Below are positions 1 through 36,595 of a stretch of 36,595 nt of DNA, one piece after another. Position 1 is the stretch's first letter. Each line of letters starts with the position of its first letter. The stretch comes from a virus: IMG/VR virus record IMGVR_UViG_3300042691_013033, positions 1 through 36,595 of that record. One strand, 5' to 3'. Made by a program: the position numbers and the translations under genes. The notes below the pieces were generated by a model that saw only the letters and a program-made list of their open reading frames with translations, was not told the origin of the DNA and did no database searches.

Positions 1-589
1 CGTTCGTTGCTGATCCGACCAGAAACGTTACTGAACTGACGGCTTGAATTGGAAGCCCGTAGCGTCCGGAGGCTGTTCGATACGCCAGCGACGGGAAACC
101 ATCTCGCTTTGTGTGTGCAGTCTGAAAGTCACCAGCATAGGGTTTTCCGCTTGACGGCATGTTGCTGGTGTACAGGAAACTCGACGTGTTTCCGGCCCCC
201 ACTGTGCCGCTGTCATAGGTCACATAAATCGCAATCTCTTCGCCTCGCGATGGCGTGTATGCGTTATCCAAAGCCAGCCACTGAAACGTGGACGCACTCC
301 AACCAAGTGAAGACGGGGAAAACGTCTTGCTTGCCGGAGATCCACCGCCTTTGATCGTTCCGTCTGGATTGCCAGTCGTTCCGACGCCTTGAATACTGGC
401 CTTGTAGGTGGGAGACGTTCCAGTCGTTGACGTGTGCCGCAATCCGATATGAGTGATAGGATTGGTCGCTTCAGCCTGAAAAATAGCCCACACAGCGTTA
501 TCAGTGTCGTTCAGCGCCAACCCAGTGAGCGACGGCGCTGAAGTCACTTCTGGAGAAAATCGAATTCGCAGGTTTTTCGGATCAGCCAT
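1..589 (-). CDS. Putative phage structural protein, 3' end cut by window edge
   Basis: An open minus-strand frame starts at ATG 589 and runs off position 1 without a stop, giving about 196 residues. A good ribosome site (AAGGTG) precedes the start, which overlaps the upstream gene by 8 bases. The protein is rich in Ser, Thr, Gly and Asn with alternating hydrophobics and has no signal peptide, as in beta-rich phage tail or appendage proteins. I recognise no family. If the window ends are joined the frame continues 16 more residues past position 1 and stops at 36546-36548, just before the small terminase gene. A tail fibre, receptor-binding or decoration role is inferred only from composition and place. 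Confidence 0.7.
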   Translation of the reverse strand, partial: MADPKNLRIRFSPEVTSAPSLTGLALNDTDNAVWAIFQAEATNPITHIGLRHTSTTGTSPTYKASIQGVGTTGNPDGTIKGGGSPASKTFSPSSLGWSASTFQWLALDNAYTPSRGEEIAIYVTYDSGTVGAGNTSSFLYTSNMPSSGKPYAGDFQTAHTKRDGFPSLAYRTASGRYGLPIQAVSSVTFLVGSATN

Positions 590-860
590 TAGTCACCTTC
601 ACGATCACTCCGTCTGGTGCGTCAATATCGATCGTAATCGTCTTGCCCTTGCAGCTTTTCCATGTACTGTTTGGTTGCCGACGAGCCCAAGCAACAAGCA
701 ATCCGATTAATAACTCATCGCGTTCAGACTGCTCATCAAAAGCGTCTGTCATGCTTTTGATGTCGGGGAACGACAACTCGCGAGACCTACCCACAAAGAT
801 GGTTATTTCGCCGCTCTGTACGTTTCTGTCTGCGTCTCTGATTGTGAGCGATTTGGCCAT
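582..860 (-). CDS. Hypothetical protein, 92 aa
   Basis: Small soluble protein, start ATG 860 inside a TAATG junction with the upstream stop. The N-terminal half is charged. The C-terminal half has alternating beta-like segments with acidic residues (ITIDIDAPDG). No known family, signal peptide or membrane segment is visible. It sits between two unassigned genes next to the cut structural gene and is probably translated in a coupled way with both. Confidence 0.75.
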   Translation of the reverse strand: MAKSLTIRDADRNVQSGEITIFVGRSRELSFPDIKSMTDAFDEQSERDELLIGLLVAWARRQPNSTWKSCKGKTITIDIDAPDGVIVKVTNG

Positions 861-1369
861 TACACGTTGCTCTGCAGGTTAAATGCGATTGGTGTTGCTG
901 CTGCCATGTCGATCGAAATCATTGATCCTGTGATAGCGTTGGCGTCGTTCAGCGTCGGCTGTTTGCTCACAAGAATTGCCAGCAGCAGATCCTTTGCAAG
1001 CTCCGTGTTCTGATTGATGGAATCCGCGTTTTGCACCAGTGAGGTAAGGTCTGTCTCACGCTGCGTACCATCGGAGAACGACGCCAAGACATTGCTTCCG
1101 GTCGTCTGGACGTCCGTCAAAGTGATCGCAATACCTGCCATGTGTGTTCTCCGGAAAATCATCGCGTGATCTATCGTTGCCGGAACATCCAGCGACGGCT
1201 CAAATACTTCTGTTGTGCCGATGTCTCGGATTGCAATCACGACAGAATTACGTTCTTGAAACAGTTGTCGCCCAACCGTCCGGAAGGTGTCGCCCGGCTG
1301 CACAGATAGCGGTGGATCAACCGCCATTCGGTGCCATTCGCCGGAGCTATGTGTTGCAATCGGAATCAC
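860..1369 (-). CDS. Hypothetical protein, 169 aa, probably structural
   Basis: Starts at GTG 1369, preceded by AAAGGGGAAAC. An internal ATG at 1140, opening MAGIAITLTD, could begin a shorter product of 93 aa. The N-terminal part looks beta-rich (VQPGDTFRTVGRQLF). The C-terminal part is Ser/Thr/Asn-rich and resembles coiled or fibrous phage structural proteins. No family recognised. It lies downstream of the membrane-protein cassette and upstream of the cut structural gene. Confidence 0.7.
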   Translation of the reverse strand: MIPIATHSSGEWHRMAVDPPLSVQPGDTFRTVGRQLFQERNSVVIAIRDIGTTEVFEPSLDVPATIDHAMIFRRTHMAGIAITLTDVQTTGSNVLASFSDGTQRETDLTSLVQNADSINQNTELAKDLLLAILVSKQPTLNDANAITGSMISIDMAAATPIAFNLQSNV

Positions 1370-1388
1370 GTTTCCCCTTTATTTTTAG

Positions 1389-1419
1389 CAACAGCGGATC
1401 AACGATCCGCGTTCACTTT
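1389..1419 (+). repeat. Intercistronic hairpin repeat, copy k (inverted orientation)
   Basis: CAACAGCGG, a 9-nt spacer, then CCGCGTTCACTTT, read on the plus strand. It matches copies at 5644-5674 and 6795-6825, which read on the minus strand. GCGG pairs with CCGC. It overlaps the stop codon of the upstream gene and lies in the gap before GTG 1369. Confidence 0.7.
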
Positions 1420-1709
1420 ACGACTTTTTGTTCTGCCACTTTACTTCCGGGCGTTGAATCGATGTGCGTGCGGTTCATCCATCGGTCATAGAGTTCCATC
1501 GTGCGCTCACGCTCGTCGCGATGTGACTCCGTCAATGACTCGTAGCCCTTTTGAATTTGCTGGAGGTGCGACGGTATCCCGACAGTTACCGTGTAATAAC
1601 CACCCCAGCCTATCGCACACAAAATTGCGAGCAACAAAACGTTATTGAATGGCTGCCCGGCCGCCCAGGCGATCACTTGAGCCGTTAGGGGTTTTGATTC
1701 TTCCGTCAC
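1413..1709 (-). CDS. Small membrane protein with coiled coil (holin/spanin candidate)
   Basis: I prefer GTG 1709 as start. It gives a 4-base GTGA overlap with the upstream stop and has GGAG upstream, whereas the longest frame (ATG 1763) would overlap by 58 bases. The 98-aa product has a short polar N-terminus, one strong membrane segment around residues 22-45 (FNNVLLLAILCAIGWGGYY), then a charged helical tail likely to form a coiled coil. One membrane span plus a coiled-coil ectodomain suits an inner-membrane spanin or a single-span holin, but no family is recognised. It closes the candidate lysis cassette. Confidence 0.7.
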   Translation of the reverse strand: MTEESKPLTAQVIAWAAGQPFNNVLLLAILCAIGWGGYYTVTVGIPSHLQQIQKGYESLTESHRDERERTMELYDRWMNRTHIDSTPGSKVAEQKVVK

Positions 1710-2050
1710 AGTTCTGTCACTCCCGGTGTCATTGCTCGTGGATCTCCGTGAACGTAATCCCACAGCCAGCCAGCCACCTGAATCGCCAGCCGATACTGCG
1801 GAAACAAAAACGCCAATGCCATTGCAACAGCCCCGACGATTCGCCTGATTGCCTCTTCCCGTGATCGTGGCGGGCTGTTTGACTCCAGCACCTCAAGCCC
1901 CACGGCAACGGTTTCGCTCACCTGACGACGTTTCTGACGCTGTGCACGCGATTCCTTGAGCACTCCAGACGCAACGGGGGCGACTTGAAACTCTCGCCAC
2001 GCTTGAGCCTCTATCCAATATGCGTCACGTTGTGTAAATGCAGCTGTCAT
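1706..2050 (-). CDS. Hypothetical protein with C-terminal hydrophobic region
   Basis: 114 aa, ATG start overlapping the upstream stop by 4 bases. Residues 1-65 are charged and helical (Arg/Gln-rich around 36-45). Residues about 70-98 are strongly hydrophobic (VGAVAMALAFLFPQY then LAIQVAGWLW) and could form one or two membrane helices. Lying between a secreted thioredoxin-like protein and another membrane protein, a holin-like or membrane-accessory role is plausible but unproven. Confidence 0.7.
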   Translation of the reverse strand: MTAAFTQRDAYWIEAQAWREFQVAPVASGVLKESRAQRQKRRQVSETVAVGLEVLESNSPPRSREEAIRRIVGAVAMALAFLFPQYRLAIQVAGWLWDYVHGDPRAMTPGVTEL

Positions 2051-3051
2051 TTCAGCCTCACAGTCAGATCAGGAGCCCCATCAAGCTCGAGCGTCATCCA
2101 GCTCAGATCATCCGCATGAGCCACACCGCGGAGTGTCGTCGAAAGACTCACGCCGAACTTCTGAGCGGAAACAGTGGCTCCGGGTGTAATCTGAATACGG
2201 CCCGGAGCCACTGAGATAGTGCGATCCCCTCCCTTCCAACTGATTGCTAAGCCGGAGTTCGGAAACTCAACACTTTGCTTCGACAGCATCGCCGCAAGCG
2301 ATGTAACGACACTGTCTGGAGCATCCACAGAAATATCGAACAATGAGCCAAACGCAGGAGCAGGAAGCCCCTGAGACTGATGAAGATGAACCGCCAGTGC
2401 CGCGGCGAGAACGTCCGGAGTAAGCTGCGCGCCGGAGACGGCTGCGACAACTGGCGGTTCGGCCTCAAATGTAGGTACGCTTTCAGCGTGATCGTCGTCG
2501 TGCAGAGCATACAGTTGTTCTGCTGACCAAGATTCCAAGCCCCACGCTTGCCAGTGCTTTCCCTGATGTGGCCCGCCTGTTCTCAAATGCTTAAGGATTC
2601 GATCTTTCCCCGGGCGAGAACTTCCATCAAGTGGTACTTCCATCTTTTCTGCACTGCGATACTCCGCAGGATTTAGCAGCGTCAATTCCTTGTCTGTCGT
2701 GTATTCACGAGGGACTGAATCAATCACTTTGCCATGCAATCGCAGGGCATCCGCAATGCTGATGATGTTTTCATCTTTGCCGCCTGATGCTTTGAATCGA
2801 GATTTTGCGGCGGGACAGTTTCTACACCACGGTTCAGACACCAACCAGCGTTCTTTTACTGTCGATTTCGTTTCGACGATGCCGGATTTTACTGGTGGGC
2901 CTGCTTCGAATGTGATCGATGGAGCAGGCTTTATCTGCTCAACGGCGACCGATTCCCCGGATGACTTTTGGAAATCATCAGGTAGATCTGGCTGCGACAT
3001 TGACGCAAGAATTGAGGCATCAAGAACCAAGATCAAAGCAATGATATTCAT
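2047..3051 (-). CDS. Secreted thioredoxin-like protein
   Basis: Start chosen at ATG 3051, which overlaps the protease stop as ATGA and has GGGAG 9 bases upstream. This gives 334 aa. Residues 1-18 form a signal-peptide-like hydrophobic stretch. A thioredoxin-type WCRNCP motif lies at residues 75-80 (C76, C79), in the usual context of a strand before it and a helix after it. A segment around 155-190 (GPHQGKHWQAWGLESWS, LHDDDH) is unassigned, and the last 120 residues look beta-rich. The gene sits directly after the papain-like protease. Inference: a periplasmic disulfide reductase or disulfide-binding protein that helps take apart a disulfide-linked envelope. Family assignment rests on the CxxC context only. 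Confidence 0.65.
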   Translation of the reverse strand: MNIIALILVLDASILASMSQPDLPDDFQKSSGESVAVEQIKPAPSITFEAGPPVKSGIVETKSTVKERWLVSEPWCRNCPAAKSRFKASGGKDENIISIADALRLHGKVIDSVPREYTTDKELTLLNPAEYRSAEKMEVPLDGSSRPGKDRILKHLRTGGPHQGKHWQAWGLESWSAEQLYALHDDDHAESVPTFEAEPPVVAAVSGAQLTPDVLAAALAVHLHQSQGLPAPAFGSLFDISVDAPDSVVTSLAAMLSKQSVEFPNSGLAISWKGGDRTISVAPGRIQITPGATVSAQKFGVSLSTTLRGVAHADDLSWMTLELDGAPDLTVRLK

Positions 3052-4013
3052 CGCCACTGGCTCCCTTCTCGGCATTCGAAGTGCCAGCTTTCAGCGTCAC
3101 CAGAGCGAAACGCCTTGACCATGTCAGATTCGTAAACGCCGTATTCACCAGGGGACAGCAGATACTCTGATCCGTCTCCCAACTGCAGCCGGTTGTTTCC
3201 GCTCGGCGTGTTCTCGCCCCAACTCTGCCAATGCAAGAATCCAGTCTCGCCATTAGCCGCAACGAACACACCGGCCAGCGTTTCACAGTGTGCTGACGGC
3301 GATGGACGTACCATGCCGTTTTTGTCTCGTGCTCCTTCACCAGCCCACGATCGGCTGAAGGCCCCGGCGAACCCAGACGCAAGACAGTCGGCCACTTCTT
3401 CTGGAGTGTTAGCCAAATGAGCGTCGAACGTGTGACCTTTCGCGGCGTCAATCACATCCTGCGGTGGACCTTTGCGGTTTGTTCCCCACACTCGAGCCAA
3501 AGCGGTTTGGCCGATCGGATCGTCTTTGCTGAGGTCGACAGATTCATACTTCGCACGCTGCGGAATGCCTGTCAGGCTTGCGACTTTTGCAGCCCATCCG
3601 CCGTACATACCGCCAGAAGTTCCCAACTGGCTTCGACCAACGATCGTTCTGCCGTATCCATAAATGAACTCATACGACAACACAACCGGCTTGCCAACGA
3701 TTTGCTGTTCGTCAATCTGCCGGAGCATGGTCAACATGCAGCCGCGATATGTGCCACGAGAAACACACGTTCCGTGATCAGAGTCCGGCCGCGGTGGACG
3801 ATGCCCGAGCTGAAAGTCATTTTTTCGCCCCGGGAAATACTTCCGCATCAATGGCGGCAGCATGACTGCGACGACCCCCCGTGCCTTTGCCCGTGCCCAC
3901 GCTCCTTTGATGCCAGCGTTGTCGGCGCAAATCGGCTGCTTTCCGGCCGCAATCAAATCAACTGCGGTCGCATCGCGTATTGCTGGGTCGAGCAAGCAGC
4001 CGGAGAATTCCAT
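3048..4013 (-). CDS. Papain-like (C1 fold) cysteine protease, candidate lysis enzyme
   Basis: 321 aa from ATG 4013, with AGGGGG at good spacing; GTG 4016 is the alternative. Three blocks match the papain layout. DHGTCVSRGTYRGC puts the nucleophile at C83, followed by the usual helix. SYEFIYGYGR and GTSGGMYGGWAAK match the segment after it. SAHCETLAGV gives the general base H242, followed by HWQSWGEN (residues 261-268), which corresponds to the NSWG block with Gln at 263. There is no signal peptide, so release would need a holin or another partner. The neighbours are a lipoprotein, a Pro-rich membrane protein and a secreted thioredoxin-like protein, as in a lysis cassette. It could instead act in virion maturation or entry. 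Confidence 0.7.
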   Translation of the reverse strand: MEFSGCLLDPAIRDATAVDLIAAGKQPICADNAGIKGAWARAKARGVVAVMLPPLMRKYFPGRKNDFQLGHRPPRPDSDHGTCVSRGTYRGCMLTMLRQIDEQQIVGKPVVLSYEFIYGYGRTIVGRSQLGTSGGMYGGWAAKVASLTGIPQRAKYESVDLSKDDPIGQTALARVWGTNRKGPPQDVIDAAKGHTFDAHLANTPEEVADCLASGFAGAFSRSWAGEGARDKNGMVRPSPSAHCETLAGVFVAANGETGFLHWQSWGENTPSGNNRLQLGDGSEYLLSPGEYGVYESDMVKAFRSGDAESWHFECREGSQWR

Positions 4014-4387
4014 CACTTCCCCCTCAGTTTTGCTGCAATCAAGGCACGATTTGCGTCAGTGATTTCAACTCGTTTTGCTCGCCAATCGTTTACACGCGAG
4101 TCATCCGTGATTGACCCCGACGCTTTCAGCCCGTCCACAATCTTTACGAGGTGGTCTGTGTGTTGCTGCATCGTTCCACCAATCCAGCGATTTTCAACAC
4201 ACTTTGCGAGTGCGTCCCAGCATTGCTCAGCCGTTGGCTTTTGCGGCTCGACTGGCTGCACAACATCCGGTTCCGGCTTCACTGGCTCCGGAGTAACTGG
4301 CGAACTGCCCCGACTGGTAAACAACCACACGGCAACAATTACCAGCACGATCGGGAGGAGGCTTCCTGACTGTGGCTCACTTGCCAT
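4013..4387 (-). CDS. Membrane-anchored protein with Pro-rich linker (spanin-like)
   Basis: 124 aa. Residues 9-24 (SLLPIVLVIVAVWLFT) form one membrane helix near the N-terminus. It is followed by a TonB-like Pro/Glu/Val linker (residues 30-52, repeated PEPV-type units) and a helical polar domain with a few Cys residues. This is the layout of a protein anchored in the inner membrane that reaches across the periplasm. It overlaps the lipoprotein gene upstream by 11 bases and the protease downstream by 1. An i-spanin/o-spanin pair with the lipoprotein is a reasonable inference. Confidence 0.75.
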   Translation of the reverse strand: MASEPQSGSLLPIVLVIVAVWLFTSRGSSPVTPEPVKPEPDVVQPVEPQKPTAEQCWDALAKCVENRWIGGTMQQHTDHLVKIVDGLKASGSITDDSRVNDWRAKRVEITDANRALIAAKLRGK

Positions 4388-4763
4388 CGATTGGCCCCTC
4401 AGGCACAGTCGCAGCCTTCGTCAGCAGCTTCGCAATCTCATCACGCAGCGGAGATTGCGGCATCCTGTTGACGATCGCAACAAGGGCCTCGAGAACTTCA
4501 GCCTGCGTAAGCGTCGCAGGCGACCCGTCAGCAGACTTCACAAGCCCGATCAGCCGCAGGATTTTTTCGAGCCCTGGCACCTTGGCGAGTTGGCCCGTGA
4601 TCTGCTCCACGATTTTGCCTGGATTGACCAGCAGCGCCAAAGCGATAATCGCTGCCGTCTGCCAGTTGAGTTGGCTCAGGTCGATTTTGACGCCAGCAGC
4701 GTCTTCCGCAGTGCAGCCAGTTAAAAGCAGGACCGGCAGAACCCAAAGCAATCTTTTGAGCAC
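4377..4763 (-). CDS. Lipoprotein with second hydrophobic segment (o-spanin candidate)
   Basis: 128 aa starting at GTG 4763 with GGGGTGA upstream. Residues 1-17 are a clear lipoprotein signal: KR, a hydrophobic stretch, then the lipobox LTGC with lipidated C17. A second hydrophobic segment (residues 36-47, TAAIIALALLVN) follows, then an amphipathic helical domain. First gene of the cassette behind the promoter at 4849-4876. In many phages a short lipoprotein beside a membrane-anchored partner forms the spanin complex; here that is inferred from layout, not from sequence similarity. Confidence 0.75.
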   Translation of the reverse strand: MLKRLLWVLPVLLLTGCTAEDAAGVKIDLSQLNWQTAAIIALALLVNPGKIVEQITGQLAKVPGLEKILRLIGLVKSADGSPATLTQAEVLEALVAIVNRMPQSPLRDEIAKLLTKAATVPEGPIDGK

Positions 4764-4848
4764 AGCTCACCCCACGACGCGATAAGTCCGCCACATTTCT
4801 GAGGGCGGTCAGCAGTCGACAAAGTTTTAGAGCCAATTGGGTGCAATC

Positions 4849-4876
4849 ATGTTACCAGGGTTCTGGCCGCTGTCAA
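4849..4876 (-). promoter_or_regulatory. Sigma-70-type promoter of the lysis/late cassette
   Basis: Reading leftwards: a perfect -35 TTGACA (4876-4871), a 16-base spacer, then TAACAT (4854-4849) as -10. It stands in the only gap longer than 100 bases in this part of the window and points into the lipoprotein gene about 85 bases on. Confidence 0.6.
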
Positions 4877-4889
4877 TCCCTTCGCGTCT

Positions 4890-4903
4890 ATCGGAGTTCC
4901 GAT
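4890..4903. promoter_or_regulatory. Operator-like palindrome upstream of the 4.85-kb promoter
   Basis: ATCGGA-GT-TCCGAT, a perfect 6-2-6 inverted repeat, centred about 55 bases upstream of the expected transcription start. That is the distance at which Ogr/Delta-type zinc-finger activators bind P2-like late promoters. The phage carries an Ogr-like zinc ribbon at 33871-34080. The link is inference. Confidence 0.4.
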
Positions 4904-4917
4904 CCTTTGCTACTCAA

Positions 4918-5190
4918 TCAGTTCTGCTTGTTGCCTGTCGCCGCCAAAACATCTGCCAACATCGATTGCTCAACCCTTTCCATCCAATCGCTTTTTTTGT
5001 GGCATCGATCGCAAAGCGAGTAAACACATAGTCTCGTTTTGCCTTTAGGCTGTCCGATCTTTGCCGCGAACTCAGGATTGTCCGGAATGAACACCCCAGC
5101 CGCGTCGGCTTTCTTTCCGCACAGTATGCACGGTTTGTTTTGAGCCTCTTGAATTTTCATGGCTATTAAAGACTTCTGGAAGTCATTCAT
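4918..5190 (-). CDS. Small zinc-finger protein
   Basis: 90 aa from ATG 5190 with GGGGGAA upstream. Two cysteine knuckles, PCILCGKKA (C21, C24) and CDRCHKK (about residues 60-64), form a probable four-Cys zinc site with a basic surrounding. Such small zinc proteins in phages often bind nucleic acid or host factors; the function here is unknown. It is the last gene before the promoter at 4.85 kb and so the 3' end of the small-gene array. Confidence 0.75.
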   Translation of the reverse strand: MNDFQKSLIAMKIQEAQNKPCILCGKKADAAGVFIPDNPEFAAKIGQPKGKTRLCVYSLCDRCHKKSDWMERVEQSMLADVLAATGNKQN

Positions 5191-5229
5191 ATCAATTCCC
5201 CCGCGACGATCGGACGTGCTGTTCGCTGC

Positions 5230-5409
5230 TCATCTCATTACTGGACAGTCCGCGCGATGCTTTCCCCAGATTGTGTGCATTCTTCCTGTATCGGTTTCGC
5301 TGGTTTCAACTTGGCCGCAGGTCATGTTAGCAATGATGCGGAGTTGCTCCTCAGAGACTTGCCCCGCCTTCATTTGGACCCTGATTTGTGGGCATGTGCA
5401 TTCGGCCAT
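5230..5409 (-). CDS. Small Cys-containing protein, 59 aa
   Basis: Start ATG 5409 follows a near-perfect ribosome site AGGAGG, 10 bases upstream; the stop is TGA 5230-5232. The N-terminus MAECTCPQ and two later Cys residues (C31, C55) give a CxC-C-C set that could bind a metal. No family recognised. It belongs to the array of small same-strand genes. Confidence 0.7.
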   Translation of the reverse strand: MAECTCPQIRVQMKAGQVSEEQLRIIANMTCGQVETSETDTGRMHTIWGKHRADCPVMR

Positions 5410-5430
5410 CTTTTTAATTCCTCCTGTTAT

Positions 5431-5449
5431 CGGTTTCCGGATCCGCTGC
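5431..5449 (-). repeat. Intercistronic hairpin repeat, copy i
   Basis: On the minus strand GCAGCGG, 9 nt, CCG, directly after the TAA of the upstream gene. A weaker member of the family, with a shortened right arm. Confidence 0.5.
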
Positions 5450-5632
5450 TTATTGCAGTGGTTTTAAGCGTTCGTGAATTGCAATCATTCGCTTGTACCG
5501 GCCGAACTTCCGCCTGACTTTCCACGCAAAATAACGAGATGCAACATCCTGCAAAAATGCATTTGACACCCAGCTTGCCCACCAAGACGAACGGATTTCA
5601 TACAACAATGCTTGCGTTTGGTTAATGTCCAC
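5450..5632 (-). CDS. Hypothetical protein, 60 aa
   Basis: Starts at GTG 5632 with GAGGGG 5 bases upstream. Basic and aromatic (SSWWASWVSNAF, then KVRRKFGRYKRM). No family recognised. The competing frame 5485-5724 overlaps it but has no comparable ribosome site and crosses the upstream stop. Confidence 0.7.
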   Translation of the reverse strand: MDINQTQALLYEIRSSWWASWVSNAFLQDVASRYFAWKVRRKFGRYKRMIAIHERLKPLQ

Positions 5633-5643
5633 AGTCGCCCCTC

Positions 5644-5674
5644 AAAGTAAACGCGGTATGGTAGTCCGCTGTTG
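5644..5674 (-). repeat. Intercistronic hairpin repeat, copy a
   Basis: On the minus strand CAACAGCGG, 9 nt, CCGCGTTTACTTT. It begins 2 bases after the TGA of the DUF3307 gene and ends just before the ribosome site of the next gene. GCGG pairs with CCGC. Confidence 0.75.
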
Positions 5675-5675
5675 G

Positions 5676-6014
5676 TCAGTACCCAACAATCTTCCACAGA
5701 ATCCACAGTGTTACGACATGCCAAACGTTATCGACCACGATTGAAGACCACGGGGCACAGATGCCAGTGCGAAACGATTTCTGTCCGACCGCGTCCATGT
5801 ACCACGCGACAATCTGAGTTCTGTCCTGCAGGAAATGCGATGCAAACAACGGCAACGCCGTCCACAGAGGCCACTGAGCGAACAGCATGACAAATGTCGT
5901 CCAGACTGCACAATGCACGGCACAGTGTAAGCTGGATCGCTTTTTATTGAGCGCCATCCAGTCGTTCTGTGCCAGGTAATCTCCAGCCAAATGGCCGACC
6001 AAAGCTGATATCAC
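5676..6014 (-). CDS. DUF3307-like membrane protein
   Basis: 112 aa from GTG 6014 with AAGGA upstream; the longer frame to 6104 would run through the hairpin repeat. The N-terminus VGHLAGDYLAQNDWMALNK matches the DUF3307 signature of an H-x3-D, then Q-x-D-W and K. Three to four hydrophobic helices follow (AVHCAVWTTFVMLFA, LFASHF, VVDNVWHVVTLWILW). DUF3307 proteins occur in phages and bacteria as small integral membrane proteins of unknown function. Here it is one unit of the small-gene array. Confidence 0.7.
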   Translation of the reverse strand: MISALVGHLAGDYLAQNDWMALNKKRSSLHCAVHCAVWTTFVMLFAQWPLWTALPLFASHFLQDRTQIVAWYMDAVGQKSFRTGICAPWSSIVVDNVWHVVTLWILWKIVGY

Positions 6015-6039
6015 TTTCAATTCCTTTCTGTCTGCCCAC

Positions 6040-6068
6040 AGGGACAGAGGACAGTTATTCCTCTGTTG
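6040..6068 (-). repeat. Intercistronic hairpin repeat, copy g
   Basis: On the minus strand CAACAGAGG, 9 nt, CCTCTGTCCCT. Here both arms have changed: GAGG pairs with CCTC where other copies have GCGG/CCGC. The stem reaches 7 bp (ACAGAGG/CCTCTGT). It starts 2 bases after the TGA of the upstream gene. Confidence 0.75.
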
Positions 6069-6069
6069 G

Positions 6070-6465
6070 TCACAATCCGCCAGGGACGCGGCCCCAGCGG
6101 TCATTCAAAGCATATTCCTTGTACCTGCGAAGACAGTCAGCCTGTTCTTCCTTCAGTGATTCCGCGAACCTGTCAGCGTCGAATTCCTCCCGCTGAACCG
6201 GACTGTCGGTAATCGCTTCGATCAGTCTCGTCAACTGATCCTCAGTCTTGACGTATCGCAAGAAGCAGAACCGACACTTTGAGTGTGCCATATCGCTGCG
6301 AAGCCATATACACCAATCAGGACGGGTGAAGTTGTTCGGGCAGATCTCCAGCCCAGCCTCCTGATTCTGGTGGACTGGAAGAATCATGTGCGGCGTGTTA
6401 TCCACGCCATGCGATGTGAAGCGAAAACCGATGCTTCGCAGAAATTCCCAAGTGATCTGTTTCAT
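6070..6465 (-). CDS. Hypothetical protein, 131 aa
   Basis: ATG 6465 follows AACATTGGGGAAACA, a ribosome site shared almost word for word with other genes of this array. The central part has a CRFC knuckle and a PxxWCIWLR stretch; the C-terminal third is helical and acidic (about 90-120). No family recognised. Confidence 0.75.
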   Translation of the reverse strand: MKQITWEFLRSIGFRFTSHGVDNTPHMILPVHQNQEAGLEICPNNFTRPDWCIWLRSDMAHSKCRFCFLRYVKTEDQLTRLIEAITDSPVQREEFDADRFAESLKEEQADCLRRYKEYALNDRWGRVPGGL

Positions 6466-6483
6466 TGTTTCCCCAATGTTCCT

Positions 6484-6510
6484 GCGCCTAGAGGTAGCGT
6501 CACTCCGTTG
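6484..6510 (-). repeat. Intercistronic hairpin repeat, copy h
   Basis: On the minus strand CAACGGAG, about 8 nt, CCTCTAGGCGC, followed by AACATTGGGG and the next ATG. Its right flank CTAGGCGC is shared with the copy at 7746-7774. Confidence 0.55.
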
Positions 6511-6777
6511 TTATTCGCCCGCCTGCATAACGATCCATCGCCGCGTGTTGTTGTCAAACGAAACCCTCAACGGATCTTCGCTGCCGTTATCAAATAGACT
6601 GACTGTCAATTTCCCATCGACTACGCCAACCGAAATAAGTCCACCGTCTCGACCACTCAGAAACGCTTTCTCGGTTACCCCGAGATATTCACTTTGCAAT
6701 CGCAATGCAGATTCATCGCCATCCAATTGCAAATAGTGAAAAACTTCGCCCTCAATATCCCAAACGCTGATGTTCAT
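6511..6777 (-). CDS. Hypothetical protein, 88 aa
   Basis: Start chosen at ATG 6777 (TTGGAG 10 bases upstream). The frame extends upstream to 6984, but that part overlaps the next gene and the hairpin repeat. The product is beta-rich (MNISVWDIEGEVFHYLQL, then LISVGVVDGKLTVSLFD, then TRRWIVMQ). No family recognised. Confidence 0.7.
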   Translation of the reverse strand: MNISVWDIEGEVFHYLQLDGDESALRLQSEYLGVTEKAFLSGRDGGLISVGVVDGKLTVSLFDNGSEDPLRVSFDNNTRRWIVMQAGE

Positions 6778-6794
6778 CAATTTACTACTCCAAA

Positions 6795-6825
6795 AAAGTA
6801 AACGCGGAGTACCAGACCGCTGTTG
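6795..6825 (-). repeat. Intercistronic hairpin repeat, copy b
   Basis: On the minus strand CAACAGCGG, 9 nt, CCGCGTTTACTTT, identical in its arms to the copy at 5644-5674 but with a different loop. It begins 1 base after the upstream TGA. Confidence 0.75.
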
Positions 6826-6826
6826 A

Positions 6827-7366
6827 TCAACTGTTGAAGAACACAGGTTTTTTACAGTTTGCAATAGCCCACCGCATCCAGAATAGAAGCCACTCAGCGC
6901 GGCACAAATCGCCGTCGTATCGCGGATCACTAACCAGATCCTCGGAACGATACATCGTTGTTCCCGGAACCATTGGAACGGCATCTGGCTTTGGTGGTGG
7001 ATACTCAGCCCTGTGATCTGGATGCTTTGCCTTGTACTCGTTGACTTTCGCCTCGATATAGTCCAGATGCTTCTGAGTCACTGGAGCAACGCCAGGGTGC
7101 TCAGGCATCAAGCAGGTGACGTAAGTTTCGTCCGGCAACTCAAACTCATCGCATCCGCCATTCCTGCGATTCAATACGATGTCAGTGATGCCCATGTTTT
7201 TGCAGAAGTTCGACCACGACGTGTACGAGGGCCACCGGGTGTTTGTGTGGTCCGTTGGTTCTCCGAATGCTGGAGCCTCATCAAGTTTTACCGTGACAAC
7301 GTCAATTCTGACCATGTCTTCGGACCAATCTACTTCAGCTTCACCTATCGCCAAGTTGTAACCCAT
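6827..7366 (-). CDS. Hypothetical protein, 179 aa
   Basis: ATG 7366 follows AACATTGGAGTTATTGAAA; the longer frame to 7405 would include the repeat. N-terminus MGYNLAIGEAEV, then a strand-rich part (VRIDVVTVKLDEAPAFG), a conserved-looking EPTDHTNTRWPSYTSW block, and a C-terminus ending in WMRWAIANCKKPVFFNS. It looks like a compact globular phage protein of a type without assigned function. Not recognised further. Confidence 0.75.
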   Translation of the reverse strand: MGYNLAIGEAEVDWSEDMVRIDVVTVKLDEAPAFGEPTDHTNTRWPSYTSWSNFCKNMGITDIVLNRRNGGCDEFELPDETYVTCLMPEHPGVAPVTQKHLDYIEAKVNEYKAKHPDHRAEYPPPKPDAVPMVPGTTMYRSEDLVSDPRYDGDLCRAEWLLFWMRWAIANCKKPVFFNS

Positions 7367-7390
7367 TTTCAATAACTCCAATGTTTTTAG

Positions 7391-7418
7391 GGACAGAGGA
7401 ACCACGAACCGATCCTCA
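7391..7418 (-). repeat. Intercistronic hairpin repeat, copy c (divergent)
   Basis: GAGG pairs with CCTC across a longer, 14-nt loop, and the right flank CTGTCCCT is shared with the copy at 6040-6068. It overlaps the upstream stop. Confidence 0.45.
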
Positions 7419-7568
7419 ATACCCGTGCAGCATTAACTGCAACACCCAATAGCACAGAGCACCTGTTGCCGTGTCTGGGATGGAGTTCCGGCCGTCCGCG
7501 ACGATTGCTGCCGTCCGACCATGCACGCGACACCATTCCCTGCCGATTTTAATTTCGACTTCGCCCAT
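7416..7568 (-). CDS. Small hypothetical protein, 50 aa
   Basis: Start ATG 7568 preceded by AGGTGA; stop TGA 7416-7418. N-terminus MGEVEIKIGREWCRVHGRTA looks like a small beta-sheet unit. The C-terminal half is hydrophobic (ALCYWVLQLMLHGY). It fills the gap between two hairpin repeats exactly as its neighbours do, which supports it as a real gene. Confidence 0.65.
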   Translation of the reverse strand: MGEVEIKIGREWCRVHGRTAAIVADGRNSIPDTATGALCYWVLQLMLHGY

Positions 7569-7587
7569 TAGTCATCACCTAAAAGAC

Positions 7588-7611
7588 TACCGGAACGGAA
7601 TACCGCTGCTC
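7588..7611 (-). repeat. Intercistronic hairpin repeat, copy d
   Basis: On the minus strand GAGCAGCGG, 9 nt, CCGGTAG, overlapping the upstream TGA. The right arm has drifted. Confidence 0.5.
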
Positions 7612-7714
7612 ATTCGCCGAGGATCATCTCGCCCATTTTTGCGAACGCTGTCAGGTGAGATTCAGCCTCAACTTCCCGAATCCCAGCCACCAGTGCCAGA
7701 CCACCGCCTGCCAT
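7610..7714 (-). CDS. Very small hypothetical protein, 34 aa
   Basis: ATG 7714 to TGA 7610-7612, preceded by AACATTGGGGATGGTCCG, which contains the array's common AACATTGGGG ribosome site. Gly/Ala/Leu-rich N-terminus (AGGGLALVAGI), then helical. It is bounded by a hairpin repeat on each side. No family. Confidence 0.5.
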   Translation of the reverse strand: MAGGGLALVAGIREVEAESHLTAFAKMGEMILGE

Positions 7715-7745
7715 CGGACCATCCCCAATGTTTTTGAACTTCCGC

Positions 7746-7774
7746 GCGCCTAGCGGATGCAATTACCTCTGTTG
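7746..7774 (-). repeat. Intercistronic hairpin repeat, copy e
   Basis: On the minus strand CAACAGAGG, 9 nt, CCGCTAGGCGC. The left arm doubles as the last codons and stop of the upstream gene (CAA CAG AGG TAA). Confidence 0.65.
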
Positions 7775-8008
7775 ATTCTGCAGCAGGACGACCCCTGGAA
7801 GTGCGAGGCAGACCGCAGACGCCCAACCAATCACACCAGCAAACACGACTTTTGCGACACCGATAGCAACATGCGAAGCAATTAGTTCTTCTGCCCGCAC
7901 AGCCTCGATCACGTTGATGATTCCGCCAATGAATGCCCACCAAACGCCCGCGTATAAACCGCAGACAATGCCAGCCAGAATCAAAGCCATACCGATCACG
8001 TTTTTCAT
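7763..8008 (-). CDS. Small multi-span membrane protein
   Basis: 81 aa from ATG 8008 with GGGGAAA 4 bases upstream; an in-frame ATG at 8077 is possible but would begin next to the hairpin. Hydrophobic helices at about residues 4-32 (VIGMALILAGIVCGLYAGVWWAFIGGIINV) and 48-75 (VAIGVAKVVFAGVIGWASAVCLALPGVV), joined by a short charged loop. Small two- to three-span proteins of this look are common in phage accessory arrays; holin or superinfection roles are possible but unsupported. Confidence 0.7.
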   Translation of the reverse strand: MKNVIGMALILAGIVCGLYAGVWWAFIGGIINVIEAVRAEELIASHVAIGVAKVVFAGVIGWASAVCLALPGVVLLQNQQR

Positions 8009-8077
8009 AACTTTCCCCAAATGCACAGCGATACCACTTTTTGACGACAAACCCAATGTTTTCACCCAAAACGCCAT

Positions 8078-8105
8078 GAACAGCGGATGTTCTATTCCTC
8101 TGTTG
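8078..8105 (-). repeat. Intercistronic hairpin repeat, copy f
   Basis: On the minus strand CAACAGAGG, 10 nt, CCGCTGTT. The arms extend symmetrically (AACAGnGG/CCnCTGTT) with one mismatch. The left arm overlaps the last codons of the upstream gene. Confidence 0.65.
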
Positions 8106-8259
8106 CCTGCTCAGCCTTAATAGCCTTCTCGAGCCGTTCGCGTTTTCTTTTCTTCCAGCTCTCAACAATCTTCTTCACGGCCTGCGAAACTCGCACGTTG
8201 ACGTTCACAAGAACTTCGGTCCTCTTTTTCTTCGGTCGGCCTTTTAGTTTTTTCTTCAT
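8092..8259 (-). CDS. Small basic protein, possible ribbon-helix-helix
   Basis: Start taken at ATG 8259 (55 aa), because the longer frame to 8331 would run through the promoter at 8279-8306. N-terminus MKKKLKGRPKKKRTEV is very basic. A strand VLVNVNVRV and helix SQAVKKIVESWKKRKRERLEK follow, the order of a ribbon-helix-helix DNA-binding unit. First gene behind the promoter, so a regulator of the array is plausible. Weak evidence beyond this. Confidence 0.6.
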   Translation of the reverse strand: MKKKLKGRPKKKRTEVLVNVNVRVSQAVKKIVESWKKRKRERLEKAIKAEQATEE

Positions 8260-8278
8260 TGTGGTTTTCCGTCTACGA

Positions 8279-8306
8279 ATATTACCTAGCGAATTGCTCG
8301 CGTCAA
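8279..8306 (-). promoter_or_regulatory. Promoter of the small-gene array
   Basis: Reading leftwards: TTGACG (8306-8301), a 16-base spacer, TAATAT (8284-8279), each one mismatch from consensus. It lies in the gap after the helicase gene and before ATG 8259. Confidence 0.6.
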
Positions 8307-8336
8307 TTATTATTGTATACGGAATGTGCATCTACT

Positions 8337-8349
8337 CCAATTCAATTGG
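8337..8349. promoter_or_regulatory. Short palindrome at helicase stop
   Basis: CCAATT-C-AATTGG, a perfect 13-base inverted repeat that overlaps the helicase stop codon and lies 31 bases upstream of the -35 box of the 8.3-kb promoter. It could be an operator, or chance. Confidence 0.3.
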
Positions 8350-9646
8350 CAAATCGCCTTTCTGCCCAATCAATTGAAGACGTATCTGGACCGGCTCCAG
8401 TTATTTTCTGTCTCGCCGGATCGAACCTGCACTGCACACAAACATCGACGATTTCTCTGTTCCGATTCTTCGCTACGAAGACAACGTATTCCTCCTTTGG
8501 CTTCTCGCTATTCAGCTTCCACGGCCAAACCAAAAACAGCAGCACATCAGCATCCTGTTCGAGTTGTCCAGATTCACGAAGGTCTGATGTTTTTGGAATG
8601 AATGAATCTCGCCCCTCGATCGCTCTCGACATTTGAGCCAGCACAATCAGCAGCACTCCGGTTTCTGTGCAGACCTTTCGAAGAATCACGCTGTTGGCTG
8701 TTACTGTTTCGAATCGGTTTCCAGAACTGGACAGCAACTGCACATAATCCACGACAACGGCTTTAACTCCTTTGGCTGCCAGTTCACGAATCTCTTCCGC
8801 AACTCGCTCAGCAGTCCTGCAATTCTCGATAACTTCGCATTCGGCCCGATCGTGGAAATGTGCCTCAACGTCTGTTTCGAGCTTCTGTCTATTAGCGTTC
8901 CACATTGTCTCCGGAGTCGCAACAACAAACTGCAGCACCCGCTTTCCGACCGTCAATGAGTTCATTTCTTCAGAGAAGAATGCACACTGAATTCCGTCGC
9001 TCGTCATCTGGTCGATCATCTGCAAAGCCATTGCCGATTTCCCATGTGATGGTCTTGCAGCAATCATGATCATTTCGCCAAACTCAGCACCGCCGCCAAT
9101 CGCGCGGTTGAGCGCTGGAATCCCCAAGTCGATCAGGTTTTTCTTTCCTGTGGCTGAATGCTCAATCGACTGCCTCACGGCATCGCGAAGGCTCCTGCGC
9201 GTTGGCTTTGACCGCTCAACCTTTTCGACTGGCTTCTGTTTCTTCTTTGGTTCTGCGTACTGTGGGACGCTGACCGAATCCCATCGCTCCGGCTTTGCAT
9301 TTCTCAGATATCCGCTCTGGCCTGTTGCTCGCTGAGCGTCGTCCAGCTTGTGCTGCAACTCATGATCCGACCAGGGGGGATCACATCGAGCATTGAACTC
9401 TTTCAGGATGCTCATTGCCTGATCGGTCGACAGCTCAAATCCTTTGACCAAAACACAGGCGACGTGGTACGTCTTTGCGTGGCCATTTTCTCCAGACACT
9501 GCTGAAGGCATCTTTTCGACGTACTTCGCAGCTCGCTCGACAACAGCATCTTCCGAGCGAAAATCACGCTGGTGATGATACTCCAGTGGTTGTGCCGCGC
9601 CGTATGTTTCCAGAACGGCTGTAATCAATGCATCTCCGGAACTCAT
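8342..9646 (-). CDS. DnaB-type replicative helicase with N-terminal PriCT-like domain
   Basis: 434 aa. Residues about 165-430 form a RecA-like DnaB C-terminal domain: Walker A RPSHGKS (198-204), Walker B VKAVVVDYVQL with D300, and MSRAIEGRD followed by DLRESGQLEQDAD, the usual DnaB end motifs. Residues about 35-115 (KTYHVACVLVKGF, WSDHELQHKLDDA) resemble the small helical domain found after AEP primases rather than the DnaB N-terminal domain. It overlaps the primase-like gene by 4 bases. Primase and helicase functions thus appear divided between two coupled genes. It unwinds DNA at the phage fork. Confidence 0.9.
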   Translation of the reverse strand: MSSGDALITAVLETYGAAQPLEYHHQRDFRSEDAVVERAAKYVEKMPSAVSGENGHAKTYHVACVLVKGFELSTDQAMSILKEFNARCDPPWSDHELQHKLDDAQRATGQSGYLRNAKPERWDSVSVPQYAEPKKKQKPVEKVERSKPTRRSLRDAVRQSIEHSATGKKNLIDLGIPALNRAIGGGAEFGEMIMIAARPSHGKSAMALQMIDQMTSDGIQCAFFSEEMNSLTVGKRVLQFVVATPETMWNANRQKLETDVEAHFHDRAECEVIENCRTAERVAEEIRELAAKGVKAVVVDYVQLLSSSGNRFETVTANSVILRKVCTETGVLLIVLAQMSRAIEGRDSFIPKTSDLRESGQLEQDADVLLFLVWPWKLNSEKPKEEYVVFVAKNRNREIVDVCVQCRFDPARQKITGAGPDTSSIDWAERRFAN

Positions 9647-10161
9647 CGTGCAAAATCCTTCAGCTTCTTTCCAGTGACTGCGAAGTACCGGCCATGCGTG
9701 TAAATCTCGATCCCCGGTTTTTTCCCTGGCACCAGCGCTTCCTCGTCAATCTTGATGTTCCGGCCCTTGTCGAGCTTCATTTCCGACCGCACCCAAATCT
9801 TTATTCCGGTTTCTGACGGGCTCACTTCAGCGTAGGCGTCTTCAGACTTGTCGAGCCACTGCTGAGCCCACGGAGCAATCAGGCCGCTCTCTGGATGCCT
9901 GCAGGAGTCCAGATCTATTCCAGCAAAACCGTCTCCATCCACGAACACAAACCCGATCCCAGCGTGGTAGCCCGACCTGTACCGCATCACAACGCTTTCA
10001 AATTCGTGCCATGTTTCGGAATCAGTCGAGCTGGCTGGCTTGTCGTAAACCGACCACGGGATTTTTGTGTCCTTACCGTCTCGCACAATTAGCCGCCAAA
10101 GAACCCACTGGCGGCGATTCACGAGTTCTTCAGGGACTGTTGAAAAATTTGGTTCAATCAT
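9643..10161 (-). CDS. Primase-polymerase (AEP) N-terminal-like protein
   Basis: 172 aa. The pattern LVNRRQWVLWRL, K-IPWSVYD, DSETWHEFESVV, GIGFVFVDGDGFAGIDLD matches the N-terminal half of phage AEP/prim-pol proteins, with the metal-binding D83 and D85 in GIDLD. SPSETGIKIWVR (114-125) stands where active enzymes have S-x-H; here Lys replaces His. IYTHGRYFAVTG matches the third motif. It stops where the usual C-terminal primase domain would begin, and that domain appears at the N-terminus of the next gene. Likely the primase for replication, but the changed motif leaves activity open. Confidence 0.75.
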   Translation of the reverse strand: MIEPNFSTVPEELVNRRQWVLWRLIVRDGKDTKIPWSVYDKPASSTDSETWHEFESVVMRYRSGYHAGIGFVFVDGDGFAGIDLDSCRHPESGLIAPWAQQWLDKSEDAYAEVSPSETGIKIWVRSEMKLDKGRNIKIDEEALVPGKKPGIEIYTHGRYFAVTGKKLKDFAR

Positions 10162-10922
10162 GAGTTAAGCCCGTCCAAAAACATTTTTTCCAGTCTTGCT
10201 TTGGCTTCTGGTGACGACAGGTCGTAAATGTCGACTTTTGAAGACTGGCATTCAGGAACATCCAACCAGCGTTCAGCGTTCAGCCAAGTTGCCGGATGTG
10301 CGATGTACTGCGGATCTTTCCCGCCCATCGACTTTGCGTAGCTTTCCATCGCCTGAATGATTGTTCTTGGCGGCGCGAGTTTGATTGCTTTCAACCAGGC
10401 CTTCCGCGCGCTGCCCTTCGCAGTCTTCCGAGGACAGATAGACCAGAAGCCCTCGAACTGGACAACATGCGATTCGCTATTCGACACACATACATCTTCA
10501 TCAGAAGATGAAGATGAAGGGTTGACTTTTCGTTGAACGTTCGTTGAACGCTTGTTCGAACCTGTTGATAGCTCACGACTTGCGTTTCTCTTCGCGGCAG
10601 ATTGACGCCCTGCTGACGATGTTTGTTCACGTCGAATCGCCTGTTTTTGACGTTCTTTTTCGACGCGTTTATGCAGTAGTCGTTGAGGGTCCGTTGACGG
10701 TTCGTTGAACGCTCGTTGAACGTTCGTTGCAACGGAAATTGAACATCCGTTGCCAACTAGTCGTGCGCATCGCTCTGGATCTGCCGGTATGCTTCCAGCT
10801 ATCCATGCGTAACAAATCAGCCGAATGTAGGCACCCTGTTCTTCTAACGTCATTTCAGCGACATTAGGGTCAGCCAGATAGTCTTGAGGGTAAAACTGAA
10901 ACGCTGGTGACTTTTCCACCAT
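10158..10922 (-). CDS. DUF1376-domain replication protein containing origin iterons
   Basis: 254 aa. Residues 5-65 (FQFYPQDYLADPNVAEMTLEEQGAYIRLICYAWI) are a DUF1376 domain, typical of phage replication initiators or helicase-loader partners. A polar, variable middle (about 75-140) is encoded by tandem 11-bp repeats. The C-terminal part (FWSICPRKTAKGSARKAW, HPATWLNAERWLD) is a segment seen at the end of many phage replication proteins. It stands just upstream of the primase and helicase genes. As with lambda O, the gene itself probably carries the origin. Confidence 0.8.
   Translation of the reverse strand: MVEKSPAFQFYPQDYLADPNVAEMTLEEQGAYIRLICYAWIAGSIPADPERCARLVGNGCSISVATNVQRAFNEPSTDPQRLLHKRVEKERQKQAIRREQTSSAGRQSAAKRNASRELSTGSNKRSTNVQRKVNPSSSSSDEDVCVSNSESHVVQFEGFWSICPRKTAKGSARKAWLKAIKLAPPRTIIQAMESYAKSMGGKDPQYIAHPATWLNAERWLDVPECQSSKVDIYDLSSPEAKARLEKMFLDGLNS
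10531..10756. repeat. 11-bp iterons, candidate replication origin
   Basis: The unit CGTTGAACG plus two variable bases recurs in exact 11-base steps. One cluster starts at 10531 and 10542. A second has starts at 10681, 10692, 10703, 10714 and 10725, and a degenerate unit lies at 10748. All lie inside the DUF1376 replication gene. One helical turn per repeat puts protein-binding sites on one face of the DNA. Between the clusters are T-rich runs. This is the layout of an iteron origin within an initiator gene. Confidence 0.65.
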
Positions 10923-10923
10923 C

Positions 10924-11496
10924 TCACCTGCTCCCGTTCTTGTAGCCGCACGCGAACGGCTTCACTTTTGTTTCATTTGAACCATGCCAAAAAATGTTTG
11001 CCCCGCCCATCGTGAATTGAAACGATCGCGGACTAAATGAGGCCACTCCGATCCTATTGTTTGCCATGATGCTTTGAATGGCCCCCTTGGCTTTGAACGA
11101 CGGGAAGGCCACGATTGCAGACATGCAAACAAGAGAGCATCCGGACGACTCCGGAAGCCGAAAAACGGCCTTTGAATAGTCGATCATTTGGCAAATCATC
11201 GGCCCGACTTTGTGACCGCTTTTCTTGACCTCAACGCCAACACATCCATTAACCCACCCATTGCCAATTAGTTGTGGGCGTGGGGTTAAAACAAAGTCAA
11301 TCCGCCCTGTTGGCTTGTCTCCAAATACAGAGCCGCCAAAGTACCAGCAGTCGATTTCCTTATAGACATTGAAGCATTGCGTGCTTCTTACGGCTAACTC
11401 GAAATCAGCCTTAGCTTCATCTTCCGTCTTGTAATCGCCTTCCGTGGCAAGTTCAGGCTCGCAATACTCTTTCAGTATCTCGCCAACAGATTCCAT
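10924..11496 (-). CDS. PD-(D/E)XK-like nuclease
   Basis: 190 aa from ATG 11496, with GGAG 7 bases upstream; the frame to 11550 would run through the terminator hairpin. TGRIDFVLTP (D67) followed by GCVGVEVKKSGHK (E89, K91) gives the D...ExK core of restriction-endonuclease-fold enzymes, and a helix with a conserved Gln (ICQMIDYSKA) follows. Such proteins beside phage replication genes may process recombination intermediates or degrade host DNA. Exact family unknown. Confidence 0.65.
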   Translation of the reverse strand: MESVGEILKEYCEPELATEGDYKTEDEAKADFELAVRSTQCFNVYKEIDCWYFGGSVFGDKPTGRIDFVLTPRPQLIGNGWVNGCVGVEVKKSGHKVGPMICQMIDYSKAVFRLPESSGCSLVCMSAIVAFPSFKAKGAIQSIMANNRIGVASFSPRSFQFTMGGANIFWHGSNETKVKPFACGYKNGSR

Positions 11497-11510
11497 CCAG
11501 CGACTCCAAT

Positions 11511-11554
11511 AAAAAACCCGCTGCCAAAAGGGTAGAGCACCTCCTGACAACGGG
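11511..11554 (-). terminator. Rho-independent terminator or attenuator
   Basis: On the minus strand CCCGTTGTCA pairs with TGGCAGCGGG (10 bp with two wobbles), followed by TTTTTT. It lies directly ahead of the nuclease gene at 11496, so it may limit readthrough from the recombination genes. Confidence 0.6.
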
Positions 11555-11560
11555 CGTTAA

Positions 11561-11576
11561 ATCGGGCGAACCCGAT
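11561..11576 (-). promoter_or_regulatory. UUCG tetraloop hairpin
   Basis: On the minus strand ATCGGG-TTCG-CCCGAT, a 6-bp stem closed by a UUCG tetraloop, followed by TTT. It stands 7 bases before the terminator stem and may stabilise the RNA or act as a weak terminator. The rest of the gap 11577-11717 shows only the weak promoter below. Confidence 0.5.
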
Positions 11577-11623
11577 GCAATCAAGTTAATCGCGAAGTCG
11601 GCTCTACTCAACTTCACGCCCGT

Positions 11624-11651
11624 ATTATCTTTAACCTGCGGAAAATCTAAA
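11624..11651 (-). promoter_or_regulatory. Weak promoter candidate ahead of the replication genes
   Basis: Reading leftwards: TTTAGA (11651-11646), a 16-base spacer, GATAAT (11629-11624). The -10 is good and the -35 poor. It lies in the 220-base gap upstream of the nuclease and replication genes, ahead of the terminator. Confidence 0.3.
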
Positions 11652-11717
11652 TAGCCAAACGCTTTCTAATGCCACCTTCTGTAAATGCCTGACGCCATTC
11701 TCAGAATTACATTGGCT

Positions 11718-11999
11718 TTATTCATCATCCCCGAAAAGATTTCTTTGCGCCGCCAAAGGTTTCTTCACCTCTGGCTTTTCCGTTATCCACGCCTGCAGCT
11801 CCTCCCAACTGATCGGCGGATCGCTGCTTGTCCACAACAAAGACTGCCCGTCACGCGCAGCAAGCCAGAACGTTTCTTCAATTCCAAGCCGCGTCCCGTC
11901 AATCCGTGTGCACGTTCCGAGTGTTGCGTGCACAATGCCACGGTCCTCCGCAACAAATCCACGTTCGGCCAGCCATTGCAGTCTTTGTCGATGCGTCAT
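11718..11999 (-). CDS. Hypothetical protein, 93 aa
   Basis: Start ATG 11999, 1 base after the upstream stop. N-terminal helix MTHRQRLQWLAERGF, then beta segments (IVHATLGTCTRIDG, IEETFWLAARDGQSLLW) and a C-terminus ending NLFGDDE. The end resembles the short acidic tails by which proteins dock to a sliding clamp (xLFxx), but this is only a likeness. No family recognised. Confidence 0.65.
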   Translation of the reverse strand: MTHRQRLQWLAERGFVAEDRGIVHATLGTCTRIDGTRLGIEETFWLAARDGQSLLWTSSDPPISWEELQAWITEKPEVKKPLAAQRNLFGDDE

Positions 12000-12000
12000 G

Positions 12001-12195
12001 TCAGTGCTGCTTGTGCGTATCAAATTCCATCAACGAATCGTCACTGCCACTAGTTTCCGTCACTGGCCGATGCTTATTCCGGCCAAAGTCGATCGCCTGC
12101 TGAATGTCCGCGATTGGTAATCGCTCAACGTGCGGAGGCATCTCGTAGCCGTAGATCGAAAACCATTCGTCGTGAAACCGTGTCTTACGTTTCAT
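12001..12195 (-). CDS. Hypothetical protein, 64 aa
   Basis: ATG 12195 overlaps the end of the upstream gene. Basic N-terminus MKRKTRFHDEWF, a YGYEMPPHVERLP stretch, one helix (IADIQQAIDFGRNKHR) and a polar tail. No family recognised. Confidence 0.6.
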   Translation of the reverse strand: MKRKTRFHDEWFSIYGYEMPPHVERLPIADIQQAIDFGRNKHRPVTETSGSDDSLMEFDTHKQH

Positions 12196-12523
12196 CAATC
12201 GCCCTCCTGAGATAAACAGCCTGATCCAAACATTCTTCGTAAGCGTGCTGTAGCCACTGCTTGAGCGTCAGTGGGTTGTCTTTGACCGTTGTGCCGTACT
12301 TTGCCACGCCGAGCCTCTGACGCTCTGCAATGTCCGCACAGACAATCGCTTCAATGCCTGTTGGTGATGGCAGTTTTCGACGATGCGGAACATGTGATCC
12401 GCTCATCACCATCGCGCGTCGCTGCTCCGAAATGCGATACCACGACTCAGTAAACATCGGCTGAAATTCGTCGCCAATTTGAATTGCTTCGCCAACCTCA
12501 AGCAGCCTGTATTGCTCGATCAT
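12185..12523 (-). CDS. Phage helical protein with EExxDxxxYL motif (MazG-like?)
   Basis: 112 aa. The C-terminal half (VCADIAERQRLGVAKYGTTV, NPLTLKQWLQHAYEECLDQA, VYLRRAI) is a pattern common in phage early regions, with an acidic EExxDxxxYL helix like that of all-alpha NTP pyrophosphatases. The first 55 residues look unrelated. It overlaps its neighbours by ATGA. A nucleotide-pool role is possible; I am not sure of it. Confidence 0.65.
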   Translation of the reverse strand: MIEQYRLLEVGEAIQIGDEFQPMFTESWYRISEQRRAMVMSGSHVPHRRKLPSPTGIEAIVCADIAERQRLGVAKYGTTVKDNPLTLKQWLQHAYEECLDQAVYLRRAIDET

Positions 12524-13143
12524 GCCGCACCGCCTTCCGTCAAAGCCTTCAACACATCGGCAAGAAATCTTTTCAGCAAATCATTTCCTGCTTGGTCTTC
12601 GATCTGGCTGATTTCAGCCTCGATTGAATCAAACGCGGTCGCATCCTTTGCGTTAAATGCTTCAGCAATCTTCTTGCTGATTGCAAGGACTGGCTTTGAC
12701 TGGCCTTTCAGATGTGGCCTGTAAACGTCCAGGACTGTTTCCGAGGCAATCGGAAGGATTGTCACGGGAGCCCGCTTTCCTCGCGTTTCCGTGAGCATCA
12801 TCACGGTCTTTTCTTTGATGTCGCTCATGTGACTGATGCGAATGCCACCGACAGCAACGCCGCCCCATTTCACGTTCGGATCTGCGTACAGCGTCATCCG
12901 CTTGCCGATCCATGTCGACGCACGATCTGACCACAAACCTACGAGCACTTTTCGCATCGTCTTGCATGGCTTGTATGGCTGACGGCCGCCATCAATGCAG
13001 ACCACAACCGGCTGATCTGCAGCCCCCTGTTTAACGTCGGTAATCTTGACCGTGATCGGACCAGTCAGCAGGTCTTCAGCGTTTAACTGATCACTTTTAG
13101 GCACGATGGTTTTTGCAACCCAATTCTCTTCAACAGCACTCAC
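12520..13143 (-). CDS. Recombination partner of RecE-like exonuclease (possible ssDNA-binding)
   Basis: 207 aa, GTG start in a GTGA overlap with the exonuclease. N-terminal part: WVAKTIVPKSDQLNAEDLL, ITVKITDVKQG, YKPCKTMRKVLVGLW, GKRMTLYADPNVKWGGVAVGG, IRISHMSDI. This is a widespread phage protein pattern found next to RecE/exonuclease genes, and its strand pattern suggests an OB-like fold. The C-terminal 70 residues are helical. Inference: an accessory or ssDNA-binding protein of the recombination module. It does not look like RecT. Confidence 0.65.
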   Translation of the reverse strand: MSAVEENWVAKTIVPKSDQLNAEDLLTGPITVKITDVKQGAADQPVVVCIDGGRQPYKPCKTMRKVLVGLWSDRASTWIGKRMTLYADPNVKWGGVAVGGIRISHMSDIKEKTVMMLTETRGKRAPVTILPIASETVLDVYRPHLKGQSKPVLAISKKIAEAFNAKDATAFDSIEAEISQIEDQAGNDLLKRFLADVLKALTEGGAA

Positions 13144-14063
13144 AGACTCACCTCTTCTGGTAGATACTTTTCAGGAAGTTCAAACAACTCGGGAGACTCA
13201 TAGCCCGGCCAATTATCCTCCTGCTTGCATCGCAGGACTGTGGCCATTCGCAGGATGTTTTTGTTGCGGCCGACCTCAACGGACATTTCCCCGACTGGTG
13301 CATAGATGCACTGATGCGGCTTGTTGACAGTTGCGACCGCAAACCAAAACGGCAATTTTTCTCCGGTCAGCGTGTACCAGCCCTCGGAATACCATGCTGC
13401 CTGGCTGTCGTAGTGGTATTTGGCCAAACGCCATTCAAACTCCGTCGCCAATGGTCCGCTCGATTGCGAGTCGTCGCAGGTCTTCAGGTCAATCAGCTTT
13501 TTGCCCCGCATGGCCGCATCAATACGAGCCTTGCAAAGCAACCCGGTCCGTCTGTCATTCCAAACGATCGTCAATTCTGTTTCGCTGTTGTTTACGTCGC
13601 GAACAAACTGAGGGCAGGTCTTCATAGCCGCCATTGCACCGTCAAACTGTCGCCATTGTGCTTCAGTGATCACCTGGCGGCCTGACTCAGCAGCCTGAAC
13701 ACCAAACGCCGCAACCTGCTGTTTGCACCATGAAGTTGCACCTGACGTGGATCGCGTTCCCTTCTGATCTTTGTTGTCCGGACTGTTTGCAAAATCCGGC
13801 TGCATGACGTACCGCTCGGAAAGCGAATCAGGCTCCAGCTTGCCGCAGTGCACTAATGAACCTAAAGCAAAAGCCTGCGATGGTTCTCGGTCTGGCGCAA
13901 TTCTATAGTTCATCGGGCTCTTATCGATGCGGACCAATCGCGTGTGATTTATTGCAGGAATCATCCCATAATCATCGAACGCTATGTTCTCATAAATTCC
14001 CGGAGGCTTACCAAACAACCCCGGCTTTTCAATTTCAACTTCATCATCCCAAACACTAACCAT
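13140..14063 (-). CDS. RecE-type PD-(D/E)XK exonuclease
   Basis: 307 aa from ATG 14063 behind AGGAGG. It matches phage RecE/DUF3799-type nucleases: an N-terminal YHxxxxxSxS-like start (FDDYGMIPAINHTRLVRIDKSP), ALGSLVHCGKLEP with H72, CKARIDAAMRGKKLIDLKTC with D182, D192 and K194, and the helix YHYDSQAAWY with Q221 and Y225. This enzyme digests double-stranded DNA from the end to give single strands for recombination. It is followed by its probable partner in a coupled operon. Confidence 0.85.
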   Translation of the reverse strand: MVSVWDDEVEIEKPGLFGKPPGIYENIAFDDYGMIPAINHTRLVRIDKSPMNYRIAPDREPSQAFALGSLVHCGKLEPDSLSERYVMQPDFANSPDNKDQKGTRSTSGATSWCKQQVAAFGVQAAESGRQVITEAQWRQFDGAMAAMKTCPQFVRDVNNSETELTIVWNDRRTGLLCKARIDAAMRGKKLIDLKTCDDSQSSGPLATEFEWRLAKYHYDSQAAWYSEGWYTLTGEKLPFWFAVATVNKPHQCIYAPVGEMSVEVGRNKNILRMATVLRCKQEDNWPGYESPELFELPEKYLPEEVSL

Positions 14064-14217
14064 GTTTCCTCCTATTATGTTTCAACCCGGTTCGCACGGA
14101 ATTACTGGTTGCCGTTTGCCAAACAGCTCGCCAGTTCGCCCGACTCTTAACGCATAGATTTGTGAGGCTCGGGAGTCGAAACAGCCTCAGTTCCTTTGAT
14201 CGCTTGCTGAAGCATTT

Positions 14218-14739
14218 TCAGCGACGCTTCGAGCCAGTTTCCGTCGCCGGTTTTGCGGTCGTAAGCATTGGCCGGTCTGACATCGTTTTCTTCAGCATCT
14301 CTCCAAGCTGAATCTTCTTCTCCGCAAGTTCCTCGCATGTCCATTTCACCGTTTCCGCTGCACATCGTTTCAAATCCGCTACAACCTCTTCACCGAATCG
14401 TTCAAGCATGTATCGCTCGTATTCCGCTGACTTATTTCCACGTCGTTTGCGGTCATTACAGGCTGCACACTGAGGATGACAATTCGTGAAATGAAACGCT
14501 GTGGCGTGTCGCGTTTTGCTGATGTAGTGGCCAGCGTTCATGTCTGGATCATTCCATAATCGCTCTTTCCCACATGTCACGCAGCGCACGTGACCAGTCT
14601 TGTCTGCCGCCCTGATGCGAACGATTTTTTGAAACACTTTGGCAACGTCGTTAATGCGGTTCTGTGGAGCCATCGCGGCGAGACGAGTCGCCATCTTCTC
14701 GACCTTGTTTTTCCGCTTTTCTGCTGCTGTCAGTTTCAT
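14218..14739 (-). CDS. ninG: NinG/Rap-like recombination protein
   Basis: 173 aa starting at ATG 14739, which overlaps the upstream stop as ATGA; the longer frame to 14790 is a shadow. N-terminal basic helix, then VRCVTCGKERLW (C53, C56), NAGHYISKT (H71) and NCHPQCAACNDRKR (C87, C91, C94), the zinc-bound HNH-like core of lambda NinG. The C-terminal helix follows. NinG/Rap acts on branched recombination intermediates. It sits between CsrA and RecE, in the recombination module. The 154 bases from here to the RecE start show no clear gene. Confidence 0.85.
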   Translation of the reverse strand: MKLTAAEKRKNKVEKMATRLAAMAPQNRINDVAKVFQKIVRIRAADKTGHVRCVTCGKERLWNDPDMNAGHYISKTRHATAFHFTNCHPQCAACNDRKRRGNKSAEYERYMLERFGEEVVADLKRCAAETVKWTCEELAEKKIQLGEMLKKTMSDRPMLTTAKPATETGSKRR

Positions 14740-14984
14740 CCCTGCCCCCTCAATACGCCTTTGCCGCCAGGAAGCATTTTCGTGCTGCATTCCCGTATCA
14801 TCGGAGCCCGATACATGCCCTTGTTTTCTGGATGGTCTGGACGCTCCAGCCTGATTTGCTCAGCAAGCCCCATCGTGGTTTCCGTGCCCCATATTTCCTC
14901 TGGCGTTGGATCTCGTGTCACTGGCTTGTGACCTGTCGGCATGTGCATCCGTTTTGATTTCTTGCCCGCCTTGCGTCGTGTCAT
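14736..14984 (-). CDS. Hypothetical basic protein, 82 aa
   Basis: ATGA overlaps at both ends tie it to CsrA upstream and NinG downstream. The N-terminus is very basic (MTRRKAGKKSKRMHM), followed by PTGHKPVTRDPTPEEIWG and a Pro/Gly-rich tail. Probably binds nucleic acid or is largely unfolded. No family recognised. Confidence 0.65.
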   Translation of the reverse strand: MTRRKAGKKSKRMHMPTGHKPVTRDPTPEEIWGTETTMGLAEQIRLERPDHPENKGMYRAPMIRECSTKMLPGGKGVLRGQG

Positions 14985-15244
14985 TGCGGCTTTCTCCTCA
15001 TCAGCTCGCCGGGGAGTCGCTCGCCAATTCGAATAACCGTGGGCTTCACCGTATTCGCTTCCGGATTGAATCCTGTCTCCATGATCGCATCATGAATCTC
15101 TTTGCGATCGATTCTGACGTTTTGAGACGCTGTGATTCCGAGCTTTACCTGTCGACCAGTCATCTCGATCGTTTTGACGATGATTGTCTCATCGCCCACA
15201 GTCATGATGATTTCCTGTCCATAATTCCTTCCGAGTACCAACAT
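14981..15244 (-). CDS. csrA: CsrA-like translational regulator with C-terminal extension
   Basis: 87 aa. Residues 1-54 match CsrA along the whole length: MLVLGRNYGQ, EIIMTVGDETIIVKTIEM, GRQVKLGITAS, NVRIDRKEIHDAI. R47 stands where E. coli R44 contacts RNA, and the N-terminal strand residues are kept. Residues 55-87 are an added, moderately basic tail. CsrA dimers bind AnGGA motifs, usually in hairpin loops over ribosome sites. The gene's own leader has AAAGGATTTCAGC before the ATG, so self-control is possible. Phage-borne copies could redirect host or phage mRNA use. Confidence 0.85.
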   Translation of the reverse strand: MLVLGRNYGQEIIMTVGDETIIVKTIEMTGRQVKLGITASQNVRIDRKEIHDAIMETGFNPEANTVKPTVIRIGERLPGELMRRKPQ

Positions 15245-15266
15245 GCTGAAATCCTTTCATTCAGAA

Positions 15267-15331
15267 CAAAAACCCGTGAGCGGTACATGGCGTCTGTGCA
15301 CGCCATCAGTGCTACCTGGACCGCTCACGGG
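15267..15331 (-). ncRNA. Structured RNA module 1, terminator-like
   Basis: CCCGTGAGCGGT pairs perfectly over 12 bp with ACCGCTCACGGG. Inside lies a second 7-bp hairpin (ATGGCGT/ACGCCAT) and an unpaired side of about 13 nt. On the minus strand it is followed by TTTTTGTTCTG. It ends 22 bases before csrA. It could be a terminator with an elaborate apex or the 3' module of a small RNA. See the next module for the shared design. Confidence 0.6.
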
Positions 15332-15337
15332 AGAACA

Positions 15338-15400
15338 AACCTGCGAACAGTCTCGGCGTGACTGCTAAAAACGCCGACCCTTGGCGACTGTTCGCAGGAG
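15338..15400 (-). ncRNA. Structured RNA module 2
   Basis: CCTGCGAACAGTC pairs perfectly over 13 bp with GACTGTTCGCAGG and encloses a 7-bp hairpin (TCGGCGT/ACGCCGA) with an unpaired side of about 8 nt. On the minus strand TTTGTTCTC follows. It shares with module 1 the long outer stem, the inner GGCGT/ACGCC hairpin and the U-rich tail with GTTCT, although the outer stems differ in sequence. Confidence 0.6.
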
Positions 15401-15470
15401 TACAAAACGCGGTTCGATTCCTTCGACTTAGCGACGTTTCACGGTCGACCGCTTGTAACCGCTTCCGATT

Positions 15471-15538
15471 GGCCAGTGTTGGATTCGAACCAACGTTTGC
15501 GAGAAACCCGCCGCCCTAACCACTAGACGAACCGGCCG
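15471..15538 (-). tRNA. tRNA-like gene with shortened anticodon arm
   Basis: On the minus strand: acceptor GGCCGGT/ACTGGCC (7 bp with one G-U), D arm GTCT-AGTGGTTA-GGGC, T arm GTTGG-TTCGAAT-CCAAC and discriminator A, all canonical. The anticodon arm is only 13 nt (GCGGGTTTCTCGC) instead of 17: either a 5-bp stem with a 3-nt loop, or a 3-bp stem with a 7-nt loop. Total 68 nt, 4 short. CCA is not encoded. It cannot be given an amino acid with confidence. It is either a decayed tRNA or a tRNA mimic. The rest of the gap up to 15654 shows only weak inverted repeats. Confidence 0.6.
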
Positions 15539-15654
15539 AAATCCGGTGCACCCTTGCGCTCGCCGGTTAGTGATTTAAATCGCCGTCTCTCCGAGCTGTC
15601 ACGTCGTTGACTTTTGGTCAAGGCTGCATTCCGACGTTTCCGCAGCACTTTTCT

Positions 15655-15807
15655 TCAATACGTCCGGCCATACTTCGCACGGATCTGCCGTTCGATTCGC
15701 TTGCGTTCTGTCCGCTCACATGCGATCTCAGACGATCCAGCCGCAAAGCATCCAAGCATCACGAGAATCAGAAACACGAAGCACTTTGTTGCGATCTCAG
15801 CGAGCAT
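15655..15807 (-). CDS. Small lipoprotein-like membrane protein, 50 aa
   Basis: ATG 15807 preceded by AAAGGAG at 8 bases; stop TGA 15655-15657; overlaps the upstream gene by 11 bases. Residues 8-24 are hydrophobic, with a lipobox-like VMLGC ending at C20. The rest is charged, with a basic helix (ERTERKRIERQIRAKYG). Short anchored proteins of this kind are common in phages; a superinfection or membrane role is only a guess. Confidence 0.65.
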   Translation of the reverse strand: MLAEIATKCFVFLILVMLGCFAAGSSEIACERTERKRIERQIRAKYGRTY

Positions 15808-16048
15808 GTTCGAGGCTCCTTTTTCGTTTGGTCAGTGCAAGCTTTGCGCGAACACAGCCGCACGACGTGACGTTTCCCTGTCGCAGATGTCCGCTTGATG
15901 CGAACCAGTAATTCCCGCAAACACACTGGCACTTCCATGCAGCTTCGAAACGTGTTCGCTGTGCGTTGCGTGGTGACTTGAAAGGGCCTGCGATAACGGT
16001 CAGACTTCCGAACGTGCGGCCAATCAGGTTTTCTACTTGCCTGCTCAT
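15797..16048 (-). CDS. Small zinc-ribbon DNA-binding-like protein
   Basis: 83 aa from ATG 16048 (ATGA overlap with the upstream gene). IGRTFGSLTVIAG, then WKCQCVCGNYWFASSGHLRQGNVTSCGCV: this is the zinc-binding unit (CxCxCG...CGC) that often precedes AP2 or HNH domains in phage homing-type proteins, here standing alone. The C-terminus is basic. Probably binds DNA; target unknown. Confidence 0.75.
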   Translation of the reverse strand: MSRQVENLIGRTFGSLTVIAGPFKSPRNAQRTRFEAAWKCQCVCGNYWFASSGHLRQGNVTSCGCVRAKLALTKRKRSLEHAR

Positions 16049-16377
16049 TGCTGCTCCTTTGCTTTGTACGTCGTGACCATCTTTCCGCTTACGTCGCAAA
16101 CCTTTTCGCCAGCCTCAACCGCCAATCCATCATCAACCATCTTGCTGATTCGTTTTCGGTACGTGTCAGCCTCATGGTCTGGCCATCGCAAAGCACATTT
16201 GCGACCAGCTTCGCGGCCAGTCAGTGCCGACTGCGACTCTCGCAGGACCGTCAGCATTCTGCCGACGCATGTGCTGAGCTTTGGCTCTGTTTCCGCCGCT
16301 GACTTCTGGCTGGTGATCGGGTCGGATTTGCGGCTGATCTTTGCGGGCGCGTCGAAGGCGAAGCATTGTTGGTTCAT
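16045..16377 (-). CDS. Winged-helix-like phage protein
   Basis: 110 aa. SDPITSQKSAAETEPKLSTC, VGRMLTVLRESQSALTGREAG, YRKRISKMVDDGLAVEAGE, KVCDVSGKMVTTYKA follow the helix-helix-helix-wing pattern of small phage winged-helix proteins that occur near nin genes. The N-terminus has a short F-rich tail. Likely DNA-binding; partner genes are early and recombination genes. Confidence 0.7.
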   Translation of the reverse strand: MNQQCFAFDAPAKISRKSDPITSQKSAAETEPKLSTCVGRMLTVLRESQSALTGREAGRKCALRWPDHEADTYRKRISKMVDDGLAVEAGEKVCDVSGKMVTTYKAKEQQ

Positions 16378-17003
16378 GGTGTTGTCACCTCCAGATCAGT
16401 GGCAACCTTCCGCAGCATCACAATAAAATGCCTTAACTGCTTTGCCGCTGAGTAATCGCCAGCCATGTCGAGGATTGCACTGCGGTCTTCGTCCAGGCTG
16501 CTGCCGAGATCAAATTCCGGCGCGGCTGGCTTGCTGTTTCGCGGAGCCGCATCGCTGCGTGGATTGCTGGACTGCTTTGGTGGTTTCGAATCAACTGGCT
16601 TCGAGTCGACATTGATAACGTCTTTTGATTCTGCGGGATCTGACGTTGGCTCTACCACAGTCACAGAGCCACGTTTTGCGCGTTTCGGCGTTCCGGGATC
16701 TTCCGAAATCAGACGCAAGGCCTCATTGATGCTTGTGGCTTCTGTCAAACCACCAACCCGTGAGTAATTTGCCGCAATCGTCATGTAGCGGCTTGCTGTT
16801 TGCTGGCTGTAGTTGAATTCCCTAGCCACCCACGGCAAAAACTCACCATGCGGAAGCTTTTCTTTTGCGGCCAGCATTGCCCTACCGCATCGCTCCGCGT
16901 TCTCGACTGTTAGCCGTGCATTTGTTTCAACCTGCTCTGCTGCGTCATTAGCGACGATTGCCAACGCTTCGACAGATAGGTCTTCAAACGTCGTCATATT
17001 CAT
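16374..17003 (-). CDS. DUF3102-type protein
   Basis: 209 aa. Residues 20-85 (CGRAMLAAKEKLPHGEFLPW, VAREFNYSQQTASRYMTIAA) are a DUF3102 domain, a helical unit with an HTH-like core found in phage and plasmid early genes. Residues 105-165 are a Ser/Pro/Lys-rich linker and the C-terminal 40 residues form helices. Function unknown; the context suggests early control or replication support. Confidence 0.75.
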   Translation of the reverse strand: MNMTTFEDLSVEALAIVANDAAEQVETNARLTVENAERCGRAMLAAKEKLPHGEFLPWVAREFNYSQQTASRYMTIAANYSRVGGLTEATSINEALRLISEDPGTPKRAKRGSVTVVEPTSDPAESKDVINVDSKPVDSKPPKQSSNPRSDAAPRNSKPAAPEFDLGSSLDEDRSAILDMAGDYSAAKQLRHFIVMLRKVATDLEVTTP

Positions 17004-17479
17004 TTGTCACCGCCAGTACCCTTCAGTGGGTTTGTGCGGTTGTACAAATTTGGATTTATCGCAAACGCTGCGAGGATGTGCTTTGATTCCGCAGCAAGTG
17101 CCTGTGCCTGCGTCCCGACGATGGTCTCGACAACAGTCATTGTTATCTGAGACTTGTCTTTAATTCGCACTAACTGCAGCGAACCGTTTCTGTGCTGATT
17201 CCATCGTTGCGCTGGCTTGTTTGTCATTCCAACGTACAGAGGAATGCTGAGATCGCTTTTGCTGGTAATCCAATAGACTACGTACAGGCTTTCTTGTGGT
17301 TTTGGCTGCCGTTTTTTTCCTGGCCTCATTGTCAGTGACGCATACCGTTTTAGTATGGCGCTGAGCTGATCGAGCGAAAACGGCTCAAAGTTCTTAGTAG
17401 CCAAGAATCCGGCAACGAACTGATGATCAGGCATTCGCATCAGAGTATCGAAATACTCCTGCACAGTGCATGTAGCCAT
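17000..17479 (-). CDS. GIY-YIG nuclease-like protein
   Basis: 159 aa from ATG 17479. Residues 66-150 carry YVVYW and LYVGMTNKPAQRWNQH (the YIG strand is YVG at 82-84; R92 in the next helix), a Glu-bearing helix (ESKHILAAF, E131) and a final N. These are the GIY-YIG landmarks, with GIY changed to YVVYW. N-terminal 55 residues are helical. It is first in the early operon behind the 17.66-kb promoter. It may be a homing-type or accessory nuclease. Confidence 0.75.
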   Translation of the reverse strand: MATCTVQEYFDTLMRMPDHQFVAGFLATKNFEPFSLDQLSAILKRYASLTMRPGKKRQPKPQESLYVVYWITSKSDLSIPLYVGMTNKPAQRWNQHRNGSLQLVRIKDKSQITMTVVETIVGTQAQALAAESKHILAAFAINPNLYNRTNPLKGTGGDK

Positions 17480-17493
17480 GCAACACCGTTAAT

Positions 17494-17525
17494 CGCCTTC
17501 CATGCGAAAGGCAGATTCCATCTGC
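17494..17525 (-). promoter_or_regulatory. Two AnGGA hairpin loops in the early leader (possible CsrA sites)
   Basis: On the minus strand GCAGAT-GGA-ATCTGC (17525-17511) is a perfect hairpin showing AUGGA at its loop, and CGC-ATGGAAG-GCG (17506-17494) repeats AUGGA in a second loop. They lie in the untranslated leader 15-45 bases before ATG 17479. Paired AnGGA loops are the typical CsrA target. Binding is inference. Confidence 0.45.
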
Positions 17526-17606
17526 GCCACATCTCCGACCGCAATCAATGCGTGACGGAAGGACCGAGACGGCCCAGTGACAAAGTCTGATTCGATGGAT
17601 CTCTGA

Positions 17607-17630
17607 TTCGGTCTCACGCGAATCAGTTAT
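17607..17630. promoter_or_regulatory. Inverted repeat in the early leader
   Basis: CTGATTCG, 8 bases, CGAATCAG: a perfect 8-bp inverted repeat, with a third CGAATCAG about 10 bases further along the leader in direct orientation. It begins within about 20 bases of the expected transcription start. An operator, antiterminator RNA element or leader hairpin. Confidence 0.45.
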
Positions 17631-17652
17631 CCGTAAACTCAACACGGGCGGA

Positions 17653-17681
17653 ACTGTAGAGACCCTCTACAATCGTGTCAA
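17653..17681 (-). promoter_or_regulatory. Early promoter with operator in its spacer
   Basis: Reading leftwards: perfect -35 TTGACA (17681-17676), 17-base spacer, TACAGT (17658-17653) as -10. The perfect 7-3-7 palindrome TGTAGAGACCCTCTACA (17655-17671) covers the spacer and -10, so a bound repressor would block polymerase. It drives the early operon, about 170 bases ahead of the first gene. Confidence 0.7.
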
Positions 17682-17686
17682 CCCGA

Positions 17687-17905
17687 CTAAGCCGATTTTT
17701 TTTTGAGTTTTTTCTGCCAGTCTTTTTTGCGGTCTCTGAGCGTTTCCAGATCGTCTTCATTCAGCCGATACACATGCTGCGAAAACTCCGGGAATTCATA
17801 CTTCGTTCCGATCAAACCACGCTGGCAAAGACGTGATACGATTGCACGCGAAAGCCTTACTTCATTCGCGGCTTCTTTGACGGAGTAGGTTTTTTGTTCT
17901 GTCAT
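17687..17905 (-). CDS. Small HTH regulator/excisionase-like protein
   Basis: 72 aa from ATG 17905 (GGAG at 7 bases). YSVKEAANEVRLSRAIVSRLCQRGLIGTKYEFPEFSQHVYRLNEDDL is the MerR-like winged HTH of the excisionase family; the C-terminus is very basic (KKDWQKKLKKKSA). Between the integrase and the early promoter it could be the excisionase, the lysogeny repressor, or both. One 17-bp operator-like site lies just upstream of it and another just downstream. Confidence 0.75.
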   Translation of the reverse strand: MTEQKTYSVKEAANEVRLSRAIVSRLCQRGLIGTKYEFPEFSQHVYRLNEDDLETLRDRKKDWQKKLKKKSA

Positions 17906-17920
17906 GATCATGCTCCGAAG

Positions 17921-17937
17921 TGTAGCGTGTCTCTATA
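17921..17937. promoter_or_regulatory. Second operator-like site
   Basis: TGTAGCGTGTCTCTATA; its reverse complement agrees with the operator at 17655-17671 in 14 of 17 positions. It lies about 15 bases upstream of the HTH gene start, over the likely promoter of that gene (TACTAT). The pair suggests one regulator acting on both sites, including on its own gene. Confidence 0.6.
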
Positions 17938-17947
17938 GTAACGCAAG

Positions 17948-17975
17948 AAAAAACCCGAGGGGTGAGACGCTCGGG
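17948..17975 (-). terminator. Rho-independent terminator after tRNA-Leu remnant
   Basis: On the minus strand CCCGAG, 10 nt, CTCGGG, then TTTTTT. It follows the tRNA-Leu 3' half and shields the HTH gene from upstream transcription. Part of the stem can also pair with CCCTCGGG at about 18011-18018. Confidence 0.7.
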
Positions 17976-18020
17976 CTGACCAGACTTTGTCGATCAATCA
18001 GCCGTTGCACCCTCGGGGAT

Positions 18021-18073
18021 TGCGCAAGAGAGGACTTGAACCTCCATGGGAGTTACCCCACTAGCTCCTGAAG
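18021..18073 (-). other. attP candidate: 3' half of tRNA-Leu(CAG)
   Basis: On the minus strand the sequence from the anticodon loop (TTCAGGA) on gives GCTAG (3' anticodon stem), a class II long variable arm (GGGGTAACTCCC core), T arm GGAGG-TTCAAGT-CCTCT, acceptor strand CTTGCGC and A. The 5' half does not fit: upstream bases do not pair with the anticodon stem or with CTTGCGC. A tRNA 3' half starting at the anticodon loop beside an integrase gene is the usual attachment core of tyrosine-integrase phages. The rest of the gap to the integrase shows no gene. Confidence 0.65.
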
Positions 18074-18191
18074 GTGGCGCGACGCTAGTACCAGGTGGGA
18101 ATGTCCGCACATCTTCAACAATCCAAAACGTTCACGAAATCAAAAGAGTTTGCCGAAACATAGGGTGACTCAAATCAATATCTAATCGCCA

Positions 18192-19091
18192 GTGAATGGA
18201 GTCACGTCACTGGATAAACCTACGATGAATATCGTTGACCACGCACGGGAATACTGTGCCCGCAAACAAATAGCAAAAACACCCATCTACGCTTGTCAGC
18301 GAGTTGCTGAAGTCGTGGGCGAAATTGAAGCCAGCAAGGTCACACAGGCCCATGTTGAGCAGTACATCCAAGCGGCTCGACGTGACAAGGTTCCCGAGTG
18401 GACAATAAAAGGTGCCGTCAAGGATTTGCGGACCATCGTCATCGATGCTGGCGGCCCGGTCCTGCAGAACACCGTGAAGAAACCAAAGCCCGATCCCAAA
18501 CCGTGCGAGATTTCAGACATCGACACAATTTGGCAATGGCTGGCTCCGTGGTCCTGCCAACTGATTGTGCTGACGTATTGGTGCGGCATTCGGCTGGAAG
18601 ATGCAATCCGGCTTCAGCTCAAGGTGGATCCGGCTTGGAGGTCAATCTATTGGGAAGCAAACAAGACCGGCCACAAGCACCGCATACCAGCCCCGAAATG
18701 GCTTGCCAAATGGCTTCAACCTGTAAGGCTTCCTTACAAGTGCAGCAACGATCACGCGCAGGTCATTGTGAGGGGCGAACTGCAGCGAGTTTGCACGCTG
18801 GCCAGCATCCCGCGAATACTTCCCAGCGAAATCAGGGACCGAGGCATCACAGAATGGTCGAAGGTGTCATCAGATGCCGGGGCTCTGCTGCATGGCCACG
18901 GTCTTGGCACGCGGGACCATTACGTTCCGGCCTTGGAAATCCTGACCGCCGCAATGGATCGGGTCAGAGTTCCGCAATCGTTCGGCGCGGCACAGTCGTC
19001 TGAAGATACGCTGCTGTCAGCCTATCGCCGTCTGGACCCGTCCGCACAGGGGCTGGTAAGTATGACCGCCGAACGGCTCGCGGCGGGGTGA
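18192..19091 (+). CDS. int: Tyrosine recombinase (phage integrase)
   Basis: 299 aa from GTG 18192; ATG 18225 (MNIVDHAREY) is an equally likely start. Residues 12-85 form the core-binding helical domain. The catalytic domain has R134 (CGIRLEDAIRL), K158 (NKTGHKHRIP), R215 (SEIRDRGIT), H236 (LLHGHGLGT) and Y244 (TRDHYVP). The His of the usual HxxR box is Ser here, and the N-terminal arm domain looks minimal. It integrates the phage at attB by site-specific recombination. The only convincing plus-strand gene, it stands beside the tRNA-Leu-type attP. Confidence 0.85.
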   Translation: MNGVTSLDKPTMNIVDHAREYCARKQIAKTPIYACQRVAEVVGEIEASKVTQAHVEQYIQAARRDKVPEWTIKGAVKDLRTIVIDAGGPVLQNTVKKPKPDPKPCEISDIDTIWQWLAPWSCQLIVLTYWCGIRLEDAIRLQLKVDPAWRSIYWEANKTGHKHRIPAPKWLAKWLQPVRLPYKCSNDHAQVIVRGELQRVCTLASIPRILPSEIRDRGITEWSKVSSDAGALLHGHGLGTRDHYVPALEILTAAMDRVRVPQSFGAAQSSEDTLLSAYRRLDPSAQGLVSMTAERLAAG

Positions 19092-19161
19092 TTTAACACA
19101 GCGAGGATGGCCCGGTAGTGCTGCCATCCTCCCCCAATGCTGTGCATCCCCGCCGCTTTTT
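19080..19161 (+). terminator. Large terminator after the integrase gene
   Basis: GCGGCGGGG (19080-19088) pairs with CCCCGCCGC (19148-19156), followed by TTTTT. Inside, CACAGC/GCTGTG and GAGGATGG/CCATCCTC extend the hairpin. It overlaps the integrase stop and separates it from the convergent late operon end. Confidence 0.75.
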
Positions 19162-19168
19162 ATCCGCT

Positions 19169-21316
19169 TCAGGGGATTGGTGACTTCCTTCGTGCCCAAA
19201 AGTTTCCATGAGTCTTTTCGTGCGCAATGATTCGGTAAACCTCGAATCCAACCGAGTCAAGATGTTGCTTTAGCCCATCGATCGACCAGGCTGCGTTAAC
19301 GTGGTGATACTCGCCCAGAATGTGTTCGACGCGATGCAGTTCTGTGCACGTCATCAAAATTGGGTATTCCGATCCTTCGCAGTCCAGCTTCAGAATGTGG
19401 ATCCGCTCAAATCTCCTTAGCACCGAATCCAAATCAATCGCAGCAGCTGTAATCGCGTGGCCAGTTTTTGGCAGTACAGCCGAGACAGATCCCGAGTGCT
19501 TTTCTCGATGCGATGGAGCCAATGACAGCGACTCAACTGGCTCGTCAGACCTCCAGACGGCTCGCTGGATCAATTCAAACCGCTCGCCAAACTCTTCGCA
19601 GTTCTTCGATGCCAGCTCAGCAACTGGCCCCGGCTCGAATGCCCGAACAAGGCCAGCGCCGCGACGGAGGCAGGCATAGCTGAACGCTCCGGAGTTTGCC
19701 CCGATATCGATCACGACGGCATTGGCCGGGATCGTCGGAGCCAGTAGGTATTCGTTCCGGCCGAGCACATCCAGCCACGTTTCCCGGCTGATCCGATCAG
19801 GCTCGATTGCAAAACATCGCTCCGGAGCAATGCAGCGAAGAGCATCCTCGATTGATCCGTCCAGAAACTCCAGCGGGCCTTTGAAAGCAGCCGCTTCCTC
19901 GATCAGCTGATTCCCCTTCAGGTTTTGGATTGCATGGCCGTTGTTCAGATGGCCCTTCCGATGGCAGGCATGCTGGAAGATCACATCGCCAGACGGATCG
20001 CAGTGTTCATAGAACCCGCCAGCATTCCACCGGTTCCACGGCTGAATGTGATGCGCTGTCTCGGTCAACTTGAACCCCATATGAAACGAGGTTTTGTCTC
20101 CATACCACACGCCACGTTCGCCACCGTTAAAGCCTTCCCAATAGTCGGCACGATCCGCGAAGTGCTTCACGATTTGTAGTGCTTTGGCCCCTCGGATTTT
20201 GTCGATCACCATTTGGCCTGTCTCGATGTCGTTGATCCGGTCCCGTCGATCAGAGCCCGTTCGCTTCCACTGATCTTCGATGATTCGCCCGTGAAAGTCG
20301 TTCACGTTTGGGTTATCCATCCAAAACATTGCCGCATTTTTCGGGAAAGCCTCGCAGTCAAACAGATACGACGGATCTCGAGTTACGATGTTGTCAGCAT
20401 CCAGATGGATGATCTGGGTGTACTCGCTCTGCAGAATGGCATTGATCTTGATTTGCCAACCGTGCACGCATCGCATTCCGCTTGTATCGACCACATGACA
20501 GGTTGCCGCCACTCGTCGCGCGTGAAGCTCGCAGAACTCGATCTCTTTCATCTCGCCTGGAAGGAACCAGAACTGGATCGGCAGAGTGCAGCCGTACGAC
20601 CGCAGAACCCAAGCAGCGGCATAGGCTCCCCAGAAGTAAAACTGCGGGGCTGACTTGTCGTAAATTTGGCATCGCCCGCCAGCAGGAATGAGAATCGCTC
20701 GGGATGAATTGCCATCGATCCGACTTTCTTGTGACTTTCTTCCGAGTTCCGCCTTCAGCAGCTCCCGGTGATACTCGATCACGTTCGGCCAGTCTCGCCA
20801 ACCTGCGGGCCATTTGTGCGCGGGTGAAGCCAAACGAATCGCCAGTTCGTCTTGAGTGGTGTTTCGGTTCGGGGCGGTCTCTGCCATCTCAATCGCTCTC
20901 CTGACAATCGCCGTAATTCTTCGCCTGCCTTCGATCGGTCCAATGACTGGCACCTTTAAGCCGAGCCGAATCGCTTGGCTGACTTGCGGATTCGTTGAAG
21001 CCTCGTCGTAAAGGTGTTCGACGATCTCCGTCAAATGCTCTCTGCATCCGGACGGCCCCCAGGTATTCATCTTGTCGATCCACACCTGACACCTGCATGA
21101 AGCGACCTTGAACCCGTGTTCTTCTCGCAGAATTCCATGCAGGACATCGCCGGGGCGGTTCTGTGGATCGATCACTCTGGCCGCCGCTGTTTCGTCGTAC
21201 TCCGGAAGCGTGTAGCCTTCTGCCGACCACTGCTCTCGATAACGTTGGGCCGTTTCGACTGGCAGACCGGCCGCGCCTGATGCTATGTCGTGCATTCTTC
21301 CGAAGAGCTGCCTCAC
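19169..21316 (-). CDS. Glycosyltransferase-FkbM methyltransferase fusion
   Basis: 715 aa from GTG 21316 (GTGA overlap, AGGTGG upstream); GTG 21325 is the alternative. Residues about 40-100 hold a Cys-containing unit (SCRCQVWIDKMNTWGPSGC). Residues about 205-440 look like a GT-A glycosyltransferase: IIHLDADNIVTRDP with DAD at 306-308 for metal and sugar-nucleotide binding, and MFWMDNPN. Residues about 530-710 are an FkbM methyltransferase: SAM motif VVIDIGANSG (535-543) and LKLDCEGSEYPIL (LDCEGSE at 644-650). The protein would add a sugar and O-methylate it, on a virion protein, host surface glycan or DNA. It is last in the late operon. Confidence 0.8.
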   Translation of the reverse strand: MRQLFGRMHDIASGAAGLPVETAQRYREQWSAEGYTLPEYDETAAARVIDPQNRPGDVLHGILREEHGFKVASCRCQVWIDKMNTWGPSGCREHLTEIVEHLYDEASTNPQVSQAIRLGLKVPVIGPIEGRRRITAIVRRAIEMAETAPNRNTTQDELAIRLASPAHKWPAGWRDWPNVIEYHRELLKAELGRKSQESRIDGNSSRAILIPAGGRCQIYDKSAPQFYFWGAYAAAWVLRSYGCTLPIQFWFLPGEMKEIEFCELHARRVAATCHVVDTSGMRCVHGWQIKINAILQSEYTQIIHLDADNIVTRDPSYLFDCEAFPKNAAMFWMDNPNVNDFHGRIIEDQWKRTGSDRRDRINDIETGQMVIDKIRGAKALQIVKHFADRADYWEGFNGGERGVWYGDKTSFHMGFKLTETAHHIQPWNRWNAGGFYEHCDPSGDVIFQHACHRKGHLNNGHAIQNLKGNQLIEEAAAFKGPLEFLDGSIEDALRCIAPERCFAIEPDRISRETWLDVLGRNEYLLAPTIPANAVVIDIGANSGAFSYACLRRGAGLVRAFEPGPVAELASKNCEEFGERFELIQRAVWRSDEPVESLSLAPSHREKHSGSVSAVLPKTGHAITAAAIDLDSVLRRFERIHILKLDCEGSEYPILMTCTELHRVEHILGEYHHVNAAWSIDGLKQHLDSVGFEVYRIIAHEKTHGNFWARRKSPIP

Positions 21317-21501
21317 TGCTGCCACCTGTGTTCTGGCTTGATCGACAGATATAGCTCAAGATCCTTTTGCCGTGCCTCTTCCTGCATTTCTTCGACCATT
21401 GCCCGCTCCAGTTCCGCCCCTCCGTTTGCAATCAGAGCTACAGAATAGGCTCCCGGAAATGCGAGTAGGCCGACCAACACAATTGCAATAATCTCTTTCA
21501 T
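21313..21501 (-). CDS. Small membrane protein, 62 aa
   Basis: ATG 21501 with GGAG upstream, chosen over the longer frame to 21543, which overlaps the Cys-rich gene. One membrane helix (EIIAIVLVGLLAFPGAYSVALIA), followed by an acidic helix (ELERAMVEEMQEEARQKDLEL). It could anchor or assist the neighbouring enzyme, or act in lysis control. No family. Confidence 0.7.
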   Translation of the reverse strand: MKEIIAIVLVGLLAFPGAYSVALIANGGAELERAMVEEMQEEARQKDLELYLSIKPEHRWQQ

Positions 21502-21505
21502 TGCC

Positions 21506-22033
21506 TTACTCCGTGATGGTGATCTCGACATCCAACGCACCAAGCGGATTCATTGGGTCTTGACATCTCGCCTCAAAAGCCGCAATCGTGTAGACGAGAA
21601 TCAACGGGTTACACTGCGACTCGAGAGGCTTAATCGTTGCCACGTTGTTCGGTGCCACCTGCTCTATAGGATCGCTCGGATCGCAGGGACCGTCGGAATT
21701 GGAGCCGCCACAATCGCCGGTGTAGAGAATTAGGTCGGATGGGATGCCTATCTGGCCAATTGGCCCCTTTGTGCACTCGAGCTTAATCGCAAAACGCTGA
21801 GCAGTATCGACGCCATTAATTACTGTACACGGCCCGATGATCGACGCGCCCCAGTTGACTGTTCCCGCCGTTTCTGGATACCAAAACGCCTTTGTGATCG
21901 GTATCACAAGACCGAGCCAGTCTGTGCAGTTGCAGTTCGTCACCTTCGTGATCGTCGCGTAAAGGGTGTTTGGCAGATTCGTACGCCCGCAACACGGCTT
22001 TCCACAGCAGCAATCTGCAGACGCATCAGCCAT
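21506..22033 (-). CDS. Cys-rich structural protein
   Basis: 175 aa from ATG 22033 (TAATG junction). The N-terminus MADASADCCCGKPCC carries five Cys in eight residues, with more pairs later (NCNC, DCGGSN, DGPCDP, SQCNP, ARCQDP). The rest is beta-like (LYATITKVTN, LVIPITKAFWY, ALDVEITITE). No signal peptide. The position among distal tail genes and the Cys content suggest a disulfide- or metal-bound tail-tip or fibre part. No named family. Confidence 0.7.
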   Translation of the reverse strand: MADASADCCCGKPCCGRTNLPNTLYATITKVTNCNCTDWLGLVIPITKAFWYPETAGTVNWGASIIGPCTVINGVDTAQRFAIKLECTKGPIGQIGIPSDLILYTGDCGGSNSDGPCDPSDPIEQVAPNNVATIKPLESQCNPLILVYTIAAFEARCQDPMNPLGALDVEITITE

Positions 22034-22959
22034 TAGCTTCCGCTCCCGCTTCCAGTACTGCAAGGGTCAAGCCGCTGCGGCAGTGTCTCACCGAAGAACC
22101 ATATTCGATTCCATTCGGTAATCTTTAGACCGTCGACGGGGCAACATTCGATTTTGTTCGGAATTTCTGTCACACATCGAAGCCGCCGCCCAAAGAGCAC
22201 AGTCCAGCCCTGCCACGTTCCGCCGCTGCCAGATCCGCTCCCACTGCCTGACGGGCCGGAGCCGCTTCCAGAGCCACTTGGTGAACAGACCGGCATCTTG
22301 ATCAGTCCGACTGGCCCCGCTTTGTAACCGGCCGGCACAAGAGCTGTCACGCTGCCTAGGCTTGTGCAAAGGCTCAGGTCCATGTCAAGGAAAGAGCAGT
22401 CCCCGCCTGATCCACTTCCGGAGCCAGAGCCGCTGCCAGATCCGGATCCTGTTTCGCACGGCCCACACAAGAACGGAATAAACTCCTCGAGTGTCGCCCC
22501 GCGATAAAGTGCAACAGTCAGCGTGCAGTCATCTTTTCCAGTGTCTTGACCGAGAATTCCCCATGCAACTGTTAAGTTACTGTCAGGCAACGCAACCCAT
22601 TCACCCTCGATCCATGCCGCCCGAACCTCGTCACCGGCTGACTTGGCTTGCGCTAATTCAAATCTCTGCTTGATGTTTTCATTTCTGCCGGAGTCAATTA
22701 GGTTTCCGTTTGGATCCTTGAACCAAACTGACATGACGGCTTCGCCAGGAGTCGTTCCAAACTCTGTCGCTGCGGGCAGGTCGTCATCCAGTTTTCCGAT
22801 TATTTCTAGTGGAGGCTTCACGCCGAATGCTGCGTTCGCAGACTGTTGCTTGTGCCATAACAACTTTGCTATAGCGTCGGCCAGCTCATTCAGCCTCGCG
22901 GCGCTGAGTCTTTCACCTCGCTGAAAATCTGGTATATGTGGCTGAAAATTGTTTGGCAT
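22033..22959 (-). CDS. Distal tail protein with Ser-Gly repeats
   Basis: 308 aa. Residues 1-60 resemble the N-terminal attachment part of tail proteins (FQPHIPDFQRGERLSAARLN). Beta-rich middle. Three (SG)n tracts, at about 171-187, 232-250 and the C-terminal end, flank short Cys-containing blocks (FLCGPCETG, ECCPVDG). Such tracts are common in planctomycete proteins. They act as flexible linkers and may link this protein to the Cys-rich neighbour. A tail fibre or host-contact role is inferred from place and design. Confidence 0.7.
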   Translation of the reverse strand: MPNNFQPHIPDFQRGERLSAARLNELADAIAKLLWHKQQSANAAFGVKPPLEIIGKLDDDLPAATEFGTTPGEAVMSVWFKDPNGNLIDSGRNENIKQRFELAQAKSAGDEVRAAWIEGEWVALPDSNLTVAWGILGQDTGKDDCTLTVALYRGATLEEFIPFLCGPCETGSGSGSGSGSGSGSGGDCSFLDMDLSLCTSLGSVTALVPAGYKAGPVGLIKMPVCSPSGSGSGSGPSGSGSGSGSGGTWQGWTVLFGRRLRCVTEIPNKIECCPVDGLKITEWNRIWFFGETLPQRLDPCSTGSGSGS

Positions 22960-23801
22960 TACACGAAGATCCGCCGCAGGTCCGTTTCTTGGAACGTATA
23001 TCCATTGCCGATTGCAGATTTTGGTCTATCAAAATCCCCTATCTCCTCACGCCACTGCCAGTTCCAGCCGTAGACTGTGCTGCCGCCGATAGCGGCCTGC
23101 CCTGTTGTGCTCCACGACGTTTGAGCTTTTTCTAAAAACGTGAGCGTAAGCTTCCACGTCGTTCGCCCCAGAGTATTCAAAGAAATCGACGCAGACTTTT
23201 CAGCAAAAAGAAGAGTGCCAGTTGCCATCAATTGTTTTGTTACTGGAACATAAAACGGAACGCTGTTGACGTGATTGATACACTCAGAAAGAACTTGCCA
23301 CGGGGGATTCACAACCTGTGACCATGTAATAACATGTCGACTGGTTGTCGTGGCATAGGCAGCGTTCACATCTGCTGGCAATGGCAGCCCATCGGACGCC
23401 CATTTCAATCCGCGACTTGGAACCGTGACGAACTCACCCTGCTCCTGCAGTTCATAACTAATTAGTGTTCCGTCTTCGGTCGGCACCATCGGCTTATATC
23501 CGATGGTGATTTTTGCTTCGCCATTGTGCGAAAGCTGCGAAGTTTGCGGATCGCTAATAATTGCATTCCGTGGATTCGGTGCAATTTTATCGATGCTGAA
23601 GGTGTCAGCGAAAACTCCAGGGAATCCGGGACCGTAAACCATTGGCAGCCCAATCGGCCCACCCGTGAACATGCCGTTTACAAATGCCCAACGATCATCC
23701 CACGCCGTCACAAAGATTCGCGTAAACTGAAAATCGCCGTCCCGATTTCCTGTTTCAACCGGGCTTTCTTCGTGCTCAACAAATGGGACATCGATTGACA
23801 T
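22959..23801 (-). CDS. Distal tail/baseplate-like protein, 280 aa
   Basis: Start ATG 23801 (TAATG junction with the tape measure stop). Beta-rich throughout (FQFTRIFVTAWDDRWAFVNG, GEAKITIGYKP, TLISYELQEQGEFVTVPS, TWKLTLTFLEKA). Directly after the tape measure gene, where distal tail or baseplate proteins lie in siphophages. I recognise no named family. Confidence 0.7.
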   Translation of the reverse strand: MSIDVPFVEHEESPVETGNRDGDFQFTRIFVTAWDDRWAFVNGMFTGGPIGLPMVYGPGFPGVFADTFSIDKIAPNPRNAIISDPQTSQLSHNGEAKITIGYKPMVPTEDGTLISYELQEQGEFVTVPSRGLKWASDGLPLPADVNAAYATTTSRHVITWSQVVNPPWQVLSECINHVNSVPFYVPVTKQLMATGTLLFAEKSASISLNTLGRTTWKLTLTFLEKAQTSWSTTGQAAIGGSTVYGWNWQWREEIGDFDRPKSAIGNGYTFQETDLRRIFV

Positions 23802-25297
23802 TATGCGAGCCCCAAATCGAGTTTTTTAGCAACATCAAGTTGCTGTTCTTGGATCTTCAGTTGCTGTTGTTGAACGGAAAGAGACGACTGAGCAATACCG
23901 AGCTGTTTGCTCAAGGTAGATTCTCGCAACGAAGCAAAAAGCGCCTCTGCTGAAAATGTTTTGGACTGGCCGGCCTCTGCCATTTGCGTTGCAAATTGCT
24001 TTGGTAGTCTTCTATTTGGGTCAACGCTAGTTTCGTCCTTGCCTGCCTTCTTTGTTTTTTTCGCCTCGTTCTCGGCTACCATTTGATCTGCTTTAATTCT
24101 CCGAGAAGCTGCTAATTCCTCGTCGATCTTTTGCATCAATGACGATCCGCGGCCGCTTTTCAATTCCGGCATTTCAAACCTACCAAGCGGAACAGTGAAT
24201 TCTGTTACTTCCTGCCCGAGCAACATCTGCTTCATTGCTCGCATTCTGGCTCCGAGGTTATCCACCATTCTGCCAGAGTTTGCCTGAATCCAATCAAACG
24301 CCGCTTTGGCAATGCTCACAATGTCGTCAAAGGCATCACGGAATCTATCTGCGATGTGAACTGCAGTTACGCCAACAACCACGCCGATTCCTTCGAACTT
24401 TTCTTGTGTTTCAGTGAACCAGTCGCGAACGGACGTTTGCAGCTTGCTGAAAGTCGATGGCATTTCGTCAGTCTGATCAAAAAACTTGCGAGCCCACTCC
24501 AGCAACTTGTTAGCTTCAGGCAGCAATGTCGTGCCCATTGCAATTGCCAACATTTCAACTTCGCTTTTAAGCTTTGCGTACTGCCCAGCAGTCGTTTGGC
24601 TCATGCGGTCATTCATGCCAGCAAAACGGCCCGCCCCTGTGGTAGCCCACACAAACGACTGGCGAACCTCATCGATGGAGATTTTGCCGTCCTCCATTCG
24701 TTGTTTCAGAGATGCCATTGACTCGCCGGTTGTCTTGTTAATTGTCTCTAACGGGCTGAAACCATTCTGAATCATTTGATTCAGATCCTGCCCCATAAGT
24801 CGACCAGCGCCAGACACCTGACCAAATGCTCTTGTGAGTCCTTCAAGCTTTACAGAATCGCCCGCTGCGATGTCGGTGATCATGGACAGCACCGGCACAA
24901 CGTCTTCACCGGCAACGCCAAAGTTCAGCATCATCTTCGCAGCGTCAGAAAGTTCCCGCATTCCGAAAACGGTCTTCATGTCGAGCGCTCGCATAGCCTC
25001 GATCATGTCTTTCGATTTTTCTGCGGATCCAAGCAATACTTCGAACGCAATCGCCGTTTGCTCTGCTCCAGCTGCGAGACTCATCATTCCGCCAACAGCT
25101 GCGCCAGTGCCGAGACCTGCCAGCGTTGATCCCATGCCGCCCAGATTAAGGCGGACGCTTTTTAATTTACTGATGAGCCCGCCTGCCGCCGTGGTAGTTC
25201 GATCAAGTGCACGGCCAGCCATTCCCGCCTTAGTTTGGACCTGCGAAAGCCCATCTGCGGAAAAAATGACCTGTGCTTCTTGAACCGTAATCGCCAT
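23801..25297 (-). CDS. Tail tape measure protein
   Basis: 498 aa. The N-terminal 220 residues match phage tape measure domains: AEQTAIAFEVLLGSAEKSKD, MKTVFGMRELSDAAKMMLNF, RAFGQVSGAGRLMGQDLNQM, NGFSPLETINKTTGESM, DEVRQSFVWATTGAGRFAGM. A Gly/Ala-rich hydrophobic stretch lies near residue 60-75. The C-terminal third is Gln/Lys-rich coiled coil. It sets tail length during assembly; at this length the tail should be short for a siphovirus. It starts at the stop of the T-like chaperone frame. Confidence 0.9.
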   Translation of the reverse strand: MAITVQEAQVIFSADGLSQVQTKAGMAGRALDRTTTAAGGLISKLKSVRLNLGGMGSTLAGLGTGAAVGGMMSLAAGAEQTAIAFEVLLGSAEKSKDMIEAMRALDMKTVFGMRELSDAAKMMLNFGVAGEDVVPVLSMITDIAAGDSVKLEGLTRAFGQVSGAGRLMGQDLNQMIQNGFSPLETINKTTGESMASLKQRMEDGKISIDEVRQSFVWATTGAGRFAGMNDRMSQTTAGQYAKLKSEVEMLAIAMGTTLLPEANKLLEWARKFFDQTDEMPSTFSKLQTSVRDWFTETQEKFEGIGVVVGVTAVHIADRFRDAFDDIVSIAKAAFDWIQANSGRMVDNLGARMRAMKQMLLGQEVTEFTVPLGRFEMPELKSGRGSSLMQKIDEELAASRRIKADQMVAENEAKKTKKAGKDETSVDPNRRLPKQFATQMAEAGQSKTFSAEALFASLRESTLSKQLGIAQSSLSVQQQQLKIQEQQLDVAKKLDLGLA

Positions 25298-25455
25298 CAG
25301 CCTGGCCTCTTTTCAAAGATATCTTCCGGGCACCACGCCCCAGCTGCAACCAGCACTTGATACATGGTCATTCGTCCGATTTCCTCGAACGTCCATCCAT
25401 ATTTTTCAGCGACATTGCGAAACACTGTTGCCCACGGAATCGTTCGCCGTGTCAC
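25297..25455 (-). CDS. Tail assembly chaperone T-part
   Basis: 52 aa if read alone from GTG 25455 (GTGA overlap with the G-like stop). If made by -1 slippage at 25491-25497 it supplies the last 64 residues of a 213-aa fusion, since the frame is open from the heptamer onward (LKWPDGSGGVGPV). VFRNVAEKYGWTFEEIGRMTMYQVL is typical of the T half of GT chaperones, which binds the tape measure protein. Its stop overlaps the tape measure start. Confidence 0.8.
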   Translation of the reverse strand: MTRRTIPWATVFRNVAEKYGWTFEEIGRMTMYQVLVAAGAWCPEDIFEKRPG

Positions 25456-25937
25456 TGGCCCGACGCCGCCGCTTCCGTCAGGCCATTTGAGTTTCCCAGT
25501 TCAGACTTCTCTTCTATCTTATGGATTGCCTCAACGATGCCGTTAATGTCACCAAACCAGTCGATGAAGTTGGCACCGAGCTGAATACCCTGTTCGATTG
25601 GCAGCTCCTGTGGAAACTCCGTCGCGTGATTCTTTCCCATCGCTCGCCAAATTGACCAAGACAGTCCACGCATTGACCTATCAAATCGATCCTCATCCAC
25701 CATCGTGGCAATGAGCGGACGTGCGACCGTGTCAGCTGCTATCTTGAGTGCCATCTGTTGAACCGCACGATCTTTGATAGATTCAATCCCCGCGTAAGGA
25801 TTACCAACGCGGGAAAGAATCGCTTCCTCTTTTTTTGCGTAGTCAGCGAGCGACCGGATTTCAAGCCGGTAGGTTTTGCCGTCTTTACTAAGTTCTGCGG
25901 TCCGCCGACCGCAGAGATTGAACAATCCATCCGCCAT
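25452..25937 (-). CDS. Tail assembly chaperone G-like protein
   Basis: 161 aa. Mostly helical, acidic, between tail tube and tape measure genes, as in lambda G and its many counterparts. DGKTYRLEIRSLADYAKKE, then a C-terminal acidic tail (AIHKIEEKSELGNSNG). The slippery heptamer GGGAAAC lies in the last 13 codons. The G and GT proteins guide tail tube assembly around the tape measure and do not stay in the virion. Confidence 0.8.
   Translation of the reverse strand: MADGLFNLCGRRTAELSKDGKTYRLEIRSLADYAKKEEAILSRVGNPYAGIESIKDRAVQQMALKIAADTVARPLIATMVDEDRFDRSMRGLSWSIWRAMGKNHATEFPQELPIEQGIQLGANFIDWFGDINGIVEAIHKIEEKSELGNSNGLTEAAASGQ
25491..25497 (-). promoter_or_regulatory. -1 ribosomal slippery heptamer
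   Basis: GGGAAAC in the minus-strand message, in frame as G GGA AAC. Lambda G-T uses GGGAAAG. A -1 shift here enters the T-part frame without meeting a stop and gives the G-T fusion. Confidence 0.75.
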
Positions 25938-25950
25938 GGATTACTCCTGA

Positions 25951-26355
25951 TTAGTTGAGAGTGAAAGCGCCGGCACCTGTTGGAATGCCTTGGAAGTCAA
26001 AAGCAAAATCGCACGCAACCGGTTCACCGGAATCAGCATCGAACGTGATGTCGCCAACATCAGTTACAATTATTGTGCCAGTGATTGTGTCGCTCGATGC
26101 TGTGCCATGACAGACAACGCTGTATTCAGTGCCGATCACCATTGCCATGGTGGCCCCAGCATGGATGAACAGTGTGGCCGAACCTGACCAGTCCTTAACG
26201 CCGACAGTCGTCTTGCGACCGCCGGCCGTTGAGTTGCTGGCGTATCGCCCCTTTGCCGCTGTGCCCTTGACGGTCCACTTTGCTGTGTGGTCGACGGCCG
26301 TTCCGGCAATCTTGAATGTCATCGTATTGCCAGTGAGCGGAGTTCCTGCTGCCAT
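25951..26355 (-). CDS. Major tail (tube) protein
   Basis: 134 aa, almost wholly beta: MTFKIAGTAVDHTAKWTVKG, GRKTTVGVKDWSGSATLFIH, TITGTIIVTDVGDITFDAD, PVACDFAFDFQG. This fits small tail tube proteins, as does the place between the decoration-like gene and the tail chaperones. Hexameric rings of it would stack to form the tail tube. Confidence 0.75.
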   Translation of the reverse strand: MAAGTPLTGNTMTFKIAGTAVDHTAKWTVKGTAAKGRYASNSTAGGRKTTVGVKDWSGSATLFIHAGATMAMVIGTEYSVVCHGTASSDTITGTIIVTDVGDITFDADSGEPVACDFAFDFQGIPTGAGAFTLN

Positions 26356-26399
26356 TGTCGTGAGTCCTTGTTATGAATGAAGAGAAACGGCAGCCTGAC

Positions 26400-26807
26400 T
26401 TACTTCGCAGTTTCGCTGGCGTTGATTTGAATCTTCAGATTCGTCGTCGACGTTGCGATCCCGAGAATCGTCACGAAATCGCCAGATGCCAAGTCTGCGT
26501 AAGGAGCGACCCCGCCGACTGTCGTTGACACGCAAACACAGTCACCAGCTGCAAATGCCGCGTTAAATGTGAGGTTTCCGCTTGTCGCATACTTCAGCGG
26601 TTGACCGTTTGCGGCCCCATGCAGGGCAATACCAGCCGCAACACTGGACGCCGATGCATCAGCATCGCAACCCTTCAGTTTGCTGCTGTCGCTTGTGTCG
26701 ATATAGACAGCCATCCCTGCCGTAATCGTCGCACCTGCGATGCCTTCACTGATTGCCGTGTTCGCGGTCTTAACGACGCTTGCAGCGGTTACCGAAAAGT
26801 CTGCCAT
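26400..26807 (-). CDS. Decoration/fibre-like beta protein
   Basis: 135 aa from ATG 26807 (TGGAG upstream). ITAGMAVYIDTSDSSKLKG, GIALHGAANGQPLKYATS, AAFAAGDCVCVST and a VTILGIATSTTNLKI ending resemble capsid cement (DUF2190-like) proteins. It also resembles the decoration protein at 30222-30818 in repeat style. In the tail gene cluster it may instead decorate the tail tube. Confidence 0.65.
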   Translation of the reverse strand: MADFSVTAASVVKTANTAISEGIAGATITAGMAVYIDTSDSSKLKGCDADASASSVAAGIALHGAANGQPLKYATSGNLTFNAAFAAGDCVCVSTTVGGVAPYADLASGDFVTILGIATSTTNLKIQINASETAK

Positions 26808-26809
26808 AT

Positions 26810-27238
26810 TCAAACTCCATTGTGATGAATTTCAAAACTTACTGTGCTGTCCCAGACGCCGGTTGACTCATCCTGTTCGGATGAAATACCACTTGACCGG
26901 CTGAACGAAATGACTGACTCTGATCCTGTAAACGTTCCACTATCCCAAAGCGTTTCACAACGCTGAGCGACAGTCTTGCCTCTGTCGTAATCAATTGACA
27001 TGACTGACACTTTCACTTGGCTTTTCCAGCCTCGTCCGCTGTTTGTTCTCCAGTGCGGTTCTGTCGCAACTTGCAAAACAACGCAGTCGTCAAAATGTCC
27101 GTCCTGATCTTTGTCCGCGTCGATTGTTTCGTTTGTTTGAATGATCTCTGTTCCGACTCGCTCAGCAGGAATCATGGACACGAGGCCCGCAGTTCCTTTC
27201 CAGCGTTCGATTAAACATTGATCGAGACCAGTGCTCAC
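26810..27238 (-). CDS. Tail terminator-like protein (DUF3168 type)
   Basis: 142 aa, GTG start in a GTGA overlap. LIERWKGTAGLVSMIPAERV, DDCVVLQVATEPHWRT, WKSQVKVSVMSIDYDRG, VSFEIHHNGV follow the alpha-beta order of gpU/DUF3168 tail terminators: an N-terminal helix, then strands with the 'YD' helix link. Next to the gp10-like connector, as in HK97-type clusters. It caps the tail tube before head joining. Confidence 0.65.
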   Translation of the reverse strand: MSTGLDQCLIERWKGTAGLVSMIPAERVGTEIIQTNETIDADKDQDGHFDDCVVLQVATEPHWRTNSGRGWKSQVKVSVMSIDYDRGKTVAQRCETLWDSGTFTGSESVISFSRSSGISSEQDESTGVWDSTVSFEIHHNGV

Positions 27239-28065
27239 TTAACAACCGCTTTCTTCTTGCCGCCTTTGTTGGCCTGCTTCAATTCAGTCCCAATCAATTT
27301 GCTAAATTCTTCTTTGTTGTCTTCAACTGCAGGCTTCAAAAACGGTCTGCCCTCGCCGTCGTTTCGAAACTCCCACATTGCCATGTAAGGAGCAATCTTC
27401 TTGTCGACATACACACGGCTTTCCAGCTTTTTGCCTTTGAGCCTCAACTGAGCTTTGATTGACGACCTGCCTTTTCCTGTCCTCATCTTTGGCGGTTCAC
27501 CTGGCCTGCTCGCACCCGGATCCGAATTTGATGTTCTGACACGAGCTCCAGTAATGTCTGCCGTGCCTGTCAGGTCTAGTTGTGTCCTCGCTCGCTGCTC
27601 CGCTCTCAATGCTCGTTTCTGATCTCTCGCCTGAATCTTTCTCTCTCGTTCTCGAAGTCTTGCGGCCTTCTTTCGAGCCTTAAAAAACCGCGTTGTGTTC
27701 TTCGATGCCGCCCTGAGTGTTTTCTTCGCAAATCGCTTTGCCTTGCGTGTTTGCCCCGGCAACTTCTTCAGCCTTCTTCTGGCCTCTCTTAGCCTTCTCT
27801 TGCCAATTCGCTTTAATGCTTTTGACGCCTTCTTTGCTTGTCTATTCGCTTTTTTTGCCCGTCTCGTGACAGCCTTAGAAAGCGAGTTTGACTTGAGAAA
27901 CCGTGTCGCCCGTTTTTTCCCTTTGTTTACTTTCTTGCTAACTACCTTGATTCTTTTTGCGATGTTTTTTTTCGCAGCCTTCACCCGCTTTCGTCCTGCC
28001 TTTGAGGTTGCTGAAAGCAGCTTCCCGGCTCGGTATCGAAGCGTCTTAGGTTTGCGTTTGGCCAT
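27235..28065 (-). CDS. HK97 gp10-like head-tail protein with histone-H1-like N-terminus
   Basis: 276 aa. Residues 1 to about 160 are extremely rich in Lys, Arg and Ala (KKASKALKRIGKRRLREARR, FAKKTLRAASKNTTRFFKAR), like bacterial H1-type or protamine-like proteins. Residues about 185-270 carry the gp10 pattern: GEPPKMRTGKGRSSIKAQL, RVYVDKKIAPYMAMWEF, GRPFLKPAVEDNKEEFSKLI. The usual gp10 N-terminal helix is absent here but is matched by the small gene just upstream. A DNA-contacting extension on a connector protein is unusual. Confidence 0.75.
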   Translation of the reverse strand: MAKRKPKTLRYRAGKLLSATSKAGRKRVKAAKKNIAKRIKVVSKKVNKGKKRATRFLKSNSLSKAVTRRAKKANRQAKKASKALKRIGKRRLREARRRLKKLPGQTRKAKRFAKKTLRAASKNTTRFFKARKKAARLRERERKIQARDQKRALRAEQRARTQLDLTGTADITGARVRTSNSDPGASRPGEPPKMRTGKGRSSIKAQLRLKGKKLESRVYVDKKIAPYMAMWEFRNDGEGRPFLKPAVEDNKEEFSKLIGTELKQANKGGKKKAVVK

Positions 28066-28231
28066 CTTGTTGCGCCACCGTTCTGGTCCCGGGCCGTCTC
28101 ACGTATCGCCTGCTGACTGACTGCTGAGAAATCGTTTTCAACTTTAATGCCGCCGCCTCGAGTGCGTCTGCCGTCTCCTTCTGCAGTTCTCGCATCATCT
28201 GAACTGTTCGATCAATTCTTTTGATGCTCAT
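28046..28231 (-). CDS. Small helical protein, possible split gp10 N-terminus
   Basis: 61 aa from ATG 28231 (ATGA overlap). IDRTVQMMRELQKETADALEAAALKLKTISQQSV is a long amphipathic helix like the first helix of HK97 gp10-type proteins. The downstream gene, overlapping by 20 bases in another frame, carries the rest of that fold behind a basic region. Either the gp10 gene has been split by insertion, or two separate subunits now form it. Confidence 0.65.
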   Translation of the reverse strand: MSIKRIDRTVQMMRELQKETADALEAAALKLKTISQQSVSRRYVRRPGTRTVAQQDGQTQT

Positions 28232-28842
28232 ACATCCGACCTTGAGCAAATCAGATACGGCAATTCATCGCGGTTGAAACCCTTTTCAAGTCGATCAACC
28301 CTAAACGATCTGCCATTCGAATCCGTCAACGTGATATCAGTGTCCAGTTCCGGAACTTCTTCTACAACGCAATACCATTCGCCCTGCATTGATCGACGTT
28401 TGCTTTCTATGTCAATCTCTGCCGATGATTGAAACCACTGGCAGCGGTACGCGGCCGCAACCTCGGAAGTAATCGAGGCATCTGCCCCGCTCGCCCGCTT
28501 GTACTTCGGCCGACGAACCGCCTTGATTGTGTCAGTCAACTGAAGGTGGCAATGAGACCGCTGCAAAGCAGTCTCCGCCGGATCTGTGTAGAGAACTCGC
28601 CACGTCGAAGTAATGTTGCCACGCTTAACGCGAAACAAATCACCTTGACGTGTTGCCGTTGTCTTCTGAATCGTCCAGACGAACGCCCGCCTAATTGTTT
28701 GCAGGTCTGGTTGTTCAATCAGGCGAACTGTTCGATTCGATCCGGAGCTTTGGCCGTAGGGCGTCCACAATGCCTGCTCTCCGAGTTCATCGGTGTTCAG
28801 GATCGCACACGCATCGACGGCCATTTGCTCGCGGAGGTTCAC
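28228..28842 (-). CDS. Head-tail connector-region protein, 204 aa
   Basis: GTG 28842 in a TAGTG junction. Beta-rich parts (RAFVWTIQKTTATRQGDLFR, STWRVLYTDP, LTDSNGRSFRVDRLEKGFN) with short helices, lying between the small head gene and the gp10-like gene. A head completion or adaptor role follows from gene order. No named family recognised. Confidence 0.65.
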   Translation of the reverse strand: MNLREQMAVDACAILNTDELGEQALWTPYGQSSGSNRTVRLIEQPDLQTIRRAFVWTIQKTTATRQGDLFRVKRGNITSTWRVLYTDPAETALQRSHCHLQLTDTIKAVRRPKYKRASGADASITSEVAAAYRCQWFQSSAEIDIESKRRSMQGEWYCVVEEVPELDTDITLTDSNGRSFRVDRLEKGFNRDELPYLICSRSDV

Positions 28843-29129
28843 TATTCACCTTTCTCCGCAAACTTCTTGCGAGGTGGGGCATTCACGTCCGTCAAATAGC
28901 CCTTCTGAACCATCGAAAGAACACTTTTGCCCAGACTCACTCGAATAGCGTCTGCCGTGTCCAGTTTGATCGTGACTGGCGAATCCCCAACCTCGATATT
29001 GCCGGATTCGTCGATTTCTTTTCCGTCCTTGTCGACCTTGTTTTTGAAGGCCCGAAACGCGAACGTCGTTCCCGTTGCGAGTGGACCTTTTTTGACCGTG
29101 ATTGACTTTGGTAATTCTTTGACTGCCAT
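28842..29129 (-). CDS. Small head-region protein, 95 aa
   Basis: ATG 29129 with TTGGAG upstream; the frame to 29186 would enter the hairpin gap. Polar, with strands and charged loops (ATGTTFAFRAFKNKVDKDG, VTIKLDTADAIRVSLGKSVL) and a basic end (NAPPRKKFAEKGE). Placed between capsid and connector genes. Function unknown. Confidence 0.65.
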   Translation of the reverse strand: MAVKELPKSITVKKGPLATGTTFAFRAFKNKVDKDGKEIDESGNIEVGDSPVTIKLDTADAIRVSLGKSVLSMVQKGYLTDVNAPPRKKFAEKGE

Positions 29130-29192
29130 TTCATGAACTCCAATTCCGCCGCCACAAAATGCCCTGCGAGCATGGCGGATGCTCACAGAGCC

Positions 29193-29214
29193 GGAACCGG
29201 CCGTCGCCGGTTCC
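29193..29214 (-). promoter_or_regulatory. Perfect hairpin after the capsid gene
   Basis: GGAACCGGC-CGTC-GCCGGTTCC, a 9-bp stem with a tetraloop, in the short gap downstream of the capsid stop. No U-run follows. It probably protects the capsid mRNA from decay or weakly attenuates the genes behind it. Confidence 0.6.
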
Positions 29215-29235
29215 GTTGCTCAAATTTCACCGCCA

Positions 29236-30165
29236 TTAGGTGAACGTGTAGAGAACAGCGTTCCACCATGCACCGTAACCGATGTTGTATCTGGCATATG
29301 TGCCGAACTGCATCGTTTTTGTGTTCATGTCATCCATGCCGGCAGTGGTTGATGATAGAGGTTCACGAGCTTGGAAGATGAACGGCTTCAAAGGGACATC
29401 GACGCGGAACAGATACCACTTTGCCGCGCTGGTTAAATGCGTTGAGCAGCAAACTGTTGGCCGGTCCAAAACGATGTTGCTTTCGCCATTGCCTTTCAGA
29501 GACTGATTGAAAGCAGTCTTGGCAACTGTTTCAAATTCAGGCGGAACCAAAGCCACGAACTGCATACCGGAATCCATGCCGGTAATGACATCCTCGTGAA
29601 GCGGTTCGCCATTGTCGTCAACAAATGAAAGCATCTGGGCTCTCATCGTTTCGTAGCTTGCCAGAAACTCGGCCACGGTAGGCTGTGTTGCCGTTGCAGC
29701 CGCTCCGGTGAGATCGTTGTCCTGAGATCCTGAAGAACCCCAGCTGTGATCTGTGTCGAAGAAATACTGCCCGTCAAAACAGGTTGTTGATTCGCCGTTG
29801 ACGATTGCCGTCATCAGCAGCTTATCAGGATGGCGGGCTGCTCTCTGTGCCAGTGATGTCAAGGCACCGTCGTACAGGCTCAGCCTGTCGTCTGCGATGT
29901 CCTTCTTTTCAATCTCCAGGGAGACTTCCCATTCCTTATTCGCGAGCGTGTAGGTTGCCCCACGCAATTTGCTGTACTGCCGATCTCCCAGGTACTCGCG
30001 AACACTCGGCATTGCTCCGAGAATCCCATAAGACTCATCTGCCCCATCGCTCGGCGCGATGGTTGAGATAGTCGGATACCATGTTTTGACCGCTGATGAT
30101 TCACGGTTGAACTTCGCAGTCAACGATCGTGATGCGGCCACTGCTTTTGCTGTGTCCAAAGCCAT
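29236..30165 (-). CDS. Major capsid protein, Mu gpT-like
   Basis: 309 aa. SLTAKFNRESSAVKTWYPTI, SVREYLGDRQYSKLRGATYT, WEVSLEIEKKDIADDRLSLY, CFDGQYFFDTDHSWG, ALVPPEFETVAKTAF and FQAREPLSSTTAGMDD match the Mu-like major head subunit (gpT) pattern. It assembles the icosahedral shell. It lies downstream of protease-scaffold and decoration genes, and an mRNA hairpin follows the gene. Confidence 0.9.
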   Translation of the reverse strand: MALDTAKAVAASRSLTAKFNRESSAVKTWYPTISTIAPSDGADESYGILGAMPSVREYLGDRQYSKLRGATYTLANKEWEVSLEIEKKDIADDRLSLYDGALTSLAQRAARHPDKLLMTAIVNGESTTCFDGQYFFDTDHSWGSSGSQDNDLTGAAATATQPTVAEFLASYETMRAQMLSFVDDNGEPLHEDVITGMDSGMQFVALVPPEFETVAKTAFNQSLKGNGESNIVLDRPTVCCSTHLTSAAKWYLFRVDVPLKPFIFQAREPLSSTTAGMDDMNTKTMQFGTYARYNIGYGAWWNAVLYTFT

Positions 30166-30221
30166 TGTTATTTCCTTTTATGATGATTCACAAAAACGGT
30201 TTCCGCATCGGAAACACAAAA

Positions 30222-30818
30222 TCAGAGAATGCGATTTTCCAACGCAAGAACTCGTTCCTGCAGGTTCTTGATCACATACAGCAGGGTGATTGCTTCCGCT
30301 GCTGTCGCCAGCCCGTAAGGACTCGATGTCGTCAGTGCCGACAAAGCATAGTCCGGTGTGCCAGCGGCATCGGCGATGGTTACAGTTGTAAGTGCAGCCA
30401 CTGGCAAAGCACCCACACCCTTTGGCCGAATTTCAACGATAGCTTTCGTGCTGCTCACATGCTTGACGCATCGGCCAATCGGGACGCTCGTCGATCCGAT
30501 TGCGAAGACGCAGGCATAGTTGTCGTCGCCGTAAACGATAGAACCGACTTCCGCCTGAGCACCACCGGTGACAGTAAGTTCAAAGTCACCCTCAACCCAA
30601 ACTTCGATGCTGAGATCACCAGCACTTCCAGCCGAGTTATCAACTTCCTCTTTGGCAATACCGACGAAGCCGTTGACGCCTGTAGCGGTCACGTCCGTGG
30701 CGTATCCGGCCGCAGTGAGAAAGACCAGCGTGCCTTCGTAGATGTGAACCGCTGCAACTGGGTACGATCGCACGCACCCCTCTTGCTTTTTAACAATCTG
30801 ATTCGCTGTGACCGCCAT
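30222..30818 (-). CDS. Capsid decoration/cement protein
   Basis: 198 aa. Strand-rich body (YEGTLVFLTAAGYATDVTAT, FVGIAKEEVDNSAG, SIEVWVEGDFELTVTGGAQA, VGSIVYGDDNYACVF, GRCVKHVSSTKAIVEIRP) typical of DUF2190-like capsid cement proteins beside Mu-type capsid genes. A C-terminal coiled coil (VIKNLQERVLALENRIL) is likely to trimerise. Confidence 0.75.
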   Translation of the reverse strand: MAVTANQIVKKQEGCVRSYPVAAVHIYEGTLVFLTAAGYATDVTATGVNGFVGIAKEEVDNSAGSAGDLSIEVWVEGDFELTVTGGAQAEVGSIVYGDDNYACVFAIGSTSVPIGRCVKHVSSTKAIVEIRPKGVGALPVAALTTVTIADAAGTPDYALSALTTSSPYGLATAAEAITLLYVIKNLQERVLALENRIL

Positions 30819-30870
30819 TTGCGGCTCTCCTTATTCTGGATTGAAATGAATGAACAAAACGCCGCAAACG

Positions 30871-31281
30871 TCAGGCAGTTTTTTTTCGTGCGTGTGCGAT
30901 GTAGTCTGCTTCAGACTGCCCCATCGTCACCTTGAACTTGACCATTTCCGCGTATTCAGCTTTTAGCTTTGCGTCTTCGCTGGATTCTGATTCCTGGGCG
31001 ACAGCCTGAGACAGAACCGGGCTTTTCTTCGCGACGATATCACGCAGTGCGGCCTGTGTTTCCGCAACGCTGAAATTGTTATCAACGAACGTGTTGAACT
31101 TGTCGGATGCTCCGGCCAGTTCACACAAGGCCCGGATTTTCTTGCATCGGTCCCGCTCCACAGCAGCGAGATCTGTGGACAGATCTGCAGTCGGTTCCGT
31201 CTCGGTTGCTGTCTTTGTAGTTTCCTCAACGGGCGTTTCCGTTGGTTCAACGATCTCTTCAACTGGTTTTTCGTCGGCCAT
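30871..31281 (-). CDS. Nested scaffold protein (internal start)
   Basis: An ATG at 31281, in frame within the protease gene and preceded by AAAGGA at 9 bases, would give a 136-aa product. It begins MADEKPVEEIVEPTETPVEE and continues through an acidic linker and a helical end. This matches the lambda C/Nu3 arrangement, where the scaffold is the separately started C-terminal part of the protease. Confidence 0.5.
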   Translation of the reverse strand: MADEKPVEEIVEPTETPVEETTKTATETEPTADLSTDLAAVERDRCKKIRALCELAGASDKFNTFVDNNFSVAETQAALRDIVAKKSPVLSQAVAQESESSEDAKLKAEYAEMVKFKVTMGQSEADYIAHARKKTA

Positions 31282-31983
31282 TGGTGTTGGTCCTTTATTG
31301 GCTAGATACCGGTCCAAGAAGGCATTGATGCGACCTCGGACCACTTCAGGTTCCGCATCTCCAAAATATGTGGAAAGCAACAGAGTTGCCTGAGCAGGAA
31401 GGTTTCGCAGGTCTGGAGTCGTCAGATCGAACATGCCGCCGCGTGTTGCTGCTGGCTCGTCGACGATGTCTCCGGCGCGAATGTCTGAAAACCGCATCGG
31501 CCATTTCTCGCCCGTGCGTTTTCGGTCAAATTCTTCGAGGTCTTTTTGATCCAATCGCGTGGCAAGTGACACTCCGAATGCTTCCGGATCGCTTTCGGCC
31601 AAATCCATGACATAGGTTCCGAGGTCGCCTTGCGGGCTCTTAAACGCAGCGTCCGCAATGTGCAGGTCTCCGCGTAATGTTCCGCCATCAACGCGAACAT
31701 TCTTCCACCGGCCGAGATACGAGCCCATTCCATCGCTGGACATATTTGGATGAGTGAATCGGGCCTTTGATCCGTTTTTGCCGCGACTCATAAATTGTTG
31801 AGCTTGCGACAATGTTTCCGCGTCCACGGTCCACGGTCTCGCATCGCCATCATTTAACTCGCCAACCTGCATCAGGTTTGCACCGAAAATGATATTGGCT
31901 TTGCGGTCAACCTTTGCAGGCATCTCCGCTGTTCTATTCGTTCGAAACAATGCGGGATCAGCTACGGTTTCAAGCTGTGGCAT
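30871..31983 (-). CDS. Prohead protease fused to scaffold region
   Basis: 370 aa from ATG 31983, with AGGAG 7 bases upstream. The N-terminal 200 residues look like a prohead maturation protease: IIFGANLMQVGELN, KARFTHPNMSSDGMGSYLGR with probable catalytic H78, and DPEAFGVSLAT with probable S139. An acidic Thr/Glu/Pro linker (about 235-270) leads to a helical scaffold-like end. It would cut itself and the capsid proteins during shell maturation. Overlaps the portal stop by 14 bases. Confidence 0.8.
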   Translation of the reverse strand: MPQLETVADPALFRTNRTAEMPAKVDRKANIIFGANLMQVGELNDGDARPWTVDAETLSQAQQFMSRGKNGSKARFTHPNMSSDGMGSYLGRWKNVRVDGGTLRGDLHIADAAFKSPQGDLGTYVMDLAESDPEAFGVSLATRLDQKDLEEFDRKRTGEKWPMRFSDIRAGDIVDEPAATRGGMFDLTTPDLRNLPAQATLLLSTYFGDAEPEVVRGRINAFLDRYLANKGPTPMADEKPVEEIVEPTETPVEETTKTATETEPTADLSTDLAAVERDRCKKIRALCELAGASDKFNTFVDNNFSVAETQAALRDIVAKKSPVLSQAVAQESESSEDAKLKAEYAEMVKFKVTMGQSEADYIAHARKKTA

Positions 31984-33595
31984 CTTGTGTCTCCTGAACC
32001 GCTTTCGATGATGCTGACGGCTTGCCAACCGGCCGCGATTGTTCCATTGGATCCGGCAAACCTAGTTGAACTCGCGCGTCCCGAATCCGGGCCTGTGACT
32101 TCATCTTTGCCATTGCTTCGCGTTCACGCTGAGCGAGCGTTTCGTCAAAGTCTCTTCCGCGTGCTGCCAGTGATTCAGTTTCCGTCTGAAGCCCGCCAGC
32201 AATTGCAGCCAAGTCTGCCGTCACTTCTTTTTCAGGATCGACCCACGGCCAACCAGGTGGAATCCATGCGTGCTGCAAAAAGTGGGAGCGGTTCGCCTCG
32301 TAAACGACGGGATCAATGTCAATTGCCCCTTGGAACACGCATTGGTCGATGAACTTTTCCCAAACCGGTTCCAGCATCGATTCGATCAGGCAACTCTGCC
32401 AAACCTTGAATGTGATTCTGCCGTCGATTAAGGCAAGCCGTCCGCCGCTGAAGTTGTTGGTAAATTGTTTCGCCAGCAACTCATAGGGATAGCGAATCGC
32501 GGCTGCCACGCCATGCAATGCCCACTCCACATATGGAGCGAGCGTCGTTCCCGGTCTTGCAGGATCAGAAAACGCCACGCCCTCACCATCGGCGAGATAC
32601 TGAATTGTTCCTGGTGACAGATCCTCGAGATTGCTTCGAGATCGGCCTTGTTCAGCGATGACAACCGGATCTGTGATGCCCGTGATAAATGCTGAATGGC
32701 ACGCTGCGACCTGTTCAGCGATGAGATTCGCGTGAACAAAGTCCTTTAGGTCTTTAAGTCTCGCCATCGCCGGAGCGATCCACGGAACGCCTCGCAATTG
32801 TCCGGGGAACAGCTCTTCGAAGCAGTGGAGAATTTCTGTTCCAATGCTTCTTTCGTCTTCCGTTTGGTCATAGGCCTCTGAATCGCCCGGATGTGAACGC
32901 CGCACATAAGCCGCCACTCCTTGCGATTTTGAATCCAGACGCAAGCCGAGACGACGACGATCGCCTGTCTTCAACTGCTGATACGATACGATGGGGATTC
33001 TCTGCGGTGAAATCACCTGCACAGAAAGCGATACTGGCTTTGTTGGATTGTCATCGTTGCCGATGTCCAGCCAGCTTTCCCCATAGATTCCGTTGCAACG
33101 CTCAAGCTGTCGCTGTTTCGCGTAGAATCGCTCAATTTTGGCCCATCGCGAAAACAGCCATTCAGCCATAACGTTGAATTCTTCGGCCTTCGCTGGCGTG
33201 ATAATGCCGCGTTCTGGCTGAACTCGTGACTGTGGACGAATCCCCGCTCCAATCACGTTGTCAACGCGGCCATTGATTGCCGATGCTGCGTAACAATCGT
33301 TGCGGTACAAATCCAACGACCGATCAACGAGCGTTTCAAGTTCCGTCTGCAACTGGTCGTTGCTGCTGAGCTTGCTCGTCAACCACTTTTCGCCGCGAAT
33401 TCGGTCATTCTCCGCGCCTTCGTAGGCTGCGAACCTTTCGACGGCTCGCTCGCTCATCATCATGCGAATTTCGTGATCAACACGAGCCCTTACACGCTTT
33501 GCCGCCCGATCAGGGGACACTACAAAAAGAACTCGGTCAAACCTTGTTGGCAGTTTTGCTTTTTCGATTCGCTGGACGTAAGGGGATTTTGTCAT
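31970..33595 (-). CDS. Portal protein, lambda type
   Basis: 541 aa. LVDRSLDLYRNDCYAASAIN, VDNVIGAGIRPQSRVQPE, IYGESWLDIGND, VISPQRIPIVSY, IGTEILHCFEELFPGQLRGV, NNFSGGRLALIDGRITFKVW, WIPPGWPWVDPEKE match lambda-family portals along the length. Twelve copies form the vertex ring through which DNA enters. The C-terminus is basic and variable. ATGA overlap with the gpW-like gene. Confidence 0.92.
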   Translation of the reverse strand: MTKSPYVQRIEKAKLPTRFDRVLFVVSPDRAAKRVRARVDHEIRMMMSERAVERFAAYEGAENDRIRGEKWLTSKLSSNDQLQTELETLVDRSLDLYRNDCYAASAINGRVDNVIGAGIRPQSRVQPERGIITPAKAEEFNVMAEWLFSRWAKIERFYAKQRQLERCNGIYGESWLDIGNDDNPTKPVSLSVQVISPQRIPIVSYQQLKTGDRRRLGLRLDSKSQGVAAYVRRSHPGDSEAYDQTEDERSIGTEILHCFEELFPGQLRGVPWIAPAMARLKDLKDFVHANLIAEQVAACHSAFITGITDPVVIAEQGRSRSNLEDLSPGTIQYLADGEGVAFSDPARPGTTLAPYVEWALHGVAAAIRYPYELLAKQFTNNFSGGRLALIDGRITFKVWQSCLIESMLEPVWEKFIDQCVFQGAIDIDPVVYEANRSHFLQHAWIPPGWPWVDPEKEVTADLAAIAGGLQTETESLAARGRDFDETLAQREREAMAKMKSQARIRDARVQLGLPDPMEQSRPVGKPSASSKAVQETQDATA

Positions 33596-33840
33596 CGCTG
33601 GAACCTCACAAGGTTCTTACGACCAGCAAGACCAGTTCCGGCCTGCGATCGAAGGTCAGCGATTCGTGCGTCAAGTTCAGCCAGCCAGGTTGAGGTTGGT
33701 TCCTTCTGAACAGTTTGGCCGTCGACTGAATACGAAACGACTGGAGATCCAGACGCAAGGGCTGATTCCACCTTGTCGCGGATGTTCTCAAACAGCGTTA
33801 ATCGTTCAGATGCTGAGCGTGCCATGCGAGCATATTGCAT
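33592..33840 (-). CDS. gpW-like head-tail joining protein
   Basis: 82 aa; an inner ATG (33825, MARSASERL) may be the true start, and neither has a good ribosome site. Helix (SERLTLFENIRDKVESALAS), beta hairpin (VVSYSVDGQTVQKE), helix (TWLAELDARIADLRSQAG) is the gpW-type fold order. Located between large terminase and portal, as in many lambda-like phages. It would join the portal to the neck. Confidence 0.75.
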   Translation of the reverse strand: MQYARMARSASERLTLFENIRDKVESALASGSPVVSYSVDGQTVQKEPTSTWLAELDARIADLRSQAGTGLAGRKNLVRFQR

Positions 33841-33870
33841 TGGCTACGCGATCGGCGGCAGTGTAGTGTT

Positions 33871-34080
33871 CTAATCATTTAGAACCAACCTGATAACGGT
33901 TTGAAAACTATTCCCGCACGAACAGTATCGGTACTGTGTTCGAAATCCCGATTCATCTTTTGACCTGCCGACAGATGCGAACTTTCCACAGGCTGGACAA
34001 CATCCGTTTCCCGTGGCAACGCTGCAATGAAAATATTGTCGAGTCTTCTGCACATATCCCGGCTCTTTCAGTGGCTTCAC
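33871..34080 (-). CDS. Ogr/Delta-like zinc ribbon protein
   Basis: 69 aa, GTG start in a GTGA overlap. CCPACGKFASVGRSKDESGF, then YRYCSCGNSFQTVIRLV: the Cys pairs about 25 residues apart and the YRYCxCG-F end recall Ogr/Delta late-gene activators of P2-type phages. It could instead be a structural or terminase-associated zinc protein. The operator-like palindrome at 4890-4903 is a possible target. Confidence 0.6.
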   Translation of the reverse strand: MKPLKEPGYVQKTRQYFHCSVATGNGCCPACGKFASVGRSKDESGFRTQYRYCSCGNSFQTVIRLVLND

Positions 34081-36098
34081 TTGCGTTTCCTTACAAAAGG
34101 CTCTGCTTTTTTCCCTGAAATCACGCCATTCGATGGCGTATTCGCCGCCTTTTTCCGTGCCTTTTCTGACTCATATTCCGCCACGCTGAGCCCAACGAAA
34201 GACATATAACAAGCGTCAAGAAGGTGGTTTCTCGTGAATGTCTGGACCCATTTTCTCACCGTGCCTTTCCCGACTTCGAATTGAGTCGTTTCACGTTCCG
34301 CCGTCAGTTGCTTCGCAATTTCAATTCGTCGCTCAACCTTTTCGGTCTTCGGAAGCAATAAAGCCGCCGAGCTATCGGCCGCGACCGTCAAAGCCTGGTG
34401 AACTCTTCGCTTCCAGTGGTCCGCGTTGTTCTCCAGCTCTCGAAATCGCTTGTTTGATCTCACCAAAACAACATCGTGCCATCCCTCTCCTATTTGGTGC
34501 ATCTGTCGATTCTTGTTTTGCGGCGATACGTAGGCGGATCCTGCGTGTTGCTTGAATCCGAACCCCTTTGCACGTCGCCAAAGTTGATGCTCGTTTAGGC
34601 CCTCTCGAACCGTGTCTGTCTCCCATCCGATGTCAATCAGAGCGATGTCTATTCCACGCAGCCCCGGACGCCCTTCGACTTCCCATCCTTTGTCAAATTT
34701 CTCTTGGAGGTATCTGATTGCCTGCTTGATTGCTGTCTTCAGATCGGTCATTTCTCGCATAATTGGTTCAAAACCGAAGTCAATGCAAAGCGGCTGCCCG
34801 TTGTCTCTCTTTGCTGTCACGAACCAGTCGAGTTGCTTTTCTCGCACGTCGACACCGGCCGATATCGTCACCACATCAGACGGCATCAGCCCGCGTTTCC
34901 ATTGGCTCTGCCGATGCATCACAACTTTGTAATCCAAAGGCTCAACATCTTGTTCCTTTGGTTTTGCCGGAAGCGCCCACGTCCACTGCAACAACTCCTT
35001 TTCTGCGTTGTCCTGATCGACTTCCCGAGCACCCTTCCATTCATCAGCCCCGACAATACCTGCCGTCACGAACGTGTTTGTTGCTGCCGAGTACCTGAAA
35101 CCCATCGTCTTCGATGCAACGATCTGTCCCGTGATTGTTCCGTCCGAAAGAATCGACTGACCTTTGTGCCGGACCTTGCAGTTGGCCAATTGCTTCAGTC
35201 GTGTTGCATCGTCAAACAATATCCCGCAGGAAGGACAGGCCCATCGGCTTTGAAGTTCCGCCATGTCTTCGGTCGCCGCATCCTGCCAGCCGATCAGATT
35301 GTCCCGCCCAGGACAAATCCATTCGTCGCAGGCGTGACACTGGATAACAACCTCTCCTGCTGTTCCGTTGCTCCATTCCTGCCATATGCGGCCCTGCTCA
35401 ATCGTCACCGTCGATTCGAGATAGATGCGAGCCTGCCCGCTGGCACGATACGCCCTGACACGCCCTTCCATCTGCTTCAGCTTTGTCGCTTCGTCTGATG
35501 TCCCGCCAACTTGATCAAGGTGGGAAACCTCCGTGACGACCAGAATCGGTCCCGTGAAACCCGCTCGCTTTTCGTCACCACCTCCGGCCGTAATGAACTT
35601 CAAATTGCTACCGTTGCCGAACTGAATAAGCTCAGGCGTTCCACCATTCGACCCCGCACCCTTTCGCGGCAGATATTTCGCGAACTGGCTGGCCTCGATT
35701 GCTGGCTTGATGTCCAGCTTCCACTTGTCGTTTGCCATGTCCATTGATGGCAAGCCGAAGAGGACCGTCTGATTCCTTTCGAATAGGTGATAGAGAATTG
35801 GGATAACGACGAACGCAAGCGTTTTCCCGGATTGCTGCGGGCCTGTGCAGGCATACCTAAACCAGTTGCCTGAATCGACTTCACGGAAGAACGCTCCATG
35901 TGCTGGCTGCCGTGCGATCCTAAATCGCTGTCCTTGAAATGGCCCATCTGGAAGAATGATTTCCTGCTCAGCAAACTCTGCGATTGAGCGATAACGCGCA
36001 ACGATTGCGATCCGCTGAAACGCTTCCCGGAGTGCCTTAGCCCCCGGTATGGCGTAGTCAGTCCACGTCTGTTTCGATTGTGGAACGATCATGTCCAT
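34077..36098 (-). CDS. Terminase large subunit, GpA type
   Basis: 673 aa. ATPase: CTGPQQSGKT (Walker A-like, 84-93), GPILVVTEVSHLD (Walker B region, E190). Zinc knuckles CHAC (254-257) and CPSC (288-291). Nuclease domain from about 405: VTISAGVDVREKQLDW (D417) and GIDIALIDIGWETDTV. This matches GpA (lambda-type) large terminases, which cut concatemers and drive DNA into the prohead. It overlaps the small subunit by 41 bases. Confidence 0.93.
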   Translation of the reverse strand: MDMIVPQSKQTWTDYAIPGAKALREAFQRIAIVARYRSIAEFAEQEIILPDGPFQGQRFRIARQPAHGAFFREVDSGNWFRYACTGPQQSGKTLAFVVIPILYHLFERNQTVLFGLPSMDMANDKWKLDIKPAIEASQFAKYLPRKGAGSNGGTPELIQFGNGSNLKFITAGGGDEKRAGFTGPILVVTEVSHLDQVGGTSDEATKLKQMEGRVRAYRASGQARIYLESTVTIEQGRIWQEWSNGTAGEVVIQCHACDEWICPGRDNLIGWQDAATEDMAELQSRWACPSCGILFDDATRLKQLANCKVRHKGQSILSDGTITGQIVASKTMGFRYSAATNTFVTAGIVGADEWKGAREVDQDNAEKELLQWTWALPAKPKEQDVEPLDYKVVMHRQSQWKRGLMPSDVVTISAGVDVREKQLDWFVTAKRDNGQPLCIDFGFEPIMREMTDLKTAIKQAIRYLQEKFDKGWEVEGRPGLRGIDIALIDIGWETDTVREGLNEHQLWRRAKGFGFKQHAGSAYVSPQNKNRQMHQIGEGWHDVVLVRSNKRFRELENNADHWKRRVHQALTVAADSSAALLLPKTEKVERRIEIAKQLTAERETTQFEVGKGTVRKWVQTFTRNHLLDACYMSFVGLSVAEYESEKARKKAANTPSNGVISGKKAEPFVRKRK

Positions 36099-36537
36099 AG
36101 ATTCGCTCTAGGTTCGACAGTACCTCGCGATTTGCCTCCTCGATCAACTCCAGCGTGTCCGTGTCGCCTTTTCGTTTAACATGCTCTGCGACTCTGCGAA
36201 GCGGACCAAACAACGCTGGGGCAACATCTTCAAAGTCGTTCAGCATGATCACTTGCCCGCGTGTTTGTGCGAGCTTGATTTCTTCCTGTGCGGCTCTGGC
36301 CTGCCGGTATCGCTCAAGTCCATCTGAGTCATCCCCTGCCAGCAATGTTTCGTCTGTCGGAACTGGGTTTGCCTCTTTTCTGAGATACCACCAAACGCAG
36401 ACGGCATAGATTTCAGCGGCGTTGTCTTTGTCGAAGTCTGGAAAGCTAGGCTCGTGTTGAAATTTAGAGACAACCGGTGGCGTTACACCAAGAATCCGGC
36501 TCAGCTCGCTCTTGATGGCTCGCTTCTTGTGTGCCAT
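36058..36537 (-). CDS. Terminase small subunit, Nu1-like
   Basis: 159 aa. Residues 5-30 (KRAIKSELSRILGVTPPVVSKF) form an HTH. Then an acidic linker and the typical helical part ERYRQARAAQEEIKLAQTRGQVI, seen in Nu1-type small terminases. It recognises the packaging site and recruits the large subunit. The start has no clear ribosome site; translation may depend on the gene ending just upstream if the genome is circular. Confidence 0.85.
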   Translation of the reverse strand: MAHKKRAIKSELSRILGVTPPVVSKFQHEPSFPDFDKDNAAEIYAVCVWWYLRKEANPVPTDETLLAGDDSDGLERYRQARAAQEEIKLAQTRGQVIMLNDFEDVAPALFGPLRRVAEHVKRKGDTDTLELIEEANREVLSNLERIYGHDRSTIETDVD

Positions 36538-36595
36538 TGTTTGTTTTAACCATGTTTCAATGTTTCAAACACAAAAAAACAGGGATGAAGTTTCC
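36538..36595. other. Right-end segment upstream of small terminase
   Basis: 58 bases with a direct repeat ATGTTTCA-ATGTTTCA (36552-36567) and an A-run. On the minus strand it is open as the tail of the frame cut at position 1 if the ends are joined, and stops at 36546-36548. It could contain part of a packaging signal. No clear promoter. Confidence 0.4.

Follow-up and report, generated by a model that had tools for sequence, protein, structure and literature searches.

In phage lambda, the lysis genes (S holin, R endolysin and the Rz/Rz1 spanins) sit upstream of the terminase genes, and endolysin genes are often exchanged between phages. Papain-like enzymes are able to cut peptidoglycan peptides, with NlpC/P60 and CHAP enzymes being papain-like peptidoglycan endopeptidases or amidases. 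A papain-family domain, N5, has also been proposed in the Lysin A endolysins of mycobacteriophages (PMC3314691). In a viral record of 36,595 nucleotides (IMG/VR record IMGVR_UViG_3300042691_013033; hereafter the window), six genes are best read as the lysis module of a tailed phage in which a papain-like peptidase fills the endolysin slot, a reading to which we assign a probability of about 0.6. The module suggests that the window phage and its relatives open their hosts by an unusual route.

The six genes are tightly packed on the minus strand from 4763 to 1413, in the order A, B, C, D, E, F (Table 1). All were present, and in the sequence anticipated by the original prediction, with start/stop overlaps of 4-11 bp at each of the A/B, B/C, C/D and D/E junctions. 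The residues previously numbered C83 and H242 in gene C become C84 and H243 when numbering starts from the GTG at 4016. A consensus promoter had also been proposed upstream of gene A; the site agrees with the consensus at 10 of 12 positions, but shuffled sequences yield 3.2 such sites where one was observed, and the proposal lacks statistical support. Upstream of the module, positions 5676-6104 encode a DUF3307 membrane protein (phrog_2470), and a small ORF in the window encodes a CsrA-family protein (Pfam E=4e-12).

Table 1. Features of the putative lysis module and of the terminase genes in the window.
Feature	Position	Strand	Description
Gene A, lipoprotein	4377..4763	-	128 aa; lipobox LTGC, then hydrophobic stretch NWQTAAIIALALLV
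Gene B	4013..4387	-	124 aa; one N-terminal span, Pro-rich linker, small domain
Gene C, papain-like cysteine peptidase-type	3048..4016	-	322 aa; C84, H243, Q264-S-W; Q69 a possible oxyanion Gln
Gene D, thioredoxin/glutaredoxin-like, exported or anchored	2047..3051	-	334 aa
Gene E, holin-like candidate	1706..2050	-	114 aa; RSREEAI...FPQYRLAIQVAGWLWDY, C-terminal half hydrophobic
Gene F	1413..1763	-	116 aa; single span, charged tail; out-of-frame overlap with end of E
Promoter-like TTGACA-16-TAACAT	4849..4876	-	Upstream of A; not above chance
Small terminase subunit	36058..36537	-	phrog_57, E=1.7e-7; opposite end of record
Large terminase, GpA-type	34077..36098	-	Genomic context

About a dozen uncultured phage relatives, found by scans with profiles of C, D, A and E, share the module. 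The A-B-C-D-E unit recurs in L002-L006, L008, L033-L035, L038 and L047, and a B-C-D-E unit in L015, L016 and L021. Across 50,697 public phage genomes, neither the protease gene nor the CxxC gene turned up, except for papain-like genes in one huge phage. A 595-kb uncultured phage (L017; LR756511.1) carries two papain-like genes (449226-449897 and 481681-482514); one of them comes after the gene for a secreted Pro-rich protein, and close to it is encoded a cytochrome-like CxxCH protein that shows weak similarity to a planctomycete cytochrome.

The C slot of the relatives holds unmistakable papain-family (C1) proteases. Tested singly, the C proteins of L034 (E=7e-9), L040 (2e-8) and L033 (2e-8) match Peptidase_C1 above the Pfam cut-off, L036 and L037 also match this family in a record search, and the C genes of L033-L037 and L040 are papain-type. 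A profile of eight relatives' C proteins matched 165 distinct PDB sequences at E<=0.001, including the cysteine protease 3ois (E=1.2e-27), with the best 60 of the 165 being papain-family proteases. The Q-C-H-N residues are present in the relatives' C genes and the match to C1 spans nearly the full domain. Related C1-like genes accompany D and E in L015, L016 and L021, and window-type C proteins (54-76% identical by BLAST) occur in L002-L006, L038 and L047. A third papain-like C, assigned by motif only, lies between A, D and E genes of the window kind in L008, and L041 and L042 encode yet another papain-like C.

From its motifs, the C protein of the window is most likely a divergent member of this papain-like slot. 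C84 and H243 are invariant across 12-13 aligned sequences and S265 in 13, in an alignment where identity to the distant rows is 16-18%. The catalytic Asn is replaced by Gln (Q264-S-W) in window C and in L002-L004, whereas the intermediates L038 and L047 keep NSW; there is no Gln at -6 from the Cys in window C, and Q69 (-15) is invariant within the window-type group. The pattern G[TS]C...H...[NQ]SW, picked after the fact, occurs in one of the 38 window ORFs of at least 150 aa and in none of 20,000 shuffles of the C protein; it is the conservation in relatives that provides real evidence that the pattern exceeds chance. Window C did not match Pfam Peptidase_C1, and a profile search between it and the C1 relatives, in which a C1 profile did not find window C, returned nothing significant. 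In hhalign, the window-type profile and the C1 family are aligned at C84, H243 and Q264-S-W (E=0.0021, probability 13%), a match that did not appear with few sequences and improved after the intermediates L038 and L047 were added. PDB searches with window C alone or window D alone found nothing. An AlphaFold2 model from window C and four close homologues was unusable (pLDDT 32.6). In a second, low-confidence model from 12 sequences (pLDDT 38.9), a helix begins at C84, a strand lies just past H243 and another strand ends at Q264, as in the papain order, and 20 of its 43 Foldseek hits are papain-clan proteases, none significant. The alignment behind this model included papain-family rows that may have pulled it towards the papain fold, and the modelled secondary structure and Foldseek matches are suggestive only.

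Gene C is exchanged between near relatives while its neighbours stay in place. The A, B and D proteins of L033 and L034 are 96, 86 and 92% identical, their C proteins only 48%; between the window and L008, A, D and E are 89, 82 and 79% identical, and C cannot be aligned by BLAST. To judge from these identities, the replacement in L033 was probably a recent swap. Among the relatives at large, B and C vary quickly. Directly before the C1 protease that replaces the L034-type C, L033 carries an HNH endonuclease-like gene (7839-9268, identified by eye).

Gene D has exactly two cysteines, both within the motif WCRNCP, and one N-terminal hydrophobic span. Across ten D homologues, L70, C76, C79 and P114 are invariant, such that the CxxC motif and a cis-Pro-like proline (P114) are kept in all of them; the protein also has an HLR...LYALHDDDH segment and a conserved C-terminal domain. 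The homologue in L034 begins with a lipobox. Glutaredoxin is the top Pfam family for the D homologues, with weak matches in two (best E=9e-4 for D of L021, below the cut-off), and is also the best, non-significant PDB hit. Window D itself gave no Glutaredoxin match in Pfam, where its lone hit is irrelevant. Gene D is weakly glutaredoxin-like. In L041 (2516-3334) and L042 (1891-2547), the D slot is taken by a coiled-coil lipoprotein that contains Cys at its C-terminus; its motif HGI.T.GM..QEMAD.HA.IHDG resembles the HLR...LHDDDH segment of D.

B, D and F each have one hydrophobic span, and E is hydrophobic, yet under the transmembrane threshold used. Homologues of A occur in L002-L006, L008 (89%), L033-L038 and L047, and a homologue of F in L042 (2973-3326). 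A, B, E and F matched no holin or spanin family, and searches of the window cassette proteins against Pfam, PHROGs and NCBIfam gave no meaningful match. Upstream of C in L042, a 67-aa protein (370-570) hits the holin family phrog_34682 (E=0.0017), and a near-identical counterpart lies upstream of C in L040. Downstream of E, L040 (7355-8008), L041 (3821-4714) and L034 (10036-10740) encode proteins with a PAS-like N-terminus (Pfam PAS weak, E about 0.015) and what looks by eye like a membrane segment at the C-terminus.

The genomic position of the module resembles that of known lysis genes. With gene identities read from sequence, it precedes TerS-TerL-portal in L002, TerL-portal in L047 and TerL in L038; in L008, several genes separate it from the terminase downstream. 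Tail-fibre-like genes come after the module in the window and lead up to one end of the linear record; TerS and TerL are at the opposite end. A terminal repeat was not found in the window; a circularly permuted genome, which would join the module to the terminase genes, is plausible. The pre-terminase position in L002, L038 and L047, together with the holin-like gene upstream of C in L040 and L042, points to lysis.

The original prediction had held that the window lacks any lysozyme, amidase, transglycosylase or endopeptidase, and this was borne out: 52 window ORFs matched 23 Pfam families, including portal, Mu gpT-like capsid, GpA terminase, tape measure and DnaB, none of them lytic. A canonical endolysin in another gene had been named beforehand as evidence against the proposal, and SLT, Amidase_2, Phage_lysozyme, M23, M15_4, CHAP and NLPC_P60 domains are all absent from the window. 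The common endolysin domains tested were likewise absent from the 17 other viral contigs searched (CHAP, NLPC_P60, SLT and Amidase_2 in all; Phage_lysozyme, M23 and M15_4 in the first set), the one exception among related viral records being the 595-kb phage LR756511, which has an M23 domain. A candidate in L025 (9199-9801), considered SLT-like by eye, found no support in Pfam or PHROGs. The records are fragments, and an endolysin of another family, or an unrecognised one, could be encoded elsewhere.

Under the preferred reading, C would be a cytoplasmic papain-like peptidase that occupies the endolysin slot; it has neither a signal peptide nor a hydrophobic span. Small hydrophobic proteins (A, E or F, or the 67-aa holin-like protein in L040 and L042) would release it across the membrane, after which it would cut peptide bonds in the envelope, either in structural envelope protein or in peptidoglycan stem peptides. 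D, exported via its N-terminal segment, may use its CxxC motif to reduce or rearrange envelope disulfides, or to keep the protease thiol active. The lipoprotein A and the single-span, Pro-rich B might handle the outer-membrane step in a spanin-like manner.

The host that these proteins would act on may be a planctomycete. Profile scans of genome contigs with C and D found no bacterial host or prophage, and the phages returned by a terminase search were all Roseobacter phages, about 22% identical, and do not indicate a host. Older work, as cited in PMC3035269, describes planctomycete envelopes as protein-rich, Pro- and Cys-rich, SDS-resistant and disulfide-stabilised. Planctomycetes also have peptidoglycan, and it is lysozyme-sensitive (PMC4432640).

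Among the alternatives, the one that survives best is that C is an ordinary endolysin in disguise, i.e. a papain-like peptidoglycan endopeptidase or amidase in a standard holin-endolysin-spanin set, with D as an accessory disulfide factor. The proposed N5 domain provides a precedent (PMC3314691), C resembles holin-released endolysins in having no signal peptide, and the lysozyme-sensitive sacculi of planctomycetes would need a peptidoglycan cutter, if these are the hosts. However, the relatives' C proteins match C1 papain proteases and not NlpC/P60 or CHAP, and no wall-binding domain was seen in C, making this explanation a real but minority possibility. More doubtful is the specific route first envisaged, in which D reduces disulfides and C digests Cys-/Pro-rich envelope protein, with neither glycan strands nor stem peptides cut. 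What stands of that proposal is a conserved phage module that combines a papain-like protease with an exported CxxC protein and comes without a recognisable endolysin; disulfide reduction as the lytic step is not supported, nor is lysis without peptidoglycan cutting, since peptidoglycan peptides can be substrates of papain-like enzymes and planctomycetes have the polymer in lysozyme-sensitive form.

It is unlikely that the module is instead a moron, i.e. a surface-modifying or exclusion module that blocks other phages or changes host physiology while an unrecognised gene lyses the cell. The presence of a lipoprotein, an exported CxxC protein and a protease that varies does recall accessory modules, and the rapid variation of C and B would fit. 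However, the module is retained in many divergent phages at a lambda-like lysis position, a holin-like gene lies upstream of C in L040 and L042, and no other lytic gene was found. A role for C as a virion protein, be it a maturation protease of head or tail or something else, is improbable: phage proteases are often maturation enzymes and tail-fibre-like genes follow the module in the window, but the module lies upstream of the terminase and outside the portal-capsid block, arguing against a prohead protease, gene 30871-32028, itself only weakly assigned as a protease (E=0.0098), fills the protease/scaffold slot beside the Mu gpT-like capsid gene, and a co-conserved exported CxxC protein and lipoprotein fit such a role poorly.

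The module serves as a marker for a group of uncultured phages. If the lysis reading is true, lysis would be based on a protease and a redox protein, which would point to protein as what holds the host envelope together; the module would also provide tools to open bacteria that are hard to lyse, and a way to test directly whether their protein layers bear load.

One of the closest known systems is the lambda cassette, with which the module shares its place before the terminase, its compact overlapping genes, a swapped enzyme gene, and the combination of a cytoplasmic enzyme with small membrane proteins and a lipoprotein. The module differs in that the enzyme is papain-like rather than a transglycosylase, lysozyme, amidase or peptidoglycan endopeptidase and that an exported CxxC protein is added, and its holin and spanin roles are putative. 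Like Peptidase C1 enzymes such as the cysteine protease 3ois, window C keeps the Cys, His and SW motif in order, but its catalytic Asn is replaced by Gln, its oxyanion Gln is displaced or missing, and Pfam does not match it significantly. It shares with N5 of mycobacteriophage Lysin A (PMC3314691) a proposed place for a papain-family domain in a phage lysis enzyme; N5, however, is a single domain within a modular peptidoglycan endolysin, whereas C stands alone and is paired with a CxxC protein. Gene D, in turn, has the CxxC motif and following conserved proline of the glutaredoxin/thioredoxin fold, a likeness at the level of sequence, and adds the HLR...LHDDDH segment, a C-terminal domain and an N-terminal export signal or lipobox.
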